Assembly (NCBI RefSeq): GCF_009177095.1 | Contig: NZ_AP021861.1 | Span: 1,904,501-1,968,500, forward strand | DNA length: 64,000 nucleotides | Source of the DNA: Lacipirellula parvula | GTDB taxonomy: Bacteria > Planctomycetota > Planctomycetia > Pirellulales > Lacipirellulaceae | Direction of reading: 5' to 3' | Shown: positions 1 to 64,000 of the stretch, piece after piece | Position numbering within the stretch: position 1 is the stretch's first letter | Layout of the letters: every line of letters begins with the position of its first letter | Program-made: the position numbers and the translations under genes | Notes under the pieces: model-generated | Seen by the model: only the letters and a program-made list of their open reading frames with translations | Databases searched by the model: none | Told to the model about the DNA's origin: nothing

Positions 1-482
1 AGCACGTCGGCCGGCTCTTGGCCCGTTTCGAGGTGGATCGCCTGGCCGTTCTTCGCAGCGTAATCGCAGACGTCGCGGGTCACCTTCAGCACGTCTTGAT
101 AAGCGGCGCTCGACCGATCGTGCGGAACGAAACCGAGGTGGAGGCCGACCACATCGACGCCCATCAGGTGGGCAAAGTCGGCGATTTCCTTTAGCTCTGC
201 CACTCGAGCTGCGCGGGTTTCCAGCGGCACGAGGCCGATCGTCCGCTCCACCGTCGGAATGTCGGCGTAGCTTTCGCCCTCAAAGCCGGCGAAAACGACG
301 GTGACGCGGATGCCGAGGTCCTTCAGCTTCGCGACGAATTCCTTGGCCCGTTCCGGCGTGCGCGATCCGGCATGCGGGGTGTGGAGGTGCGCGGTCGAAA
401 TCCCGAGCTCATGGGCCGTGTCGGGACGGACACCCAACCCGGCGTCGATGCTGATGAAGACTCCAATCGGCCACTTGCTCAT
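1..482 (-). CDS. Sugar phosphate isomerase/epimerase, TIM barrel (3' end outside window)
   Basis: About 160 codons are visible, from an ATG at 482 to the window edge; the C-terminus lies outside. A Shine-Dalgarno (AAGGA) sits 7 bases before the ATG. The protein begins MSKWPIGVFISIDAGLG and carries HLGFVPHDR and HLETGQE, the strand-end His and Glu type of metal ligands seen in the xylose-isomerase-like AP_endonuc_2 fold. There is no signal peptide, so it is probably cytoplasmic. It lies 57 bases downstream of a second member of the same fold on the same strand, which suggests one operon acting on sugars or inositols. The exact substrate cannot be read from the sequence. Confidence 0.8.
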   Translation of the reverse strand, partial: MSKWPIGVFISIDAGLGVRPDTAHELGISTAHLHTPHAGSRTPERAKEFVAKLKDLGIRVTVVFAGFEGESYADIPTVERTIGLVPLETRAARVAELKEIADFAHLMGVDVVGLHLGFVPHDRSSAAYQDVLKVTRDVCDYAAKNGQAIHLETGQEPADV

Positions 483-539
483 GATTTTTCCTTAACCCAG
501 TTCCACTTCTATTCGAATTGAATTGGTAAGCGCGGACTT

Positions 540-1463
540 TCACGCCAGCAGTGTTTGATCCATGCGTTTGGCGACGTCGGTCAGCCACTCGCGGTCGCCG
601 CCGGCCACCTCCGCCGTGCACCAGCCGGAGAACTTGATCTCGCGGAGCGCCTCGCGGACGGCGGCCCAGTTGACGTCCCCTTCACCGATCTTGGCGTCGA
701 ACCCCTTGGTGGTACTCCAGTCCTTCACGTCGAGTTTAACGATCCGCGATCCGAGCGTGCGGATCCAGTTCTCGCTCGGCGAGAACTTCACGACGTTGCC
801 GATATCGAAGTACGATCCGACCCACGGGTTGTCGATTTCATCAATGTAGTCGCGGAGCTGTTCCGGCGTTTCGCAGAAGCCGTTCCAGACGTTTTCGATG
901 AGGACGCGGACGCCGAGTTTGCTCGCGAGCGGCAGTACTTGGCGAATGCCGACGATCGAGCGCTGCCAGACATGGTCGTGGTTCTCGTCGGCGCCGTTGA
1001 CGCGGCCGGGGACGAGCAGCACCGAGAAGCCGCCAAAGGCGTGGCAGTCGAGAATCGCTTGCCGCAGGATTGCGACCCCTTCGTCGCGGACTTTCGCATC
1101 GGGGGCCGAGAGTCGGACGTCCCAATGTTTCATATCAACCAGCCCGTGGACGGGCAGGCCGGTGGCATCGCTCGCCTTGCGGACCTCCTCGGCAGAGAAG
1201 TCGGCCGGGCTGATGAGCTCCATGCCGTCGTAGCCGATTTCTTTACAAATCTGAAAGTGATCGAGGACCGTGGGGGCGCCTTCGATCATGCCCCACTTCA
1301 CTGCTTTGTAGAGTTGTAGCTTGTCTGGCGACGCTCCGGCGGCTCGTTGAGCCGCGGCTGATTCGCCCGAGTTGGTCGGTATGGCGGAGCCGATCGCCGC
1401 GATGGCGGCGGCAGTCGTGGCCTGACGCAGGAAGTTACGGCGGTTGGAAGCAGTGGCGTTCAT
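540..1463 (-). CDS. Tat-exported sugar phosphate isomerase/epimerase family protein
   Basis: 307 residues. I chose the ATG at 1463 because GGGGAG lies about 8 bases upstream; the open frame continues 31 codons further but without a signal. The N-terminus NRRNFLRQ followed by an Ala-rich hydrophobic stretch is a twin-arginine signal, so the folded enzyme is probably exported. Motifs typical of xylose-isomerase-like TIM barrels are visible: LIENVWNG with the metal-ligand Glu, and SYFDIGN. The family includes hydroxypyruvate isomerases, inosose dehydratases and tagatose epimerases; the substrate is unknown. It is the first gene of a probable two-gene operon and is divergent from an AraC regulator that may control it. 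Confidence 0.85.
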   Translation of the reverse strand: MNATASNRRNFLRQATTAAAIAAIGSAIPTNSGESAAAQRAAGASPDKLQLYKAVKWGMIEGAPTVLDHFQICKEIGYDGMELISPADFSAEEVRKASDATGLPVHGLVDMKHWDVRLSAPDAKVRDEGVAILRQAILDCHAFGGFSVLLVPGRVNGADENHDHVWQRSIVGIRQVLPLASKLGVRVLIENVWNGFCETPEQLRDYIDEIDNPWVGSYFDIGNVVKFSPSENWIRTLGSRIVKLDVKDWSTTKGFDAKIGEGDVNWAAVREALREIKFSGWCTAEVAGGDREWLTDVAKRMDQTLLA

Positions 1464-1669
1464 CGAGTGCGTCTCCCCAGGCTCAGGCAGTTGAAGGGTC
1501 GGCGAACCCACCATGATGGGCGTTGCCGTGGCTCCTGTCTCCCCGGTCTGTTGCAATTTCTTGTACAGATTTTGCGCGATCTCGCGTTACAATCGGGGCC
1601 ACGAGTTATGTGCGGCCCAATCGCCCCCGCGGCGGTCCTTCGCCACGCTTACTCCAACGGTTGAGAGCG
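1464..1669. promoter_or_regulatory. Divergent intergenic region between isomerase operon and AraC regulator
   Basis: This 206-base gap separates two divergent start codons, so it must hold promoters for both directions. I saw no convincing -35/-10 pair or long palindrome. An AraC-type operator would be expected here by analogy with other divergent AraC/sugar operons; that is inference from the layout. Confidence 0.4.
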
Positions 1670-2590
1670 ATGCAGCCATCCTTCGAAAAACTGATCCCGC
1701 CCACCGGCAGCTCGATCCGCTGTTTCGATCGGAGCATTATCGAGAAACCGGCCGGGTGGCACTACCATCCTGAGGTCGAAATCTGCCTGATTGAGCGCGG
1801 TTCGGGAACCCGCTTCGTCGGCGACCATATCGGTAACTACGCCGACGGCGACTTGGTCCTGCTGGGGGCGAATCTCCCGCACCACTGGGCGTCGGACGAG
1901 TTTCGCGGGCAGCGCTACGACCGGCACCCAGCCGTGGTGGTGCAGTTCGACCCAGTGCAGTTTGGCGGGCAATTCTTTGGCCTGCCGGAAATGGTCGATA
2001 CGGTCGAACTGCTCGATCGCGCTGGCCGCGGGTTGCATGTTCGCGGCGAAACGCAGCAACGTGTGGCGGTTGCCGTGCGGGAGATGCTGCGGCAACGCCC
2101 CTCCGCGCGACTGTTATCGCTGCTGGGTATTCTCAACTTGCTAGCCCAATCGGCCGATTTGGCGCCGCTAGCCAGCCCCGGATTCGCCCCTTCGTTCCAC
2201 CCCCGACTGCAAGATCGTCTCAACCGGGTCTGCAAGTACATCCACGATCACCTCGCCGAACCGTCGCTCAACCAAGGCGATTTGGCAAAATTGGCCGGGA
2301 TGCACCCTTCGGCGTTCAGCCGATTTTTCAAGAACGGCACCCAGCGAACGGTGACCGACTACGTCAACGAGCTGCGCATCGGCCTCGCCTCGCGGCTGCT
2401 GCTAGAGACTGAGCTGAGCATCCTTGAGGTCTGCCTCCGCTCGGGGTATGAAAATGCGTCGAACTTCAATCGGCGATTCCGCGAGTTCCGCGGAATGACG
2501 CCGCGAGATTTTCGAGCCGCGCATCGGGCGCCTGGCGGCCACCCGCAGCGTGCGTTCGAGCCCCCTCCCCGCGCTGCCGCGCCAGCGTGA
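1670..2590 (+). CDS. AraC family transcriptional regulator
   Basis: 306 residues from the ATG at 1670; the open frame reaches back to 1523, but those 49 residues are Arg/Ser/Pro-rich and unlike the family. The N-terminal half is a cupin sensor domain (GWHYHPEVEICLIERGSGT near residue 30, then a DGDLVLLG strand). The C-terminal about 100 residues hold two helix-turn-helix motifs, with the characteristic second-helix signature LEVCLRSGYENASNFNRRFR followed by GMTPRDFR. It is a DNA-binding regulator that probably senses a sugar. It is divergent from the two isomerase genes, its likely targets. Its stop lies 47 bases before the ppc start. Confidence 0.9.
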   Translation: MQPSFEKLIPPTGSSIRCFDRSIIEKPAGWHYHPEVEICLIERGSGTRFVGDHIGNYADGDLVLLGANLPHHWASDEFRGQRYDRHPAVVVQFDPVQFGGQFFGLPEMVDTVELLDRAGRGLHVRGETQQRVAVAVREMLRQRPSARLLSLLGILNLLAQSADLAPLASPGFAPSFHPRLQDRLNRVCKYIHDHLAEPSLNQGDLAKLAGMHPSAFSRFFKNGTQRTVTDYVNELRIGLASRLLLETELSILEVCLRSGYENASNFNRRFREFRGMTPRDFRAAHRAPGGHPQRAFEPPPRAAAPA

Positions 2591-2637
2591 AGCCCTCCCT
2601 GCCCCCCACCTTCCCTCCCCACCCCACAAAGACTGCC

Positions 2638-5403
2638 ATGGCTGCCAACGGCGACTCCCATTCCGAATTGCGCCGCGAGATCGACGACCTTGGACGAATG
2701 GTCGGGACGACGATCACCCGCTTCGCCGGCGACGCGGGGCTGGAACTGGTGGAGAAGGTTCGCGGTTTAGCGCGTTCGATGCGTGAAGGGAACGCCGAAG
2801 CGGGGGCGTCGCTTAAGTCGCTTCTCGCGGAACTCGACGAAGCTCAGTTGAAGATTGTGGTCCGCAGCTTCAGCATCTTCCTGGAACTAGCCAACGTCGC
2901 TGAGGACCGCCAGCGGATTCGCACGCTGCAGCAGCGCGAAGAGGCGTCGTTCCCTGAACCTCGCAAGGAATCGATTCGCGACGCGATCGCCGCGTTTAAA
3001 AGTCGCGGCCTCACCGCGTCGGAAGTACAGACGCTCGTCAATCGCGTGGCGATCGAGTTGGTGCTCACCGCTCATCCCACCGAGGCCAAGCGGCGCTCGG
3101 TGCGGCGGATTTTGCGTCGCATTCATAAAACGCTCGCTGAACGCGACGAGCAACAGGGACAATCGCGGCAACAGGCCCGCATCAATCGGCATTTGCAGAG
3201 CGAAATGGAAATGCTCTGGCAAACGGATTTCATTCGTCCGCGCCGGCCGACGGTACTCGACGAAGTAATGCGCGGGCTCGCGTTCCTGCCGGTGCTGTGG
3301 GAAGAGGCGCCGGCGCTGCTCGATGAGCTGCGGCAAGCGCTCCAGGCCGACTATCCGACGGTGAAGCTGCAACACGACCCGCCGCTGATTCGTTACGGCT
3401 CGTGGATGGGGGGCGATCGCGACGGCAATCCGTTCGTGACGCCGGAGGTAACGCAGCAAACGCTCGAACGCCTCCGCCGCACGGCGATCGACTTGCACCT
3501 CGAAACGGGGCGGCAGCTCTCGAAGTATCTCAGCATTTCCGACCGCGAAACGCCGCCGCCGCCGGCGCTGACCGAGGCGATTCGCCGCGTGGGGGCTCAA
3601 TTCCCGGAGTTGGCCGAAGAGTTGAAGTCGCAGCGGCCGCTCGAATCGTATCGCCAGTGGTTCCATGCGATCGAATGGCGGCTCGGCAAAACCGCGGCGG
3701 TGTCACTCGCAGGGGGCGCTACCCCGCCCCCCGGCGCCTACCAATCGGCGAGCGAACTGTGGGCCGACGTCAACGTCGCCGCAACCGCTCTGCTGGCGAC
3801 GCGAAACAGCACGACCGAAGCGGTCGAAGTGCAGCCGTGGCTCGACCAGATTTTGCTCTTCGGTTTTCACACCGAACGGCTCGACGTGCGGCAACATTCG
3901 GGCGTCTACCGCGCCGTCATCGACGAACTGTGGCAAGCGATGGGTGTCGTTGAAGCGGGCGCCACGCTCGATGAAGCGACACGCTGCGACCGCCTGCTGC
4001 AGACAATCGGCCGGCCGATTCCAACCACCGGCGTCGAACTCTCGCCCGCGGCGAAAGAGACGCTCGACCTCTTCACACTCCTCCGCCGCGTCGGCCGACG
4101 CTTCGGCATGAGCGCGCTCGGCGGCCATGTGATCAGCATGACCGAGTATGCGAGCGACATCCTCACGGTGTTGTGGCTGTGGCGTGCATCGGAAACGGTC
4201 GACGGCGGCGACCGGGCCGACGCCCAGTTGCTGCTGCCGATTGTGCCGCTGTTCGAGACGATCGACGATCTCAAGGGAGCGGCGGCCACGTTCCGGGCGA
4301 TGCTCGAGAAGCCGGCCTACCGCGAGCATCTGCGCGGCCTGAAGAACCAGCAGATGATCATGATCGGCTACTCCGACAGTACGAAGGATGGCGGCTACGT
4401 CGCGGCCCAGTGGTGTCTGTTCCAATCGCAAATCGAACTACAGCAGATTGCCGACGAGTTCGGCGTGACGCTCACCTTCTTCCACGGTCGCGGCGGCGCC
4501 CTTGGCCGCGGCGGCGGGCCGGCGGCGCGCAGCATTTTGTCGCTGCCGACTGAGGCCTTTTCCGGCTCGCTGCGACTAACTGAGCAAGGCGAAGTGTTGG
4601 CCGAGCGGTACGACAATCCCTACATCGCTCACCGCCATCTGGAGCAAGTCGCGTGGTCGACGCTCACCGCCGTCTCGCGACGCTCGCGCCAGGCGCCGAC
4701 CGAGTGGCAAGAAGCGATGGATCGTCTCGGCGCCGAATCGCTCGCCGCGTATCGCAAGTTCGTCGACCACCCGGCGTTCGGCGAGTATTACCGCCTGGCG
4801 ACGCCGATCAACGCGATCGAACGCTTGCCGATCGGCTCGCGACCCTCGAAGCGCAAGGCGAGCGGCCGGATCGAAGACTTGCGCGCCATTCCGTGGGTTT
4901 TCTCCTGGACGCAAAATCGCTGCATCATTCCCGCGTGGTACGGCATCGGCTCGGCGTGCGAGGCGCTCACCACCGCCGAGCCGTCGATGGCCGCGATCCT
5001 GGCCAATATGTACCGCCAGTGGTCGTTCTTCACCGCGATGATCGACAACGCGTCGCTCGCCCTCGCCAAGGCGAACATGACGGTGTTCAAGCAGTACGCG
5101 GAACTCGCGGCCGGCATCGCCGGGGCCGACGAACTCACCGCGTCGATCGTCGCCGAGTACGATCGCTCGCGCCGCGCGATCTTGACGATCACCGGCAATC
5201 GCGAGTTGCTCGACGAAGTCCCCTGGCTGCAGCGGTCGATCAACATTCGCAACGGTTATGTCGATCCGCTCAACATGATTCAGGTCGAACTCCTACAGCG
5301 GGCCGCTCGTGGCGCCGCGACGCCGGAGCGGCAGGAAGAGCTTGAATACCTGACGAATCTGACCGTCAAAGGCCTATCGACGGGGATGCGGACGACCGGC
5401 TAA
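2638..5403 (+). CDS. ppc: Phosphoenolpyruvate carboxylase
   Basis: 921 residues from the ATG at 2638; a GTG at 2587 would add 17 Pro-rich residues and overlap the AraC gene, so I rejected it. The enzyme carboxylates PEP with bicarbonate to oxaloacetate, replenishing the TCA cycle. Conserved sites are intact: VLTAHPTEAKRRS with the catalytic His at 146, GSWMGGDRDGNP, GYSDSTKDGG, FHGRGGALGRGGGP (His 616) and FSWTQNR. The length fits bacterial PEPC (about 880-940). The gene is complete and looks like an ordinary chromosomal copy. Confidence 0.97.
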   Translation: MAANGDSHSELRREIDDLGRMVGTTITRFAGDAGLELVEKVRGLARSMREGNAEAGASLKSLLAELDEAQLKIVVRSFSIFLELANVAEDRQRIRTLQQREEASFPEPRKESIRDAIAAFKSRGLTASEVQTLVNRVAIELVLTAHPTEAKRRSVRRILRRIHKTLAERDEQQGQSRQQARINRHLQSEMEMLWQTDFIRPRRPTVLDEVMRGLAFLPVLWEEAPALLDELRQALQADYPTVKLQHDPPLIRYGSWMGGDRDGNPFVTPEVTQQTLERLRRTAIDLHLETGRQLSKYLSISDRETPPPPALTEAIRRVGAQFPELAEELKSQRPLESYRQWFHAIEWRLGKTAAVSLAGGATPPPGAYQSASELWADVNVAATALLATRNSTTEAVEVQPWLDQILLFGFHTERLDVRQHSGVYRAVIDELWQAMGVVEAGATLDEATRCDRLLQTIGRPIPTTGVELSPAAKETLDLFTLLRRVGRRFGMSALGGHVISMTEYASDILTVLWLWRASETVDGGDRADAQLLLPIVPLFETIDDLKGAAATFRAMLEKPAYREHLRGLKNQQMIMIGYSDSTKDGGYVAAQWCLFQSQIELQQIADEFGVTLTFFHGRGGALGRGGGPAARSILSLPTEAFSGSLRLTEQGEVLAERYDNPYIAHRHLEQVAWSTLTAVSRRSRQAPTEWQEAMDRLGAESLAAYRKFVDHPAFGEYYRLATPINAIERLPIGSRPSKRKASGRIEDLRAIPWVFSWTQNRCIIPAWYGIGSACEALTTAEPSMAAILANMYRQWSFFTAMIDNASLALAKANMTVFKQYAELAAGIAGADELTASIVAEYDRSRRAILTITGNRELLDEVPWLQRSINIRNGYVDPLNMIQVELLQRAARGAATPERQEELEYLTNLTVKGLSTGMRTTG

Positions 5404-5552
5404 GCCGATTGGATGCGAGCACCATTGGTTCGCAGAACGATGAATCGCCTCCGCAAAAGCGAGAGACTTCTGCGTATGTGCGCTAGCGTCGAAACGGCAG
5501 CCTGCGAGTAAGATAAGAGCTGGAACAGCTCACTCCTTCTCCGAGAGGCAGC

Positions 5553-7874
5553 ATGGTCGGTCGCCGGTCTTGCCGTTGGTTTACGCACGCTTGTTGCGCG
5601 GTTACTAGCCTACTTGCTGCGGGCGAGGTTCGCGAAGCCCACGCGCAAACGGCGAGTCGCTCGTCGTGGGAAGCCGCCGACTTCCGCATCTGGGGGTACG
5701 TCCCGAATTGGACGACCGTTTCCCAGATCAACGCCTTCAGCACGAACGGCATTTACGATCACGTTTCCGACGTTTTGTACTTCGGCGGCGTGCAGCCGAA
5801 AGCGGATGGGACGCTCTACTACGCGTCCGGCGCCACCAGCCAGTTGGCGCCCTTAAAGACTGCGGCGCAAACGCGCGGCTTCTCGCTCCATTCGAGCATG
5901 TTCACCGTCAATGGCGGAGCGACCGACGACGTGTGGAACGCGATTGTCTCGAGTCCCACGACGCGAGCGACGTTCGTCAACAACGTGAAGAACTTTCTCG
6001 CCGCCAACAACATGAAGGGGTACAACCTCGACTGGGAGCGCCCGGGCGACGCCACCGAGTGGGGCAACTACACGCAGCTGGCGCGTGAACTCCGCACCGC
6101 GTTGAATCCGCTCGGCATCGAGGTTTCGGTCTGCGACTTCGGCAGCACCGACTACACGTGGGACAACACGGCGTTGTTCGATGCGAAGGTCTACGACCAG
6201 ATTTTCGTGATGAGCTACCATCTCACGGCATCGTCCACGGGGACTTACACGAATCAAAAACTCGGCCTGACGGGGCAAGGCGCCGCCAAGGCGTTCTCCA
6301 ACGACCAGATCGGGATTGGCTTCGGTACCTGGGGCCAAGGCGGCCCCGCGACAGTCAGCCTGCAAACGATCGTCAACGCGAACCCCAACCTACCCTACGA
6401 CGCCCTCACGTTCACCGGCACCATCAACGACATCAACGGCGTCTCGCGCACCGGCACCTGGAATATTGAGAGCCGCAAGCAAGTCCGCGAGAAGGTGCAA
6501 CTCGCCATCGACCGCGGCATGCCCGGGCTGTTTTCGTGGACGATGCACTACGACGCGACCGGTAAGTACAGCCTCCACCGCGTCGCCCAGCACTATGCGA
6601 TGGTGAAAAAGCAGACGCCGGATCTCAATCTCGACGGCAAAGTCGACGCCGCCGATGCCAACGCCCTCGCCGACAACATGGGAACGTACTCCACCGCCAC
6701 CGGGACGGCCGCCGGCGCTCAGTTCGAAGCCTTCTACTGGAACGGCAACTGGGAGAAGGGCGACCGTGACGGCAACGGCTACGTCAATCAGGCCGACGCC
6801 ACGTGGCTCGCTGGCCGCTACGCTGCATTGGGCGTGGCGCTGCCCGACCGCCTCGCCTTCACCGGCGAGTTCGAAAAGTTCACTGGCTCCCTCGGTCTCA
6901 ACGGCCGCTGGAAGGCTGGCGCCACGCGCGCCGGCTTCGAAGAGACGGGCAACTTCCACCAACAAAACCTGGGCAATCTGCCCTTCGCCGGCAGCGGCGC
7001 CGGCGCTAACAAGTATTCCGCTTCGTCCGTCACGATCCGCAACCAAACCGCCGGCGAAGTCGCCGATGGAGTCAATGGCGCGCAGCGAACAATGAAAACG
7101 ACGCTGGCCGAAGCGGTCGATCTCGCCGCTGAAGGCGACTCCTACCTCACGTTCGTCGTTCGGCAAAACACCGCGTCGCTCACGGCGACGCAGCTCGACT
7201 CGGCGAATCGGACGCTGTCGCTCGAACTGCTCAACTCTGCCAATCTGGTGCAGTACGATTTCTCGTTCCTCGGCCAGCAAACGGATTTCAGCATTCGCAG
7301 CCAAGCCGACGCAGCGGGCGACGATGTGACGGCCGACGGATTCGCCGCCGACGCGACGTACTTGTTCGTCGCCAAGATTTCCGGCAACGGCTCCGCGGCC
7401 AACACGCTGCAGGCGTCGTTGTTCGCCTACGGTTCCCACGTCGGCAACTTTACCGATCCGCAATTTGAGTGGATGCTAACGGCCAACGGCGGCGCCGGCT
7501 TCGATCCGATCATTACGCAGTTGCAGTTCAAATCGTCCGCCGAAGGGAGTTTCAGCGTTAGCAATTTGCTCGTCGGGCAAGAAAGTAATTTTTTCGCCGC
7601 CCCCGTCGCGGGCGACTTCAACGCCGACGGCGTCGTCGACGCTGCTGATCTTGAACGTTGGAAGCTAGGCGTTGGAACCACGAACGCCACTCACTGGGAT
7701 GGTGATGCGAACGACGACGGCGTCGTCGACGGAGCCGACTTCCTGGTGTGGCAACGCAACCTCGGGCAAACGGCGGCGACCAGCGTCGCTGCCGCCGTTC
7801 CCGAGCCATGTTCGCTGGCTCTCGCTTCCATCGCCCTCGCAGCGTCGCTGATGCGCCGGCGCAGCGCTTCCTAA
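5553..7874 (+). CDS. Secreted GH18-like glycoside hydrolase with two dockerin-like repeats and PEP-CTERM tail
   Basis: 773 residues; GAGAGG lies just before the ATG. After an N-terminal signal (VTSLLAAGEVREAHAQ) comes a TIM barrel of chitinase type: GYNLDWERPG carries the DxE catalytic pair (Asp160, Glu162), then FVMSYHLT and GLFSWTMHYD, which match later GH18 strands. A dockerin-like Ca-binding pair follows (LNLDGKVDAADAN and DRDGNGYVNQADAT), then a beta-rich middle region of unknown fold, then a second pair (GDFNADGVVDAADL, GDANDDGVVDGADF). The end is VPEP, a hydrophobic helix and RRR: a PEP-CTERM exosortase signal. It probably attacks chitin-like or related N-acetylglucosamine polymers at the cell surface; activity is inferred. 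Confidence 0.85.
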   Translation: MVGRRSCRWFTHACCAVTSLLAAGEVREAHAQTASRSSWEAADFRIWGYVPNWTTVSQINAFSTNGIYDHVSDVLYFGGVQPKADGTLYYASGATSQLAPLKTAAQTRGFSLHSSMFTVNGGATDDVWNAIVSSPTTRATFVNNVKNFLAANNMKGYNLDWERPGDATEWGNYTQLARELRTALNPLGIEVSVCDFGSTDYTWDNTALFDAKVYDQIFVMSYHLTASSTGTYTNQKLGLTGQGAAKAFSNDQIGIGFGTWGQGGPATVSLQTIVNANPNLPYDALTFTGTINDINGVSRTGTWNIESRKQVREKVQLAIDRGMPGLFSWTMHYDATGKYSLHRVAQHYAMVKKQTPDLNLDGKVDAADANALADNMGTYSTATGTAAGAQFEAFYWNGNWEKGDRDGNGYVNQADATWLAGRYAALGVALPDRLAFTGEFEKFTGSLGLNGRWKAGATRAGFEETGNFHQQNLGNLPFAGSGAGANKYSASSVTIRNQTAGEVADGVNGAQRTMKTTLAEAVDLAAEGDSYLTFVVRQNTASLTATQLDSANRTLSLELLNSANLVQYDFSFLGQQTDFSIRSQADAAGDDVTADGFAADATYLFVAKISGNGSAANTLQASLFAYGSHVGNFTDPQFEWMLTANGGAGFDPIITQLQFKSSAEGSFSVSNLLVGQESNFFAAPVAGDFNADGVVDAADLERWKLGVGTTNATHWDGDANDDGVVDGADFLVWQRNLGQTAATSVAAAVPEPCSLALASIALAASLMRRRSAS

Positions 7875-7875
7875 C

Positions 7876-7896
7876 CGCCAGGCTTACTTCCTGGCG
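7876..7896. terminator. Hairpin between convergent genes
   Basis: CGCCAGG and CCTGGCG form a perfect 7-bp stem with a 7-base loop, two bases after the stop of the GH18-like gene and before the stop of the convergent dehydrogenase. No T-run follows, so it is at best a weak or factor-assisted terminator. Confidence 0.4.
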
Positions 7897-7937
7897 ACGC
7901 TGCCGCGACGATCGAAACGGCCGCTTGCCGGCCGCGC

Positions 7938-9623
7938 TCAGGCGAGGTCCGCAGGGCCGTCGAGCAGTTGCGCTCGCCGCCGATACGCTGCGAGCCGGAT
8001 CGCTCCGCAGGCGAGCAGCACGCCGGTGCCCGGTTCAGGGATGACGGTGGAACTGGTCCCGCGCGAGACGTTCAGCGATGACCAGCCAAAATTGCGTTGC
8101 CAAATTAGGTAGTCGGCGCTGTCGACTCTGCCGTCGCCGTTAGCATCGCCATTGGCAGCCGCCGCGCCCTCGGTAATGCCGAACCCGCCGTCCCAAATCG
8201 CCAAATCAGCCTCGTCGACCTTGGCGTCGGCGTTGAAGTCTCCCGGCATCAACTTGTCAGTCACGATCCGGTAGATCTCCCCGGTGTACATATAAGTGAT
8301 GTAGATGTTGCCGACGGCGTCCTCGCTCAGGGCGACCGGTCCGAGCGGCCAACCTTCGTCAGTGGGAAGCTGCGGATTGAGGAACGTCACTTCCTGCGGC
8401 GTCGTTTCCGTCGCTGGCTTCAACATCCAAATTCGATTCAGCGACGTGTCGCCGAAGAAGTAGTTGCCCTGCAGTTCCGGATCTGGCCCGCGATAGGCAA
8501 TGCCGCCGAAGACCGTGATGCCCGTGAAGTTTTGGTCGACGCCGGCCGTTCCCGGCCGCGCGTAGTCGTAGATCGGTTCAACCGGGGTGACCGGCAAGTC
8601 GCCTGAAGTGTTCGGATTATCGAGCGAACCCTCGCGGATGCGCCACCCGTAATTCTCGCCCCCGGTGCTGGTTCCCAGTTGGCGATTGATTTCTTCCCGC
8701 TGTTGTTGGCCGACGTCGCCGATCCAGAGATCGCCGGTCGCTCGATCGAAACCAGCGCGGAACGGGTTCCGCAGCCCGTAAGCCCAAATCTCGTTGTCGC
8801 CGACCGGATCCTCGGCCCCCGGAGCATCGGGCGCAAACGGGTTGCCCGGCGACTGCGCCGTGTCGTAAGGAATGCCGTAGTTGCGCGCGTTGTCGTTGGG
8901 GAAGTCGTCGCGATTCACGTCGACTCGCAACACCTTGCCCAACAGGTTGTCCGTAATATCTTGCGCGTTGCCGGTGGGCTCGACGTGACCTGGGCCGGTG
9001 TCGTCGCCGTGGCCGCCGTCGCCCGACATGAGATAGAGGTAGCCGTCGTTCGGACCAAAACCAATCCAGCCGGCATTGTGGGCGTAGTCGGGCTTCGCCC
9101 AGCTGATGATCGGCGTGAATTCTGGGTTCGCGGTCGTTGCGTTAGCGCTCGGAGCGGTGTACTCGCGAATGTATTCGCTGAAGACGCTATCCGGGTCGTC
9201 GTCGTTCGCCGTCAATGAAAGGTAGAACTTGTGGTTGTTCTGAAAGTCAGGGTGAAACGCGAGCCCCAGCACCCCGCCTTCGCCAATGTTGTTTACGCCC
9301 GGAATCGTGAGGTACGGCGTTTCCTGCAGCTCGCCAGTGGTCAGATCGATGACTCTGACGGCAGCGGTTGCGTTCTCGCTCCATTCCGGCGAGCCGCGCT
9401 CGATGACGAACATTCGCTGCGGATCCCCCGGAGCGAAGGTCGCATACATCGGCCAGTTAAGGCCTTTCGCAACCAGCTGACGTCCGACGACGCCAGCGTC
9501 GGCGGCATTTGTACAGAAGCTAGCCGTTGCAACGGCTAGTAGCGACGACGCGCGGGAAAGACGGGCGGAACGCCGCCGGCCTCTCGGCGCGCGCGCCGAG
9601 GGCGTGAGTGGTGTCTGATTCAT
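7938..9623 (-). CDS. Secreted glucose/sorbosone dehydrogenase-like beta-propeller with dockerin-like and PEP-CTERM tail
   Basis: 561 residues from the ATG at 9623; the frame runs 83 codons further upstream but those residues are Arg-rich and not a signal. An Arg-rich start and Ala-rich hydrophobic stretch precede the propeller. GVLGLAFHPDFQNN, GDGGHGDD and EIWAYGLRNPFR are hallmark strands of the PQQ-dependent glucose/sorbosone dehydrogenase (GSDH) family, and GGENYGWRIREG is also typical. A dockerin-like pair (GDFNADAKVDEADL, GDANGDGRVDSADY) and a VIPEP tail follow, with an unusually long basic end. It probably oxidises sugars outside the cytoplasm; PQQ use is inferred from family. Confidence 0.85.
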   Translation of the reverse strand: MNQTPLTPSARAPRGRRRSARLSRASSLLAVATASFCTNAADAGVVGRQLVAKGLNWPMYATFAPGDPQRMFVIERGSPEWSENATAAVRVIDLTTGELQETPYLTIPGVNNIGEGGVLGLAFHPDFQNNHKFYLSLTANDDDPDSVFSEYIREYTAPSANATTANPEFTPIISWAKPDYAHNAGWIGFGPNDGYLYLMSGDGGHGDDTGPGHVEPTGNAQDITDNLLGKVLRVDVNRDDFPNDNARNYGIPYDTAQSPGNPFAPDAPGAEDPVGDNEIWAYGLRNPFRAGFDRATGDLWIGDVGQQQREEINRQLGTSTGGENYGWRIREGSLDNPNTSGDLPVTPVEPIYDYARPGTAGVDQNFTGITVFGGIAYRGPDPELQGNYFFGDTSLNRIWMLKPATETTPQEVTFLNPQLPTDEGWPLGPVALSEDAVGNIYITYMYTGEIYRIVTDKLMPGDFNADAKVDEADLAIWDGGFGITEGAAAANGDANGDGRVDSADYLIWQRNFGWSSLNVSRGTSSTVIPEPGTGVLLACGAIRLAAYRRRAQLLDGPADLA

Positions 9624-10301
9624 GGTGCCTGTCCAATGTTCCGTGGTACCGACTGGCGCTCGCCTCCGAAAGCGCCAGAATAGTAGATATGAGTGTATCA
9701 GAGATAAGCGATCAGGGCGAACGCGGCGACGATAAAATATGCGGTTTGCCCTATGGAGCAACCCGCGATCCTGCTGGTATGAACAGGGAACGCGCCAGTG
9801 AACTGGGATGCATCGCCGTACGCGCGAGCATTGACGCCAGCGCCAGCACCCTCGGTCAACGTGCAGAGTCACCTCTTTAGGTGATTGTTAAATCGGCCAG
9901 TCGCCGGCTTTGGGCGGCCCGCTCATTCGTCCTAAGAGCTGCCGGTTTCAGGATTTAGGACTAATTAAATAGTTAAGGGCCCTCTCGCCGCCTCCGCCAA
10001 GGGCCAGTCGTCGCTCGAACGCCGAACGCCGCACGGCGTGCTGCGGGTTCTTACGAGGCTCGCCGGGAACGCTGGGATCACGAGACGACGCGTGTCGGGG
10101 GCCGCGAAGCAGCCCACGCCTGCCAGCTCGCTTCTCGAGGGGAGCGGATTCAATCCCAGTCGTCGACTGCCGCGCGGCGCCGGGCAGGCTGAGTGCCGCC
10201 CACATCGACGTGAAGCTTCGGCAGGAAACCTAGAAAAGCGAATTCCGCAGCGCCGCTCGAACTAAGCGGATAGCTTGTAGGCACGCACGCCGGAAAGAAA
10301 A
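9624..10301. other. Intergenic region, no supported gene
   Basis: 678 bases between the GSDH start and the tRNA-like repeat. Open frames here have no family resemblance and no convincing ribosome binding site. It must hold the promoter of the GSDH gene near 9624. It is probably the original chromosome sequence downstream of tRNA-Leu if the island model is right. Confidence 0.5.
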
Positions 10302-10326
10302 TAGCCGCGGCGGGACTCGAACCCGC
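10302..10326. repeat. Probable attL: 25-bp copy of tRNA-Leu 3' end
   Basis: These 25 bases are identical, in the same orientation, to 50167-50191, the T-arm, 3' acceptor strand and discriminator base of tRNA-Leu. On the minus strand it reads GCGGGTTCGAGTCCCGCC and on to the tRNA end. The rest of a tRNA is missing: upstream of the T-arm no anticodon or D-arm can be folded. A truncated tRNA 3' end in direct repeat with an intact tRNA that has an integrase beside it is the standard signature of site-specific integration. An older unrelated insertion could also have left it. Confidence 0.65.
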
Positions 10327-10855
10327 TGAGAAATCCCCGCGAGATTTTGATGCTGCAGCCGCTGGCGGCGCGCAAAGCGGCGCAGTCCGGCATGGCTTCC
10401 CATTCGATGACGCAAGTCTAGGGCGACTAACCTGCGCCGAGGCAAACGTGTTGAGGTCACGGTGGTTAGCGGTGCACCCAGTCATACGCTCGCTCATCAA
10501 GTCCCTCATCATCTCAAGCGACGGGGCCGGCGGGAAATGATTGCGGACGCAGCGGACAGGGCGGACGATTCTACGAGGTAATGCCGCAGACTATCGCGAG
10601 CCCCGGGGACGCGTGATGAGCAGCGGGAACGTTCCGCTACGGGGAACGCAGACGGCGGCGTGCCGGCGTGGCGCGTCGCCGTTTCCTCGCTATGAGGTCG
10701 TCGGCCGGGGGCCCCATGGGTTCGCTGATGTTTTGACCACAACGGGCCGGTCGCGCTGCCGATGGGACTCGACTAGGGGGTATCCAATCGTCACAAATTT
10801 TTTAAAAGAAATCTCCAGAGATTGGTATTGTTTTGCGGGGTCGCAAATTCCAGAG
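10327..10855. other. Left end of island, no supported gene
   Basis: 529 bases between the attL-like repeat and the arsC stop. Several open frames exist but none resembles a known protein. The last 80 bases are clearly AT-richer (TTTTTTAAAAG near 10800), beyond the 3' end of the arsenic operon. No hairpin with T-run is obvious. Confidence 0.4.
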
Positions 10856-11275
10856 TCATTGACCCGGAAGACTTAAATATTTAATGATGCTCGCTAGAAT
10901 TTCGTCTCGCACGCGGGCGAATCCTGCTCGCCGTTCAGTCTCGTCACCTTCAAAATCTGCCGGGTCTTCGAATGGCCAGTGAAGCGTTCGCTTCGCGTTC
11001 GGAAAGAACGGGCACGCCTCCTTCGCGTTATCGCAAACGGTCACGACGACATCGAAAGCTTCCTTGTCGAACTGCTCGACATGTTTGCTCGTGGCGGAGC
11101 TGAGGTCGACGCCAAGGTCTTTCATGACTTCAATGGCCATCGGGTGAACGTATCCTGCTGGCTTTGAGCCCGCGGAGACGGCTTGCCACTCGCCTTCGCC
11201 GAGCTTATTCCAGAGCGCCTCGGCCATTTGAGAGCGACACGAATTGCCGGTGCAAAGAACTAGAACCTTCTTCAC
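10856..11275 (-). CDS. arsC: Arsenate reductase, thioredoxin-coupled type
   Basis: 139 residues from GTG at 11275, which overlaps the acr3 stop in GTGA and has GGGGGA about 9 bases upstream; the ATG at 11305 would overlap acr3 by 34 bases. The enzyme reduces arsenate to arsenite. It belongs to the low-molecular-weight phosphatase fold: the P-loop [11 protein letters not shown] gives nucleophile Cys8, and [15 protein letters not shown] gives Cys81 and Cys88, the redox relay of the pI258 thioredoxin-dependent class. HWPFEDPAD is also typical. It is the last gene of the ars operon, translationally coupled to the exporter. Confidence 0.95.
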
Positions 11276-12360
11276 TTGAGTTGTCCCCCACTGGCTAATT
11301 CGCATGCTGCGAAATAGCGGCGTTGAAAGAAGAATGCGACGCTAACGAGCCCAATCATCACCGGCACTTCGACCAGCGGCCCGACCACGGCCGCGAACGC
11401 CTGTCCGGAGTTAATTCCGTAGACGGCGACCGCAACCGCGATTGCGAGCTCGAAATTGTTGCTCGCAGCGGTGAAAGCAATCGTCGTCGTTTTCGAGTAG
11501 TCTGCTCCCGATTTCTTCCCCATCCAGAATGAAACGAGGAACATGACCACGAAATAGATGCAGAGTGGAACAGTGATGCGGAGCACATCGAAAGGTAGAG
11601 CCACAATGTAATCCCCCTTCAGGGAGAACATCACGACAATTGTCAGCAGCAACGCAACGAGCGTCAGGGGCGAGATTTTTGGGATAAAGACGCTCTCATA
11701 CCACTCTCTTCCCTTCGCCCTCACGAGCACCAAGCGAGTTAGCATCCCGGCGATAAACGGAATCCCGAGGTAAATGAATACGCTGACGGCAATCTGAGAC
11801 ATGCTCACATCTAGCGCCGCCCCATCGATGCCGAAGAGGGGCGGCAAGACCGAGATGAAGAGCCACGCATAGAGTGGATAGAACAGCACCTGGAAAATCG
11901 AGTTGAAGGCAACAAGCCCTGCCGCGTAGTCATTGTCTCCGTCGGCAAGTTCGTTCCACACGATGACCATCGCAATACACCGGGCGAGGCCAATCATAAT
12001 GAGGCCGACCATGTATTCCGGGTAATCGCGGAGGAAGATTATCGCGAGGAAGAACATCAGGAGCGGGCCAATCAGCCAGTTCTGAGCGAGCGACAAGCCT
12101 AGTACTCGAAAGTCGCGAAAGACCCTTCCTAGTTCCTCGTAACGAACCTTCGCCAGCGGCGGATACATCATCAGGATTAGCCCAACCGCGATGGGAAGAT
12201 TCGTCGTGCCGACTTGCAAGGAGTCGATGAACTTCTCGACGCCCGGCAGGAAGTGGCCGAGCGCGACCCCGACGATAATCGCGAGGAATATCCAGGCCGT
12301 TAGATACCGGTCGAGGAACGACAGCCGCTTCGGACAGCAATTAGTAAGGTCAGATTCCAT
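11272..12360 (-). CDS. acr3: Arsenite efflux permease, ACR3 family
   Basis: 362 residues with about ten hydrophobic segments. It exports arsenite produced by ArsC across the inner membrane. The essential Cys of the family is present in [10 protein letters not shown] (Cys128), and the late signature [11 protein letters not shown] with its conserved Glu is intact. The start has a 3-base gap after the arsM stop, and its end overlaps arsC by 4 bases, so translation is tightly coupled. This is the ACR3 rather than the ArsB(pI258) type. Confidence 0.95.
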
Positions 12361-12363
12361 TCC

Positions 12364-13251
12364 CTATCCCTTGATGGCGTAGACTTTGACGCTCGCGGCA
12401 AAGTCGTTCACGTCATACCGCGAGAGTAGGTCCTGAAGGTCGGAATGAATGCCGGTCGTTTGCTTGCTTGCCGGCTCGCAGCATCCGCCAATAACGGCGA
12501 GTCCACTCGCCGGTTCCATCGAGGGAGAGCAGCAGGCACTCTGACCATCGACGTTCGCGTAAGCGTTGAGGTCCGCTCCGCTGTCCTTGATTTCTACCGC
12601 CGAGAAGCCTGCATCGAGGAGGCCCGCTCGATACTCGTCAATTTGAATCGCTCCGGCGATGCAGCCGACGTAGGCCATGATGTTCTCGCTGAGCGCCTCC
12701 GGCATCGGCTTTTTAATGGCGATGTCGCTGATTGCTACCCGGCCGCCGGGCTTCAGAACCCGGGCCATCTCCGCGAAGGCCTTCGGCTTGTCCGGAGCGA
12801 GATTAATCACGCAGTTGCTGATGATGCAGTCCACAGACGCATCAGCCAACGGAAGCTGGTCGATAGTCGACAAATGGAATTCAATGTTCGCTGGTGCCTG
12901 CCCAGTTGCAGGATTGACGGCGTTCTTTCGCGCGAGATTAATCATCTCCTCCGTCATATCAATGCCGATGGCTTTGCCTGTCGGCCCCACAGCCTTTGCC
13001 GCGAGGAACACATCGAGCCCGCCGCCGGAGCCGAGGTCGACGACGACTTCTCCTTCACGAATGCTGGCGAATGCTGTAGGGTTTCCGCAGGACAGGCCCA
13101 TGTTGGCGTTAGCAGGAATCGAATTCAGCTCCTCTGCCGAATAGCCAAACGCTTCTGCCACGGAGCGAACGCCTTGCTGTGAGCTGGAGAGCCCGCTCGC
13201 AGCGACCTGTCCGTATTTCTCTTGAATGACTTTCTCAATATTTGAAGACAT
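12364..13251 (-). CDS. arsM: Arsenite S-adenosylmethionine methyltransferase
   Basis: 295 residues. It methylates As(III) using SAM. The class I SAM motif is [10 protein letters not shown] (residues 71-80), and MGLSCGNP (Cys55) and YVGCIAGA (Cys197) give the conserved As-binding cysteines. Extra thiols near the C-terminus (Cys240-Cys241, Cys257-Cys258) match the variable CC pairs seen in bacterial ArsM proteins. It sits between arsR and acr3 in an operon; with arsC and acr3 it gives two routes for arsenic: efflux and methylation. Confidence 0.95.
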
Positions 13252-13296
13252 CTCTTCTCTCTGCTGCTAGCTAGCCCGATTTCTCAGATATGGTTT

Positions 13297-13662
13297 TTAC
13301 TTGGTCGCCGATTTCTTCCCTGGCTTTGCTTTCTTCTCGCCGCAGCTCTGAGAGCCAGCGAGACCGCACAACTCCGGACGGCCCTTGCAGCACTCTTCGG
13401 TGAGGAAGAGCAGCAAGTCACGCATCGCGGGCACACACAGGGAATAGCGAATCGAACGCCCCTCACGCTTGGACTCGATAAGTCCCGCGTGAGTCAGCTC
13501 TTTGAGGTGAAACGACAGGGTCGCCGCAGGAATCGAGAGGTCGCCCGCGATATCGCCCGCGGCAACACCCGATTCCCCGGCCACAACGAGAAGCCGGAAT
13601 ACCTGGAGTCGTGATTCCTGGGCCAGGGCCGCTAAAGCCGTAACTGCTTCTGTAACTTTCAT
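13297..13662 (-). CDS. arsR: ArsR family arsenic-responsive repressor
   Basis: 121 residues. The winged helix lies at about residues 15-80, with recognition helix IPAATLSFHLKELTHAGLI. It lacks the ELCVCD metal box of the E. coli type; instead Cys91-Cys92 and Cys99 follow the wing (LTEECCKGRPELC), as in the Acidithiobacillus-type ArsR where a C-terminal CC plus Cys binds arsenite. It should repress the operon until As(III) binds. It is followed by arsM, acr3 and arsC, and preceded on the same strand by two arsenic-block proteins of unknown role. A Lys-rich tail (KKAKPGKKSATK) ends the protein. Confidence 0.93.
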   Translation of the reverse strand: MKVTEAVTALAALAQESRLQVFRLLVVAGESGVAAGDIAGDLSIPAATLSFHLKELTHAGLIESKREGRSIRYSLCVPAMRDLLLFLTEECCKGRPELCGLAGSQSCGEKKAKPGKKSATK

Positions 13663-13696
13663 AGTTCTGTAATAATGGAAATGTCAGGGGAAGGCA

Positions 13697-13710
13697 AGTT
13701 TGGCCAAACT
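13697..13710. promoter_or_regulatory. Perfect 14-bp palindrome upstream of arsR
   Basis: AGTTTGGCCAAACT is perfectly palindromic and lies 35-48 bases before the arsR start, in the 65-base gap after the PhnD-propeller gene. It could be the ArsR operator of an internal arsR promoter, or part of a weak terminator. It does not match the canonical E. coli-type ars operator, so the role is open. Confidence 0.35.
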
Positions 13711-13727
13711 GCCGGGGGGGGGCGCCA

Positions 13728-15863
13728 CTAAGCGCCGAGGTCGACGCAGACGATTTCCTTCTCGAAACGCACGTAGAGACGCGTTCCAACGAGAGCCGGA
13801 AACGTGAAGAGTTCTGCCGCAGCAGAGTCCTTATCCGGAGCGAAGCTGAGGCGAGAGAGAATCCGCGGCTCCTCGTCCTTCGTATCGACGAGAACTAACT
13901 CCCCGCCCCGACCCTGGACCAGCAGCCGGTCGTCGCTTGCAATGGCTGCTCCGTATTCGCAGAAAGTTCGGTCGCGGGCCGACCATGCCGACTGGAGCCC
14001 CTTCGCCACATCGAAGCATTCGAGTCGACGGTTCACGCAAAATATCCGGTCGCCGATTGCAATCGGCGTGCTCATCTGCGGGTTCAGCTTCGTGTTGACG
14101 GCAACATGCTCCGGATTGATGGTGCCGTCATTGTTGAACTCGTAGAGACGACCGCCATTATTTTCCGTGGCAATTAGCAGCTTGTCGCCAACGACAACCG
14201 GCGTCGGCACATTGAAGTCACCATCGGTCCGGGGCTTCACCGACCACAGCTCCCGCCCGGTTGACGCTTCCCAACCGCAAAGCATGTTTTGGGTGTGCCC
14301 GATGATTTGACGAACTCCGCCGAACGTCGCTGCGATGAATGAACCATAGCCTTGGGGGCCACCTGGAGTTTTCCATCGGACCTCCCCGGTTGCGGCGTCG
14401 AGGGCGGCAATCGCCGCGGTCGGAGCGCCCGGGTTTACGATAATCATGTCGTCCACAACGAGCGGCGACGAACAAGTTCCCCACGGCAGCTTGTCGAGCG
14501 CGAGGAACTTCAATCGGACGTTGGCTTTCCAGACAACCTTCCCAGTTTCGATGTCAGCACAAATCAAATCACCGAAGGCACCGAAGAAAAAAACCCAGTC
14601 CTTATAGATGAGCGGCGTTGCACGAGGGAGGTTGTCGTAATCCAACTGCCCAATGGTGAGCTGCGTGATTGACCACAACTCTTCGCCGGTAGAAGCGTCC
14701 AGGCAACGGAACACATCAGCCCGGTTAGCGGCGTCGCGGTCACCGACGAACACATGTCGGTCGGTTGCCGCGAGGCCGCCCATACCGGGGCGAAGGAACG
14801 ATTGCCGCCAAACGATGTTCGCTGTTTCGGGCAGCGAACTCGGGAGCCACTCAACATGGCCGTTTCTCTCCGGGCCGAGCCAACCGGGCCATGCCCGGGT
14901 GGTCGGCGTTACGTTTGCCGCTTTCTTCGACTCGTCGGTCGAAGGTTTGGGTTTTGCCGCTGCCGCAGGAGTTTTTCCGGCAGCTTTGATTACTGGTTTG
15001 GTCGGAGCGGGCTTGAAGTCCTCAGGTACAAATCCCAGCATCGTCTCCAGCGCGACCAGCATGCCGGGCGACTGCGCCGCTGCGTATAAAGCCTTCTGTA
15101 ATTTCTTCTGCTCGTCTTTGTCGAGCGACTTCGTTGCGAAAGCAGCAACGAACGGGACTTCTTCCGTCTCGCCAATAACCCGAAGGTCACCCTTCTTAAT
15201 CGTTCCGCAGCCTTCGAGGAGCGGAGCGGCGTAACTGGAGATGACAGCCGCGCCGCGAATCTTATCCCCCCAGTCGATAATCATGCACGCACCGTCGCTG
15301 CACGCGTAAGAAATCTCGGCGTCCTTTTCAGGAGGAAGGTCGACGCCAGCTTCTTCTAGCAATGCCCGGGCCGCAGCGAACTTCTCATCGCACTCCGAAG
15401 GTCCGAAGAGAATACGGTAGCCGTTGAGGTCAGAAAGCTTCTGAGCTGGGTCGGCAGAGCGAACAACAATCAGACCAGTCTGAGTCGTCTTCCCATCCTT
15501 ACCAACGAGCCGAGCGAGGCGAGAAACATCAAAGTCGTGTTTCTTCCCCTGAGCGGTAACGACTGAATCTTTGCCGATGATGATGTGAATATCATCGACG
15601 CTCTCCTTGTCGAGGGCGTTCTTTACCGACTCAGCGAAGACGACTTCAACGGGTCGACCCAGTTCCTTACTGAGATACTCTCCGAGCACTTCGTATTTCC
15701 GCTGGGCGTAGCCGGCGACGCATGGACACGACAGCGGCAGCGCCAGCGGGTCCATCACAAGCATCGTAATGGCGTCGTCGCTTTTCGCCTCAGCCTGCAC
15801 TGGAATTGCGGCGAGCATTGCCATGAGGAGAAGGGCAAGCCTCGCAAAGAGGGATGTTCGCAT
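13728..15863 (-). CDS. Exported PhnD-like binding domain fused to PQQ-type beta-propeller, arsenic cluster
   Basis: 711 residues from the ATG at 15863 (AGGAAA upstream); the frame extends 14 codons further but the signal peptide MRTSLFARLALLLMAMLAA starts here. Residues about 30-290 resemble PhnD/phosphonate-type periplasmic binding proteins: VLGEYLSKELGRPVEVVFAE, GYRILFGPSECDEKF. Thiols are unusually frequent: Cys46 and Cys48 (SCPC), Cys158, Cys188, Cys193 and Cys219. After an Ala/Lys/Pro linker (about 295-335) comes a PQQ-type propeller to the end, with repeats such as CLDASTGEELWS, CADIETGKVVWK and ALDAATGEVRWK. The AioX As(III) sensors belong to the same binding-protein family, so an arsenic ligand is possible; that is inference. 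Confidence 0.8.
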   Translation of the reverse strand: MRTSLFARLALLLMAMLAAIPVQAEAKSDDAITMLVMDPLALPLSCPCVAGYAQRKYEVLGEYLSKELGRPVEVVFAESVKNALDKESVDDIHIIIGKDSVVTAQGKKHDFDVSRLARLVGKDGKTTQTGLIVVRSADPAQKLSDLNGYRILFGPSECDEKFAAARALLEEAGVDLPPEKDAEISYACSDGACMIIDWGDKIRGAAVISSYAAPLLEGCGTIKKGDLRVIGETEEVPFVAAFATKSLDKDEQKKLQKALYAAAQSPGMLVALETMLGFVPEDFKPAPTKPVIKAAGKTPAAAAKPKPSTDESKKAANVTPTTRAWPGWLGPERNGHVEWLPSSLPETANIVWRQSFLRPGMGGLAATDRHVFVGDRDAANRADVFRCLDASTGEELWSITQLTIGQLDYDNLPRATPLIYKDWVFFFGAFGDLICADIETGKVVWKANVRLKFLALDKLPWGTCSSPLVVDDMIIVNPGAPTAAIAALDAATGEVRWKTPGGPQGYGSFIAATFGGVRQIIGHTQNMLCGWEASTGRELWSVKPRTDGDFNVPTPVVVGDKLLIATENNGGRLYEFNNDGTINPEHVAVNTKLNPQMSTPIAIGDRIFCVNRRLECFDVAKGLQSAWSARDRTFCEYGAAIASDDRLLVQGRGGELVLVDTKDEEPRILSRLSFAPDKDSAAAELFTFPALVGTRLYVRFEKEIVCVDLGA

Positions 15864-15900
15864 GATGGGTTTCCTGAGAACTAAACGGCAGGAATGAAAG

Positions 15901-15942
15901 AACACGGCAGTAAGCCTCGTTTCCGAAACCTACTACCGTGTT
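15901..15942 (-). terminator. Hairpin terminator after the Cys-rich propeller gene
   Basis: AACACGGCAGTA and TACTACCGTGTT form a 12-bp stem (one G-U pair in RNA) with an inner GGTTTC-GGAAAC hairpin. It lies just past the stop of the Cys-rich gene and before the start of the PhnD-propeller gene. Only a short T-rich stretch follows (TTCTTTC), so termination is probably partial, allowing some read-through into the downstream arsenic genes. Confidence 0.5.
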
Positions 15943-15966
15943 GCGATGTGAGAAATTAGCCGCCTG

Positions 15967-17364
15967 CTATTCGAGGCCGAGCAGGCTGAGAATACCGCCG
16001 CTCTTCGCCGAGACGGCATCAGCAAGCGGTTCCTTCGGGTCGGGAAGAACCCGGGTCAGAACCGCGACGTTGTTCTTCGTAATGTCGAGCATGTAGACAC
16101 GGTCGCCGGTCGAATCGACGCCAATCGAGACTTTCTTGCAGCCCGGAACAACATCGGCGGCGCCGACAACGCTCAGCAGCTTCCCGTCATTCGAATAGCG
16201 CTTGATACGACCAGTGGTATCTTCCGCCGTGTAGACGGCACCGTTCGTGCCGAAGGCGAGATTCATCGGATTGCAGCAGCTCCCGAATCCTTCAACGCCC
16301 TCTGAGGCTTTGCCCCAGTCACAGATAGACTTCCCCTCGGCGTCAAAGCGACGGACTCGCTTCCGCGAGTTCTCCGCTACGAACACTCCGTCAGCATTCG
16401 CTTGAACATCCATCTGACCGCAGCAGCCACTGAGGCCAGAGACGATTTCCTTCCCTTCAGCAAAGTCCGGGTTCAACTTCCAGACCGCGTAGCCGTAGCC
16501 AGCGGGCATTCCGCAAGCAACGTAGACCGCATCTCCATCAGAGCTAATCGACGCGACCTTCAGCTTGTACTGAATCGCGGCCTGCACCATTTCTTCAATC
16601 TTCTCCTCAGTCAGCTCCTCGGCAGTGCCGTACTCTTTCTTCATCTGCTCTTTCGCAGACTCGTAGGACTTAATCGTCTCTTCCAACGTCGCGAGCTGCT
16701 CGTCGGCATTCTCTTGGTCCTTTAGGCCATCAATCTGGTCCTTCAGTGCCTTAATCGCCGTGTCATACGTTTCGAGCATCTGGGGCAGCATGTCGGCTTG
16801 CTGCTTGTGCTGTTCAATGGTTTGCTCCCGCACCTGCTTCTTCGCTTCGCGAATCGCAGCAGCATGAGGCGACTCGGCCTTAGTCACAATCTCCCCGTCC
16901 TTCGAAAGACGGATTAGCTCTCCCTCACCGGCCACCAGAATGGTTCCGTCCTTAGCGACGTTAATCGCTTCCGGAGCCACGGGCAGCTCAATCGACTTCA
17001 GGAACTTGCCCTCAGCATCAAAGACGCGAATCTCATTCGCGTTCCCCGTGCAGCCAGCCAGGAGCTGGTCATCGCCCATCAGGCAGAAACATTGAACGCT
17101 CGCCTGGGAGAGGCCGTCAGCGTTGATATTGATAAGCGCAGATTGCTTGTGAGTAGGCTGCTCGCCGGTCGGGTCGGAGTCGTCTTTCGACTCCTCCTTT
17201 GCCTCCTCCGCCGCGTCGTCGCTGGCGTCTCCGTCAATCGTTACCACGTCCGCCTCAATGAGGACGGTGACAGGCTTCGACTCTTCAGCAGTCGCTGATT
17301 GAGCCAGGAATAGAGATAGAGACAAACAACAAGACAGGACCTCGAAACGACGAGAGAGGGCCAT
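15967..17364 (-). CDS. Exported Cys-rich propeller-like protein with coiled-coil insert, arsenic cluster
   Basis: 465 residues from the second of two adjacent ATGs (17367 and 17364); AAGGAG is best spaced for the second. A signal peptide (VLSCCLSLSLFLAQSATA) is followed by an acidic stretch, then NHL-like blades (IRVFDAEGKFLKSIELP, GELIRLSKDGEIV, RVRRFDAEGKSICDWG). A highly charged Gln/Glu/Lys coiled coil (about residues 165-270) interrupts the propeller. Vicinal or near-vicinal Cys occur in blade loops: QCFCLMGDD, SGCCGQMD, GSCCNPMN, all candidates for thiophilic ligands such as As(III). It is the first gene of the arsenic-block transcript. I do not recognise a characterised family. Confidence 0.75.
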   Translation of the reverse strand: MALSRRFEVLSCCLSLSLFLAQSATAEESKPVTVLIEADVVTIDGDASDDAAEEAKEESKDDSDPTGEQPTHKQSALININADGLSQASVQCFCLMGDDQLLAGCTGNANEIRVFDAEGKFLKSIELPVAPEAINVAKDGTILVAGEGELIRLSKDGEIVTKAESPHAAAIREAKKQVREQTIEQHKQQADMLPQMLETYDTAIKALKDQIDGLKDQENADEQLATLEETIKSYESAKEQMKKEYGTAEELTEEKIEEMVQAAIQYKLKVASISSDGDAVYVACGMPAGYGYAVWKLNPDFAEGKEIVSGLSGCCGQMDVQANADGVFVAENSRKRVRRFDAEGKSICDWGKASEGVEGFGSCCNPMNLAFGTNGAVYTAEDTTGRIKRYSNDGKLLSVVGAADVVPGCKKVSIGVDSTGDRVYMLDITKNNVAVLTRVLPDPKEPLADAVSAKSGGILSLLGLE

Positions 17365-17785
17365 CATTCTGCTCCTTGCGGGAAAACTAACCGCTTCTCC
17401 GGAACAAGTGCTCGCCACGCGCGAGCAGCTTTTGTCCGGGCGATTATCACCGATTCAACTGCTGCTCGCCAAGTAATTCGGTCTCGAACGGCAAAGATTG
17501 CCGTACGGAATTTGGAAAACTAGGAAGACAGGGCGAGCGGTGGCGATAGCTTGGCTACTGACGAGCGAGAATCAGGGCGGAGCATCTAAGCCGGGATCCT
17601 GCGTATTTTGTAGCAGCACCAGCTCGACTTTTAAGAGGGAGCGGCGGCCGGCTTTTGTTGCCTACGCGCTGCGGCTACTGATCGGCGACGCGCTCGACTC
17701 AGCCACCGATGAAGAGCATAGCTTACCGTTTTGCCGGCCACTCCAACTAGATTGTAGTCATCCCGGGCCGGCAACCAGAGCATTC
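17365..17785. other. Intergenic region, promoter side of arsenic block
   Basis: 421 bases upstream of the Cys-rich propeller gene. It should hold the main promoter of the arsenic block. I see no clear ArsR-like palindrome and no supported coding region. Confidence 0.35.
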
Positions 17786-18169
17786 TTAACTGCACGGACC
17801 GCCGTCGACGACGAGACGCCATGAGTCGGGGCCGTAGGGGCTGCTAGCTGAACCATCCCACGACGCGCCGATAAACAGATCAAAGGCGACGGAGTAGAGT
17901 TGCCCCGGCGTTAGGCCCGTATCTACGAGCGAGACGCTCTCATCGAGTGATCCGCTCTTGGTGACGTTGCTGACCAGTTTGCCGAGCCACGTGGACTGGT
18001 TGGGAGGTGCGAGCCTGCCGCTGTCGGTCAGTAGGGAGGCTCGACTGAGTGCGACGAGCGAGACACTCGGGGTAAAGCCTGCTGTGTCCGACTCGAAATC
18101 GTTGCTGAAGACCGTCTGCACTGCCGTCACGTGGCCCATGGTAAGGGCGAGCGTCAACGAGAGCAGCAT
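17786..18169 (-). pseudogene. Truncated secreted PEP-CTERM-type protein
   Basis: 127 residues from the ATG at 18169. A signal-like start MLLSLTLALTMGHVTAV is followed by FSNDFESDTAGFTP and a beta-sandwich-like stretch ending GPDSWRLVVDGG, where the reading runs into three unrelated residues and a stop. Exported planctomycete proteins of this kind normally continue and end in a VPEP tail, which is absent in all frames downstream. I read this as a 3'-truncated gene whose break lies near 17795. Confidence 0.55.
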
Positions 18170-18832
18170 TCCGAAGCAACGTGGCAGGGGCGTTGTCTGT
18201 ATCTCAAAGCTGAGTGCGTGACGGTCAACGTTGACGCATCGGTCGAAGTTGATGCTGGAGCGGCATTTTGGCCCGGCGTTTAGTCGTATCGCAAGCTCCC
18301 ATGGCTGGAAATGTTGCTCAGTTTTGAGTGCAGCTAGCACGTCGACTGCACGCCGCAGGGCGCACCGCTTGCCGTTCTGATTTCGAGACGCCCCTCGCCG
18401 GCAGATTGCCGACTTACCGTCTGGCAGGTGTTGCCTTCGGCATCACCGCAAGCTCGGGCGTTCTCGGCGGTAGTGATCGGCTTAGAGCGGCTTCTTCAGG
18501 AAGTCGACGCGACAGTGAGCAGGGGCTTAGTTGTCCCGAATTGAACTCGCCCGACGCTCTGCGCGTTCCAGCGTCTTACGGTGAAGCCGTGCGTCGACCG
18601 TTTCCGTCTTAAAATTTTGCTGGAGAAGATCGCGAGGTGTATGAGACTGAAAAGGGTCTTTCGCATTTCCCGGCGCCAGTATAGGCAAGCTGCATTGTCT
18701 TTCGAAATGGGGGCCGTCTTGCGGCAATTCGTCGCGAAACAATCGCGATAATTCAGGTTGCCGTATGGTTGGAACCATCTGGCGGATGCTGGTCAAACTG
18801 GACTCCGACATCCCGTCATGCAATGCACAGAC
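18170..18832. other. Intergenic region without a recognisable gene
   Basis: 663 bases between the truncated secreted protein and the terpene-cyclase-fold gene. A 98-codon open frame on the minus strand (18527-18823) has no family resemblance and no ribosome binding site. It is probably decayed sequence. Confidence 0.4.
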
Positions 18833-19960
18833 CTACTGCTTTTGCGGCTCGCAATATGACAACGCCAACAAGGCAAAAGACGTAGCGAGGTTCGGGTCGT
18901 TTTCGTACCAACGATTGTCCTTGTTGGTCCATGAGCCGTCGGGATTTTGCCGCTTGATCAACTCCTCGGTCAATTCTTTCCGCCAGTCATGCTTAACGCC
19001 GTTGGCGTCCTCGAAGGTTGGAGAGCCGAGAGCTGCCAGCGTCCGAGCCATCACGTAGAAGTGGTAGTACTGCCCAGAAGTGCCGAGCCCGGCATTTGAG
19101 TCGACCGAATAATTCTTCTGCAGCCATTTGATCGCAGCCTGCACGCGGGGATCGTCGGGAGTAAGCCCGGCGTAGAGCATGCATTTTAGTCCGCAAAAGG
19201 TCATCGACGCGTAACTTTTGACGCCTCCCTCCGCCGCTTTGCCGGCGGCGCCGTAGCCGGTGTGACAAGGCGAGTAGTAAAAGCCGCCGTCGTTCACTTT
19301 GGCGGCGAACTCGAGCGTGTTGTGCTCGCTGGCGAGGTTTTGGCAGCGCGAGACGAAGATGAGCGACTTCTCCACCGCAGGGACGTCGGGCTTCACGCCG
19401 GCTGACTCGATGGCGTCGAGCATCATGTGGGTGTTCGACAAATCCCCGCCAGGCGTTTTCGCGTGGTAACCGAGACCGCCGTAGTCGGCGTCGCTGGGTT
19501 TGCGTTCTTCCTCCTCATCACGCTGAACGTGGGTCAGGAAGTCGACGGCCCCGGCGACGATTTCATCGTAACGGCCGTCGTCGTTGGCGGCGACGAAGCA
19601 TTCCAGGCCGATGCTAGTGTCGTAGTTGGTGGTGCCTGGCTTCACCATCGTGATGCTGCCGTTCTCTTGGACGCACCCTTGCATGAACTGCAGCGCCTTC
19701 GCAACGATTGGATCGTCGCGTTCGACGTCGTGCCGCAGCATGGCGGTCGCTGCGAGGCCGGTTATGCCAGGACCCAGGCGAGTGCTAAAGCCACCGTCAG
19801 GCTGAGCGTTCTTGTTGAGGTAATCGAGGCCTTTTGCAACGGCTTGCTCGTAGGGCGTTGCCTCGGCCTTCACCGTTTCCGCTCCGCTGCAGTCGGCGAA
19901 TGAGATGCCGCAAACAGCAACTGCTAGAAAGAGCGTAGCGTGACGCGTAAGCGTATTCAT
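18833..19960 (-). CDS. Exported prenyltransferase/squalene-cyclase-fold repeat protein
   Basis: 375 residues with an N-terminal signal (LFLAVAVCGISFADCSGAE). It shows alpha/alpha-toroid repeats: GLDYLNKNAQPDGGFST, FMQGCVQENGSI, AIKWLQKNYSVD and ELIKRQNPDGSWTN, the QxxDGGW-like repeats shared by squalene cyclases and prenyltransferase beta subunits. The DxDD catalytic motif of cyclases is not seen, so a cyclase activity is unlikely. Such proteins are common exported proteins in planctomycetes, with unknown role. The gene is upstream of the truncated secreted gene and downstream of the SUMF1 genes on the same strand. Confidence 0.8.
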   Translation of the reverse strand: MNTLTRHATLFLAVAVCGISFADCSGAETVKAEATPYEQAVAKGLDYLNKNAQPDGGFSTRLGPGITGLAATAMLRHDVERDDPIVAKALQFMQGCVQENGSITMVKPGTTNYDTSIGLECFVAANDDGRYDEIVAGAVDFLTHVQRDEEEERKPSDADYGGLGYHAKTPGGDLSNTHMMLDAIESAGVKPDVPAVEKSLIFVSRCQNLASEHNTLEFAAKVNDGGFYYSPCHTGYGAAGKAAEGGVKSYASMTFCGLKCMLYAGLTPDDPRVQAAIKWLQKNYSVDSNAGLGTSGQYYHFYVMARTLAALGSPTFEDANGVKHDWRKELTEELIKRQNPDGSWTNKDNRWYENDPNLATSFALLALSYCEPQKQ

Positions 19961-19988
19961 ATAACGACGCCTTCAATTGAAATTAAGG

Positions 19989-21275
19989 TTATTTCGTGGT
20001 GTTTGTTACGCAGTGATGTCCGCTGGACGTTCGTCTGGTCCGAACTCGCAAGGTTCCCGCAAGTGTGGCGATCGTTAGCACAATCGCACTGGCGTTGGGT
20101 TCCGGGACGCCTGCCGTCGTGGCTTCGGGAGACGGGCCTGAATAATTGCGTTGCCAATCAAGGAAGTCACCGCCGTCTAAATCGACGCCGAAACGGGCCT
20201 CCCACCCTCGGATTGGATCCGTTAAATCAGCATTGTCAACGGAGCCATCTCCATTGAAGTCGCCGGGAGCGGCGGGAGTCGCCAAGTTGACGACGCGAAA
20301 GCCTTGGCCGACGTTCTCAACGGTCGCAGTCGATGCAAACCAACCCAGATTCGTGCCATACTCGCCTGGATTGTAAAACGACCCCCCCATCACGCCGCGG
20401 ACGCCTGCAGTCGTCGCCGCTTCTGGCATCAGCAACGCCTCATTCCATTCGTAGACATTGCCTGCTTGATCGAACGTTCCGTAGTAGTTGCTCGACGCCG
20501 TATACGCCCCGACGTTGGTCAGGTAGTTGATGCCGGGAACGATGTCGAGCGGCCGCGTCCCCGCGCCGGGCGTCATGGCAAAGCCGTTGCCGATGAGGTT
20601 CGCTGCGTTCGGCGTCGGGCCCGGAAACGTAGAGGTCGGTACGCTGTCGCTGCGAGTCGGGTAGGTCCAGTAGCCTGCGCCGCCGGTTTTTTCGGGGTCG
20701 TAGTAGGCCGCCTTGTACCACTCGTCCTCCGTTGGCAGAACGATCGTCGCTCCAGAGTTGCGTATAATCGCTTTCGCGCCAGTTGGCACCGTAGTTCCGC
20801 CCTGTAACGTGTAGGCGCCGGTCTCCGTGTCGGCGTCTCCCTGGCCGTTGTTCAGCCAGTTCGTAAACCTCACGGAATCAAACCATGAAACGAAGTTGAC
20901 CGGTTGCTGACCGCTGCCTTGCTTCAAGCTGTATTTGCTTCCTTGATTCGCCGTCGCGTCAAACAGAATTCCTCCGTTCGCGTCTGTGCCCATCTTGGCG
21001 TTGTATAGCCCGTAGGGATTGGTTCCGGAAGGATCTTTGATGTTTAAGAACTCCGCATACTGCGCGTTCGTGACCTCGTATTTGCCAATTTGATAGGCGT
21101 AGTTAACTGCCCCGAACGTTCGACCATACGACTCAGGACCGCCGTAATTACCCGTGTCTCCGACGGTCGCCCAATCAATCGTCACGGCGAAAACGATGTC
21201 AGCCGAAGCGACGTGCATCGCTAACGCAAGCAAGCCGCTGGCAACACGTAAATGAAGTAACGCTATCCGTGTCAT
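19989..21275 (-). CDS. Secreted SUMF1-fold protein with dockerin-like repeat and PEP-CTERM tail
   Basis: 428 residues with a signal peptide. The central domain (about 30-330) is of the formylglycine-generating enzyme/SUMF1 fold: IGKYEVTNAQYAEFLN, PVNFVSWFDSVRFTNWLNNG, LPTEDEWYKAAYYDP, GTFDQAGNVYEWNE, GQGFRVVN. The active-site cysteines of true FGE in the late GGSW loop are absent (MGGSFYNPGEYGTN), so it should not make formylglycine. A dockerin-like GDFNGDGSVDNADL and VPEP tail follow. It probably serves as a binding or structural surface protein. It is the third of three tandem paralogous ORFs on this strand. Confidence 0.85.
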   Translation of the reverse strand: MTRIALLHLRVASGLLALAMHVASADIVFAVTIDWATVGDTGNYGGPESYGRTFGAVNYAYQIGKYEVTNAQYAEFLNIKDPSGTNPYGLYNAKMGTDANGGILFDATANQGSKYSLKQGSGQQPVNFVSWFDSVRFTNWLNNGQGDADTETGAYTLQGGTTVPTGAKAIIRNSGATIVLPTEDEWYKAAYYDPEKTGGAGYWTYPTRSDSVPTSTFPGPTPNAANLIGNGFAMTPGAGTRPLDIVPGINYLTNVGAYTASSNYYGTFDQAGNVYEWNEALLMPEAATTAGVRGVMGGSFYNPGEYGTNLGWFASTATVENVGQGFRVVNLATPAAPGDFNGDGSVDNADLTDPIRGWEARFGVDLDGGDFLDWQRNYSGPSPEATTAGVPEPNASAIVLTIATLAGTLRVRTRRTSSGHHCVTNTTK

Positions 21276-21353
21276 TTCTTGCAGTAATCGAGTGTTGCCA
21301 GCAGCTTGCGCCGATTGATCGCCATCTCAGCCGAAATCGCACCGTCGATGCGA

Positions 21354-22451
21354 TTAGCCGTTTCGCTTCGAAAAACGACGCTGAACTAGCCCGACGAGGC
21401 TAGCGCCGAGCATCGCCAACAAACCGGCGTGCGGTTCGGGAACAAAAGCAACGCGGAAACCAAGATTCTGGATTTCAGTGGTCGTCGGCTGTGCGCCGCG
21501 GAGATAGGCCCGCATGCGGTGAGAAACCTCTTGGAACGAGCCGCTGCGGATGCCGCGATTCGTGCCGGTGATCAGCGATTCGTTCCATTCGTAGACGCTT
21601 CCGGCTTGGTCGTAGGTGCCATAGTAGCTGGCGCTCAGCGGCCCAGCGCTGCCGACGGTGGTGACGTTGCCATCGAGCGCATTCCAATCGGCGCCATTGC
21701 CCCAGTTAGCAACGTTGGCTCCGGGATTGCTGATATCGCCCACGGCATTGGCAGTCGCGCTCGTCGGTTCAATGTCGCTCTTTGTGGCGTACAGCCAGTA
21801 ATGATCGTCGCCGGCGGGGCCGCCCTGTGCAGCGGTGCGAGGATCGTAGTATGCGGCTTTGTAGGCTTCGCTTTCAGTCGGGAGGACCCACTTGGCGCCG
21901 GCGTTGCGGGCGACGGTCGTCGCATTGCTTGGCGCGGCGGTGCCGCCGAGGAGCGTGTATGACCCGGTCTCGGTGTTGCCGGCTCCCTGGCCATTGCCGA
22001 GCCAGTTGATAAAGCGGAGCGAATCGAAGAAGCCGACGAAGTTTACTGGCTTGTTGCCCATGTTGTCTTTGAGCGTGTAAGCGAAGCTGCCGCTAACGCC
22101 GCTTTGCACAATGCCGCCGCGGGCGTTGCTGCCCATGGCCGCGTTATATAGGCCAAGGGAGTCGGTCGTTGCTTTGGCGTTGAGGAACTCGACGTACTGC
22201 GCATTCGTCACTTCGTACGTGCCGATGCGGTAGTTGTAGTTGACTCCGCCCACGACGCCGTCAGGGCCGAAGCCGGCGTAAGGAGTGCTCGCCCCGTCAG
22301 CAGGGCTGCCGATGACGCTGGCTCCCGATAGTTGCCCAGCGTTGCCGGGGTTGCCGACAGGGACGGTGCTCATCGAGACTGCATGGGCTTGCAACGGAAT
22401 GGCCGCGCATGCAAGCGCGGCCGCGAAACGACCAATAACACGACGGGACAT
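21354..22451 (-). CDS. Secreted SUMF1-fold protein with PEP-CTERM tail
   Basis: 365 residues from the ATG at 22451, with GAGGAGC 8 bases upstream (a TTG at 22457 is possible). A signal peptide (AAALACAAIPLQAHA) is followed by a SUMF1 domain: IGTYEVTNAQYVEFLN, PVNFVGFFDSLRFINWLGNG, LPTESEAYKAAYYDP, GTYDQAGSVYEWNES. The catalytic Cys pair of FGE is missing (GSFQEVSHRMRAYLR). Unlike its two neighbours it has no dockerin-like repeat between the domain and the VPEP tail. It is diverged from the flanking paralogues, and so probably an older duplicate. Confidence 0.85.
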   Translation of the reverse strand: MSRRVIGRFAAALACAAIPLQAHAVSMSTVPVGNPGNAGQLSGASVIGSPADGASTPYAGFGPDGVVGGVNYNYRIGTYEVTNAQYVEFLNAKATTDSLGLYNAAMGSNARGGIVQSGVSGSFAYTLKDNMGNKPVNFVGFFDSLRFINWLGNGQGAGNTETGSYTLLGGTAAPSNATTVARNAGAKWVLPTESEAYKAAYYDPRTAAQGGPAGDDHYWLYATKSDIEPTSATANAVGDISNPGANVANWGNGADWNALDGNVTTVGSAGPLSASYYGTYDQAGSVYEWNESLITGTNRGIRSGSFQEVSHRMRAYLRGAQPTTTEIQNLGFRVAFVPEPHAGLLAMLGASLVGLVQRRFSKRNG

Positions 22452-22533
22452 TAGCAAAGCTCCTCAATCAAAGGTGAAAAACGCTCAAGCGAATACAAAC
22501 ATCGCACTAACAAACGAGAGATCTACATGCAGC

Positions 22534-25059
22534 TCATGCGGTCGTTCGGTTGACGCGACTCGCACGAGCGAACGGTCGTAGGAGAGCTGTTCCGCCGGCG
22601 ACGATGATCGAAACCAACGGCAGTCCGCTTGGCTCTGGAACCACTGCACCGACGACGGCTGCTGCGGCAGGTGGAGCCAACTGGTAGCTTCGTTGCCATG
22701 TAAGAAACGCCTGGCCGTCAAGGTCGATGCCGAAACGAGCCGCCCAACCCAGCGTTGGGTCGGTAAGGTCAGCGCCGTCGACGAAGCCGTCGCCGTTGAA
22801 ATCGCCTGGCAGCGTTATCGCCGCGAGGTTAACGACGCGAAAACCTTGCCCGACGCTCTGCACCGACGCCGTCGAAGCCGCCCCTCCCATGCTATTGGCG
22901 AACGATTCCTCGTTGTGGAACGCCGCGCCGCGGACGCCGCGCACTCCCGCGGGGCTCGTCGACCAAGGCATCAAGTATTGTTCGTGCCATTCGATGACGT
23001 TGCCCGCCTGATCGAACGTGCCGTAGTAACTGGGCGACCCCGTGTAGGCGCCGACGTCTGTAAGGTAATCGACTGTCGGTTTGATGTCGGTCCCGCCGGT
23101 TCCTTCGCCGGGCGTGAGAGCAAATCCATCGCCGCGGATGTTGGCCGAATTAGGCGTGGCGGAGGGGGGAGCGGAAAGCGGCGTTTGATCGCTTTGCGTC
23201 GGATAGAGCCAGTAACCGGGACCGCCCGACTTCTTCGGATCGTAGTAAGCGGCTTTGTACCATTCGTCTTCCGACGGCAGTGCGATCACTGCGCCAGGAT
23301 TGCGCTCGATCGTTCGCGCATTGCTGGGGGTCGGCGTACCGCCAAGGAGGGTATACGCGCCCGTTTCGGTGTCGGCGTTGCCTTGGCCGTTGTTCAGCCA
23401 GTTGATGAATCGCAGCGAATCAAACCAAGAGACGTAGTTAACGGGGTGGTTGCCCGAAGTCGCTTTCGCACTGTACTTGGCGCCCGGCTCACCCGACGCA
23501 TTGAACAGAATGCCGCCGGTGGCATGCGACGTCATGTTCGCGTTGTAAAGATCGAACGGATTGACGCCCAGCGGATCCTTCGCATTGAGGAACTCGACGT
23601 ACTGATTGTTGGTGACCTCGTACTTGCCGATACTGTAGAAGTAGTCGACGCCGCCATAGGTGTTGCCGTTCAAGGTAACGGGGCCGTCGTAGTTGCCGAC
23701 GTCGCCGACCGGCGTCCAGTCGATCGTCACGCCGCTGGCTGGGGCCGCAGCAAGTATCCCGATGGTCGCCGTCGCCCAGGCAATCGACGTGCGGATGCCG
23801 CCAATGAGAGCGCGGTGCATAGCAGCTGTGAACCGTCGCCAACCGCGGCGTCCTCCGAGTAGCAACGCCGGTACGATTGCCAGGCTCCACGATTGAGGCT
23901 CAGGAACTGTATTTGCCTCAGCCGTGGAAGCGGCCGGTGCCGGACTGCAATTCCGTTGCCAGGCAAGGAAGTCTTCGCCATCCAAGTCGACGCCGAAGCG
24001 GGCCTTCCAGCCCATTTCAGGATCGGTGAGATCAAGGCTGTCGACGACGCCGTCCCCGTTGAAGTCGCCAACCAGCGGCTGTAGGCGAATCAAGCGAAAG
24101 CCGAGACCCGCTTCCTGAACGTAGGCGTTGGACGCTGCCCAGCCGAGATTGGTCGTCAGATTAGCGCTGTTGTAGAATGAACCTCCCATGTTGCCGCGGA
24201 CGCCGGCCGAGCCTCCGGGCATATTCATGATCGACTCGTTCCATTCCCAAAGGCTGCCGGCCTGATCGAACGTCCCCATTGCGCTGACCGAAGCCGAATA
24301 GGCGCCAACGTCCGTGAGGTAATCAACACCGGCAACAATGTCGGACCCGCTAGAGCCTTGACCAGGCGTCAGCGCGAATCCGTTGCCGATGATGTTGGCG
24401 GAGTTCGGGACAGCGGTGGGAAACGACGAAGTTGGCGGAGCGTCGGACTTCGTGGGGTAGGTCCAGTAGCCTGGCTGCCCGCCTTTGTCCGGATCGAAGT
24501 ACGCGGCCTTGTACCATTCGTCTTCGCTCGGCAACGCGATGAGCGCGCCGCTATTCCGTGTGACCGTCTTGGCGTTTGTCGGCGTGGCTAGTCCTCCTTC
24601 GAGGGTGTAGGCGCCCGTCTCAGTATCAGCGTCGCCTTGGCCGTTGTTCAGCCAATTTGCAAATCGCGCCGCATCGAACCACGAAACGAAGTTCACGGGG
24701 TGTGACTGGTAGCCGGGCTTCGTTTCGAACTTCGCTCCTAGGGCGGCCGAAGCGTTGAGCAAGATCCCGCCGTTGGCGTCGCTCGCCATACTAGCGTGGT
24801 ATAGAGACAGCGAGTTCGTTCCGGCGGGGTCCTTCGAGTTCAGAAATTCGGCGTATTGGCCATTCGTCACCTCGAAGCGGCCGATCTCGTAAGCGTAGGC
24901 GACGGAACCGAAAACGCGACCGTAAGTTTCCGGGCCGCCGAAGTTGCCAGGGTTGCCTACTGTTACCCAGTGAATGTCGACCGCTTGTGCCGCGCCTCCC
25001 GCAATCCAGAAGGTGATCGCGACGATGCTGAACCGCATGCGTCGATCTGAATCCATCAT
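22534..25059 (-). CDS. Tandem fusion of two secreted SUMF1/dockerin/PEP-CTERM proteins in one ORF
   Basis: 841 residues. The first half is a whole protein: signal (IVAITFWIAGGAAQAV), SUMF1 domain (residues 30-325), dockerin-like GDFNGDGVVDSLDL, then VPEPQSWSLAIVPALLLGG and RRGWRR at about 385-410, a full PEP-CTERM tail. In the same frame a second signal-like stretch follows (MHRALIGGIRTSIAWA, Met414, ATG at 23820), then a second SUMF1 domain, dockerin-like repeat and VPEP tail. No stop codon lies between. Either the stop was lost after tandem duplication, or the inner ATG starts a separate product; it lacks a good ribosome binding site. Neither SUMF1 domain keeps the FGE cysteines. Confidence 0.8.
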   Translation of the reverse strand: MMDSDRRMRFSIVAITFWIAGGAAQAVDIHWVTVGNPGNFGGPETYGRVFGSVAYAYEIGRFEVTNGQYAEFLNSKDPAGTNSLSLYHASMASDANGGILLNASAALGAKFETKPGYQSHPVNFVSWFDAARFANWLNNGQGDADTETGAYTLEGGLATPTNAKTVTRNSGALIALPSEDEWYKAAYFDPDKGGQPGYWTYPTKSDAPPTSSFPTAVPNSANIIGNGFALTPGQGSSGSDIVAGVDYLTDVGAYSASVSAMGTFDQAGSLWEWNESIMNMPGGSAGVRGNMGGSFYNSANLTTNLGWAASNAYVQEAGLGFRLIRLQPLVGDFNGDGVVDSLDLTDPEMGWKARFGVDLDGEDFLAWQRNCSPAPAASTAEANTVPEPQSWSLAIVPALLLGGRRGWRRFTAAMHRALIGGIRTSIAWATATIGILAAAPASGVTIDWTPVGDVGNYDGPVTLNGNTYGGVDYFYSIGKYEVTNNQYVEFLNAKDPLGVNPFDLYNANMTSHATGGILFNASGEPGAKYSAKATSGNHPVNYVSWFDSLRFINWLNNGQGNADTETGAYTLLGGTPTPSNARTIERNPGAVIALPSEDEWYKAAYYDPKKSGGPGYWLYPTQSDQTPLSAPPSATPNSANIRGDGFALTPGEGTGGTDIKPTVDYLTDVGAYTGSPSYYGTFDQAGNVIEWHEQYLMPWSTSPAGVRGVRGAAFHNEESFANSMGGAASTASVQSVGQGFRVVNLAAITLPGDFNGDGFVDGADLTDPTLGWAARFGIDLDGQAFLTWQRSYQLAPPAAAAVVGAVVPEPSGLPLVSIIVAGGTALLRPFARASRVNRTTA

Positions 25060-25373
25060 CAGCAGGCTCTAAAAAAAAATTCCGTCGGAGCTGAGCAATT
25101 GCTTAGCGGCTTCTCGCAGGTGTGAGCCCAGGCCCCATCAATTTTGCCGTGGCATCATTCGCTTCGTTGGTCGTCACCGACTGCTAACCTAGACGCCGGC
25201 GGCCACCAACAAGAAGGGGGCTTATCATACGATGAAAATCCAAGGCCCTACATACGCGCTGCTAAAAGCGACGCGCGCGGCGAAAAAAGCGACACGCTAT
25301 CATCTCTCGGCCAAAATGGTTCAATTCAACCGTTCCGCGCCATGAGTCGAGCAGCCTTGAGGGGTTCACTCCA
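25060..25373. promoter_or_regulatory. Divergent intergenic region with near-perfect palindrome
   Basis: 314 bases between the SUMF1 fusion gene (minus) and the DUF1559 gene (plus). GCTGAGCAATTGCTTAGC at 25090-25107 is palindromic except for one base pair, and is followed on the minus strand by a run of ten Ts just before the SUMF1 start. It could be an operator or an RNA hairpin acting as attenuator. No gene is supported here. Confidence 0.4.
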
Positions 25374-26315
25374 TTGACGACTATCCGCAATAAACGAGCA
25401 TTCACGCTGGTCGAACTCCTCGTCGTTATTGCAATTATTGGCGTACTCGTTGCTTTGCTGTTGCCGGCGGTTCAAGCAGCGCGCGAGGCGTCCCGGCGGG
25501 CATCTTGCCTCAACAACATGCGGCAGCTGATGCTCGGCTTTCAGAATCATGCTAGCGCTAAGGGGGCTTTCCCGCCGGCACGGATCAATGCCGCCGGGCG
25601 GCAACACGGGTGGTTCGTGGATTTGCTTCCCTATCTGGAACAGGCGACGTTGGCCAACGCTTACGACGACACGAAGAATTTCTACGCCCCGGAGAACGAG
25701 GCAGCTGGCAACACGCCGCTGCCGATCGCCATTTGCGCCTCGAGTCCGCAAACGCCGACTGATCGAATCAATCCGCTGACAGCAGCAGGGGGAATGCCGT
25801 TCAACACAACCGGCTTTGCTGCTGACTACTCCGTTGCGTACTTGCTGGACGCCGCGTCGGCGGTCGCGACCGGCGTGCAATACGGCAGCGACGATCTTCG
25901 TCCCGTGCTCTATGGAGGGCCGGGGGAAGACGATCTTCCTCACCCCATGAAATGGGTCACCGACGGTCTATCGTACACGACTCTGATCGTCGAACAGGCG
26001 GGGCGCCCGGATCATTACTTGCTTAACGCGAAGCAGTCGACGAACTCGAAGCTGCAATACCCGACATGGTGGATGGCATGGGCTTCGCAGCGCATTTTCG
26101 TTTTCCAAGGATACGACGGCAGCGGCCTGACAGCCGGTGCTGCCTGCGCGGTAAACTGCAGCAACAGCCAAGGCATCTACGCCTTCCACCCGAGCGGGGC
26201 GAACGTCTCTTTCTGCGACGGCAGCGCTCGCTTCATCTCGCAGGAAATATCAGTACGAACTATGTTCGCCTACATGACGCGGGCGGCGGATGACGGCGTT
26301 TACGCCGACGAATAA
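25374..26315 (+). CDS. DUF1559 pseudopilin-like protein
   Basis: 313 residues from TTG at 25374; GAGGGG lies 9 bases upstream and no ATG or GTG fits. The N-terminus RAFTLVELLVVIAIIGVLVA is a type IV prepilin/type II secretion methylation motif with its hydrophobic helix. The C-terminal signature H-x9-DG is present in FHPSGANVSFCDGSARF. This family is hugely expanded in planctomycetes; members are thought to assemble into pilus-like or secretion structures, but functions are mostly unproven. It heads a probable operon with a lipoprotein and an ABC exporter of the MacB/FtsX class. Confidence 0.9.
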   Translation: MTTIRNKRAFTLVELLVVIAIIGVLVALLLPAVQAAREASRRASCLNNMRQLMLGFQNHASAKGAFPPARINAAGRQHGWFVDLLPYLEQATLANAYDDTKNFYAPENEAAGNTPLPIAICASSPQTPTDRINPLTAAGGMPFNTTGFAADYSVAYLLDAASAVATGVQYGSDDLRPVLYGGPGEDDLPHPMKWVTDGLSYTTLIVEQAGRPDHYLLNAKQSTNSKLQYPTWWMAWASQRIFVFQGYDGSGLTAGAACAVNCSNSQGIYAFHPSGANVSFCDGSARFISQEISVRTMFAYMTRAADDGVYADE

Positions 26316-26321
26316 TCGCTC

Positions 26322-26762
26322 ATGAACATGTCTCGTTCGCCACATCGACGGGCGGCATCAGCGTTCGCAATCGTTTGTTGCTTAGCGGCCGCGGGGTGCG
26401 GCTCCGCTGCTCCGTCTACTGTTCCAGTAGCAGGGAAGGTGCTCGTCGACGGAAGTCCAGCGAACCGAGCCGTGGTCGGCTTTTACTTGGTTTCTCAACT
26501 TCCGGGTCGCACGCCACTAGCGACGGCAATTGTTGAAGCGGATGGTACGTATCGCCCCAGCACCTATGTAAACGGCGACGGCGTTCCGCAAGGCGAATAC
26601 GTCGTTACCGTTGCGTGGCCTCGTTACGTCGAGTTTGACGGACAGCAAATTGCCAGCGACGATCAGTTGCAGGGTAAATATGCTGATCCCGAAAAATCGA
26701 CGCTGAGGGTAACTGTCAACGGCACTAGCGGGGAGATCGCGCCCATTGACCTGACACGTTAA
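26322..26762 (+). CDS. Exported lipoprotein, carboxypeptidase-regulatory-like
   Basis: 146 residues; a second ATG two codons later is an equal choice. The lipobox CCLAAAGCG places Cys26 as the lipidation site. The rest is a small beta-sandwich: VPVAGKVLVDGSPANRAVVGFY and a GTYRPSTYVNGDGVPQGEYVVTV-like strand pair, as in transthyretin/CarboxypepD_reg domains that accompany DUF1559 genes in planctomycetes. It follows the DUF1559 gene by 6 bases, so the two are probably co-translated. It is likely anchored in a membrane facing the periplasm. Confidence 0.75.
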   Translation: MNMSRSPHRRAASAFAIVCCLAAAGCGSAAPSTVPVAGKVLVDGSPANRAVVGFYLVSQLPGRTPLATAIVEADGTYRPSTYVNGDGVPQGEYVVTVAWPRYVEFDGQQIASDDQLQGKYADPEKSTLRVTVNGTSGEIAPIDLTR

Positions 26763-26836
26763 ACTCCAGCGTTCACTCATACGCGGTTCAATCGTCGCCA
26801 ACGTTCGTTGCGGCGAAGTCTAGATTTAAGGCCTAC

Positions 26837-27622
26837 ATGCTTATGACGCGCGGCGCCGCTCCACTGTTGCGAGTCGAGTCGATAGTCAAACGGTTCCGCC
26901 AGGGAGCCGCGACGATCGACGCCCTGCAGGACGCGTCGCTGACGGTCGACGAAGGCGAATTCGTAGCGGTGATGGGCTCCAGCGGCTGCGGCAAGAGCAC
27001 GCTCATGCACGTGATCGCCGGACTGACTCGGCCCGACTCCGGCCGAGTTTTAATTGGCGACCAAGATCTTTTCTCGCTTTCGGATCGACGACTGACCAAG
27101 TTTCGCCACGAGCGCATCGGCTTGGTGTTTCAGGCGTTCAATCTCATCCCCACGCTGACGGCGGAGGCGAATATCGCGCTGCCGCTCTTGGCCGCCGGCC
27201 GTTCCAATGCAATGGAGGAGCGGCTGAATGATTTGATCGAGCGAATTGGATTGACCAGTCGCCGCGAGCACCTTCCCGATTCCCTCAGCGGCGGCGAACA
27301 GCAGCGCGTCGCCATAGCCAGAGCCATCGTGCAAGATCCGGCTATCGTGCTAGCCGACGAACCGACCGGCAGCCTCGACTCGAATAATGGGCAAGCCGTT
27401 TGTCAGTTGCTTTACGAACTATCGCAGGAGCGCCGCCGCACGATCATCGTCGTGACTCACGAGCCGAGCGTCGCCGCCTGGGCCGATCGAGTCGTCGTTA
27501 TGAAAGATGGTCGTGTGCAAGCGGAATTTGACGCTTCCACGCGATTCGAACCGCAAGAGTTAGCCGCGCGGTATCAAGCGGCGCTTCACGCCCCGACTTC
27601 GCTCCCCACCCCGGCCGTTTAA
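26837..27622 (+). CDS. ABC transporter ATP-binding protein, MacB/LolD class
   Basis: 261 residues. Walker A is GSSGCGKST (47-55), the Q-loop is FQAFNLIPTLTAEAN, the signature is LSGGEQQR (150-157), Walker B is VLADEPTGSLD (from 171), and the H-loop lies in VVTHEPS. This layout belongs to the MacB/LolD/FtsE group, which drives FtsX-type permeases rather than bulk transport through the membrane. The stop overlaps the start of the permease by one base (TAATG), so the two are coupled. Confidence 0.93.
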   Translation: MLMTRGAAPLLRVESIVKRFRQGAATIDALQDASLTVDEGEFVAVMGSSGCGKSTLMHVIAGLTRPDSGRVLIGDQDLFSLSDRRLTKFRHERIGLVFQAFNLIPTLTAEANIALPLLAAGRSNAMEERLNDLIERIGLTSRREHLPDSLSGGEQQRVAIARAIVQDPAIVLADEPTGSLDSNNGQAVCQLLYELSQERRRTIIVVTHEPSVAAWADRVVVMKDGRVQAEFDASTRFEPQELAARYQAALHAPTSLPTPAV

Positions 27623-30429
27623 TGGGTCTGCTTCGCTCTAACGTGGTTCTCGCGCTGGTAGCCGCTGAATATCGGCGTCGACCGGGGCGGCTCGTCCTTA
27701 CGACGCTGGCCACCGTCGCAGCGGCGTGCGTCGTCGTGTGGGTTGTCAGCAGCTACGATTCGTTGCTCGTGCACTTCGATAAATTCAGCGACGAGTATCT
27801 CGGTAGATATCAGGTCATCGTCGTGCCGGCTCGGCCCAAGGAAACTACGACGTTCGGGCCACGCCAGACTCCCACGTTGCCGATCTCCGCGCTTGATCAA
27901 ATACGCAGCGACACGGCCGTCGAATCGCTCGATTCGGTGCTTCAAGCCCGCGTGCGAGTGGCTCTGCCGCCCGGCAACCCGGGCGCCGCGAGAGTCAAGC
28001 AAGACTCGCTACCGATGCTGGCAGGCAGCGACGCGGCCGCGCCTCCCTATCCGTTATTGAAAGGAGCGTGGATTTCGCCGCAGCGTTCTGCCGAGGGGGC
28101 AATCAGCGCCGCTTGCGCCGCCGAGTTGGGGATCGAGATTGGCGACGCGCTGACGATCTCGGATTTCGCCAATGGTACAAAGCGAACGGTAACCATCGTC
28201 GGCATCGTCGAACAGCTCGACCGACTTCCGCCGATGAGCCTGAACGCTGAAATGCCGTCGATGCGCCTGGAGGTCTTGCAATATGGACCAGCAGATGCCG
28301 TCCTTTACGTTCCGTTGCAGGTTGCAAGAGAAATCCTCGGCAACGACGCGCCCCCTTCCTACGGCGGCATCGTGTTGAAGCCGAACGTCGAACCATCCGA
28401 ATTCATGCAGCGTTTTGCGGCGGAACATCGGGATTTTTCACAGCAGGCCGAACTCCAAACAGCGGAGCAGATCGACGGCGAACTTCAATCGAGCTTTACT
28501 TCCGAGTCGGCGAGAATTCAGTCGTACTCCGCCACGGGGCTGTCGTTGCTGGCGGCGCTGTTCATCATCATGTCGACGTTGAGCATGAGCGTGCAGGAGC
28601 GGATTCGACAGTTCGCCATGCTGCGGGCGATCGCGCTGAAGAATTGGCACATCGTAGCGATCGTCGCCCTGGAAGGCGCCCTCCTGGGGCTCATCGGCTG
28701 GGGAGGCGGTTTGTTGGCCGGTTGGGGCCTGCTCCAGCTGATGGCATGGCTTCGCCCTGCGCTCTTTCCGGGGGGGGCTTCGCTCGGCAGCTGGTGCGTT
28801 CTTCTATCAGGGGCTTGTGCATTAGGCGGCGCGATGCTGGCCTCGCTATACCCCTCGTGGTGCGCGATTTCCGCCACGCCCTTGGAGGGGATGATCCGCC
28901 GACCCGCGGCCGCGCCGGCTTACCGCAACGCTCGCTTAGGTTTGCTCGGCGCAGCGCTGATCGCCTTTAACCCTCTCGTGATGTTCTATGCGCCGATTCC
29001 CGCTTCCGCCCGCTACGTTACGTTCGCGGCGATTGGTTGCGCAACGACCGCGATTGGATTTCTGCTGATCGCCCCGCTGTTGTTTCGCGTCGTCGAACGA
29101 GTCGCCTCGCCGCTTATCGCGTTTTTACTACGCCTCAACCCGCAGCTTCTCGCTACGCAATTAACTGCCAACCTTTGGCGGTCGTTGAGCGTGACGCTCA
29201 CGCTTTCGGTCGGGTTGGGACTCTTCGTGGCGATGCAGACGTGGGGATATTCGATGTTGGCGCCCTTCATGCCGGGCGAATGGATGCCCGAAGCGCTTGT
29301 GATGATTTCTCACGGAGCGACCGACGCACAGCTCGAAGCCTTGGCTGGCGCCGGCGTCGTCCGCGACCTCCTGCCGCTAGCGATCGAGCAGCCCAAATTC
29401 GCCGAAGACGTCACAGACGCCAAAACTCGCGCGACGGTCACGCGGCAAGACAACTGCGTTCTCGCCGGCGTCGATGTCGACCGCGCCTTTGGCGGCGACC
29501 ACCCGCTGCTAAACGTCAGGTTTGTTGACGGTACTCGCGAAGAAGCCGTAGCCAAGCTGAAGTCAGGCCGCTATTGTCTTGTCCCTGATCACTTCGAACG
29601 CCAAAGCGGCCTCGGCGTCGGCTCGCAGTTGGAATTGGTTCCTCCCGCCGACCCGGAACGCACCGTCTCCTATGAAATCGCCGGCGTCGTCTCGCTCGAA
29701 GGCTGGCATCTGGCGAGCAAAGGCGGCCTGCGCACGAGAAGTCCCCGTTCGGCGGCTATGGTCTTTGCTCCCATCGGCGAAGTTCGTCGCGATTTCGCGA
29801 TTGGCGATTTGCGATTTTTGTGGGCGAGCGTCGACGGCTCGCAAACGGAAGCGACTCTTGGAAAGGCGCTGTCAGCTGCGCTAAATGCTCCTGCTCAACA
29901 AGTTGCCGCCACGGCTTCGGGGGATGCGAAGCCTCAACGGCCAATACAGGCGCGGGTGCAGTTAACGTCGACCTTGCGGGGCATCGTTCAAAAGCATGCC
30001 GACGCCATTATCTGGGGCCTCAGCAAACTGCCGCTCATCACGCTGGCCGTTACGTCGCTCGGCGTCGCCAGCGCAGTACTCAGCTCGGTACGTAGCCGCC
30101 GCTGGGAACTGGGAGTCTTGCGATCCATTGGCATGACGCGATTCGCGCTGTTGCGATTGATCCTCGCCGAAACGCTGCTAATTAGCCTTGCCGCGTGTTT
30201 GTTGAGCCTCGGTTTCGGCGTCGCCGTCGGCTATTGCGGTACAGAAGTTACGCGTTACGTCGACGTCCACGGCGGCTTGAACACAACGCTCGTCATTCCC
30301 TGGTTGAAGATTGCCCCCGGCATGCTGGCGGCTGCCCTGCTGTCGATCGCCGCGGCGTTAGGGCCCGCCGTCGTGGCCAGCCGTTGCGAACCCTTGCGGC
30401 TGCTTCAGGATGGAAGGGGCGTCGGCTAG
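27622..30429 (+). CDS. FtsX-like permease, large (935 aa)
   Basis: 935 residues with an N-terminal membrane segment, a long extracytoplasmic MacB-type periplasmic core (about 60-300), a membrane bundle with SVQERIRQFAMLRAIALKNW (FtsX domain 1), another pair of segments, a second periplasmic region (about 555-800) and a final FtsX domain (SLGVASAVLSSVRSRRWELGVLRSIG). Two FtsX domains in one chain suggest one protein does the work of two. With the ATPase it is likely to be a mechanotransducing complex that moves lipoproteins or peptides from the outer face of the membrane. Its neighbours, a pseudopilin and a lipoprotein, could be its clients. Confidence 0.88.
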   Translation: MGLLRSNVVLALVAAEYRRRPGRLVLTTLATVAAACVVVWVVSSYDSLLVHFDKFSDEYLGRYQVIVVPARPKETTTFGPRQTPTLPISALDQIRSDTAVESLDSVLQARVRVALPPGNPGAARVKQDSLPMLAGSDAAAPPYPLLKGAWISPQRSAEGAISAACAAELGIEIGDALTISDFANGTKRTVTIVGIVEQLDRLPPMSLNAEMPSMRLEVLQYGPADAVLYVPLQVAREILGNDAPPSYGGIVLKPNVEPSEFMQRFAAEHRDFSQQAELQTAEQIDGELQSSFTSESARIQSYSATGLSLLAALFIIMSTLSMSVQERIRQFAMLRAIALKNWHIVAIVALEGALLGLIGWGGGLLAGWGLLQLMAWLRPALFPGGASLGSWCVLLSGACALGGAMLASLYPSWCAISATPLEGMIRRPAAAPAYRNARLGLLGAALIAFNPLVMFYAPIPASARYVTFAAIGCATTAIGFLLIAPLLFRVVERVASPLIAFLLRLNPQLLATQLTANLWRSLSVTLTLSVGLGLFVAMQTWGYSMLAPFMPGEWMPEALVMISHGATDAQLEALAGAGVVRDLLPLAIEQPKFAEDVTDAKTRATVTRQDNCVLAGVDVDRAFGGDHPLLNVRFVDGTREEAVAKLKSGRYCLVPDHFERQSGLGVGSQLELVPPADPERTVSYEIAGVVSLEGWHLASKGGLRTRSPRSAAMVFAPIGEVRRDFAIGDLRFLWASVDGSQTEATLGKALSAALNAPAQQVAATASGDAKPQRPIQARVQLTSTLRGIVQKHADAIIWGLSKLPLITLAVTSLGVASAVLSSVRSRRWELGVLRSIGMTRFALLRLILAETLLISLAACLLSLGFGVAVGYCGTEVTRYVDVHGGLNTTLVIPWLKIAPGMLAAALLSIAAALGPAVVASRCEPLRLLQDGRGVG

Positions 30430-30470
30430 GGGCAGGCTCCTCTGCATATCGCCAGCGCATTTCGGGTTGG

Positions 30471-30845
30471 TCAATCAGCGTCGAAGGACATGTAGTATTC
30501 GGGAAGTCTTTCGATGACTGCCTCCGGAAACAATCGCTCTACGCGAGGGCGTTCACGCCGCCATTCGTCGTCGCTACGGCAAGGAACGTAGACCCACGAC
30601 TGTCCAGTCTCGCCAAAATACCGAAGTAACCCTGGAGCCTTGGTGGGGTAACGCGATGCCTCGGTTCGAACATCTTCGTTCACCGAGTCCAGCACCTTAT
30701 GCCGCTCGATAAGCCAATGGAGATGGTAGCCCAGAAACAGCACCGCGACGGTCATCGCCGCAAGCAGACCGCGCAGCGAGAAACGAAAAGTTCTCTTCAC
30801 CCGCGCGGGCAAGTTTCGTGCGCTGTCTCCACTCAAGTCTTCCAC
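30471..30845 (-). CDS. Small single-pass membrane protein, planctomycete type
   Basis: 124 residues. The stretch FRFSLRGLLAAMTVAVLFLGYHLHW is a basic start followed by one membrane segment, a form very common among planctomycete proteins of unknown function. The C-terminal 70 residues are soluble and Arg/Glu-rich. It is convergent with the permease gene. No function can be proposed. Confidence 0.6.
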   Translation of the reverse strand: MEDLSGDSARNLPARVKRTFRFSLRGLLAAMTVAVLFLGYHLHWLIERHKVLDSVNEDVRTEASRYPTKAPGLLRYFGETGQSWVYVPCRSDDEWRRERPRVERLFPEAVIERLPEYYMSFDAD

Positions 30846-31079
30846 CGTGATCCCCGAACTATCTGCGACGCCAACAAGCTCTTATCTTGATGATAGCCGT
30901 GGATTTTGAAGCGTGCCGACATCTGCTACCGCCTATCATAGCATCGACTCGACGACAGAAATCGGGAAGCCTAAGGGCGAAGCGGCAGTTGATACTCTTC
31001 AGCAACGCCTCGCGGCGGCTATCCTTCGCCATCATCTTCCGCTTCACGCCGAAAGATGGTTCCGAGGGCATGCCGCTGG

Positions 31080-31420
31080 CCCCGCCGCCAGGTCGTAGAT
31101 CGACCGGACGGCGCCGGGCATTCGTGACGGCGTCGTCGTCTTCGATGTACAACAGATTCACCATCAGCCGAATGACTTCGCGGGGGGAAGTGCTCGCCGG
31201 CGGTCTCGTTGGAGAGTTCCGCGAACTTCCGGATCAGCTCCTCGAACACGGCCCCCATTTGCGCGTTGCTGACAACGTCGGGGTGGAGGTCGATGTTGGC
31301 GAACTTCTCGGTCACTAGGTAGAGGAGCCCGGCCTTCGCGAGGCGGTCGATCTGGGGGTGAAACTCGAACGACTCGAAGGTATTGCGAACGGCCGGGGAG
31401 AACGCCTGCAGGTAGCTACA
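31080..31420 (-). pseudogene. Relic of type I restriction-modification methyltransferase subunit (hsdM)
   Basis: In one frame (31420 to 31178) the sequence reads like the N-terminal part of HsdM: FEFHPQIDRLAKAGLLYLV, then FANIDLHPDVVSNAQMG, FEELIRKFAELSNETAGEHF. The next conserved stretch, LMVNLLYIEDDDAVT, continues only in another frame (from 31164), and later parts shift again. The SAM-binding and NPPF regions are absent. No hsdR or hsdS is nearby. It is a frameshifted remnant and cannot be a working enzyme. Confidence 0.75.
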
Positions 31421-31614
31421 TGCTCCAGACGATTCGCTCGCGGCCCCTGGAAGCGTTTTTTTCGCATCGGGACATCTACTAGGTGGGTTGGAATAGCAAT
31501 TCCGATAGTCCGGAAGGAAGCGAAGAGTCGCGGCTTTCTGCACGGCAAGCCCGAGTTGCCCTGTTCTCCAGAACGCCGTAGACTGTGGAAGGTTTCGGCC
31601 TTTTGAGATGAGTT

Positions 31615-32088
31615 ATGGTCCGCCGACTAATCACAACATGTGTTTTGATGGGGATGCTCGCCGCCCAGTGGGCGGTCGTTCCCCATTCGCATGGCTCGTC
31701 GACCGATCCTTCGCATGACGACTCGCCGCACGTTCACCTCACTTTCGTAGAGCGTGAGCATAGCCACTCTCATCACGAGGGGCACACGCACTGCCATCAT
31801 GATGCGACGCCTGCTGATCACACCGCCCCTGTTGGGCCCGTGGCAGAGGGCGCCGATCAGCATGATGCAGACGCCGTCTATTTGGCGGGAGGAGATTCCC
31901 CGTCCGCTCCAGTTTCGGCGCAGAAGTGCCCCGACCAGTCGCCTACGGCACAACCATACGCATTGGTGGCGAACGTTTGCGACGCCGTTAATTGCTTAAC
32001 GGCAACTGCGGAAGCGGCGACGACGCCATTCGAGAGCAGGGCCCCTTCGTGCGCTCGTTTTCTCACTCTGCGGACTCTCCGCATCTGA
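31615..32088 (+). CDS. Exported His-rich protein ahead of RND metal efflux genes
   Basis: 157 residues with a short signal (VLMGMLAAQWAVV). Residues 24-70 hold many His in clusters: PHSHGSSTD, EREHSHSHHEGHTHCHHD. Such tracts bind Zn, Co, Ni or Cu in the periplasm. The C-terminal half is Ala/Pro-rich with a few Cys (QKCPDQ, NVCDAVNC). It lies 120 bases upstream of the efflux adaptor gene. It may buffer or deliver metal to the pump; the metal cannot be named from the sequence. Confidence 0.75.
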   Translation: MVRRLITTCVLMGMLAAQWAVVPHSHGSSTDPSHDDSPHVHLTFVEREHSHSHHEGHTHCHHDATPADHTAPVGPVAEGADQHDADAVYLAGGDSPSAPVSAQKCPDQSPTAQPYALVANVCDAVNCLTATAEAATTPFESRAPSCARFLTLRTLRI

Positions 32089-32209
32089 AGCGATTTCGCC
32101 GTCCCTTGCGGTGACGGCGGCGGGGGTCTTTCCCGCGTGACGCTTCCTGCTCAACGCATGTAACTGTGCGTTTTCGTTTCGAGTTCATCTTTCGTTTCGT
32201 AGGTGCGCA

Positions 32210-33574
32210 ATGGCACTCAAGGCGTTTTACGTCAGCCTCGCCGTCTTACTAGGCATCTCCGGCTGGTGGGGCTGGCGAACGTGGCAAACTTCGACGCAAT
32301 CGACGGAGGCTCCCGCTGCAGCCACCGTCAAGCCGCCGCTGGGTTCGGTTCCGGTGAGGATCAGCCCGCAAGCTAAGGCGAACATGGGCCTTGTCTCGGC
32401 GCCGACTAAACCGGGGACGTACTGGCGAACGGCGGAATTCCCGGCGGTCATCGTCGAGAAACCTGGAATTACGAGTCGCGGCGTCGTCGCCCCCATTGCC
32501 GGCGTCGTTTCAAAGATTCACGCATTCCCCGGCGATACCGTAGCCGCCAACGCTCCGCTCGCGACGCTGCGATTGCTGAGCGACTCGGTCTACAGTTCGC
32601 AACTTGAACTGTTCAAGGCAACCAAAGATTCGGCGATCACGAAGAGCCAGATCGAACGGTTGTCAGCGGCCGCTGCGTCGGGCGCGTTACCGAAGTCGCG
32701 CTTGATTGAACTTGAAAACGAATTGGAGCGGCAGGCAGCGACAATCCAAGCCTACCGGCAAGACCTCGCAGCTCGCGGCGTTGCGGAAGAGCAAATCGAC
32801 GCGGTCGGCAAAGGCGAATTCCTCACGGAAATGACGGTCTACGCCCCCGCGGCGGACAGTGCAACACAAAGCATCGTAGACCAACGCGAGGTGCCCTTTA
32901 CGTTCGAGGTTGAGTCGCTAGAAGTTGAACTCGGCCAGCAAGTCGCGGCAGGAGATGTGCTGTTCAAGCTCGCCGACCATAGCCAGTTACTCATCGAAGG
33001 GCGCGGCTTCAAAGACGACCTGCCGCTGATCCAGGCCGCTGTGAGCAACGGTTGGAACGCGGAAGTTGATCTGCCCACTTCGCCCGAAGGCGATTGGCCC
33101 GAACTGTCGCACGAGTTTCAGATTGACCGCGTCTCGAACTCGATCGACCCGCAAACGCGGACGTTCGGGTTCTTCGTCGCGCTCGGCAATCAGCAACAGG
33201 CTTACGCTCGCGATGGCAAGAATCGCGTGATGTGGCGCTTCCGGCCTGGCAGTCAGTTGCGACTACGCGTGCCTGTCGAGAAGTTTGAAAACGTCTTCGT
33301 CGTTCCGCAGGCGGCGGTCGTGTGGGAAGGCCCCGAAGCGTTCGTCTTCCAGCAGGACGGGCAGTTCTTCCATCGCCGGCCGGTTCAAGTCTTGCATCAA
33401 GACCGCCTCAACGCCGTCGTCGCCGCTGGCGCCGGGATTCGCTCCGGCGACTACCTCGCCCAAGGTTCGGCAGCGTCGCTCAATCGCATCATGAAGTCGC
33501 AGGCCCAAGAGGCCAGCGGGGCCCCTCCGGGGATGCACGTTCATCCCGACGGTACGACGCACGCCGCTCACTAG
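32210..33574 (+). CDS. Heavy-metal RND efflux periplasmic adaptor (CzcB/CusB-like)
   Basis: 454 residues; AGGTG precedes the ATG. An N-terminal membrane anchor (FYVSLAVLLGISGWWGWRTW) is followed by the adaptor architecture: a lipoyl-like half (SRGVVAPIAGVVSKIHAFPGDTVAANAPLATL), a helical hairpin (about 125-195), the second lipoyl half and a beta-barrel (VEVELGQQVAAGDVLFKLAD), and a membrane-proximal domain. A His-containing tail ends the protein (GMHVHPDGTTHAAH), which fits metal handling. It bridges the RND pump and an outer membrane channel. It is separated from the pump gene by 12 bases. Confidence 0.9.
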   Translation: MALKAFYVSLAVLLGISGWWGWRTWQTSTQSTEAPAAATVKPPLGSVPVRISPQAKANMGLVSAPTKPGTYWRTAEFPAVIVEKPGITSRGVVAPIAGVVSKIHAFPGDTVAANAPLATLRLLSDSVYSSQLELFKATKDSAITKSQIERLSAAAASGALPKSRLIELENELERQAATIQAYRQDLAARGVAEEQIDAVGKGEFLTEMTVYAPAADSATQSIVDQREVPFTFEVESLEVELGQQVAAGDVLFKLADHSQLLIEGRGFKDDLPLIQAAVSNGWNAEVDLPTSPEGDWPELSHEFQIDRVSNSIDPQTRTFGFFVALGNQQQAYARDGKNRVMWRFRPGSQLRLRVPVEKFENVFVVPQAAVVWEGPEAFVFQQDGQFFHRRPVQVLHQDRLNAVVAAGAGIRSGDYLAQGSAASLNRIMKSQAQEASGAPPGMHVHPDGTTHAAH

Positions 33575-33586
33575 GAAGGCCCAGTC

Positions 33587-36500
33587 ATGCTCAATGCTCT
33601 GATTCGATTATCGCTTCGCTACCGGATGTTGGTCGTCGTGCTTTGCATGACGCTGATGTTCTACGGCAGCTACTTGGCGACAACGCTGCCCATCGACGTT
33701 TTCCCCGACCTCGATCGCCCTCGCGTCGTCATTTTGACGGAGTGCCCAGGGCTCGCGACCGAGGAAGTCGAAACGCTCGTCACCCAACCGATTGAAATCG
33801 CGCTACTCGGAGCAAGCGGCGTTCAAGCTGTGCGCAGCCAGAGCACGGCGGGATTGAACGTCGTCTACATCGAGTTCGATTGGATGACCGACGTTCGTGC
33901 CGCACGGCAAACCGTGCAGGAACGGCTGGCGACGCTCACCGGCATTCTGCCGGATGGGATTCGCCCCCAGATGACGCCGACGGCATCGATCATGGGACAG
34001 ATTATGATCGGCGGCATGTACCGCCAGAAAGGACCGAAGGGCGGCCAGCTTATCCCGCTTCCCGAAGGGGGACTATTGGCAGAAGTAATCGCCGCTCCAG
34101 CCGGCGAGCCACAGCTAAACGTCTGGCAGGTCGTCGAACGCAATCAACCCGCGACTTGGAAAGCTGTAGATCTGAAGCAAGTCGAATGGCTTCCGCCGGA
34201 GCCGGGCGAGCGCAATCGTCGCGTCAGCATCCACTTGGCGGGCGGCGTCCAAACGATTGCTATTCCCGACGAGCACCAGCAACAAATGGCGTTGCGAACG
34301 CTAGCCGACTGGGTGATTCGACCGCGTTTGCTCAAGATACCGGGCATCGCAGAGGTATTCACGCAAGGCGGTGAGCGGAAGCAGTATCAAATTCTCGTGA
34401 ACCCGACCGCTCTCTTGGAATACGGAGTTTCGCTGCAAGAAGTCGAGCGCGCGCTCCAGGAGAGCAACATCAACACCAGCGGCGGTTTTGCCGTGCAAGG
34501 CGAGTCAGAACGCCCGATTCGCATTTTGGGACGACTCGGCCCGCGAGAGTATCGAGTCACGAGCGACTTGAAAATGGTTCCCGTCAAACGAAACGCCTCG
34601 CGCCCCGTGCTGTTGCAGGACGTTGCCGAAGTGACCGAAGGGGCCCAGTTCAAACGCGGCGACGGCAGCGTCAACGGCCAACCGGGCGTCGTCTTCACGA
34701 TCGCCAAGCAGCCGCACGTTGATACGCGCGCGCTTACGAACGAAATCACTGCAGCGCTCGCCGGTGTCGAGCAGTCGTTGCCAGCCGATATCGTCATCAA
34801 CTCCGAACTATTCCGTCTCAAAAATTTCATCGACCGAGGGATTTTCAACGTCGGCGAGGCACTCGTCATTGGGGCCGTCTTAGTGGTGATTGTGCTGTTT
34901 TTGTTCCTGATGAATCTGCGCACAACGTTCATCACGTTGACGGCGATTCCGCTGTCGCTGGTCATTACGACGCTCGTGTTCCGCGTGCTGAGCCAACTTA
35001 CGGGGGCTCAGCTCTCCATCAATGTCATGACGCTCGGCGGAATTGCCGTCGCGATGGGGGAACTCGTCGACGACGCCATTGTCGACGTGGAAAACATTTT
35101 TCGACGGCTGCGCGAAAACAACTCGCTGGAACGACCGCTGCCGGCCATTCGCGTTGTCTACGAAGCCAGCAAAGAAATTCGCAGCGCGATCGTGTTCGGC
35201 ACGATCGTGGTCATTCTCGTCTTCTTGCCGTTGTTTGCTCTGTCGGGCGTCGAAGGGCGTCTCTTCGCGCCACTGGCCGTCGCTTACATCACCTCCATTC
35301 TTGCCTCGCTGCTGGTCTCACTGACGGTGACGCCGGTGCTGAGCTACTACCTGCTTCCCAATTCCCGCGCGGCTCATCGCGAGGGGGACGGGCCGCTTCT
35401 GCGAACGTTAAAGACGTTGGCGGCGCCGCTGATTCGCTTCAGCATGGCGCAGCCGACTTTGCTGCTCGTCGTGACGTGGGCGATGGTCGCGGTCGCCGCT
35501 TGGCAACTCACCCGGCTCGGCCGAGATTTTCTTCCGCCGTTCGACGAAGGGAGCATCCTCGTCAACGTGACGCTTCCGCCTGGCTCCTCATTGGACGCGT
35601 CGAATCAAGTCTCGCAGTTGATTGACGAGGAGTTTCGCGAGCGACAACTCACCTCGGAGAATCCAAACGGTGAGATCGTCCACTTCGTACGCCGCACCGG
35701 GCGGGCGGAAATGGATGAGCACGCAGCGCCTGTGAACGCTGGCGAGTACATCCTCAGCATGAACCCAGCGGTGCAGCATAGTCGCGATGAGGTGATCAAA
35801 GACCTGCTCGACACGCTTCGCGAGGAAGTTCCTGGCGTGTCGATCGAAGTCGAGCAACCGCTCGCACACTTAATTAGCCACATGGTATCCGGCGTCTACG
35901 CTCAGATTGCCATCAAAGTAGTCGGCGACGACCTCGACACGCTGCTCGGAACGGCCGAGCAAATTCGCAGCATCGTCGGCGATATCCCCGGCATCACGCC
36001 GCCGGTGATTGAACCGGTTCAGCAGACCGAGGAACTTCACATCGCTCTACGCAGCGACGACTTGGCCAAGTACGGCCTCACGCGTGGCTACGTCGCCCAA
36101 GTGCTCGAAACAGCCTTGCAGGGTGATGTCGTGTCGCAAGTGCTCGAAGGCCAACGGCGTTTTGACCTACTCGTTCGCCTCGAAGACGCGGCTCGAACGG
36201 ACTACACAGCACTCGGCCGACTCCGCATCGAACTGCCGGAAGGAGGCCAAGTCGAGCTTTCAGAACTCGCTGATATCTACTCAGGCGTCGGCCCCAACGC
36301 CGTCAATCGAGAGAACGCCCGTCGCCGCATCGTTATTCGCTGCAACACGCAAGACCGCGACTTGGCGAGCGCTGTCGAAGAAATCCAAAAGCGGGTCTCG
36401 GCACAAGTCTCGCTGCCCGATGGCTACTTCATCGAGTACGGCGGCCAATTTGAAAGTCAGCAGCACGCGACGCGACTGATCGGCATTCTGGCGATCGTCT

Positions 36501-37012
36501 CAGCGATCGGCATGTTCGTCGTGCTGATGATTCTATTTCCTTCCGTGCGGATCGTCGGCCAAATCCTCAACGCACTCCCGACGGCCTTTATCGGCGGCGT
36601 GCTGGCGCTAGTCCTTACGGGGCAAACGCTCACGGTTGCCAGTCTGGTGGGGTTCATTTCCCTCGGCGGCATCGCCGTGCGGAACGGCATCTTGCTCGTG
36701 ACTCATTACTTCCACCTCATGAAAGACGAAGGCGAAGCATTCACCGCCGAGATGATTCTCCGTGGCAGCTTAGAGCGACTGGCCCCGGTGTTGATGACGG
36801 CGCTCACGGCCGGAATTGGATTGGCGCCGCTGGTGATCGGCGGGCAGGAACCAGGCCGCGAGATTCTGTACCCGGTGGCGACGGTCATTCTAGGTGGACT
36901 CGTAACGTCGACGTTCTGCGAGTTTTTAATTCACCCTGGAATCTTTTGGCAGTTCACCGGTAAGGACGCTGACCGGCTCGTGCACGAAGCCAGTCAGAGC
37001 GAGGAGTTGTAA
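33587..37012 (+). CDS. Heavy-metal efflux RND transporter (CzcA/CusA-like)
   Basis: 1141 residues, slightly longer than typical CzcA/CusA (about 1040). The N-terminal membrane segment ends LPIDVFPDLDRPRVVI. The pore region holds SINVMTLGGIAVAMGELVDD and IVDVENIFRR, the TM4 region of metal RND pumps with Asp/Glu residues used for proton relay. Twelve hydrophobic segments fall in two halves around two large periplasmic loops. An extra stretch at about 140-225 (GGMYRQKGPKGGQLIPLPEG and on) lengthens the first loop. It exports a divalent or monovalent metal by proton antiport. No outer membrane factor gene is next to it. Confidence 0.92.
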   Translation: MLNALIRLSLRYRMLVVVLCMTLMFYGSYLATTLPIDVFPDLDRPRVVILTECPGLATEEVETLVTQPIEIALLGASGVQAVRSQSTAGLNVVYIEFDWMTDVRAARQTVQERLATLTGILPDGIRPQMTPTASIMGQIMIGGMYRQKGPKGGQLIPLPEGGLLAEVIAAPAGEPQLNVWQVVERNQPATWKAVDLKQVEWLPPEPGERNRRVSIHLAGGVQTIAIPDEHQQQMALRTLADWVIRPRLLKIPGIAEVFTQGGERKQYQILVNPTALLEYGVSLQEVERALQESNINTSGGFAVQGESERPIRILGRLGPREYRVTSDLKMVPVKRNASRPVLLQDVAEVTEGAQFKRGDGSVNGQPGVVFTIAKQPHVDTRALTNEITAALAGVEQSLPADIVINSELFRLKNFIDRGIFNVGEALVIGAVLVVIVLFLFLMNLRTTFITLTAIPLSLVITTLVFRVLSQLTGAQLSINVMTLGGIAVAMGELVDDAIVDVENIFRRLRENNSLERPLPAIRVVYEASKEIRSAIVFGTIVVILVFLPLFALSGVEGRLFAPLAVAYITSILASLLVSLTVTPVLSYYLLPNSRAAHREGDGPLLRTLKTLAAPLIRFSMAQPTLLLVVTWAMVAVAAWQLTRLGRDFLPPFDEGSILVNVTLPPGSSLDASNQVSQLIDEEFRERQLTSENPNGEIVHFVRRTGRAEMDEHAAPVNAGEYILSMNPAVQHSRDEVIKDLLDTLREEVPGVSIEVEQPLAHLISHMVSGVYAQIAIKVVGDDLDTLLGTAEQIRSIVGDIPGITPPVIEPVQQTEELHIALRSDDLAKYGLTRGYVAQVLETALQGDVVSQVLEGQRRFDLLVRLEDAARTDYTALGRLRIELPEGGQVELSELADIYSGVGPNAVNRENARRRIVIRCNTQDRDLASAVEEIQKRVSAQVSLPDGYFIEYGGQFESQQHATRLIGILAIVSAIGMFVVLMILFPSVRIVGQILNALPTAFIGGVLALVLTGQTLTVASLVGFISLGGIAVRNGILLVTHYFHLMKDEGEAFTAEMILRGSLERLAPVLMTALTAGIGLAPLVIGGQEPGREILYPVATVILGGLVTSTFCEFLIHPGIFWQFTGKDADRLVHEASQSEEL

Positions 37013-37052
37013 GCTCGCCCAACGGACGCGGAAAAACTTTGGAGATGATTTG

Positions 37053-37223
37053 ATGAGAACGAAAGGACTGAGATTAGCCCTGCTGATGGCGGTTTGCTTG
37101 CAGGCGGCGGGAAGCTCGCTGGCACACACGCCGCCATCGCGCAAGCCGTCCAAGAGAAAGGAAAAACAGAACGTCACCGTCGCTCTGGCGACGGCTTGGT
37201 CGGCCGCCAATCTTGAACGTTAG
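37053..37223 (+). CDS. Small exported peptide (56 aa), RND cluster
   Basis: ATG at 37053 with GGAG 8 bases upstream, ending TAG at 37221-37223. The sequence starts MRTKGLRLALLMAVCLQAAG and has a likely signal cleavage near SSLAHT, leaving a mature peptide of about 30 residues that is very basic (SRKPSKRKEKQN) before a neutral end. It lies 40 bases after the pump gene and 50 before the His-containing lipoprotein, so probably in the same transcript. I do not recognise a family. Confidence 0.6.
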   Translation: MRTKGLRLALLMAVCLQAAGSSLAHTPPSRKPSKRKEKQNVTVALATAWSAANLER

Positions 37224-37273
37224 TAGAGAATTGTAGTTCGTAACGCATCCTTTTTTGAATGGAGACTAGTTCG

Positions 37274-37777
37274 ATGAAACGTTGGACGACTTTATTGAGC
37301 CTGTACGGCATGCTGTTGATCGCCCCTGGCTGCCAAGAGCAAAAGCCGGCCGATCCCCCAGCTGACGCGACCGCCATGGCCGAGGCGCTCAGCCCCGCTA
37401 AGGACGATTCGCACGGGCACTCGCACGGATCAGGCCCGCACGACGGAGCCGTGGCTGATTGGGGCGGAGGCGCCTACCACGTTGAGTTCACCGTGGACCA
37501 CGACGCCAAACAGGCGACTGTCTACATCCTGGGCAGCGACGGCAAGTCGGCCGCGCCGATCAAAGCCGAAACCATCAACCTGATTATCGATGAGCCGGCA
37601 ACCGAACTGACGCTCAAGGCCGAGCCGCTGGAAGGTGAGACCGACGGCATGTCATCGCGATTCAGCGGTACGCATGACACGATCGGAATCGTCCGCGAGT
37701 TCAGCGGGACGATCCGAGGCGAAGTCGACGGAACGCCGTACGTCGGCGAGTTCGCTGAAGTCGCTCACGGTCACTAG
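37274..37777 (+). CDS. Lipoprotein with His-rich segment, RND cluster
   Basis: 167 residues from the ATG at 37274 (GGAG 9 bases upstream); an ATG five codons earlier is less likely because it precedes that signal. The lipobox LLIAPGC marks lipidated Cys20. A His tract HGHSHGSGPHDGA (about 48-60) is followed by a beta domain beginning GAYHVEFTVDHDAKQATVY. The protein ends AHGH. It is a likely periplasm-facing metal-binding accessory for the RND pump. The gene is followed 15 bases later by a truncated membrane gene. Confidence 0.8.
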   Translation: MKRWTTLLSLYGMLLIAPGCQEQKPADPPADATAMAEALSPAKDDSHGHSHGSGPHDGAVADWGGGAYHVEFTVDHDAKQATVYILGSDGKSAAPIKAETINLIIDEPATELTLKAEPLEGETDGMSSRFSGTHDTIGIVREFSGTIRGEVDGTPYVGEFAEVAHGH

Positions 37778-37792
37778 GAAGGGGAGAGCCGC

Positions 37793-37951
37793 ATGCAACC
37801 CTTGTGGTACGTCCTACGGGTGGCAATCGTTACCGTCATCGTGGTCTCAGTCGCGGAGGTCTCCAAGCGATCTCCGCGACTGGGGGCGGTTCTCTTGTCG
37901 TTGCCGTTGGTGAGCCTCTTAGCGTTTAGCCGCTGGAGACCCGTTCTGTGA
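37793..37951 (+). pseudogene. Truncated DUF3147/GlpM-like membrane protein
   Basis: 52 codons: MQPLWYVLRVAIVTVIVVSV, EVSKRSPRLGAVLLSLPLVS, then LLAFSRWRPVL and stop. The first 45 residues match the N-terminal half of DUF3147 membrane proteins, which normally carry three to four membrane segments in about 110-120 residues. The break falls after SLLAF, at about 37927, where the sequence changes into the flank of an integrase remnant. The gene was probably cut by the insertion or deletion that left that remnant. Confidence 0.6.
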
Positions 37952-38010
37952 TTCGACGAGACCGCACCGACGCTCGTGCCGGCGGGGCGAAGAGAGAGGA
38001 GACTATTGGT

Positions 38011-38043
38011 GTCCGACCGCGCACGCTTTGTTCGCGGTCGGAC
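38011..38043. repeat. Perfect 11-bp inverted repeat upstream of integrase remnant
   Basis: GTCCGACCGCG and CGCGGTCGGAC are separated by 11 bases and lie 70 bases before the integrase remnant start. It may be a terminator, or an arm or operator site of the former element. Confidence 0.4.
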
Positions 38044-38113
38044 TGCGGGGCTGGGGCGATGGTCGGGGACGAAGCCCGCCGCGAATATAAGCTTGGAGAA
38101 AGGGAGTTTATCG

Positions 38114-38698
38114 ATGGCGTCAGTTTCAAAAGATGCAAAAGGGCTGGTCCGGGTGCTGTTCGTCGATGAACTCGGCGTGCGTAAAACAGTCCGCCTAGGG
38201 CGAGTGTCGAAAAAGGCCGCACGATCCGTTGCGAACCATGTCGAGCAACTGGTGGCGTCGGCTGTAACGTCGACCGCGCCGCCGATGGAGACGGCTCGAT
38301 GGCTTGCGGAGCTTGACGACCGACTCCGCGCCAAGCTGGCTAAGGTTGGGCTCGTGGAGGGGCTGCGCTGTCCATCCGAGGTGCTGACGTTACGTTGGAC
38401 CGATATCGACTGGGAAGGACAACGGTTCCTCGTACAGTCGTCGAAGACCGAGCACCATGTCGGGGCCGGGGAACGGCTGGTTCCGATCTTCCCCGAGTTA
38501 ATCAAGCCTCTCAATGACGTGTGGGACGAGGCGGGCGCAGGGGCCGAGTTCGTGATTACCTTCTCGCCGCGGGCGAAATCAGCCGTCAATCTGGTTGCCA
38601 CGTGCGCGGCATTGTCATCGAGCATGGCGACTCGCGGGGCTTCGACCACCAAGTGGCGATCGACGTCGACGGCAAGTACGTCGAGCTGTGCCAGGTGA
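38114..38698 (+). pseudogene. Tyrosine integrase remnant with in-frame internal deletion
   Basis: 194 codons from an ATG with AAGGGAG upstream. Residues 1-82 (ETARWLAELDDRLRAKLAKV) match the N-terminal arm-binding part of planctomycete phage-type integrases. Then, without a frame change, the sequence jumps to the catalytic domain around the first Arg: GLRCPSEVLTLRWTDIDWE, followed by SKTEHH and VPIFPEL. The about 150-residue core-binding region that should lie between is missing, and the C-terminal HxxR and Tyr are absent. It cannot be active. It marks an older element inside the present region. Confidence 0.75.
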
Positions 38699-38784
38699 TT
38701 CGCGACGCGATTCGGCAGCACGTCGGGCCGGCGGCGACCTTCGCGACGATTGGCGGCGAGTAGTCACTCTGGAGCGCGGCGGGC

Positions 38785-38913
38785 ATGTCACTTGAAGAGA
38801 CGAGATCGGCCACTCAGCCGTACGATCCAACGCCGGATGAGATCGCCGCGGGCTGCGAGCGGATCCGCGCCGGCTGATCGGCGGGAGAGACGCGTCGCCG
38901 GCGGTGGGATTTG
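38785..38913 (+). pseudogene. Small conserved mobile-element gene with TGA in place of Trp
   Basis: ATG at 38785 gives 30 residues (DPTPDEIAAGCERIRAG) and then TGA at 38875-38877. Reading through, the frame continues SAGETRRRRWDL. The intact small gene at 48075 has DPTEAEIAAACRAIQETW followed by SEERSRRMRSRRWSL, so the TGA stands where the paralogue has the Trp codon TGG. I read it as a nonsense mutation in a decayed copy, beside the integrase remnant. Reassignment of TGA is not suggested, since other genes here end in TGA. Confidence 0.5.
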
Positions 38914-38986
38914 ACGAAGAAGTTGCGTTTGGCGATCAGTGAATCAGGCGGGAACCGTGCCGCAGACCGATCTTCGTGCCGGCAAT

Positions 38987-39442
38987 TTATATTTCGAAGA
39001 AATAACGCGTTAGCACTATGTAAATGCAGGACACCAGCCACGCCGCATCTTCGAAGCGACTGAAAAGGACAAACCGGTACGAGGGTTGGCGTCGAAAATT
39101 ACTCATAGATCGAATCAGATGATCCTGTCCGCGACGATCGAAGTGTACGATTGCATCTCGCGCCCCCATTTCACGATCTTCAGCCGAGCGACGCGAAACA
39201 AAAGACACGATAGTCAACGCCGCTAACGCCAATCCGGAAGTAACTATAGTTGAGCGTTTGAACTCGAGGCGGTAGGCGAGCACCATGGTCGTGATGAACC
39301 ACATAAGTCGCAGCGTCAGTCGGAGCAGGAGCTGCTCTAGCCTGATAGATCGGTACTGAGCCATTAACAGCTGCAGAACCGCAGCATCAGGCGGCGTTGG
39401 TTCTTCTGGTTTAGCAGATTTGCGGCGTGTCGATTCAGTCAT
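38987..39442 (-). CDS. Three-segment membrane protein coupled to a small GTPase
   Basis: 151 residues. A charged N-terminus is followed by segments at about 44-58 (RLMWFITTMVLAYR), 66-83 (LALAALTIVSFVS) and 132-148 (AAWLVSCIYIVLTRYFF), with a basic soluble loop between the second and third. Its ATG overlaps the GTPase stop in ATGA, so it is translated together with it. No known family is recognised. In this setting it could be a membrane effector or anchor controlled by the GTPase; that is inference. Confidence 0.7.
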   Translation of the reverse strand: MTESTRRKSAKPEEPTPPDAAVLQLLMAQYRSIRLEQLLLRLTLRLMWFITTMVLAYRLEFKRSTIVTSGLALAALTIVSFVSRRSAEDREMGARDAIVHFDRRGQDHLIRSMSNFRRQPSYRFVLFSRFEDAAWLVSCIYIVLTRYFFEI

Positions 39443-40158
39443 TTTCGTATTTGCTTAGCGATGGTTCGGATTAATGTATCAAGCAACCTTGCATCGCCCC
39501 CGTCAACTTTGATAGCGATCGTCCCGACGACGGGGATTGCTTTTGCCTTTTGCACTCCGTGAATTGGTCCGAGTCCGTCGAGCAAGCATTTTTTTACCTT
39601 CGCCTGCCGTGCGCTGAAGTGATGCGACTGAACCAAATCTCTCTTGTTGAGCGCTACGAATACCCCTCGCAACTTTCGCTGTAGGCTACTGTCTTCGCGA
39701 AAGATCGCGTCAATGCGTTCACAGAACGGATCTAGCCACTCTTGCAACGACTTCACTGAGCTATTTGCATCGAACACGATCAAAATCGCATGCGGACGAC
39801 GATCTCTGACAAGATTTGCGTGCTCGACCGGCCCCGTTTGACCCGGCACGTCAACTGTTCGCCGGATTCGTAGCTTCAAAGATTCGTTCTTGCCGCATGC
39901 TATCTCGAATGTGCTCGACTTAGTTACGTCCAGGGTCTTTTCATGCGGTCGATGATCTTCGAGCTCACCGAATTGGAGATAGTCCGAGATGCTCGTTTTC
40001 CCAGCCCCGCCCGGACCAATAATTAGCAGTTCGATGCCGTTGTAAAAGGTAGATAGCCACTTGATGCCCCGAGGGGCAGTGCGACGAAGGACCTCTAGAC
40101 CGACTTTTACGCCAATTGCGCCAGCATCCATCGAGCTACCTGAAGCTTGTGATTTCAT
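39439..40158 (-). CDS. Small Ras/Arf-like GTPase
   Basis: 239 residues (ATG at 40158; Met10 at 40131, with AGG before it, is an alternative). All nucleotide-binding motifs are visible: Walker A GPGGAGKTS (48-56), G3 DVPGQTG with Asp103 and Gln107 as in Rab/Arf-like proteins, and G4 NKRD (171-174). The about 45 residues before the G domain are predicted helical. It has a downstream partner, a membrane protein, coupled by a 4-base overlap. Prokaryotic small GTPases often work with a membrane or regulatory partner; what this pair does is unknown. Base composition is lower in GC than in the surrounding chromosome. Confidence 0.85.
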   Translation of the reverse strand: MKSQASGSSMDAGAIGVKVGLEVLRRTAPRGIKWLSTFYNGIELLIIGPGGAGKTSISDYLQFGELEDHRPHEKTLDVTKSSTFEIACGKNESLKLRIRRTVDVPGQTGPVEHANLVRDRRPHAILIVFDANSSVKSLQEWLDPFCERIDAIFREDSSLQRKLRGVFVALNKRDLVQSHHFSARQAKVKKCLLDGLGPIHGVQKAKAIPVVGTIAIKVDGGDARLLDTLIRTIAKQIRK

Positions 40159-40732
40159 TAGAAGAGGGCCCCGGAGCAGACAGGAAACACGATGTAATAT
40201 CAGCGCCGTGGGTGTTATTTGGCAAGCCCATACTTTGAAGCAAATCAGTATCGTGGCGACGACTCTGAAAATTCAAACTATTGGGCGGTGTGCGGCCTAA
40301 ACGCGGCGGCGCGCGGCGTGGACGGCGCCGGCGGTCGAGTTCGACGACGAGGCGGCCGTTGGCGGCCAGTGAGGCAGGTCCCAACCGTTGGCACCTGGCG
40401 CGAGTGGTAAGAATCGATGATTCCGCGCTGCGGTTGTCAGCTTGCTGAATCGGGGATCACGGAATCGCGAAATTGTACCACTCGGGGCTTTCGGGCCCGA
40501 TCTTTGGCAACTCGGTGTAGCCCGCGCCGCGCGAGTAGCGTCCCGGCGCGGGCGTCATGCTTTGACAATTATGGTAAGCGGTCACCGTGGCGTCGCCATC
40601 GGGGCGGCATTTTCGATCGCCTCCGCATTCGACTCTCAAGATCCCCGGGAATTATTGAGCTACTTGCTATAAATCTGACCTCGAAACAAAAATTGGATTT
40701 GTAGGCGGGAACTCTGCACGGAGAGCCTTTCG
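40159..40732. other. Intergenic region with a 9-bp inverted repeat
   Basis: 574 bases between the divergent GTPase and DUF4760-like genes. CCCGCGCCG (40521-40529) and CGGCGCGGG (40544-40552) form a hairpin. The segment 40295-40430 is very GC-rich, unlike both sides, and looks like a fragment of other chromosomal sequence. No gene is supported. Confidence 0.4.
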
Positions 40733-41251
40733 ATGTGGCAAGATGTAGCCGATCTGGTCCAAGCGTACTCGGCGTTTATCAATGTATTGATCCTGATCAT
40801 TACGTTCTTCATCGCCGTACGGCAAGGAAAGTACGCTGGTGAACAGGCCATGCTGCTGAAGAACATCGAGCTACGGTTGGGCTTGATTAACGACGCGAAC
40901 CACAACGACATGCAACGCAAGATCTCGCATAAAGACAACGCTCTTGAGAGGTTGTTACGCAAAATCAACTCGGCGGCAGACCCCTGCGCCGCAGCCGGCC
41001 TAACTGAAGACGAACAGCGCCTGCGTCAAAAGCTCGACAACTACCTCAACTACCTTGAAACGGTGGGTTTGTTGCTGGAGCGAAAATGGTTCCGTCGCCA
41101 TGATGCTGGCGGGTTCTGGGATTACTACTTTCAGCGTTTAGGCGCTTGGCAGCCACTGAAGCAGTACATTTCTCACCCAGAGTTCCTGTGGGGCGATTTG
41201 GCGGGCCTGTGCAATGGCATTTCGCGATCGTCGAATGCCGTCTCTGTGTGA
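40733..41251 (+). CDS. Membrane-anchored protein, possibly DUF4760-like
   Basis: 172 residues; GGAGAG precedes the ATG by 8 bases. One N-terminal membrane segment (AFINVLILIITFFIAVRQ) is followed by a helical soluble part with LRQKLDNYLNYLETVGLLLE and WDYYFQRLGAWQPLKQYI. This pattern resembles DUF4760-type membrane-anchored proteins, but I am not sure. It sits in an orphan-rich region between the GTPase pair and a toxin-antitoxin module. Confidence 0.6.
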   Translation: MWQDVADLVQAYSAFINVLILIITFFIAVRQGKYAGEQAMLLKNIELRLGLINDANHNDMQRKISHKDNALERLLRKINSAADPCAAAGLTEDEQRLRQKLDNYLNYLETVGLLLERKWFRRHDAGGFWDYYFQRLGAWQPLKQYISHPEFLWGDLAGLCNGISRSSNAVSV

Positions 41252-41278
41252 GTGCGCGTGAATCTAAGTCGCATCTAC

Positions 41279-41428
41279 TTAGAACAGCGACCCAATCGCC
41301 TCCACTTCAAGCCACCCATCGGCCAGCGGACGCATCGATTCATCGAGCGGCTCGCGCTCTTTGATCTCCGGAACTAGCCAGCGAGCGTCCTCGGCTTCGG
41401 TCTGCAGGATGACAGTGGCGGGCGGCAT
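41279..41428 (-). CDS. Hypothetical 49-residue protein
   Basis: Open from ATG at 41428 to TAA. It starts MPPATVILQTEAEDARWLVP and continues EIKEREPLDESMRPLADGWL. The composition looks protein-like (many Glu/Asp, few Arg/Ser runs), unlike shadow frames. A weak GCGGA precedes the start. It may be a fragment of a larger gene or a real small gene. Confidence 0.35.
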   Translation of the reverse strand: MPPATVILQTEAEDARWLVPEIKEREPLDESMRPLADGWLEVEAIGSLF

Positions 41429-41621
41429 TCCGCTTCAGAACGGTGCGCCATAACCTATTGCCTCTAAAGTATTTGGGGAATCTGCAGATTTTTGGCCAAA
41501 AGGGCTTTTCTCCGTTGCATAAATTTGTATATTTGGCCACTTCTCTGCGCTACATAGCGTTGTATAATTTTGTCATGGGAAGGATTCCGGGACACCGATA
41601 CTTGGAACAAGGGAGTTCTCC

Positions 41622-42086
41622 ATGGCCAAACGCCAGAAAGTTGCCCCTGACCCGGCACCGTTGCCGACGCCAGGGGTGGATGTGTCATCGAAGTACCAGG
41701 AAGTTGTCGTCCTGGGGGTAGCAGCAAAAGAGGGTTATGACGTCCTCACTCCAGGCCAATATTTACACGTCAAAGACTTGATTAAGCAATTGGTAGGTTT
41801 TGGGCGGCGAGAGTTCGGCAGCATTCTCCGTTTGGAGAAGTTGGATGAATTCTGGGAGCTGAAAGAAAAGGGGGGCACACTTGGCAAGAAGAACATTCGC
41901 GTGTACTTCAAATTCAACGGCGATGGCAATGAAGTCGTCGTGCTTTGCACTTACAAGAAAGAAGACGATGGATCCGCGCCACCGCACATCGTTTTCAAGT
42001 TGAGGAATAGGTGGCGCCTCTATCAAAAGGGGGATTTCCAAGACAACTGCATCCGCTATCAGAGACCGTCAACCAGTTCCGACTAG
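41622..42086 (+). CDS. HigB/Gp49-like toxin candidate
   Basis: 154 residues; AAGGGAG lies 6 bases before the ATG. The middle, from VKDLIKQLVGFGRREFGSIL through LDEFWELKEKGG to KKNIRVYFKFNGDGNEVVVL and CTYKKEDD, matches the RelE/HigB superfamily with its Gp49-like beta sheet: a helix pair followed by four strands. Such toxins cleave mRNA at the ribosome. It precedes an XRE antitoxin by 43 bases, so the order is toxin first, as in higBA. The upstream region is AT-rich, fitting a strong promoter. Confidence 0.75.
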   Translation: MAKRQKVAPDPAPLPTPGVDVSSKYQEVVVLGVAAKEGYDVLTPGQYLHVKDLIKQLVGFGRREFGSILRLEKLDEFWELKEKGGTLGKKNIRVYFKFNGDGNEVVVLCTYKKEDDGSAPPHIVFKLRNRWRLYQKGDFQDNCIRYQRPSTSSD

Positions 42087-42129
42087 TCATCGGCTGGTTT
42101 CAACTCTCGCGGAGGAGCCAAACCGAGGG

Positions 42130-42666
42130 ATGGTGCACATTATGAAAACCACAGCGAAGAAGTCGACAGACAAGCCACGCCGTAAGCGCAGTGACGTTTA
42201 CGAGCAAGCGCGTCGCGAGATGCGCGACGAGATCCAAAAGTGGCTAGAGAGTCTCCCCGAGGAACTCGCGGAAGACCTGAAGCAATTGTTCAAGCTGTTG
42301 GCGGAAGCTGAGGATCCCAAAGCGAAGTCAGAAATCGCTGAGACAATCAACGAATTGCTGGTTCCCAGCTCGTTGCTGGTGAAGCTAGAGGAACAATTCA
42401 AATTGTCAGCGGCTGACGCGGCGGTTCGGGAGCGATTAACCGACTACCGCAAAAAGGTCGGCAAAGCGATCAAAAAGCATCGGACGGCGAAGAAACTATC
42501 GCAAGGCGCACTGGCGGATCTCGCTGGGATCCCGCAAAGCCACGTAAGTAGGCTGGAAACCGGTGTCCACGTTCCGACGCATGTAACGATCGAAAAAATC
42601 GCGAAGGCCTTAGGAGTATGCCCTTCGCAAATTGACCCAGGCTTCGAGAGTGTTGAGCCTGAGTAA
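42130..42666 (+). CDS. XRE family antitoxin-type regulator
   Basis: 178 residues (ATG 42130; ATG 42142 is an alternative). The N-terminal 100 residues are highly charged and helical. A helix-turn-helix of Cro/C1 type is at about 118-170: AKKLSQGALADLAGIPQSHV, SRLETGVHVPTHVTIEKIAK, ALGVCPSQI. It should neutralise the upstream toxin and repress the pair. The gene ends 24 bases before a strong palindromic terminator. Confidence 0.8.
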   Translation: MVHIMKTTAKKSTDKPRRKRSDVYEQARREMRDEIQKWLESLPEELAEDLKQLFKLLAEAEDPKAKSEIAETINELLVPSSLLVKLEEQFKLSAADAAVRERLTDYRKKVGKAIKKHRTAKKLSQGALADLAGIPQSHVSRLETGVHVPTHVTIEKIAKALGVCPSQIDPGFESVEPE

Positions 42667-42689
42667 AATCGCTATTTCAGCTTGGAGGG

Positions 42690-42729
42690 AAATGAAGGCT
42701 GGCCGCAGCTGCGGCCAGCCTTCATTTTT
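42690..42729. terminator. Strong bidirectional intrinsic terminator (38-bp perfect palindrome)
   Basis: The 38 bases 42690-42727 are a perfect palindrome centred on CAGCTG, with stem AATGAAGGCTGGCCGCAG, and with Ts after the stem on the plus strand and As before it. It ends the toxin-antitoxin transcript and could also act on the other strand. Confidence 0.85.
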
Positions 42730-42818
42730 GGGTGACTACGAGTTTAGACCGCGTCGAACTATTTCTCCTCCCTTGTACCCGAAAATTGCAACTCACGTCG
42801 TGAGAGAAACGAGATCGG

Positions 42819-43553
42819 ATGTTCCAAGAAATGTTCCAACCTCTCAGCAAGCACTTCGATGATGGCTTTGGTGGCGTTGGCGACGCATTCCATCGCGCCG
42901 CTAAGCATTTGCTCAACACCGGCGGGGACCAAGGCGCGGCGAAGATCAACGGACACCTGCCGATTAACTATTTGTTGCGGCACACAATAGAGCTCTACCT
43001 GAAATCGATGATTCTCACTCTGCATCGAGGCTTTCAAAAACTCGAGAATGAAACCGTTAGCACGCCGGAAATCGAAGTTGGCGAGAAGAAGCCGAAGGTA
43101 ATCTTCTCAGTTCATGCACTCGATCGTTTGTGGGCAGATCACATTGCGCGGTGCATTGCGCGAAAATCCGATTTTACCGACCTCAAAATGACGGACTGGA
43201 GCGCGGCACCCACTGATCTTGCGGGCCACATTGCGACGATCGCGGCAGCCGATCCAATGAGCGCAGCATTTCGCTACCCAGTTTCAAAAAATACGACGCT
43301 CGATCACGAGAAGTCTTCGATGAAGCAGTCCGACCCCGCAGAGACGCTTCGCAATGTCGCTATTGGTGTTCAAGGAAAGGTTATACTTGCCGTAGTTGAT
43401 GATGGTAACGACGATGGCGAAGTCGCCGATACGTATGTGTTGGACGACAATCCGATTCCAGAGCTAAGGGACGCACTATTGGAAGCAGCTGGAATACTTG
43501 AAGCAGCGCGCACGGGAATATCGCAAGAAATGTCCGGGGCGCTTTCTACGTAG
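42819..43553 (+). CDS. Hypothetical protein, HEPN-like N-terminal region
   Basis: 244 residues with no strong ribosome binding site before the ATG. Residues about 15-65 contain GAFHRAAKHLL-like and LPINYLLRHTIELYLKSMIL stretches, resembling HEPN-type helical domains where RHxxELxLK is frequent. The canonical R-x4-6-H RNase motif is not obvious. The C-terminal half is mixed and acidic (VVDDGNDDGEVADTYVLDDN). Being in an orphan-rich region with a toxin-antitoxin module, a conflict role is possible but unproven. Confidence 0.6.
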   Translation: MFQEMFQPLSKHFDDGFGGVGDAFHRAAKHLLNTGGDQGAAKINGHLPINYLLRHTIELYLKSMILTLHRGFQKLENETVSTPEIEVGEKKPKVIFSVHALDRLWADHIARCIARKSDFTDLKMTDWSAAPTDLAGHIATIAAADPMSAAFRYPVSKNTTLDHEKSSMKQSDPAETLRNVAIGVQGKVILAVVDDGNDDGEVADTYVLDDNPIPELRDALLEAAGILEAARTGISQEMSGALST

Positions 43554-43634
43554 CGTTCAGCAGTTCCCGCCCATACTTAAGGTTTGCCGCGTAGCCTCAT
43601 CGCGAGCTCAGCCGCGATTTGCAAGCGTTTACGG

Positions 43635-44003
43635 TTACTTCACTACCGATCGGAACTTCCGAGCGCCCTCGATGAACTGCGTCTCGTCGCCCTCCGTGAC
43701 GTGCAGCACGACGTCGCCGAGATCGTCGAGCGCGAACGCGCGAACGGCGCCCGGGCGAGATTCCGTGGCGCTGTAGAACCAGCCGGCCGGCGTCTCCCAA
43801 GCGTTCACCACGCCCAAGAGTGCAAGGCCGAACATCGCCTCAGGGAGCTGCGCCTGCAGCTGCTTCGCCTTCTCGATTGCCTCGAGCCGCGTGCCGACGG
43901 GCCAGGTGTCGATCGTCCGGTTACCCTGGAGGAGTTCGACCTGCCAGCCGTCAGAGCCTCGCGGCGGGCGGTAGGTGATGACGTACGAGGGCGGCTGGTC
44001 CAT
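43635..44003 (-). CDS. Hypothetical protein (122 aa)
   Basis: Opens MDQPPSYVITYRPPRGSDGW and shows an alternating beta pattern (VELLQGNRTIDTWPVG, WETPAGWFYSATESRPG, VVLHVTEGDETQFIEGAR). It is well composed as a protein, in contrast to the antisense frame. No ribosome binding site stands out and no family is recognised. Confidence 0.5.
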   Translation of the reverse strand: MDQPPSYVITYRPPRGSDGWQVELLQGNRTIDTWPVGTRLEAIEKAKQLQAQLPEAMFGLALLGVVNAWETPAGWFYSATESRPGAVRAFALDDLGDVVLHVTEGDETQFIEGARKFRSVVK

Positions 44004-44036
44004 GGGGGCTAGTTTAATTGGCGAGAAACCGGCCGG

Positions 44037-45095
44037 CTAAAATTCCTGCTTCGCGCCCAGATGCGAGCCAATCGTTTCGATGATGTTCACCGACGACGGC
44101 TTCCCGTTGCTCTCCTTCGAGTAGCCGCTCGACTGCGGCGCGAAGATGCAGGCCGCGGCGTGCTTCAGGACGACATCGCGACTCGCAGCGTCGCCGGTGG
44201 CTTCGACGATTGCCTTGTACGTCTGCAGGGCGTTCTGGCGATGGAGATTGACGACGGTGTTGTGGCAGTGTGCGAAGTAGCTGCGCGACGCGATGATTGC
44301 CGAGAAAGAGAGGACGCCGAAGACGAGCACCTTCGAAGCGATGAGCTGGGGAGCGTCGAGCGGGGTGTCGGTCAGATACTCCATGGCCTTGAATGCCCAA
44401 GCACCGAAGAATGCCCAGCCGGCCAGGAGGAATGCTAAACCGATCAAAACGCCCAACCAGTCTTTCGCGAGCCTCTTATGCTCTATGGAAGCTTCCTGAA
44501 ACTTGTTCGCTTGAAAATGAACGCCCGCGGCGGCCGCGGCATCTCTTGCTGAATTTAGTGCTGATGCTGCCTCCTCAAGAGTCTTAGCCGTCTCGCGCGA
44601 CAGATCACGCGCCTTGACTTCGAGGCTCTCGATCATCTCGTTCGAGCGTTGCGAGTGCGCTTCGACTAACTCATTGAGTGACTCCAGCATCTTCACTTGT
44701 TGATAGCGGGCAGTCACGGCCAATATCGCATGGGAGTCGCCCCATGCTTGAATAAAAAGTTGCTCCGACTCTGCTAGGAGTTGGCTGCGAACTGCCTGAG
44801 GTTGCGAGTCCTGAGGGTTGAATTGAAGGCATCGCTCACAAATTTCAAAAACAAACCTTAACCGTTCGGCGAGATTGTCACTTACTTGCTTCGGAAGTAT
44901 TTCGAGAGCGTCGGAATCGATCATCTCGTAAATTCGGAGTGCACGTTGTACGTACAAAGCAACCTCCGTGAGCTTCAGGCTCTCGCCAAGCTGCGTCGCC
45001 TGTTCCAACATCAGACAGTCGAAGTTGCGAGCGCCGTCGAGAAGTTCACGAGCAGACTTAGATTTTCGGTCGCGAATTATTTCCGGAGAATCCAT
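44037..45095 (-). CDS. Coiled-coil membrane protein, orphan region
   Basis: 352 residues from the ATG at 45095 (AGGTG upstream); the frame runs 23 codons further. The N-terminal 210 residues are helical and soluble, with a long coiled coil (about 140-215: EAHSQRSNEMIESLEVKARD). Two membrane segments follow at about 224-245 (LGVLIGLAFLLAGWAFFGAW) and 268-285 (VLVFGVLSFSAIIASRS). After them comes SYFAHCHNTVVNLHRQNALQ, a stretch conserved in a wide group of uncharacterised bacterial membrane proteins. The C-terminus is short. It resembles signalling or effector membrane proteins but no function is known. Confidence 0.65.
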   Translation of the reverse strand: MDSPEIIRDRKSKSARELLDGARNFDCLMLEQATQLGESLKLTEVALYVQRALRIYEMIDSDALEILPKQVSDNLAERLRFVFEICERCLQFNPQDSQPQAVRSQLLAESEQLFIQAWGDSHAILAVTARYQQVKMLESLNELVEAHSQRSNEMIESLEVKARDLSRETAKTLEEAASALNSARDAAAAAGVHFQANKFQEASIEHKRLAKDWLGVLIGLAFLLAGWAFFGAWAFKAMEYLTDTPLDAPQLIASKVLVFGVLSFSAIIASRSYFAHCHNTVVNLHRQNALQTYKAIVEATGDAASRDVVLKHAAACIFAPQSSGYSKESNGKPSSVNIIETIGSHLGAKQEF

Positions 45096-45199
45096 CGAGC
45101 ACCTAGAACGCTGAGATTGGAGAAGGATGGGGGCAATCTTGACGACGCCGCCGGCAAATAGCAAGCTTCGCGATTTCCTTAGGATTCGGAGGCGACGCG

Positions 45200-45532
45200 A
45201 TGGCCAGGAAGGCAGCTAAACAGACCCCGATGGCGCCGTTGGGGCAGATCGGCGTCCGGTACGAAGGGCTCGAGCGGGATCGGATGTATACCCGCGAGGA
45301 TCTCTGCCGGCACTTCGGCTACAACCCTGAGGCAGTGCCGGTGGATAACGCCCGCTCCGCCACCCGTAACCGCGATCGGTGGTTCCGCGACAACATGCTG
45401 AGCCGCGGCCTGCCGGCGCTGCCGGTCGGCAAGACGTACCTGATCAGCGGGGAGTCGCTTTGGTTGTGGGTGACGGCGAACGCGCGGAAGTTCGACGAGA
45501 CGCGCGCCGGCTCAAGATCGCCCGGTCTCTAA
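45200..45532 (+). CDS. Small basic protein, phage-type
   Basis: 110 residues; GGAGG is well placed before the ATG. The order YTREDLCRHFGYN, WFRDNMLSRGLPALPVG, KTYLISGESLWLWVTANARK resembles small element-encoded proteins where a helix-turn-helix reads a short site. I cannot assign it to the excisionase family with confidence. It is divergent from the coiled-coil membrane gene. Confidence 0.6.
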   Translation: MARKAAKQTPMAPLGQIGVRYEGLERDRMYTREDLCRHFGYNPEAVPVDNARSATRNRDRWFRDNMLSRGLPALPVGKTYLISGESLWLWVTANARKFDETRAGSRSPGL

Positions 45533-45556
45533 GGCGGGACAAAGTGCCGTTGCTCC

Positions 45557-47200
45557 TCAGCAGCGATCTCGCAACATTCCGCCAATGACGAACCTTGCGG
45601 CTGTATCCAAATGCGAAGGTTCAACGTGATCCGAATCCTCTAAGTCAGCAACTGTACGCGACACCTTTGCGAAGCGATCCATCGACCGCGTCGACAGACT
45701 TCTCGAATCAATTGTTTCTTTGAATCGATCGAAACCCGCGGGCGAGAAATTGCAGAAGTCGGCAACGTGACCGCCTGGGATTGCGGCGTTGAATGGTATC
45801 GACGATCCCTCGAATCGCTTAAGTTGCCGCTCTCTTGCTTTTTCGACTTTTGCACGCAGCCGTGGCGATACCCCATCCTCTGACGGCGAAAACCGCTCGT
45901 CGGTAGTTAACGCCTTTAACTCCACCTGAAGATCAATACGATCTAACAGCGGACCACTAATCCGGCTTTGATACTTGTCGATGGCCGCGTCGTTGCAAAC
46001 GCATTTATCGCTGCCGAAGAATCCGCATGGGCAAGGATTCATTGCTGCGACCAAAGTAAACTGGCAGGGGAACTGCAACGTTCCTCCCACTCGCGAGATG
46101 GTCACCCAGCCCTGCTCGATCGGCTGACGCAGCGCTTCTAAGGTGTGCCGAGAGAACTCGGCGATTTCGTCGAGGAACAACACGCCGAGATGAGCAAGCG
46201 TGACTTCTCCGGGGTTGGGAGTGCCAGACCCACCGCCGACCAAAGACGGCAAAGAAGCAGAGTGATGCACAGGACGCATCGGACGTCGCGTCACGGCCAT
46301 AGCATCGTGAGCCAGTTTGCCGCACGCCGAATAGATCCGCGTTAGCTCAACTTTCTCTTCGTTGTTCAATCGCGGGAGTATGCCAGGGATCGCGCTGGCG
46401 ATCAGCGACTTGCCTTCGCCCGGCGGCCCGATTAGAAGCAAATTGTGTCCACCGGCGGCCGATATCACAGCAGCCTCACGAGCAGCCTTTTGGCCTTTAA
46501 CTCTCCCAAAATCGACGGATTGGGGAATCGCTGATTCGAAGCTAATTTTTTCTTTGAGCGCATTGTCGAGAGATCGCTTGCCCTTAAAGAAATCAATCAC
46601 CTCGTCGATTGTCGACACCGCGAACACCCCACAGCCCTCATGGCCCGGTTTGGCCATGATGAGCGCACATTCCTTTTCATTACCAGCTGGGACAATTAGC
46701 GACTGCCCTGGCTTCGCACGGCATGCGAGAGAAAGCGCGCCGGGGATGCGACGCACCTCGCCATGAATTCCAAGCTCACCCATCAGGACGAAGTTGCCTT
46801 CGATGTGGTCAGGCAAGTCTGGAAGGTAGCCAGATGCCTGCAGCAGGATGATCGCGAGCGGCAGATCAAGCCACGTCCCGTACTTCGGCAAATCGGCCGG
46901 AGCAAGATTCACTAGGATGCGAACATCCGAGCTATTGACCCCCAACTTAGCGAACGCGCCGCTGATTCTCTGCAGCGACTCTTTCACCGCGCCTGTAGCC
47001 ATACCGGTTATCGTTGTGGTCCGGCCATTCTGCCACTTAGCCTCGAATGGCATCGGCTCTCTAAGAACCTCGACCGCGCGCGCTTGAATTTCAATGAAGT
47101 ATCCATCAAGTCCTACGAGCACACCCCCGTTGAGTGTGTGATCGCGCCGAAGGAGTTCAGCGAAACGCTGCTCGCGATCTTGTACTTTTCGAGACGCCAT
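45557..47200 (-). CDS. comM: YifB/ComM family Mg-chelatase-like AAA ATPase
   Basis: 547 residues from ATG 47200 (CCGGAG upstream); the frame extends 36 codons further. The N-terminal Lon-protease-like domain has NLAPADLPKYGTWLDLPLAI and GELGIHGEVRRIPG. The AAA core has Walker A GPPGEGKS (258-265), Walker B LFLDEIAEF and sensor 1 AAMNPCPCGF, with Cys ligands of the inserted zinc motif (NPCPCGF, CVC). ComM is a hexameric helicase that drives branch migration in natural transformation. The copy is complete. It lies inside the proposed island among phage-type genes, which is unusual for a chromosomal gene. Confidence 0.9.
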   Translation of the reverse strand: MASRKVQDREQRFAELLRRDHTLNGGVLVGLDGYFIEIQARAVEVLREPMPFEAKWQNGRTTTITGMATGAVKESLQRISGAFAKLGVNSSDVRILVNLAPADLPKYGTWLDLPLAIILLQASGYLPDLPDHIEGNFVLMGELGIHGEVRRIPGALSLACRAKPGQSLIVPAGNEKECALIMAKPGHEGCGVFAVSTIDEVIDFFKGKRSLDNALKEKISFESAIPQSVDFGRVKGQKAAREAAVISAAGGHNLLLIGPPGEGKSLIASAIPGILPRLNNEEKVELTRIYSACGKLAHDAMAVTRRPMRPVHHSASLPSLVGGGSGTPNPGEVTLAHLGVLFLDEIAEFSRHTLEALRQPIEQGWVTISRVGGTLQFPCQFTLVAAMNPCPCGFFGSDKCVCNDAAIDKYQSRISGPLLDRIDLQVELKALTTDERFSPSEDGVSPRLRAKVEKARERQLKRFEGSSIPFNAAIPGGHVADFCNFSPAGFDRFKETIDSRSLSTRSMDRFAKVSRTVADLEDSDHVEPSHLDTAARFVIGGMLRDRC

Positions 47201-47392
47201 AATTGACTCCGGAGAGAGGCTAGAAGAGTAGTTCCAATTTGGCTCACCCGCGGTCGGAAGTAAATAAACCCAAGCTGCTTCTATTGCAATTTCCCACCGG
47301 TTCCGCACAATGATGCCCGTCGACCATTCTCGGTCGACCGGCGCCTAGAAAACGCCGCAAAGATATGGAGACGATTCGATGTTCAGTGCATC

Positions 47393-47576
47393 AGAGCATG
47401 GGCTCGCGCGCGTAGGTTGCCGTTCAAGTTGTGATCCCGGTAGCGGGGGAGCGAGGCGGCGACGGGGGACCATATCCCCTTTTCTACTACGTTCGCGAGC
47501 CCATGCTCTTTTCGCGAGCGTCGGATTGCCTGATGGGCTCCCCAGCTACGGGGGGCCCGCCCCCACCTGGGGAGCC
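47393..47576. repeat. Nested inverted repeats, structured RNA candidate
   Basis: AGAGCATGGGCTCGCG (47393-47408) is perfectly repeated in inverse at 47494-47509, enclosing 85 bases. A second hairpin follows at once: GGCTCCCCAG (47536-47545) and CTGGGGAGCC (47567-47576), with an inner GGGGG-CCCG-CCCCC stem. No protein is supported across this stretch (the ComM start is 190 bases left and the next gene begins at 47626). It could be a structured RNA, a miniature transposon, or a regulatory leader of the following gene. Confidence 0.5.
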
Positions 47577-47625
47577 TCTCTTCCGCTACGGCAGCTGCCG
47601 GCGGCTCGGTGGGAAAGGTGTCCCC

Positions 47626-48078
47626 ATGTTGTCTCTTCCTTTGTTCCGAGGCTTCAGCCTCATGTTCATCGTGGCCCCGTGCTACAAGCCGCCTAAGAAG
47701 AAGTCGAAGGCTTGGCCGAAGCTCGAGTGCCCACCAATCGACGGCGATCTGCTCGTCGACGCCCGCGCCCTGTACGACGGCGGTAACCTAGTCGCCGCGG
47801 CGATGACGGCCCGCGTCGAGATCGAGCGGCAGCTGACGACGCTAGCGCTCAAGTACCCGAAGTTCGGCAGCGGCTGGCAAGGTATTGGTCGAACGGCCGT
47901 CTGGCTCTTCGATCGGCGGATCCTACGCTCCAACACTTTCGATTCGGTAATGGCGGCCGCCGACGTCGGCAACCGCGCGGCGCACGGCCAGCTGGTGACG
48001 AAGACTGAGGTGCTAAACATGCTCGGCGCCGTCGAGTCGCTGCGCTACACGGTCCGTCGGAAAGGCGGTGTCGCATGA
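47626..48078 (+). CDS. DUF4145/HEPN-like protein
   Basis: 150 residues from the ATG at 47626 (AAGGTG upstream); a further ATG at 47662 is possible, and the longer frame to 47431 covers the inverted repeats and is rejected. LLVDARALYDGGNLVAAAMT, ARVEIERQLTTLALKYPKF and DVGNRAAHGQLVTKTEVLNM match the DUF4145 pattern, a HEPN-like helical domain whose hallmark is N-x-AAHG. HEPN proteins often act as RNases in toxin or defence systems, but the catalytic R-x4-6-H is not clear here. The end overlaps the next gene by 4 bases (ATGA). Confidence 0.6.
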   Translation: MLSLPLFRGFSLMFIVAPCYKPPKKKSKAWPKLECPPIDGDLLVDARALYDGGNLVAAAMTARVEIERQLTTLALKYPKFGSGWQGIGRTAVWLFDRRILRSNTFDSVMAAADVGNRAAHGQLVTKTEVLNMLGAVESLRYTVRRKGGVA

Positions 48079-48287
48079 GCCCGGAAGCAAGAGAAGCCGC
48101 GCGGGAACGCGCACTGGCGGCGATGGCGAAGCGGGCGAGCACGCCGGATCCGACCGAAGCGGAGATCGCCGCGGCGTGTCGCGCGATTCAGGAGACGTGG
48201 TGCGCGAGCGAAGAGCGGTCGCGGCGGATGAGATCGCGGCGCTGGAGTTTGCAGCAGGTTCGAACCGTCGACTTCTGCATCGGCTGA
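48075..48287 (+). CDS. Small conserved mobile-element protein (70 aa)
   Basis: The ATG overlaps the DUF4145-like stop in ATGA, so it is co-translated. It is very Ala/Arg/Glu-rich: EAREAARERALAAMAKRAST, then DPTEAEIAAACRAIQETW, then SEERSRRMRSRRWSL. The middle motif P-T-x2-E-I-A-x2-C-x2-I-x3-W recurs in the broken gene at 38785. It seems to be a family of small proteins that accompany integrases in planctomycetes; the role is unknown. A terminator follows directly. Confidence 0.6.
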   Translation: MSPEAREAARERALAAMAKRASTPDPTEAEIAAACRAIQETWCASEERSRRMRSRRWSLQQVRTVDFCIG

Positions 48288-48308
48288 TCAACCTGCAACG
48301 TACGTTGC

Positions 48309-48334
48309 AGCCCCGCGGGCAGGCGGGGCTTTTA
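48309..48334 (+). terminator. Intrinsic terminator
   Basis: AGCCCCGC and GCGGGGCT form an 8-bp stem followed by TTTA. Just upstream, CTGCAACGTACGTTGCAG (48293-48310) is an 18-bp perfect palindrome that overlaps the start of the stem. Together they end the DUF4145-like/small-protein transcript and lie at the 3' end of the convergent gene. Confidence 0.75.
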
Positions 48335-48577
48335 GTATTCTTCCAGCCGCCGCTCCGCCAAAGCCTTCCAACCGAGAACGATGGCCGCAATTCCAAGGAG
48401 AACCACCCCACGCATAAGCGGCTCGCCTAAAGGCAGGTTCTCTAAGTAAGCCTCGACCGCATCAGCACCTTTAGCACATGCAGGAGGGATAGAGAGGATC
48501 GCCGGAACGATGAACATCGCGGCGAACAGAATGGTCGCCGAAATCAGACAGCCGACCGACAGAATGGCGCGGATCAT
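48332..48577 (-). CDS. Small two-segment membrane protein
   Basis: 81 residues; AGGAAA directly before the ATG. Segments at about 3-30 (ILSVGCLISATILFAAMFIV) and 55-70 (LMRGVVLLGIAAIVLGWK) are joined by a short acidic loop (GADAVEAYLENLP). The tail is charged (ERRLEEY). No family is recognised. It is convergent with the preceding pair. Confidence 0.6.
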   Translation of the reverse strand: MIRAILSVGCLISATILFAAMFIVPAILSIPPACAKGADAVEAYLENLPLGEPLMRGVVLLGIAAIVLGWKALAERRLEEY

Positions 48578-48721
48578 TTTCCTGGTTTCCAGTCAAGGAG
48601 CCAGTCGACGTCCACGAGCGTTCATGCGGACGCCGACCGGCCAGCATGCCCAATAGGGGGGAGGGCGGGGCGGATGATCCAAATATCCAGATTCTGCGTC
48701 AAGCCCACTTCCTCTCAGCTA

Positions 48722-48844
48722 TCACTTCCCCTTTTTGCCGGGCTTGATCGTCTCGACGACCGAGCCCTTTTTATCCTTCTGGGCCTCCTTTACAGGCTTG
48801 AACTTACCTGTGCCGGCATCGCGGCCAATTTTCTTGTCTGCCAT
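48722..48844 (-). CDS. Small basic protein of mobile-element type (40 aa)
   Basis: ATG at 48844 to TGA at 48722-48724. It begins MADKKIGRDAGTGKFKPVKE and ends with VVETIKPGKKGK. The order GRDAxxGxF, VKxA, VVETIK is a recurring small protein of about 40-50 residues found near mobile and phage genes in many bacteria. Its role is unknown. It is divergent from the integrase, 106 bases away. Confidence 0.6.
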   Translation of the reverse strand: MADKKIGRDAGTGKFKPVKEAQKDKKGSVVETIKPGKKGK

Positions 48845-48950
48845 AGCTTTAGGTGTCCTAAATCGGGATCGGATGAGAATCGACGCGGGCGCAAACTACC
48901 GCGCCGAAGTGCAGTTTCAATAAGAGCAAACACCCCAACGGAGATTCGAA

Positions 48951-50078
48951 ATGCGAGCATGGCTATTCCAAGACTCACGCCAGAAGTCAAAGCTCGGCGA
49001 CAAATGCCCCTGGTCGGTCGGCTGGTACGACCCCGACGGCAAGAAGCGATCAAAGCGCGTCGGCTCGAAGTCGTTGGCGGAGAAGCATCAGCGAAAGATT
49101 GAGGGGCAGCTTGCGGCGGGCACCTACTCCGCCACCGAGCGGACCACCTGGAAGTCATTCCGGGAGGAGTACGATCGGCGGATCGTCGCGGGCATGCCCG
49201 CCGGCTCACGGGAGCAGCGGCTCGTCGCGCTCAAGCACTTCGAACGGATCGTGAGGCCTGCGAAGCTGACGGCTATCAAGACGCAGACGATCGACGACTA
49301 CATCGCCGCTCGGCGTCTTGAGCGTGGCCGGAAGCAGGGGAGCACCGTCTCGCCAGCGTGCATCAACAAAGAACTGCGCGAACTCCGCGCCGTGATCAAC
49401 ATGGCGAAGGACTGGGAATATCTCGCCAAGTCGCCGAAGTTCCATTTCGTGCTCGAGCAGCACCGCGAGCCGACGTTCGTCCCGGCCGAGCACTTCGCCG
49501 CGATCTACGACGCGTGCGACGCCGCACGGCTGCCGGCGAACCTACCGTACCCCGCCGCCGATTGGTGGCGGGCGCTGCTCACGTTCACCTACATGACTGG
49601 CTGGCGCGTAGGTGAGCCGATGTCGCTCCAGCGGTCGGAACTAGACCTCGATGCAGGCAAGGCGACGCTCCGCGCTCAGAATAACAAGGGGCGCCGCGGA
49701 GAGGTTGTGCCGCTCCATCCCGTCGTGGTTGAGCACCTGCGAACGATCGCGAGTTTCGAGCCGACGGTCTTCCCCTGGTATTACAACCGCCGGTCGCTCT
49801 GGAGCGAGTTCCTGCGGATCCAAGAGGCGGCCGGCATTAACCTGCCATGCCTCGGTGACCACGTTCACACACCGTCCTGCTACGTGTACGGCTTCCACGA
49901 TCTGCGTCGCGCGTTCGCTACTGCCAACGCCGCGACGCTTGCAGCAGACGAGCTACAGCGGCTCATGCGGCATCGCTGCTTCGCGACGACGCAGAAGTAC
50001 GTGAGCATGGCCGCGCGAGTGAACGCTGCCGTCGACAAGCTCGTCGTTCCCGCACGCCTTCAGAAGGTCGCGACGTGA
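48951..50078 (+). CDS. int: Tyrosine site-specific integrase
   Basis: 375 residues; GGAG precedes the ATG. The N-terminal arm-binding part (GWYDPDGKKRSKRVG) and the SAM-like core-binding domain (about 65-165) are followed by the catalytic domain, which keeps all key residues: TGWRVGEPMSL with Arg219, HDLRR with His316 and Arg319, MRHR with His341, and nucleophile Tyr350 in TTQKYVSM. It ends 88 bases before the 3' end of tRNA-Leu, pointing at it. It is the probable recombinase of the 40-kb island bounded by copies of that tRNA end. Confidence 0.93.
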   Translation: MRAWLFQDSRQKSKLGDKCPWSVGWYDPDGKKRSKRVGSKSLAEKHQRKIEGQLAAGTYSATERTTWKSFREEYDRRIVAGMPAGSREQRLVALKHFERIVRPAKLTAIKTQTIDDYIAARRLERGRKQGSTVSPACINKELRELRAVINMAKDWEYLAKSPKFHFVLEQHREPTFVPAEHFAAIYDACDAARLPANLPYPAADWWRALLTFTYMTGWRVGEPMSLQRSELDLDAGKATLRAQNNKGRRGEVVPLHPVVVEHLRTIASFEPTVFPWYYNRRSLWSEFLRIQEAAGINLPCLGDHVHTPSCYVYGFHDLRRAFATANAATLAADELQRLMRHRCFATTQKYVSMAARVNAAVDKLVVPARLQKVAT

Positions 50079-50166
50079 AAGTCGCTTGGCGTGTTTATGG
50101 AGTGTTACCCCAACTGCGGCGGTTCGATCAGGATGATCGGGTCGCCGTAAGTCGTTTCTGGGTAAG

Positions 50167-50191
50167 TAGCCGCGGCGGGACTCGAACCCGC
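50167..50191. repeat. Probable attR: tRNA-Leu 3' end
   Basis: The T-arm, 3' acceptor strand and discriminator base of tRNA-Leu, identical to 10302-10326 and in the same orientation. Identity stops at both edges (a/g at the outer edge, t/a at the inner). The integrase lies on the island side, as expected. Confidence 0.65.
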
Positions 50192-50252
50192 ACGAGGGTT
50201 ACCCCTCACTGGATTTTAAGTCCAGGGCGTCTGCCAATTCCGCCACACGGCC
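50167..50252 (-). tRNA. tRNA-Leu (UAA)
   Basis: 86 bases without encoded CCA. Acceptor GGCCGTG pairs with CGCGGCT (one terminal G-U), the D-arm has GCGGAATTGGCAGAC, the anticodon arm is CTGGA-CTTAAAA-TCCAG with anticodon TAA, there is a long class II variable arm (GAGGGGTAACCCTC), and the T-arm is GCGGG-TTCGAGT-CCCGC. All arms fold. Its 3' end is the integration target: the last 25 bases recur at 10302-10326. Confidence 0.95.
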
Positions 50253-50504
50253 GTACTGAGACATCATTGTAATCGGTCGAAAACGATGCGTCGTGCGGGC
50301 ATTGGAGCATTCGCTGCGCAAAGGTGCAAGGCGACGGGCCGCCGCATTTCGTCGGCTGGTTCGCAGCCGCCCCTCCGTCTGCTGGGGGCTTCTGTTAGGA
50401 TGAACCCCGGGGCGGCGAAAAGATTCGGCGAGACGCGAAATCGCTTCGCCATGTTCAGCATTCAGGCTTCGATTCGGTTCGGCCGTCGCAGCGCGTAGGG
50501 TTTC

Positions 50505-51770
50505 ATGGATCACGCTTACATCTCCAGTAACGCCACGATCTTGGCGGTGCTTACCGGCATCTGTGCGTTTTATTTTTGGTTGGAGAAGGCGACGCGCTGG
50601 CCGCTCTTCAACTATGTGCCGCCGCTGGTGTTCATCTATCTGACGCCGGTGATTTTGGCGAATAGCGGGAACGTGCTCACTCACTTTCGTGATCGCGGAG
50701 CAGAGACGCCGACGACTGCCGCCCCGCTCGCGGCGATTCCGAATGTGCTGCCAACTGAATCGCCGGCGTACGACGTGATCAACGATTATGCGCTGCCGAT
50801 GATGCTCGTACTGATGTTGCTGAACGTCGACGTCGCGGGGGCGGTGCGCGTCGTCGGCAAAGGGGTGGGCGTCATGCTCATTGGCGCGCTCGGCGTCGTG
50901 GTGGGCGCTGTGGTGGGTTACGCTTGCGTGAAGCAATGGTTGGGGCCCGATGCTTGGAAGGCCTATGCGGCGCTCACTGGGAGTTGGGTTGGCGGCACGG
51001 GTAACCTGGCCGCCGTCGCCGAGGCGACTGGCGCCAACGGCACGCAATTTGGATTGGCAGTACTTGCAGATACTGCCCTATTGCTCATTTGGTTGCCGGT
51101 GATGCTGGCCTCGAAGAAAATCGCCGAACCGTTCGCGCGGTTCGCGAAGGTCGACGCCGAGCGCGTCGCCCACCACGATGCGATGTCAGCGGCGACGCAA
51201 CTCGATGGCCGGCCGCCGAACTATCAAGACTTTCTGCTGCTGCTGTTCACCGCGTTCGCTGTGACGGCGTTCGCGCTCTGGTCGACGCAATCATTGACAG
51301 CGAAGTTCGCTGAGTACGACCGCGTTTGGCCAGTGCAATTCAGCGAGAGTACGGCTCGCATTTTACTGATTACCACGATCAGCATCGGTCTGTCGTTCAC
51401 GAGGTTGCGGCACGTACCGTCGAGCCGCCATTTAGGCATGGCGCTCGTGTTCATCTTTATGGCAAGAACCGGCGCCACCGCCGATCTCGCCCAAGCGGCC
51501 GATCAAGCCGTGCCGTTCTTGGTTGGCGCGACGATCTGCATCTTCATCCACGGCTTTTTCTGCCTCGCGGCGGCGAAGGTGCTGCGCGTCGATATCCACA
51601 CGGCGGCGATTGCGAGCGCCGCGAACGTTGGCGGCATTGCCACGGCGTCGTGCGTTGCGGCGCATCACAAGGAAAGCCTGATGCCGGCGGCGGTGCTACT
51701 GGCGCTGTTGGGCTACGCGATCGGCAACTACGCGGGGCTGTTGACCGCCGCGATCTGCGAGAGTTTGTAG
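50505..51770 (+). CDS. DUF819 family membrane protein
   Basis: 421 residues with about twelve hydrophobic segments. LFNYVPPLVFIYLTPVILAN, ALTGSWVGGTGNLAAVAEA and SAANVGGIATASCVAAHHKE match the DUF819 (YjcL-like) family of inner membrane proteins, whose substrate is unknown. The GTGN and NVGG repeats resemble two inverted halves of a transporter. It is divergent from tRNA-Leu and is the first chromosomal gene right of the island. A 108-base repeat follows its stop. Confidence 0.85.
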   Translation: MDHAYISSNATILAVLTGICAFYFWLEKATRWPLFNYVPPLVFIYLTPVILANSGNVLTHFRDRGAETPTTAAPLAAIPNVLPTESPAYDVINDYALPMMLVLMLLNVDVAGAVRVVGKGVGVMLIGALGVVVGAVVGYACVKQWLGPDAWKAYAALTGSWVGGTGNLAAVAEATGANGTQFGLAVLADTALLLIWLPVMLASKKIAEPFARFAKVDAERVAHHDAMSAATQLDGRPPNYQDFLLLLFTAFAVTAFALWSTQSLTAKFAEYDRVWPVQFSESTARILLITTISIGLSFTRLRHVPSSRHLGMALVFIFMARTGATADLAQAADQAVPFLVGATICIFIHGFFCLAAAKVLRVDIHTAAIASAANVGGIATASCVAAHHKESLMPAAVLLALLGYAIGNYAGLLTAAICESL

Positions 51771-51811
51771 CCTTCGCTTTCGAAGCTGGCTCAGCCGAAC
51801 TTTGTCTACCG

Positions 51812-51920
51812 AATGTTGTGGCTCCCTCCCCCTGGAGGGGAGGGCTGGGGAGGGGGGAATGAACCCGGGTACCCGCCGCCGTCACCCCTCCCTAACCCTC
51901 CCCCTCAAGGGGAGGGGACC
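51812..51920. repeat. Dispersed 108-bp palindromic repeat, copy 1
   Basis: Nearly identical to 56269-56376 (one extra A and one substitution). It is built of inverted C-rich and G-rich halves: CTCCCTCCCCCTGGAGGGGA and, at the other end, CCCTCCCCCTCAAGGGGAGG around ACCCGGGTACCC. It lies between the convergent ends of the DUF819 gene and leuA. It probably folds into a strong RNA hairpin on either strand. Confidence 0.75.
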
Positions 51921-51963
51921 TCAAGGTTCACAACTCTCCGGTAGGCAGCCTTGAGATTCTACC

Positions 51964-53520
<1,557 letters not shown>

Positions 53521-53525
53521 GGCGG

Positions 53526-53640
53526 TAGGTCAGGCTTGTAGCCTGACGTTAGTGGTAGGTCAGGCTTTCAGCCTGACGGGCGTCACGTTGTGGAATGGAA
53601 ACCGTCGGTCACTGCTAGTCAGGCTAGAAAGCCTAACCTA
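53526..53640. repeat. Three short REP-like hairpins
   Basis: GTCAGGCTTGTAGCCTGAC (53529-53547), GTCAGGCTTTCAGCCTGAC (53559-53577) and GTCAGGCTAGAAAGCCTAAC (53618-53637) are related hairpins, two of them after TAGGT. They lie in the leuA leader, just upstream of its start. A similar unit TAGGTTGGGCTTTCAGCCC occurs at 60163. They look like a dispersed short repeat family. Confidence 0.6.
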
Positions 53641-53643
53641 CTA

Positions 53644-53678
53644 ACAAAAAAACCCCGAAGCCGGGCGGCTTCAGGGTT
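53644..53678 (-). terminator. leuA attenuator terminator
   Basis: On the minus strand, AACCCTGAAGCCG and CGGCTTCGGGGTT form a 13-bp stem (one U-G) with a 2-base loop, followed by seven Ts. It lies between the leader peptide and leuA, where it must be read through to express leuA. Confidence 0.9.
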
Positions 53679-53733
53679 CTGGCAATTCTCACGATCAAGA
53701 TGCAGACGAACCCTAAGCCTTGCCCTCGGCAAG
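53673..53733 (-). promoter_or_regulatory. leuA attenuator: pause hairpin and antiterminator
   Basis: CTTGCCGAGGGCAAG (53733-53719) is a 6-bp stem with a 3-base loop at the 3' end of the leader peptide gene. AGGGTTC (53714-53708) can pair with GAACCCT (53679-53673) in the 5' arm of the terminator and so prevent it. These are the pause and antiterminator partners expected of ribosome-mediated attenuation. Confidence 0.75.
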
Positions 53734-53772
53734 TAGCAGCAGTAGCAGGCTGTTTAGGTTCAGAGCTGGCAT
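53713..53772 (-). CDS. leuL: Leucine leader peptide (19 aa)
   Basis: ATG CCA GCT CTG and so on gives MPALNLNSLLLLLLAEGKA and then TAG. Eight of 19 codons are Leu (CTG, CTA and CTT), six in a row, which is far above chance for a random short frame. Low leucyl-tRNA would stall the ribosome on this run. The ribosome binding site is weak (AAAAAGC). It begins 252 bases before leuA. I infer ribosome-mediated attenuation as in enterobacterial leu operons. Confidence 0.85.
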   Translation of the reverse strand: MPALNLNSLLLLLLAEGKA

Positions 53773-53899
53773 CGGATGCTTTTTCGGTCTTTGGCGTGGG
53801 CAGACGGTGTCTGCCTGCAATCTGTTCTAGCTGACCCGATATCGAGGGTCAAGGTTCGCCGGCGTCGCCGTAAAGCGTTTGATTAAGGGAAAACACCGC

Positions 53900-54142
53900 C
53901 TACTGGGCGATGAAAAAGCGGGCGTCGCTCCCCCCGGGGCCGATCCCGAAGCGAACTCGCTTCGCACAGCGGGGGCAATGGCCGACGTATTCGGTCCCCT
54001 CGCGATTGGCGTACACGCGGGAGTAAACGTCGCAGCAGGCGAACTGCACGCCCAGGTACCGCGACGACTCGCGGCGATTGTCGGCCGTCATTGTGGAGGG
54101 CATCGGAACTGGACTGCAGAGATCGAGATGTTGGCCGGTCAT
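53900..54142 (-). CDS. Small zinc-ribbon-like planctomycete protein
   Basis: 80 residues; GAGG lies 8 bases before the ATG. The C-terminal 50 residues are RYLGVQFACCDVYSRVYANR followed by HCPRCAKRVRFGIGPGG. ACC and CPRC give four Cys for a zinc ribbon. This is a conserved small protein type of planctomycetes, of unknown role. The longer frame to 54353 is not favoured. Confidence 0.75.
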   Translation of the reverse strand: MTGQHLDLCSPVPMPSTMTADNRRESSRYLGVQFACCDVYSRVYANREGTEYVGHCPRCAKRVRFGIGPGGSDARFFIAQ

Positions 54143-54473
54143 GGCAACGCCTCATCAATAAAGTGGAAAGACTCGTTTCGTAATATTTGAATCGCAACTC
54201 CAAGCGAGCCGCAGGCCTCGTGCCTGCGGTCCTCCAAGTCGCGCCAACCGCCATTTCACGTCCCAAATCGTACGTCGTCCGCGGTAACGTCGCAGCGTCA
54301 ATTTTTCCGCTATCCCCGCTATCGCCCGCACAGTCGCTACGCGCCGCTAGCACTCGCCCGCTCCGCCTTGCGGCGCCAGCGTGGTTTGCCTACTATCCGC
54401 CGCCCGCGTCGCTAAATTTGCCCCCGCTTCCCAGCGACATCGCTCTCCGCGCCTACCCAATCGCCCAGCCGAT
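54143..54473. promoter_or_regulatory. Divergent intergenic region
   Basis: 331 bases between a zinc-ribbon gene (minus) and a conserved hypothetical gene (plus). Frames run through part of it, but the reading only becomes family-like at 54474. It should hold promoters for both sides. No palindrome stands out. Confidence 0.4.
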
Positions 54474-54959
54474 ATGTTCGTCGATTTTGAAGTCACCAAC
54501 TGCTCTCGCCAATGCGCCGCCAGCGGGCGAACCCTGGCGCCGGGCGAGACGTACTTCTCGACGCTGCAGGTCGATGGCGGCAAAACGGTGCGAGCCGACT
54601 ACAGCGCGGCCGAGTGGCGCGGCGCCCCGGAGTCGGCGATCGCGTGGTGGAAAGCCGCGATGCCGGCGGGCGACGCGAACAAACCAAAGCTCGCGCCGCA
54701 CGACGTGCTGATTAACTTGTTCGCCGATCTCGCGGAGCGTCCTGAAGAAGCCGACTTCCGTTACGTGTTAGGACTGCTACTCATCCGTCGGCGGCTGTTG
54801 AAGTTGGAAGAGACGCAACGCGATGCCTTCGGCGAACTGATGATTCTCGATTGCCCGCGACGGAACGAACAATTCGAACTCAGAGCGACGACGCCTGATC
54901 CCATGCAAACCGAGCAGTTGCAGCAGCGCATGATCGAGCTGCTCTACGGCGGCGAGTGA
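54474..54959 (+). CDS. Planctomycete conserved hypothetical protein
   Basis: 161 residues from the ATG at 54474; the frame extends 31 codons up but those are Ser/Arg-rich. It begins MFVDFEVTNCSRQCAASGRT, with two Cys in the first 14 residues, and continues LAPGETYFSTLQVDGGKTVR and WRGAPESAIAWWKAAMP. The later part is helical (FADLAERPEEADFRYVLGLL). A Cys-x3-Cys start suggests a zinc-binding strand pair. The role is unknown. It ends 15 bases before the lipoprotein gene, so they form an operon. Confidence 0.75.
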   Translation: MFVDFEVTNCSRQCAASGRTLAPGETYFSTLQVDGGKTVRADYSAAEWRGAPESAIAWWKAAMPAGDANKPKLAPHDVLINLFADLAERPEEADFRYVLGLLLIRRRLLKLEETQRDAFGELMILDCPRRNEQFELRATTPDPMQTEQLQQRMIELLYGGE

Positions 54960-54973
54960 AGGAGACTCATGAC

Positions 54974-56191
54974 ATGCGGAACAGTGCTCAAAACTTATCG
55001 TCTAACCTCTCCCTGCAAGGAAGAGGAATCCTCTCCACGCTCTTGCTCCTCGGCCTGGTCTTCTCCACCACCGGCGCCTCGTGCACGCGCACAATGCGTA
55101 GCCCCTTCACCGCCTGGCAGCCGCCGGCGCCACAGGTGCTAATGACCGGCTCCTCGCTCGATCAAGTAATCGCGGCAGTGAACGCCAACGCGGCCCGCAT
55201 CCAAAGCATTCAAACCAACAACGCCTCGATCACCGTCCCCGGCATGCCCGGCATTCCGCTCTTGGGCGGCAAGATCGCCGCGCAACGCCCCGGTCGCTTC
55301 CACCTCGTCGCCGGCACCGCGATCACGGGCGACGAAGTCGACATGGGTTCGAACGACGACCTCTTCTGGTTCTGGGTCCGCCGCAACGAACCGCCGGCGC
55401 TGTTCTACGCTCGCCACAGCCAGTTCGCCGGCAGCGCGGCGCAGCAGATGATGCCGATCGAGCCGCAGTGGCTGCTTGATGCGATGGGCTTCACCGAATT
55501 TCGCCCCGGCGATCAACACACCGGCCCCGTCCCCGTGGGCGACGGCAAGGTCGAGATCACCTCAGTCATTCAATCGCCGACCGGTCAGCTGACAAAGCGG
55601 ACCGTCGTCGACGCCACCCGCGCGCTGGTGCTCGAGCAGCACGTCTACAACGCCCAGGGTACTCGAATCGCTAGCGCCGTGGCGAAGTCGCACTACTACA
55701 GCGAACCGCTGAAAATCTCGCTGCCTCAAAAGGTAGAGATCACCATGCCGGCCGCCGACCTGTCGCTCTCGATCGACATGGGGACGATCGAAATCAACAC
55801 GCTCGCCGAGAACCCACAGCTGTGGGCGATGCCGTCGAAGCCTGGCGTGCCGCTCACCGATCTCGGCGCGATCCAAACCTCGGCCGCGCCGCAGCGGATG
55901 GGCGACCAACTCACCGGCGCCAACTGGTACGGCCCCGGCCCCGCGGCTGGCCAAACGCCGCCGGCCGCCGTCTACGGGCAGGCGCCAAGCATCCCGATGG
56001 CGCCGCCGCACACGAACGCGCCGCTCGCCGCCATGCCGCAAGCCATGCCAAGTTCGCCGGCTCCGCAGTTCGTGCCGCCGAACGGCGTCGAGCTTCCCGC
56101 CGCGCAAGTGGCGACGCAGCCGTCGCCGTACGCGATCCCGCAGCAACTCCCGTCCGGCGGCGTGTCAGATGCGGGGGCGTTCGTGCGCTAG
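54974..56191 (+). CDS. Exported lipoprotein-like protein, planctomycete type
   Basis: 405 residues from ATG 54974 (AAGGAGA upstream); a GTG at 54956 would overlap the previous stop. A signal (LLLLGLVFSTTGASC) with the lipobox-like TGASC gives Cys at about 37. The mature part resembles LolA/outer-membrane-lipoprotein-type folds: SLDQVIAAVNANAARIQSIQ, RPGRFHLVAGTAITGDEVDM, PTGQLTKRTVVDATRALVLE. The last 120 residues are Pro/Ala/Gln-rich and disordered. It probably lies in the periplasm or outer membrane. The partner is the preceding gene. Confidence 0.7.
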   Translation: MRNSAQNLSSNLSLQGRGILSTLLLLGLVFSTTGASCTRTMRSPFTAWQPPAPQVLMTGSSLDQVIAAVNANAARIQSIQTNNASITVPGMPGIPLLGGKIAAQRPGRFHLVAGTAITGDEVDMGSNDDLFWFWVRRNEPPALFYARHSQFAGSAAQQMMPIEPQWLLDAMGFTEFRPGDQHTGPVPVGDGKVEITSVIQSPTGQLTKRTVVDATRALVLEQHVYNAQGTRIASAVAKSHYYSEPLKISLPQKVEITMPAADLSLSIDMGTIEINTLAENPQLWAMPSKPGVPLTDLGAIQTSAAPQRMGDQLTGANWYGPGPAAGQTPPAAVYGQAPSIPMAPPHTNAPLAAMPQAMPSSPAPQFVPPNGVELPAAQVATQPSPYAIPQQLPSGGVSDAGAFVR

Positions 56192-56268
56192 ACGCACGTA
56201 GCGATGCTCACAACACGCTCCTGCCCCCGGCCTACGAAACTTAATCGAGTGCCGGCGCCGCCATGAGA

Positions 56269-56376
56269 AATGTTGTGGCTCCCTCCCCCTGGAGGGGAGG
56301 GCTGGGGAGGGGGGATGAACCCGGGTACCCGCTGCCGTCACCCCTCCCTAACCCTCCCCCTCAAGGGGAGGGGACC
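56269..56376. repeat. Dispersed 108-bp palindromic repeat, copy 2
   Basis: Matches 51812-51920 over its whole length with one substitution and one missing A. Like copy 1, it lies between convergent genes, here the lipoprotein gene and the thermonuclease gene. Confidence 0.75.
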
Positions 56377-56435
56377 AGATGGTTTAATTTTCTCAGTGAT
56401 TCCGGCGGCGTTTCCAATGCCGGGACGTTCGCACG

Positions 56436-57011
56436 CTAGTTCGCGCTCCAGATCCCGCGCCGCGCACGCTTGGCTTCTTGCTGCGCGCGCCGCAGCACTT
56501 CCTTCTTCCGCGGGCTGAAGTCGTACCCCAACGTCGCCCGCGCAAGTCCCGCGCGAACAAGCTCCTCATTCAGCATCCGGTCGCCGCTCCACGCAAACGC
56601 GAGATACCGCCCGTGCCGATCAACCGACTCGCCATCAACTTCGATGCGCAGTTGATTACCCGCATCGCGGACGAACTGCTTCGTAAACGCACTCGCCTCG
56701 GGCCCAAACGGTTCCACGGGCCAGTCAGGCTTCACCGACTCGGGCGAGTTGACCCCTTGCAGCCGCAGACGGCGATGGCCTTCGAGCAGCAGCGTATCGC
56801 CATCGACGACGCGCTCGACGCGGTAGAGGCCAGGCTCCAAGCCCGCCTGTGAAGTCGCAACTCCGCCGCTACCGCTGCGGCCACCGTTACCACCACTTGG
56901 CCGCGGCGAATCGAGCGTCCAATCGCCGCTCCACCATCGGAACAGTCCGAGCACAATCACGCCCACGATCGCGGCGAGTTCCCGCCAATACGACCGGCGA
57001 TAGCGTCTCAT
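56436..57011 (-). CDS. Thermonuclease (SNase) family protein, membrane-anchored
   Basis: 191 residues. One N-terminal membrane segment (LAAIVGVIVLGLFRWW) and a Gly/Ser linker (to about 58) precede the SNase domain: VVDGDTLLLEGHRRLRLQGV, NSPES, then the Arg/Glu residues in VDRHGRYLAFAW and ARATLGYDFS. SNase cleaves DNA and RNA with calcium. The catalytic Asp/Arg/Glu positions look conserved. It is probably outside the cytoplasm. It is convergent with the lipoprotein gene across repeat copy 2. Confidence 0.85.
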   Translation of the reverse strand: MRRYRRSYWRELAAIVGVIVLGLFRWWSGDWTLDSPRPSGGNGGRSGSGGVATSQAGLEPGLYRVERVVDGDTLLLEGHRRLRLQGVNSPESVKPDWPVEPFGPEASAFTKQFVRDAGNQLRIEVDGESVDRHGRYLAFAWSGDRMLNEELVRAGLARATLGYDFSPRKKEVLRRAQQEAKRARRGIWSAN

Positions 57012-57092
57012 GGGCCAATCGCCGCGGGGCGTCTATGACAAGAGATTGCGAAGAGAAAAGTTGAGCGAGCAGGCTCAGTCGGCTGCGAACAG

Positions 57093-57398
57093 CTAGTTCT
57101 GGCTGAATCCAAGCTCATGCAGCCCGACGCGACCGAGCGGGTTCTTCAGGTAAGCGTTGCGACACTTGCTGCACAGGTCGTAGCGCTTCTGTTGGTAGAC
57201 GTCGTCGCTGATCCGTTCATCCTCAGCGTCGTCGAGCCGATCGAGAATGTCTTGAATTTCTTGCAAGTGGTCGTGCTCGTCTTCCAACTCGCTGTCCATC
57301 GGATCGAGCGCGGCGTAAACCTCCAACCGAACGACATAGCGTAATTCGCGCTCCGGGTCGATCACCCGTTTGCAGCAATCGCATGTGAAGTGAAGCAT
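57093..57398 (-). CDS. Small zinc-ribbon-like protein
   Basis: 101 residues from ATG 57398 (GAGGA upstream); a TTG at 57419 is less likely. MLHFTCDCCKRVIDPERELR at the start and YDLCSKCRNAYLKNPLGR near the end give a CxxC pair at each side of an acidic helical middle (SELEDEHDHLQEIQDILDRL). This is a planctomycete conserved small zinc protein. The role is unknown. Confidence 0.75.
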   Translation of the reverse strand: MLHFTCDCCKRVIDPERELRYVVRLEVYAALDPMDSELEDEHDHLQEIQDILDRLDDAEDERISDDVYQQKRYDLCSKCRNAYLKNPLGRVGLHELGFSQN

Positions 57399-58123
57399 GG
57401 CCAGCGTCCTCTGCGACAAGTTCGTAAAACGATACGCTCTGTTCCGTTGAGCGCCCCTGAAGATTCATCCTAACGACAGGATGAAGCGGCTCGCAAGTTA
57501 ATCATCAATCTTTCCACAACCTGCCAACCGCGCCGCGAAAACTTCGCGCGACATAAACTCGCGCGCTCCCCCATGTGCGGCATCTCCTCCGTGAGGAAGG
57601 TTCACGGAATGGCAAATGCCGTGCCTAATGTAGGATTTGCGCGATTTCACAACGACGTTTGAAACACGCTCTTCGCCGCGAATCTCGCTGCGAAATCGCC
57701 CGGCAACGGTGCGAGCGACGAAGCGGCGCACGCCCCCCGCGTGCCGACAGACTGAGCCGTTGCCGCCGTGAAATCGCGCAGACCGCGCTGGTTTTGCCGA
57801 AAACAGGCGACTAGAATGCAAGTGACGCCACTCGCTTCCGTCGACTCGCTGTGCTTCGGACTCAGCTTCCGAAGCCCCTCAGTTGCCGCGCGACGGCGAC
57901 ATTGGTCTCGGGTCCCGGGCGCTGCTGCGTCCTGCCTAGCAGCGCCTTTCCTTCATACGTCATTAGCGCTCGTCGCCCAGAATGTGGGCAGCGATCGCAG
58001 CGAAGAAGCGCATGCGTCGTTCGAGCTTTCGAACCGCGTGAGCCTCTCCGCTACCGGCGTAGGCGGAAATGGCTTCGTCGTCGGCTACGTGTGACGACAT
58101 GCTTGTTGGGGAGACTACCGCGA
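57399..58123. other. Intergenic region with one hairpin, no supported gene
   Basis: 725 bases upstream of both the zinc-ribbon gene (minus) and the HNH gene (plus). TTCATCCT (57464-57471) and AGGATGAA (57478-57485) form an 8-bp hairpin about 65 bases before the zinc-ribbon start. Frames in 57498-58080 look like shadows. A small RNA cannot be excluded. Confidence 0.4.
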
Positions 58124-58762
58124 ATGTCGACTGCTGATGCCAGCGGGCTCAATGCCAGCGTGCTCATCTTGAACCGGCATTACATGGCCGTTCACGTCGT
58201 CAACGTACGGCGTGCGTTCGGCCTGCTGGTCAACGCGTTGGCCGAAGTCATCCACATCGAGGATGGCGCCTACACGAATCATGATTTCGACTCCTGGCGC
58301 GAAATCAGCGAATTGCGGGCCACGTTTAAGGAACGCGAAGCCCACGACGATTGGATCCGCAGCGTCAACTTCGACATCTGCGTGCCGCGCGTCCTGCGGC
58401 TGCTCCACTACGATCGCCTGCCGAAGCAGCAAGTGCGGCTCAACCGCCGCAACATCTTCGCCCGCGACGCGAACCTCTGCCAATACTGCGGCAAGAAGTT
58501 TCCCACGAGCGAGCTGAGCCTCGACCACGTCCTGCCGACGTGCCGCGGCGGCGGCGCGAGCTGGGAGAACCTCGTCTGCGCGTGCGTCCGCTGCAACGTC
58601 CGTAAGGGAGGCCGCACGCCGCAAGAAGCCGGCATGAAGCTGATCCAAAAGCCGGTGCGCCCCAAGCGGAGCCCGATGCTAACGATCAAACTCGGCAACC
58701 CAAAATACGCCAGCTGGAAAAACTTTCTCGACAGCGCGTACTGGACAGTTGATCTGAAGTAA
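58124..58762 (+). CDS. HNH endonuclease
   Basis: 212 residues from ATG 58124 (GGGGAG upstream). The C-terminal half is an HNH domain: RDANLCQYCGKKF and CVRCN give the zinc Cys pairs, LSLDHVLPTCRGGGASWENL carries the catalytic DH and N. The N-terminal half (VLILNRHYMAVHVVNVRRAF) is conserved in the family found in many planctomycetes and cyanobacteria. It is likely a DNA nuclease or repair nicking enzyme. No intron or mobile context is seen, so it looks like a stable chromosomal gene. Confidence 0.9.
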   Translation: MSTADASGLNASVLILNRHYMAVHVVNVRRAFGLLVNALAEVIHIEDGAYTNHDFDSWREISELRATFKEREAHDDWIRSVNFDICVPRVLRLLHYDRLPKQQVRLNRRNIFARDANLCQYCGKKFPTSELSLDHVLPTCRGGGASWENLVCACVRCNVRKGGRTPQEAGMKLIQKPVRPKRSPMLTIKLGNPKYASWKNFLDSAYWTVDLK

Positions 58763-58829
58763 CCGCCAGTAGCCGCGGGTCAACGACCCGCCGGAGCGCC
58801 ACTTCATCGACTTCACTCCCCACAAAAAA

Positions 58830-58862
58830 ACGAGCCTTCAACGCCCAGCGTTGAAGGCTCGT
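58830..58862. terminator. Intrinsic terminator between convergent genes
   Basis: ACGAGCCTTCAACGC and GCGTTGAAGGCTCGT form a perfect 15-bp stem with a CCA loop. Seven As on the left give a U-run for minus-strand transcripts, so it mainly ends the ferredoxin gene; the HNH gene reaches it from the other side. Confidence 0.9.
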
Positions 58863-58895
58863 TCGCTTTGATCTCATCAACCGCCAACCGCGAGC

Positions 58896-59174
58896 TTAGT
58901 TCCCCGCGAGCGGTTCTTTCTTTTCAGTGATCCCTGGACACTGCGGCGCCATTTCGGCGTTCAGTTCCGTAAAGCCCTTCCACTCTTCCGGCACGTTATC
59001 TTCGTGGAAGATGGCTTCAACCGGACACTCCGGCACGCACGCTTCGCAATCGATGCATTCGTCCGGGTGGATGTACAGGATCTGCTCACCCTCGTAGAAA
59101 CACTCGACCGGGCATACCACCACGCAGTCGGTGTACTTGCAAGCAAAGCACGGCTCGCACACAACGTGGGTCAT
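58896..59174 (-). CDS. fdxA: Ferredoxin, 7Fe type
   Basis: 92 residues; AGGAGA lies 8 bases before the ATG. Two cluster-binding segments are [20 protein letters not shown] and [17 protein letters not shown]. The order (Cys-x7-Cys for the first, full Cys-x2-Cys-x2-Cys-x3-Cys-Pro for the second) is that of 3Fe-4S/4Fe-4S ferredoxins. It carries electrons at low potential in the cytoplasm. It has its own promoter region and a terminator. Confidence 0.93.
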
Positions 59175-59608
59175 CTTCGGAAATCTCCTTCTATCGCGAT
59201 CTGTCGCAGCAACGCGAATGAGTGGACTGGCTGGTTCAGCCGAAGCCGATTCCGCCGCCGGAATTCAGCCATCGCCCGACAATCCGGACGACGCTCCTAT
59301 CCTAGCACTGTCGTTTCAACGGCGACAAGTATTGATGAGCGAACGACTTTCGGCCATCGGCTTTTCGCCGCGGCAATCTTAGATTCGGCCAAATCGAGCG
59401 TCAACCCAAGGAAAACCTTGCCCAATCGCGACTTTCGCCGGCAATCGCAGCCTCCTCGACCAGCTAAAACCCCGCGGACCCCGACATTATCTTGCTCCGC
59501 GCTCCCTGGCTATCTAGAATCGGATGGAGCGGTTGCGACCCTTGGCGCGCTATTCGCTCACGAGGCCAGGAGCTGTATGGGGCTCAACCAATAAGGTGGT
59601 GAATCGAC
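59175..59608. other. Intergenic region, no supported gene
   Basis: 434 bases between the divergent ferredoxin and sigma factor genes. It must hold both promoters. No palindrome or conserved frame is seen. Confidence 0.4.
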
Positions 59609-60163
59609 GTGGCGCTTTCCGACATCGACCGCAATCTGCTGGAACGCTGCCTCGCCCGCAAACCGCGGGCGTGGGAAGATTTCGTAGATCGCTTCACCGG
59701 CCTCGTGATTCACGTTGTGAACCACACCGCTCGCTGCCGCTCGCTGATGCTCAGCTCGGCTGATCGCGAAGACCTCACCGCGGAAGTTTTGCTAGCAATC
59801 GTCCGCGACGACTTCGCCGTGCTCCGCCACTTCCGCGGCAAGAGTAGCCTGGCGACGTACCTCACCGTGGTAGCCCGCCGGGTCGTCGTGCGGAAGCTCG
59901 TCGACACCCGCACGGCCACGCCGCTTGGCTCAGCCGACGTCGCCGCCGACGGCTCCGCCAACGAACAGCGGATGACCGACCGCGAAGAGGTGGAAGCTCT
60001 CATGGAACACCTCGACGACAGCGAAGCCGCCGTCGTCCGGATGTACCACTTGGAAGGTAAAACTTACCAAGAGATCAGCCGCACCACCGGCATGCCGACC
60101 AACAGCGTCGGCCCAATGCTGACGCGAGCCCGCGCCAAGCTTCGCAACGCGAGCGCCAGGTAG
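59609..60163 (+). CDS. ECF-type RNA polymerase sigma factor
   Basis: 184 residues from GTG at 59609, with AAGGTGGTGA upstream. Region 2 (about 20-95) has FVDRFTGLVIHVV, SADREDLTAEVLLAIVRDDF and FRGKSSLATYLTVVARRVVV. Region 4 (about 125-180) has LDDSEAAVVRMYHLEGKTYQ, EISRTTGMPTNSVGPMLTRA, the -35 reading helix-turn-helix. No anti-sigma gene lies beside it. It is a member of the planctomycete-expanded sigma-70 families. Confidence 0.9.
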   Translation: MALSDIDRNLLERCLARKPRAWEDFVDRFTGLVIHVVNHTARCRSLMLSSADREDLTAEVLLAIVRDDFAVLRHFRGKSSLATYLTVVARRVVVRKLVDTRTATPLGSADVAADGSANEQRMTDREEVEALMEHLDDSEAAVVRMYHLEGKTYQEISRTTGMPTNSVGPMLTRARAKLRNASAR

Positions 60164-60224
60164 GTTGGGCTTTCAGCCCGACTCGGTGCGCTGTCGGCTG
60201 GCGCTGTTCGGATATTGTCTGTGC

Positions 60225-60315
60225 TGTGGGAGGCGTCTCCGACGCCGATATCGCTCACCACATGTAACCGACATTGCCTCGCCACGCCGCATCGGGGTCG
60301 GAGACCCCTCCCACA
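60225..60315. repeat. Inverted repeat pair in intergenic region
   Basis: TGTGGGAGGCGTCTCCGAC (from 60225) and its near-complement ending CCTCCCACA (60291-60315) form a 25-base stem with three mismatches around a 41-base loop. It lies between the convergent sigma factor and acetyltransferase genes, so it may help terminate both. A short REP-like hairpin GGGCTTTCAGCCC precedes it at about 60168. Confidence 0.55.
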
Positions 60316-60346
60316 GATGCGTTCAGCGAAGTGGTTGTAGCGATGT

Positions 60347-60922
60347 TCAGAACCCCGGCCCGCGCAAATCAATCGTCCCGCTCGGCCAATGCTCGCCGCC
60401 GGGATATCTCATCACCAGCTCATCCCAAAACGGCGACGACTTAGGCTCAGCGCCGAGCGAGTTGATGAACGGATTGAGCGCCCGCACGCAGCCGAGCTTC
60501 TCGTAGAAGCCGCACGTCTTGAAGTTAGTTTGAAAGAGCGCGAACGGATACTCGCCGGAGTCGACCAATCCGAACGCCGCGCGAACGATCAGCTCGCCTA
60601 AGCCGCGGCCGCGCATCGCGCCGTCGGTGCACACGCGAGCCAATCCGCCGATCGTCATGTCGCCTTGCGACGTTCTGATCTCGCGCGGCAGCATCGCCGC
60701 ATGGGCGATCACGCGATCGTCTTCCACCACCACGAGCGACCGCGGCGCTGGGCCAGGCTTGCCGCGGAACTGTTGCCCGAGCGCCAGCTGTTGCTCCGCC
60801 CGATCGGCCGCGGTGAGATGGGGTTTGGGCCATACCTGAGCGACCAATTCCCCAATCGCCCGCGCCTGGGCAGGAGTGAACTCGCGCACGTCCCAAATCT
60901 CGACGGGCATAGCGGCAATCAC
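60347..60922 (-). CDS. GNAT family N-acetyltransferase
   Basis: 191 residues from GTG at 60922, with GAGG 10 bases upstream; an ATG at 60910 is a fair alternative. GNAT motifs are visible: VVEDDRVIAHAAMLPREIRT, GGLARVCTDGAMRGRGLGEL (acetyl-CoA pyrophosphate loop) and FYEKLGCVRAL. The acceptor substrate cannot be told. The gene is convergent with the sigma factor gene. Confidence 0.85.
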   Translation of the reverse strand: MIAAMPVEIWDVREFTPAQARAIGELVAQVWPKPHLTAADRAEQQLALGQQFRGKPGPAPRSLVVVEDDRVIAHAAMLPREIRTSQGDMTIGGLARVCTDGAMRGRGLGELIVRAAFGLVDSGEYPFALFQTNFKTCGFYEKLGCVRALNPFINSLGAEPKSSPFWDELVMRYPGGEHWPSGTIDLRGPGF

Positions 60923-61332
60923 GGCGGACCATCCTCGTAGCGAACCAGTGGCGTAACCCTATCAAAGGGTACGTCACGCCGCCAAGCCGAGGTCGCGCCG
61001 AGGGGGATTTTCACGGCCCCGGCAGCGTTTCGCGGAACCGCAACAAGGCTTTCGCATGACGAGAAGCTGCCCAAAAAATCGGTTCGACACGGTTCACCCG
61101 CACATCTGCCGCTGCAATTTGGTGCAGCGAGGGGCCCGTGTGCCAGAGCCCGCGTGATTCCTAGCCCCGGGCTCCGCCCGGGGGTGACTTACCATGCCGC
61201 AACGCGTCGTCGCACGCAACGCGACCCCCGGGCGGAGCCCGGGGCTAAAAAACAGTACAATAGACTTACGACGCGAGCTGCGAACCGCACATCGCAACCG
61301 CGCAACATCGCCCCTCCAGGACTCCGCCGTCG
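60923..61332. repeat. Intergenic region holding a 24-bp perfect inverted repeat
   Basis: TAGCCCCGGGCTCCGCCCGG (from 61162, to 61185) is repeated exactly in inverse at 61224-61247, with 38 bases between. Each arm is itself a GC-rich hairpin. The remaining part of this 410-base region has no gene. It may be a palindromic dispersed repeat of the genome. Confidence 0.6.
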
Positions 61333-61632
61333 ATGGCCAAGAAATCAAGCACCCGCGACGCCAAGGTCGCCGCCGCTCGCAAACGCAAAGCAGCCGCCAA
61401 CAAAGACGCCGACAAACGGCAACGCGTCGGCAACAAAGGAACCGGCACACAACAAGCCCGCGCCTCGCAAAAGGCGTCCGGCGGATCGAAGCAAGACCGC
61501 GAAGCGACGCGCAGCAAACTGCTGAAGGAAGTCCGCTCGATCGCGATGGGCGCCCTCGTCGCCCTCGAAGAGCAAGACTACGAAGCCGTCCGCAACAGCC
61601 TCATGACGATCGCCCAACGCGGCGATAAGTGA
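61333..61632 (+). CDS. Small basic Ala/Lys/Arg-rich protein
   Basis: 99 residues. The first 65 are strongly basic and low-complexity (MAKKSSTRDAKVAAARKRKA and on), like a histone-H1-type or nucleic-acid-binding tail; the last 35 form an amphipathic helix pair (LKEVRSIAMGALVALEEQDY). It may bind DNA or RNA. The composition is so biased that a shadow cannot be fully excluded, but the C-terminal part looks structured. Confidence 0.55.
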   Translation: MAKKSSTRDAKVAAARKRKAAANKDADKRQRVGNKGTGTQQARASQKASGGSKQDREATRSKLLKEVRSIAMGALVALEEQDYEAVRNSLMTIAQRGDK

Positions 61633-61664
61633 GTCGCATGCGGAGGTAGCCCGCAACTTTTCTG

Positions 61665-61910
61665 CTACGCTCGTCCAAGCCGTGTCCAAATGCTTGTGTC
61701 GGTGACGCGCTCGCGCGTTTCACTGTCAGCAAAGAGCTGGTAGTGGCCGCAGTCAGCGCAGAGCACGGCGTCGAACTTCGCGTAGGAAAAGAGCTGGCCG
61801 AGCTTAGGCAACAAGAAGGGGCCGTAACCGCCGTTCGCGCCGATTTTGGTGGTGTAGAGAGCCGTGCCGTTACAGTGACTGCATTGAGTTGGCAGCGAGT
61901 TGTGAGCCAC
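61665..61910 (-). CDS. Small zinc-ribbon protein
   Basis: 81 residues from GTG at 61910 (GAGGA just upstream); TTG at 61922 is less likely. QCSHCNGTALYTTKIG and VLCADCGHYQLFADSETRER form two CxxC knuckles. Such short ribbon proteins are common in planctomycetes. The role is unknown. Confidence 0.65.
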   Translation of the reverse strand: MAHNSLPTQCSHCNGTALYTTKIGANGGYGPFLLPKLGQLFSYAKFDAVLCADCGHYQLFADSETRERVTDTSIWTRLGRA

Positions 61911-61961
61911 CGGCGTCCTCAATCGAGCTTCAGCAATCCGTGTTGAACCGAATACGCAACG

Positions 61962-62198
61962 CTACCGCGGCGGCAGTTCTTCCGGCCGATGCACGTGATG
62001 TTCCATCGCCACTTCCAAGAACTCCGCAATCTGATCGTCAGTGAATCCGCCGATCGAATCGAAGATCGATTCCTTCACCGTCTGCGCGTCGTACGCGCTC
62101 ACTTGGGTGAGAATCTTCGCGATCTCTTCGGGCGAGTGGCCCCGCTCGGTGAGCCAGGCGATCAGTTCAGCGTGACGAGGATCTGGTGCGTTTTCCAT
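61962..62198 (-). CDS. Small conserved helical protein (78 aa)
   Basis: From ATG 62198; the frame extends 51 codons further but that part is unlike protein. MENAPDPRHAELIAWLTERG, HSPEEIAKILTQVSAYDAQT and VKESIFDSIGGFTDDQIAEF show two or three helices with acidic faces. There is no signal or membrane segment. No family is recognised. Confidence 0.65.
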   Translation of the reverse strand: MENAPDPRHAELIAWLTERGHSPEEIAKILTQVSAYDAQTVKESIFDSIGGFTDDQIAEFLEVAMEHHVHRPEELPPR

Positions 62199-62232
62199 GG
62201 GCCGTGACCTTAACGAGCGTTTAGGGGATTCC

Positions 62233-62796
62233 CTACATTCTAGCTTGGCCGGAGGCTGCAGGGCTGGCAGGCGTTGTAGAGGCGGAATCCATCGCTTCCA
62301 AACCAGCCAGAAACGCTGGCGACATTCCAGAGATCCAATAGAGTCCGTCATAATGCCGGACCACGCGCATCGGATGCGCGTAGATGATCAAGAGGGGCAT
62401 GAGCATGCAAGAAATTACCAGACACGACACAGCCAGGACTAGAAACTCCCCACGGCCGGTCGCTACCGCGACGCCTGCCATCACAATCGACATGGGGAGT
62501 ATGGAAATCAACAAACTTCTCCAGACGAGCCGCCGCCGCCGATACCGTCGCGAAAAACCGGCCTTGAACTTGCAACGCTGACGAACGAACGGCGCCGTGA
62601 TCATGAAGAACGGCCCCATGAACATCAGCATGAGCAGCCAACGGGGAATATATGGCAGGTTCCAAACTTGGTATTCTGAAGACTCGACTGGTTCGTTGGT
62701 GATAATGCACCGCTGCGGCAGCGCGGTTTGCGTCGGAATTACCACGCACGACCCGTCGACCCACGGCTGAAGCTGGGCCGCTTGAGGCTTGGCCAT
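62233..62796 (-). CDS. Membrane protein with three segments
   Basis: 187 residues; GAGGG directly precedes the ATG. A soluble start with Cys (CVVIPTQTALPQRCIITNEP) is followed by hydrophobic segments at about 53-70 (WLLMLMFMGPFFMITAPF), 94-110 (LLISILPMSIVMAGVAV) and 118-140 (VLAVSCLVISCMLMPLLI). The Cys-rich start is typical of planctomycete proteins that begin with a small beta finger. No function is known. Confidence 0.7.
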   Translation of the reverse strand: MAKPQAAQLQPWVDGSCVVIPTQTALPQRCIITNEPVESSEYQVWNLPYIPRWLLMLMFMGPFFMITAPFVRQRCKFKAGFSRRYRRRRLVWRSLLISILPMSIVMAGVAVATGRGEFLVLAVSCLVISCMLMPLLIIYAHPMRVVRHYDGLYWISGMSPAFLAGLEAMDSASTTPASPAASGQARM

Positions 62797-62942
62797 TGTG
62801 CCCTCGCTGCAGCAAGAGGTTGGAAATCCAAGCAGCCGCGATTGGCGGCGTTTGGAAAGAGGATAATAGCAGTTGTTGAATCAGGTGCCAACGCCGCGTT
62901 CCGCTTGGTGAGTCGCCGGTTCAGAGCCGAAGGTCAGTAAGC

Positions 62943-63686
62943 ATGCCCAAATTCGCCGTCATCCTTCCCGCCGCCGGTCGCAGCAGCCGCTTCCGCGATC
63001 CCCACTACAAAAAGCCGTTCGCCAACCTCGGCGGCCGCGCCGTTTGGCTCCACTCGGCCGAGCGATTTCTCAATCGCAAAGACGTGAAGCAGGTGATCAT
63101 CGTTGTTTCGGAGGAGGACCGCGAAGAGTTCGGCCGCAAGTTTGGCGCGAATCTCGCGATCATGGGCGTCGAGGTCTGCCTCGGCGGCGCCGAGCGGACC
63201 GACTCGATTCAGAATGCGCTCGCCAAGGTGAACGACGACATCGACTTTGTCGCGATCCATGACGCCGCGCGGCCCTGCACGGCAGATAAGCTTGTTGACC
63301 AAGTGTTCGCCGCCGCTGAACAACATGGCGCCGCGATCTTGGCGGTGCCGGTTGCCGCAACGCTCAAGCGGGCCGCGAAGGGCCAGCCGACGCTGATCGG
63401 CGAAACGGTCGACCGCGCCGGCCTGTGGGAAGCGCAAACGCCGCAAGTCTTCCGCCGCGAACTCATCAACAAAGCCTACGCCGCTCGCACCGCGGCTCTC
63501 ACTGACGACGCCCAACTCGTCGAGAAGCTGGGCGTCCCCGTGGCCCTCGTCGAGGGCTCGCCGATGAACCTGAAAATCACCACGAAGGACGACCTGCGGC
63601 TGGCCGAGCAAATCGTGAAGGTCCTCCCCAAAGCAAAGCCCGAAGGCTTTTCGCATCCCTTCGCCGGCGACGACCTCTGGCGGTAG
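62943..63686 (+). CDS. ispD: 2-C-methyl-D-erythritol 4-phosphate cytidylyltransferase
   Basis: 247 residues. It transfers CMP to MEP in the non-mevalonate route to isoprenoids. The CTP loop is ILPAAGRSSRF with GGR-like Lys (KKPF), then VSEEDREEF, GGAERTDSIQNAL, HDAARPCTADK and ETVDRAGLWEAQTPQVF. These are the family hallmarks. The gene stands alone, without ispF next to it. It lies 160 bases before tyrS on the same strand. Confidence 0.93.
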   Translation: MPKFAVILPAAGRSSRFRDPHYKKPFANLGGRAVWLHSAERFLNRKDVKQVIIVVSEEDREEFGRKFGANLAIMGVEVCLGGAERTDSIQNALAKVNDDIDFVAIHDAARPCTADKLVDQVFAAAEQHGAAILAVPVAATLKRAAKGQPTLIGETVDRAGLWEAQTPQVFRRELINKAYAARTAALTDDAQLVEKLGVPVALVEGSPMNLKITTKDDLRLAEQIVKVLPKAKPEGFSHPFAGDDLWR

Positions 63687-63846
63687 CCGCCACCAACACG
63701 GCCAATTTAGCCCCCGATTCTTCAAACCGGGGGCGCCACCGCGTGCCCGCACCAGGAATCAGCGATTTCTGATTTCGGCCGCCTAACCTATGATGGTCGC
63801 TCCCCGTTGAACCAGCCATCAAACTACAAACTTACTGCTCGCTCCC

Positions 63847-64000
63847 ATGTCCTTCTTCGCAGATCTCCAGTGGCGCGGCCTGATCCACCAGACCACCGAC
63901 CCCGCGCTCGACGCCTGGCTCGCTGAAAAGCCCCGTACGCTGTACGCCGGCTTCGACCCCACCGCCGACAGCCTCCACGTCGGCCATTTGATGGGCGTGA
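63847..64000 (+). CDS. tyrS: Tyrosyl-tRNA synthetase (5' end only)
   Basis: 51 codons are visible. [20 protein letters not shown], then [20 protein letters not shown]: the Rossmann-fold start of TyrRS with YxGFDPTAxSLHVGH, which holds the HIGH-like motif and the tyrosine-binding Tyr and Asp. The enzyme charges tRNA-Tyr. The rest is outside the window. Confidence 0.93.

Follow-up and report, generated by a model that had tools for sequence, protein, structure and literature searches.

Introduction

Most of what is known about ribosome-mediated attenuation comes from proteobacteria, actinobacteria and some firmicutes, and the control of amino-acid synthesis in planctomycetes is, to our knowledge, little described. 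A locus in the genome of Lacipirellula parvula raises the question of whether such attenuation also sets the expression of leuA in this phylum. Within the window (the whole stretch of 64,000 nucleotides analysed, positions 1,904,501 to 1,968,500 of NZ_AP021861.1), a sequence-only reading had noted, upstream of leuA, a 19-codon leader with eight Leu codons, six of them consecutive, a segment at the leader end able to pair with the 5' arm of a 13-bp terminator, and a T run, and had recognized in this layout the logic of an attenuator. All of these parts were confirmed, the terminator stem comprising 13-14 pairs by way of counting. Based on the order of the parts, their conservation, pairing potential and covariation, the codon bias of the leader and a promoter-like motif, all of which are properties of the sequence, the locus very probably encodes a ribosome-mediated transcription attenuator that would adjust leuA expression to the availability of charged leucyl-tRNA.

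Results

Constituents of the leuA locus

All parts of the locus lie on the minus strand of the window, in the order predicted promoter (53852-53824), leader ORF, segment 2, terminator together with its T run (53680-53646) and leuA (Table 1). The terminator stem comprises 14 pairs, 7 of them G-C, with a folding energy of -23.2 kcal/mol, and its T run lies ~125 nt from leuA, the product of which scores 730.4 bits against NCBIfam TIGR00973 (cut-off 598.7). Behind leuA, the next long ORF (50505-51770) is encoded on the opposite strand, and leuBCD are therefore not directly downstream. Inspection by eye revealed no clear Shine-Dalgarno sequence ahead of the leader ATG.

Table 1. Features of the leuA leader region and of the cimA counterpart, with the basis of each assignment.
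Feature	Position	Strand	Description	Basis
Predicted -35 element	53847..53852	-	TTGACC	Conserved motif in f1 loci
Predicted -10 element	53824..53829	-	TAGAAC, 17 nt from -35	Conserved motif in f1 loci
Leader ORF	53713..53772	-	MPALNLNSLLLLLLAEGKA, ATG...TAG, 19 codons, 8 Leu, 6 consecutive	Sequence
Candidate segment 1	53754..53761	-	GAACCTAA, inside leader ORF	Pairing potential with segment 2
Small hairpin	53719..53733	-	CTTGCC-GAG-GGCAAG, between Leu run and segment 2	Sequence
Segment 2	53708..53719	-	GGCTTAGGGTTC, antiterminator 5' strand, TAG stop inside	Complementarity to terminator 5' arm, covariation
Intrinsic terminator stem-loop	53649..53680	-	Segments 3 and 4	Sequence, fold, covariation
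Terminator T run	53646..53652	-		Sequence
leuA	51964..53520	-	2-isopropylmalate synthase, 518 aa, presumed regulated gene	NCBIfam TIGR00973
cimA (L002)	G000:C1:1487145-1488680		Outside window; Ile-rich leader ...GIVAISIIIREVRP and similar terminator upstream	

To place the leader among other terminator-like sites, both strands of the window were searched with a general rule, in which any of 16 amino acids had to occur at least five times in 10 residues, with a terminator of -14 kcal/mol or lower 35-125 nt past the stop. Matches were found at 6 of 45 such sites, among which the leuA leader was the sole Leu match and the densest, with 7 residues vs 5 or 6 in the others. A fixed-stem terminator pattern gave a single match in the whole 6.92 Mb genome; the terminator upstream of cimA (see below) escaped this pattern owing to its different stem, and the pattern is thus not a census.

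Two kinds of repeat were also observed in this part of the window. Between the terminator and leuA (53525-53577), a 23-base palindromic repeat, GTAGGTCAGGCT-NNN-AGCCTGAC, is present in two exact copies, and a diverged copy lies nearby; the repeat is REP-like, occurs in ten genome copies at one mismatch or fewer, and may influence the leuA 5' region. Near-identical G+C-rich palindromic stretches, CTCCCTCCCCCTGGAGGGGAGGG...CCCCTCAAGGGGAGGGGA, were noted by eye outside long ORFs at ~51820-51915 and 56272-56377, and probably represent a dispersed repeat.

Recurrence upstream of leuA across the Planctomycetota

Relatives, and more widely the class and phylum, were searched for leuA orthologues, and the DNA upstream was scanned for an ORF with at least five Leu in 10 residues followed, 35-125 nt past its stop, by a terminator of -14 kcal/mol or lower, the thresholds (including that of four Ile in eight for the cimA searches below) having been fixed once initial results were known. 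The resulting 200 regions represent one per genome, except for G039, which is counted twice; regions left out, on grounds that include partial match, lack of a clear orthologue and contig end, were those of G001, G012, G018, G118, G127, G169, G183, G195, G227, G229, G233, G244, G261, G263, G267, G276, G280, G284, G285, G297, G300 and G309:C6. A Leu leader and terminator were identified in 130 of the 200 regions, and in 0/200 on the reverse strand. Using working labels for family-level groups, positives comprised 31/32 in f1, 18/26 in other Pirellulales, 12/14 in f15, 25/27 in f21, 16/30 in f91 (which we take to be Isosphaeraceae), 16/26 in f92 (probably Gemmataceae) and 6/6 in f93-95, falling to 6/39 in other classes. 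All four named planctomycete isolates among 80 contig records, Thalassoglobus neptunius, Rhodopirellula sallentina, Stieleria tagensis and Roseiconus nitratireducens, possess a Leu leader and terminator.

The remaining 70 of the 200 regions failed the rule, including 33/39 from other classes. Several f91 negatives carry either a leader with fewer Leu residues or the same hairpin followed by too little T, and a Leu-rich leader is absent from the 700 nt upstream of leuA in, for example, G041, G056, G058, G037 and G264, as well as in G222 and G243 of f91.

Further observations were made on individual records. The assignment of f92 to Gemmataceae draws on L370, a record titled Gemmataceae whose LeuA is 85-87% identical to f92. 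Against it stands L384, titled Isosphaera sp., whose LeuA is likewise closest to f92; one of these two titles is probably outdated or mistaken. In f15, the leuA orthologues of G250, G246 and G216 each contain one TAG within the matched frame. Outside the phylum, L420 and L423 (Dyella) and L408 (a Verrucomicrobia record) have a Leu-rich leader and then a hairpin before leuA, that of L408 being weaker at -12.3 kcal/mol, which suggests that leuA attenuation may be broader.

A conserved motif upstream of the leader

The sequence-only reading expected the promoter upstream of the leader, and there the predicted TTGACC-N17-TAGAAC is found. The pattern TTGAC-N16-20-TA---(T/C) occurs upstream of the leader in 27/31 f1 loci and in 0/31 on the reverse strand, the 27 including the four sequences of the genus alignment from which it was drawn. 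Based on this motif, transcription would be expected to start near 53817. In the spacer of f1 relatives, GTC is often seen a few bases 5' of the -10 element and could be a promoter part or a regulator site.

Covariation of the terminator and antiterminator

Over the 130 loci, segment 2 pairs with its own terminator arm at a mean of -14.4 kcal/mol, vs -12.0 kcal/mol with the arms of other loci (best of 5000 permutations, -12.8), an excess that is partly due to between-family relatedness. Within groups, the matched test of segments 2 and 3 gave p values of 0.0002 for f21, 0.0016 for both f15 and other Pirellulales, 0.004 for f93-95 and 0.011 for both f91 and other classes, and was borderline inside f1 (p 0.053). 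In f92, segment 2 often lies farther upstream, inside the leader; there the p value was 0.38 in the standard interval and fell to 0.0004 once the interval was widened to reach into the leader, a widening chosen afterwards.

Compensatory change was examined in an alignment (A1) of 78 of 105 sequences, the 105 excluding f92 and other classes. In A1, the covariation counts of which lean towards pairing because the other 27 sequences were excluded by hand after the pairings had been seen, the terminator carries double changes in 11/13 pairs and 105 changed cells, vs 17.7 +/- 5.1 in shuffled alignments (0/500), and the antiterminator carries 49 cells changed on both sides vs 23.3 +/- 4.3 (0/500), with a covariation score of 0.160 vs 0.133 +/- 0.008 (1/500). 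Antiterminator pairs with double changes (7 vs 6.4) and pair types (21 vs 20.7) showed no excess over shuffles in A1. The case of the sequence-only reading turned on relatives retaining the Leu run and the pairings, and in both respects it held up, the run recurring in 130 of 200 leuA regions and compensating changes being present in terminator and antiterminator alike.

Evidence for a segment 1:2 pairing is weaker than for the other parts of the device. The candidate segment 1, GAACCTAA, pairs with TTAGGGTTC in the minimum free energy fold of the whole leader, and matched pairing overall is -15.5 vs -13.6 (best of 3000 permutations, -14.5); by group, f15 (p 0.88), f93-95 (0.17) and other Pirellulales (0.20) show no advantage over chance and f92 (0.055) is borderline, leaving four of eight groups short of significance. 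A further element of the sequence-only reading, the CTTGCC-GGCAAG hairpin, is present at 53733-53719. As a competing 1:2 element it was rejected: it stands beside the antiterminator in one fold, and a local hairpin at this site is not generally conserved, 6/30 f1 loci folding like the best 5% of shuffles.

Predicted folding states and the proposed switch

The RNA of the window was folded up to the terminator 5' arm with the ribosomal A site placed at codons 9-14 and the 12 nt ahead masked. In these folds, a ribosome placed in the Leu run leaves 10.8-11.9 expected segment 2:3 pairs, and one placed at the stop leaves 0. Over families, 127/130 loci (31+18+12+24+6+15+6+15) have more than one additional pair in the stalled state relative to the stop state. 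The fold without a ribosome also yields the antiterminator (11.5 pairs), indicating that the textbook 1:2 protector is weak here; in these models the stop-bound ribosome, and not a strong protector hairpin, seems to maintain the off state. The leader stop is TAG in 92/130 loci and falls inside segment 2 in 81/130, and any count of segment 2 lying under a stop-bound ribosome is largely built in by the search interval.

The locus presents the constituents by which attenuators are recognized, namely an ORF of pathway codons before the gene and downstream of a predicted promoter, an intrinsic terminator between ORF and gene, and an antiterminator that shares the terminator 5' arm and, in the folds, is masked when a ribosome occupies the stop. 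From these we infer the following sequence of transcription start, leader translation, stalling, termination or read-through, and leucine response. RNA polymerase would start ~45 nt 5' of the leader ORF, with a ribosome trailing it. With charged tRNA-Leu abundant, the ribosome would reach the UAG within segment 2 and hide that segment, such that the terminator would form and transcription would end before leuA. With charged tRNA-Leu low, the ribosome would stall in the Leu run, which is rich in the rare codon CTA, leaving segment 2 free to pair with the terminator 5' arm and the polymerase to continue into leuA.

Codon usage and control genes

CTA accounts for 22.9% of the 827 Leu codons in leader runs, 2.0% of the 606 Leu codons among codons 1-50 of leuA, and 1.4% of 3004 Leu codons in 82 leuA loci covered over at least 400 residues, a few of which repeat a genome. 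Control regions upstream of other biosynthetic genes in 27 genomes of relatives (27 ilvB, 29 hisG and 30 trpE, the latter being 30 of 52 PF04715 places), with strand orientation enforced for all, yielded no terminator-linked leader for Leu, Ile, Val or His (0/86); a weak Trp criterion (2 in 6) was matched in 4/27 ilvB loci.

A candidate isoleucine counterpart upstream of cimA

The second LeuA-like enzyme of the genome was identified as citramalate synthase (TIGR00977, 661.2 bits, cut-off 450), and its gene, cimA, is preceded by an Ile-rich leader and a terminator similar to that of leuA (Table 1). Among 41 cimA regions (40 of ~50 located places plus the genome of the window), 19 possess an Ile leader, none a Leu leader, and none a match on the reverse strand; conversely, Ile leaders were found upstream of leuA in 0/200 regions. 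Matched pairing in the 19 cimA loci was better than permuted (p 0.033), and of 29 further cimA loci over the class (29 of 40 places), 10 pass the rule, with G049 and G051 belonging to both sets. From these features of the sequence, the cimA leader is a candidate isoleucine attenuator. Given that the amino acid of the leader follows the pathway of the gene while the layout stays constant, this pair of loci provides the strongest argument for ribosome-mediated sensing.

Discussion

Alternative explanations of the leuA leader

The logic of ribosome-mediated attenuation proposed in the sequence-only reading is supported by the recurrence of the layout in 130 of 200 regions, by the covarying stems and by the folds, from which regulation is inferred. 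The same parts could in principle have unrelated functions, with the terminator ending an unrelated small transcript, the Leu ORF encoding a hydrophobic peptide with a function of its own, and leuA being transcribed from a promoter farther downstream. Runs of leucine are also found in signal and membrane peptides, and the ~125 nt between T run and leuA in the window would fit a separate promoter. We nonetheless consider this very unlikely. By eye, the leader peptides share little besides Leu density, and the leader of the paralogue cimA has Ile in place of Leu. The terminator arm covaries with the leader stop region. In 39/130 loci, no more than 60 nt (minimum 12 nt) separate the T run from the aligned start of leuA, indicating that leuA messages probably cross the terminator. 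A generic sigma-70-like scan of 53400-54200 found no site, although the scan demands a T at the last -10 position and so missed the conserved motif upstream of the leader as well.

A slimmer chance is that the leader acts on translation or on Rho-dependent termination, as considered for actinobacterial leaders, and not through the choice of an intrinsic terminator. Like the planctomycete leader, the actinobacterial LEU element consists of a Leu-run ORF before leuA, and, in the parts of its description consulted here (PMC1262725), it forms a pseudoknot in which Leu codons pair with the leuA Shine-Dalgarno site, and mutations of the Streptomyces coelicolor leader do not fit classical attenuation. 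Those parts of the description mention no terminator (PMC1262725), whereas an intrinsic terminator is present in the planctomycete device, a strong one with a T run and a covarying stem being situated behind the leader in 130 of 200 regions, which argues against this reading.

Least likely of all is a translation-free switch in the leader RNA, be it a T-box or a leucine-binding riboswitch: the alternative terminator and antiterminator helices, and the antiterminator reached in the fold without a ribosome, would suit one, but no T-box or other regulatory Rfam family reaches its gathering score in the window, the three matches at 53500-53900 at E up to 5 lie far under their cut-offs and include no T-box or leucine leader, the Leu run within the genus stays Leu while its codon letters vary, and Ile replaces Leu on cimA.

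Relationship to known attenuators

Ribosome-mediated attenuation thus being the preferred reading, the closest classical comparison is the leu leader of Enterobacteriaceae, leuL (Rfam RF00512), which in E. coli encodes a Leu-run peptide with rare CUA codons. The planctomycete leader resembles leuL in its Leu run, its rare CUA codons, its terminator/antiterminator choice and its position before leuA, and differs from it in having the stop inside segment 2 (81/130 loci), a weak 1:2 protector and no leuBCD directly behind leuA. A search of 53500-53900 with the Rfam Leu_leader model (RF00512) gave no match at E up to 5. Attenuators responding to Ile and Val are known on ilv operons, and the leader of cimA is like these in placing Ile codons before an Ile-pathway gene, the target here being cimA.

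In the portions of the Shewanella report available to us (PMC2659441), which also name ilvG, the leuA attenuator described, like that of planctomycetes, comprises a Leu-rich leader peptide, a terminator, an antiterminator and compensatory changes. The emphasis in those portions falls on an anti-antiterminator stem (PMC2659441), whereas that stem is the least supported part of the planctomycete device. Leader ORFs upstream of genes have been counted in Planctomycetes in a study the consulted text of which concerns short ORF-to-gene distance and reinitiation (PMC4833913); its main text contains none of the terms leuA, Pirellul or Rhodopirellula. Judged by titles, the open-access literature yielded no report of an attenuator or leader for citramalate synthase, and open-access titles and abstract openings, a scope with subscription papers mostly outside it, yielded none of a planctomycete leucine or isoleucine attenuator. 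We would therefore describe a classical mechanism in a phylum for which no report was found, with the stop within segment 2, the weak protector and the Ile version on cimA as its local features.

Implications for planctomycete biology

Beyond the leuA locus itself, we lean, with modest confidence, towards the view that the Leu/leuA and Ile/cimA leaders form a widespread planctomycete pair which works through ribosomes close behind the polymerase, and that some transcripts in probable Gemmataceae are translated while being made. In the consulted parts of the articles that cite Gottshall 2014 (PMC6857541, PMC5287468), transcription and translation are described as segregated in Gemmata obscuriglobus, and in one of them the nucleus-like compartment is called a matter of debate (PMC6857541). 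The occurrence of the leuA device in probable Gemmataceae therefore bears on transcription-translation coupling in a group where segregation has been both reported and disputed. The conserved Planctomycetia version of the device, missed by Rfam leader models, would extend ribosome-mediated attenuation to this phylum. Together with its cimA counterpart, the leuA leader may provide planctomycete genetics with parts that respond to leucine and isoleucine, and it would allow transcription-translation coupling to be tested with a simple reporter in bacteria whose cell plan is debated.
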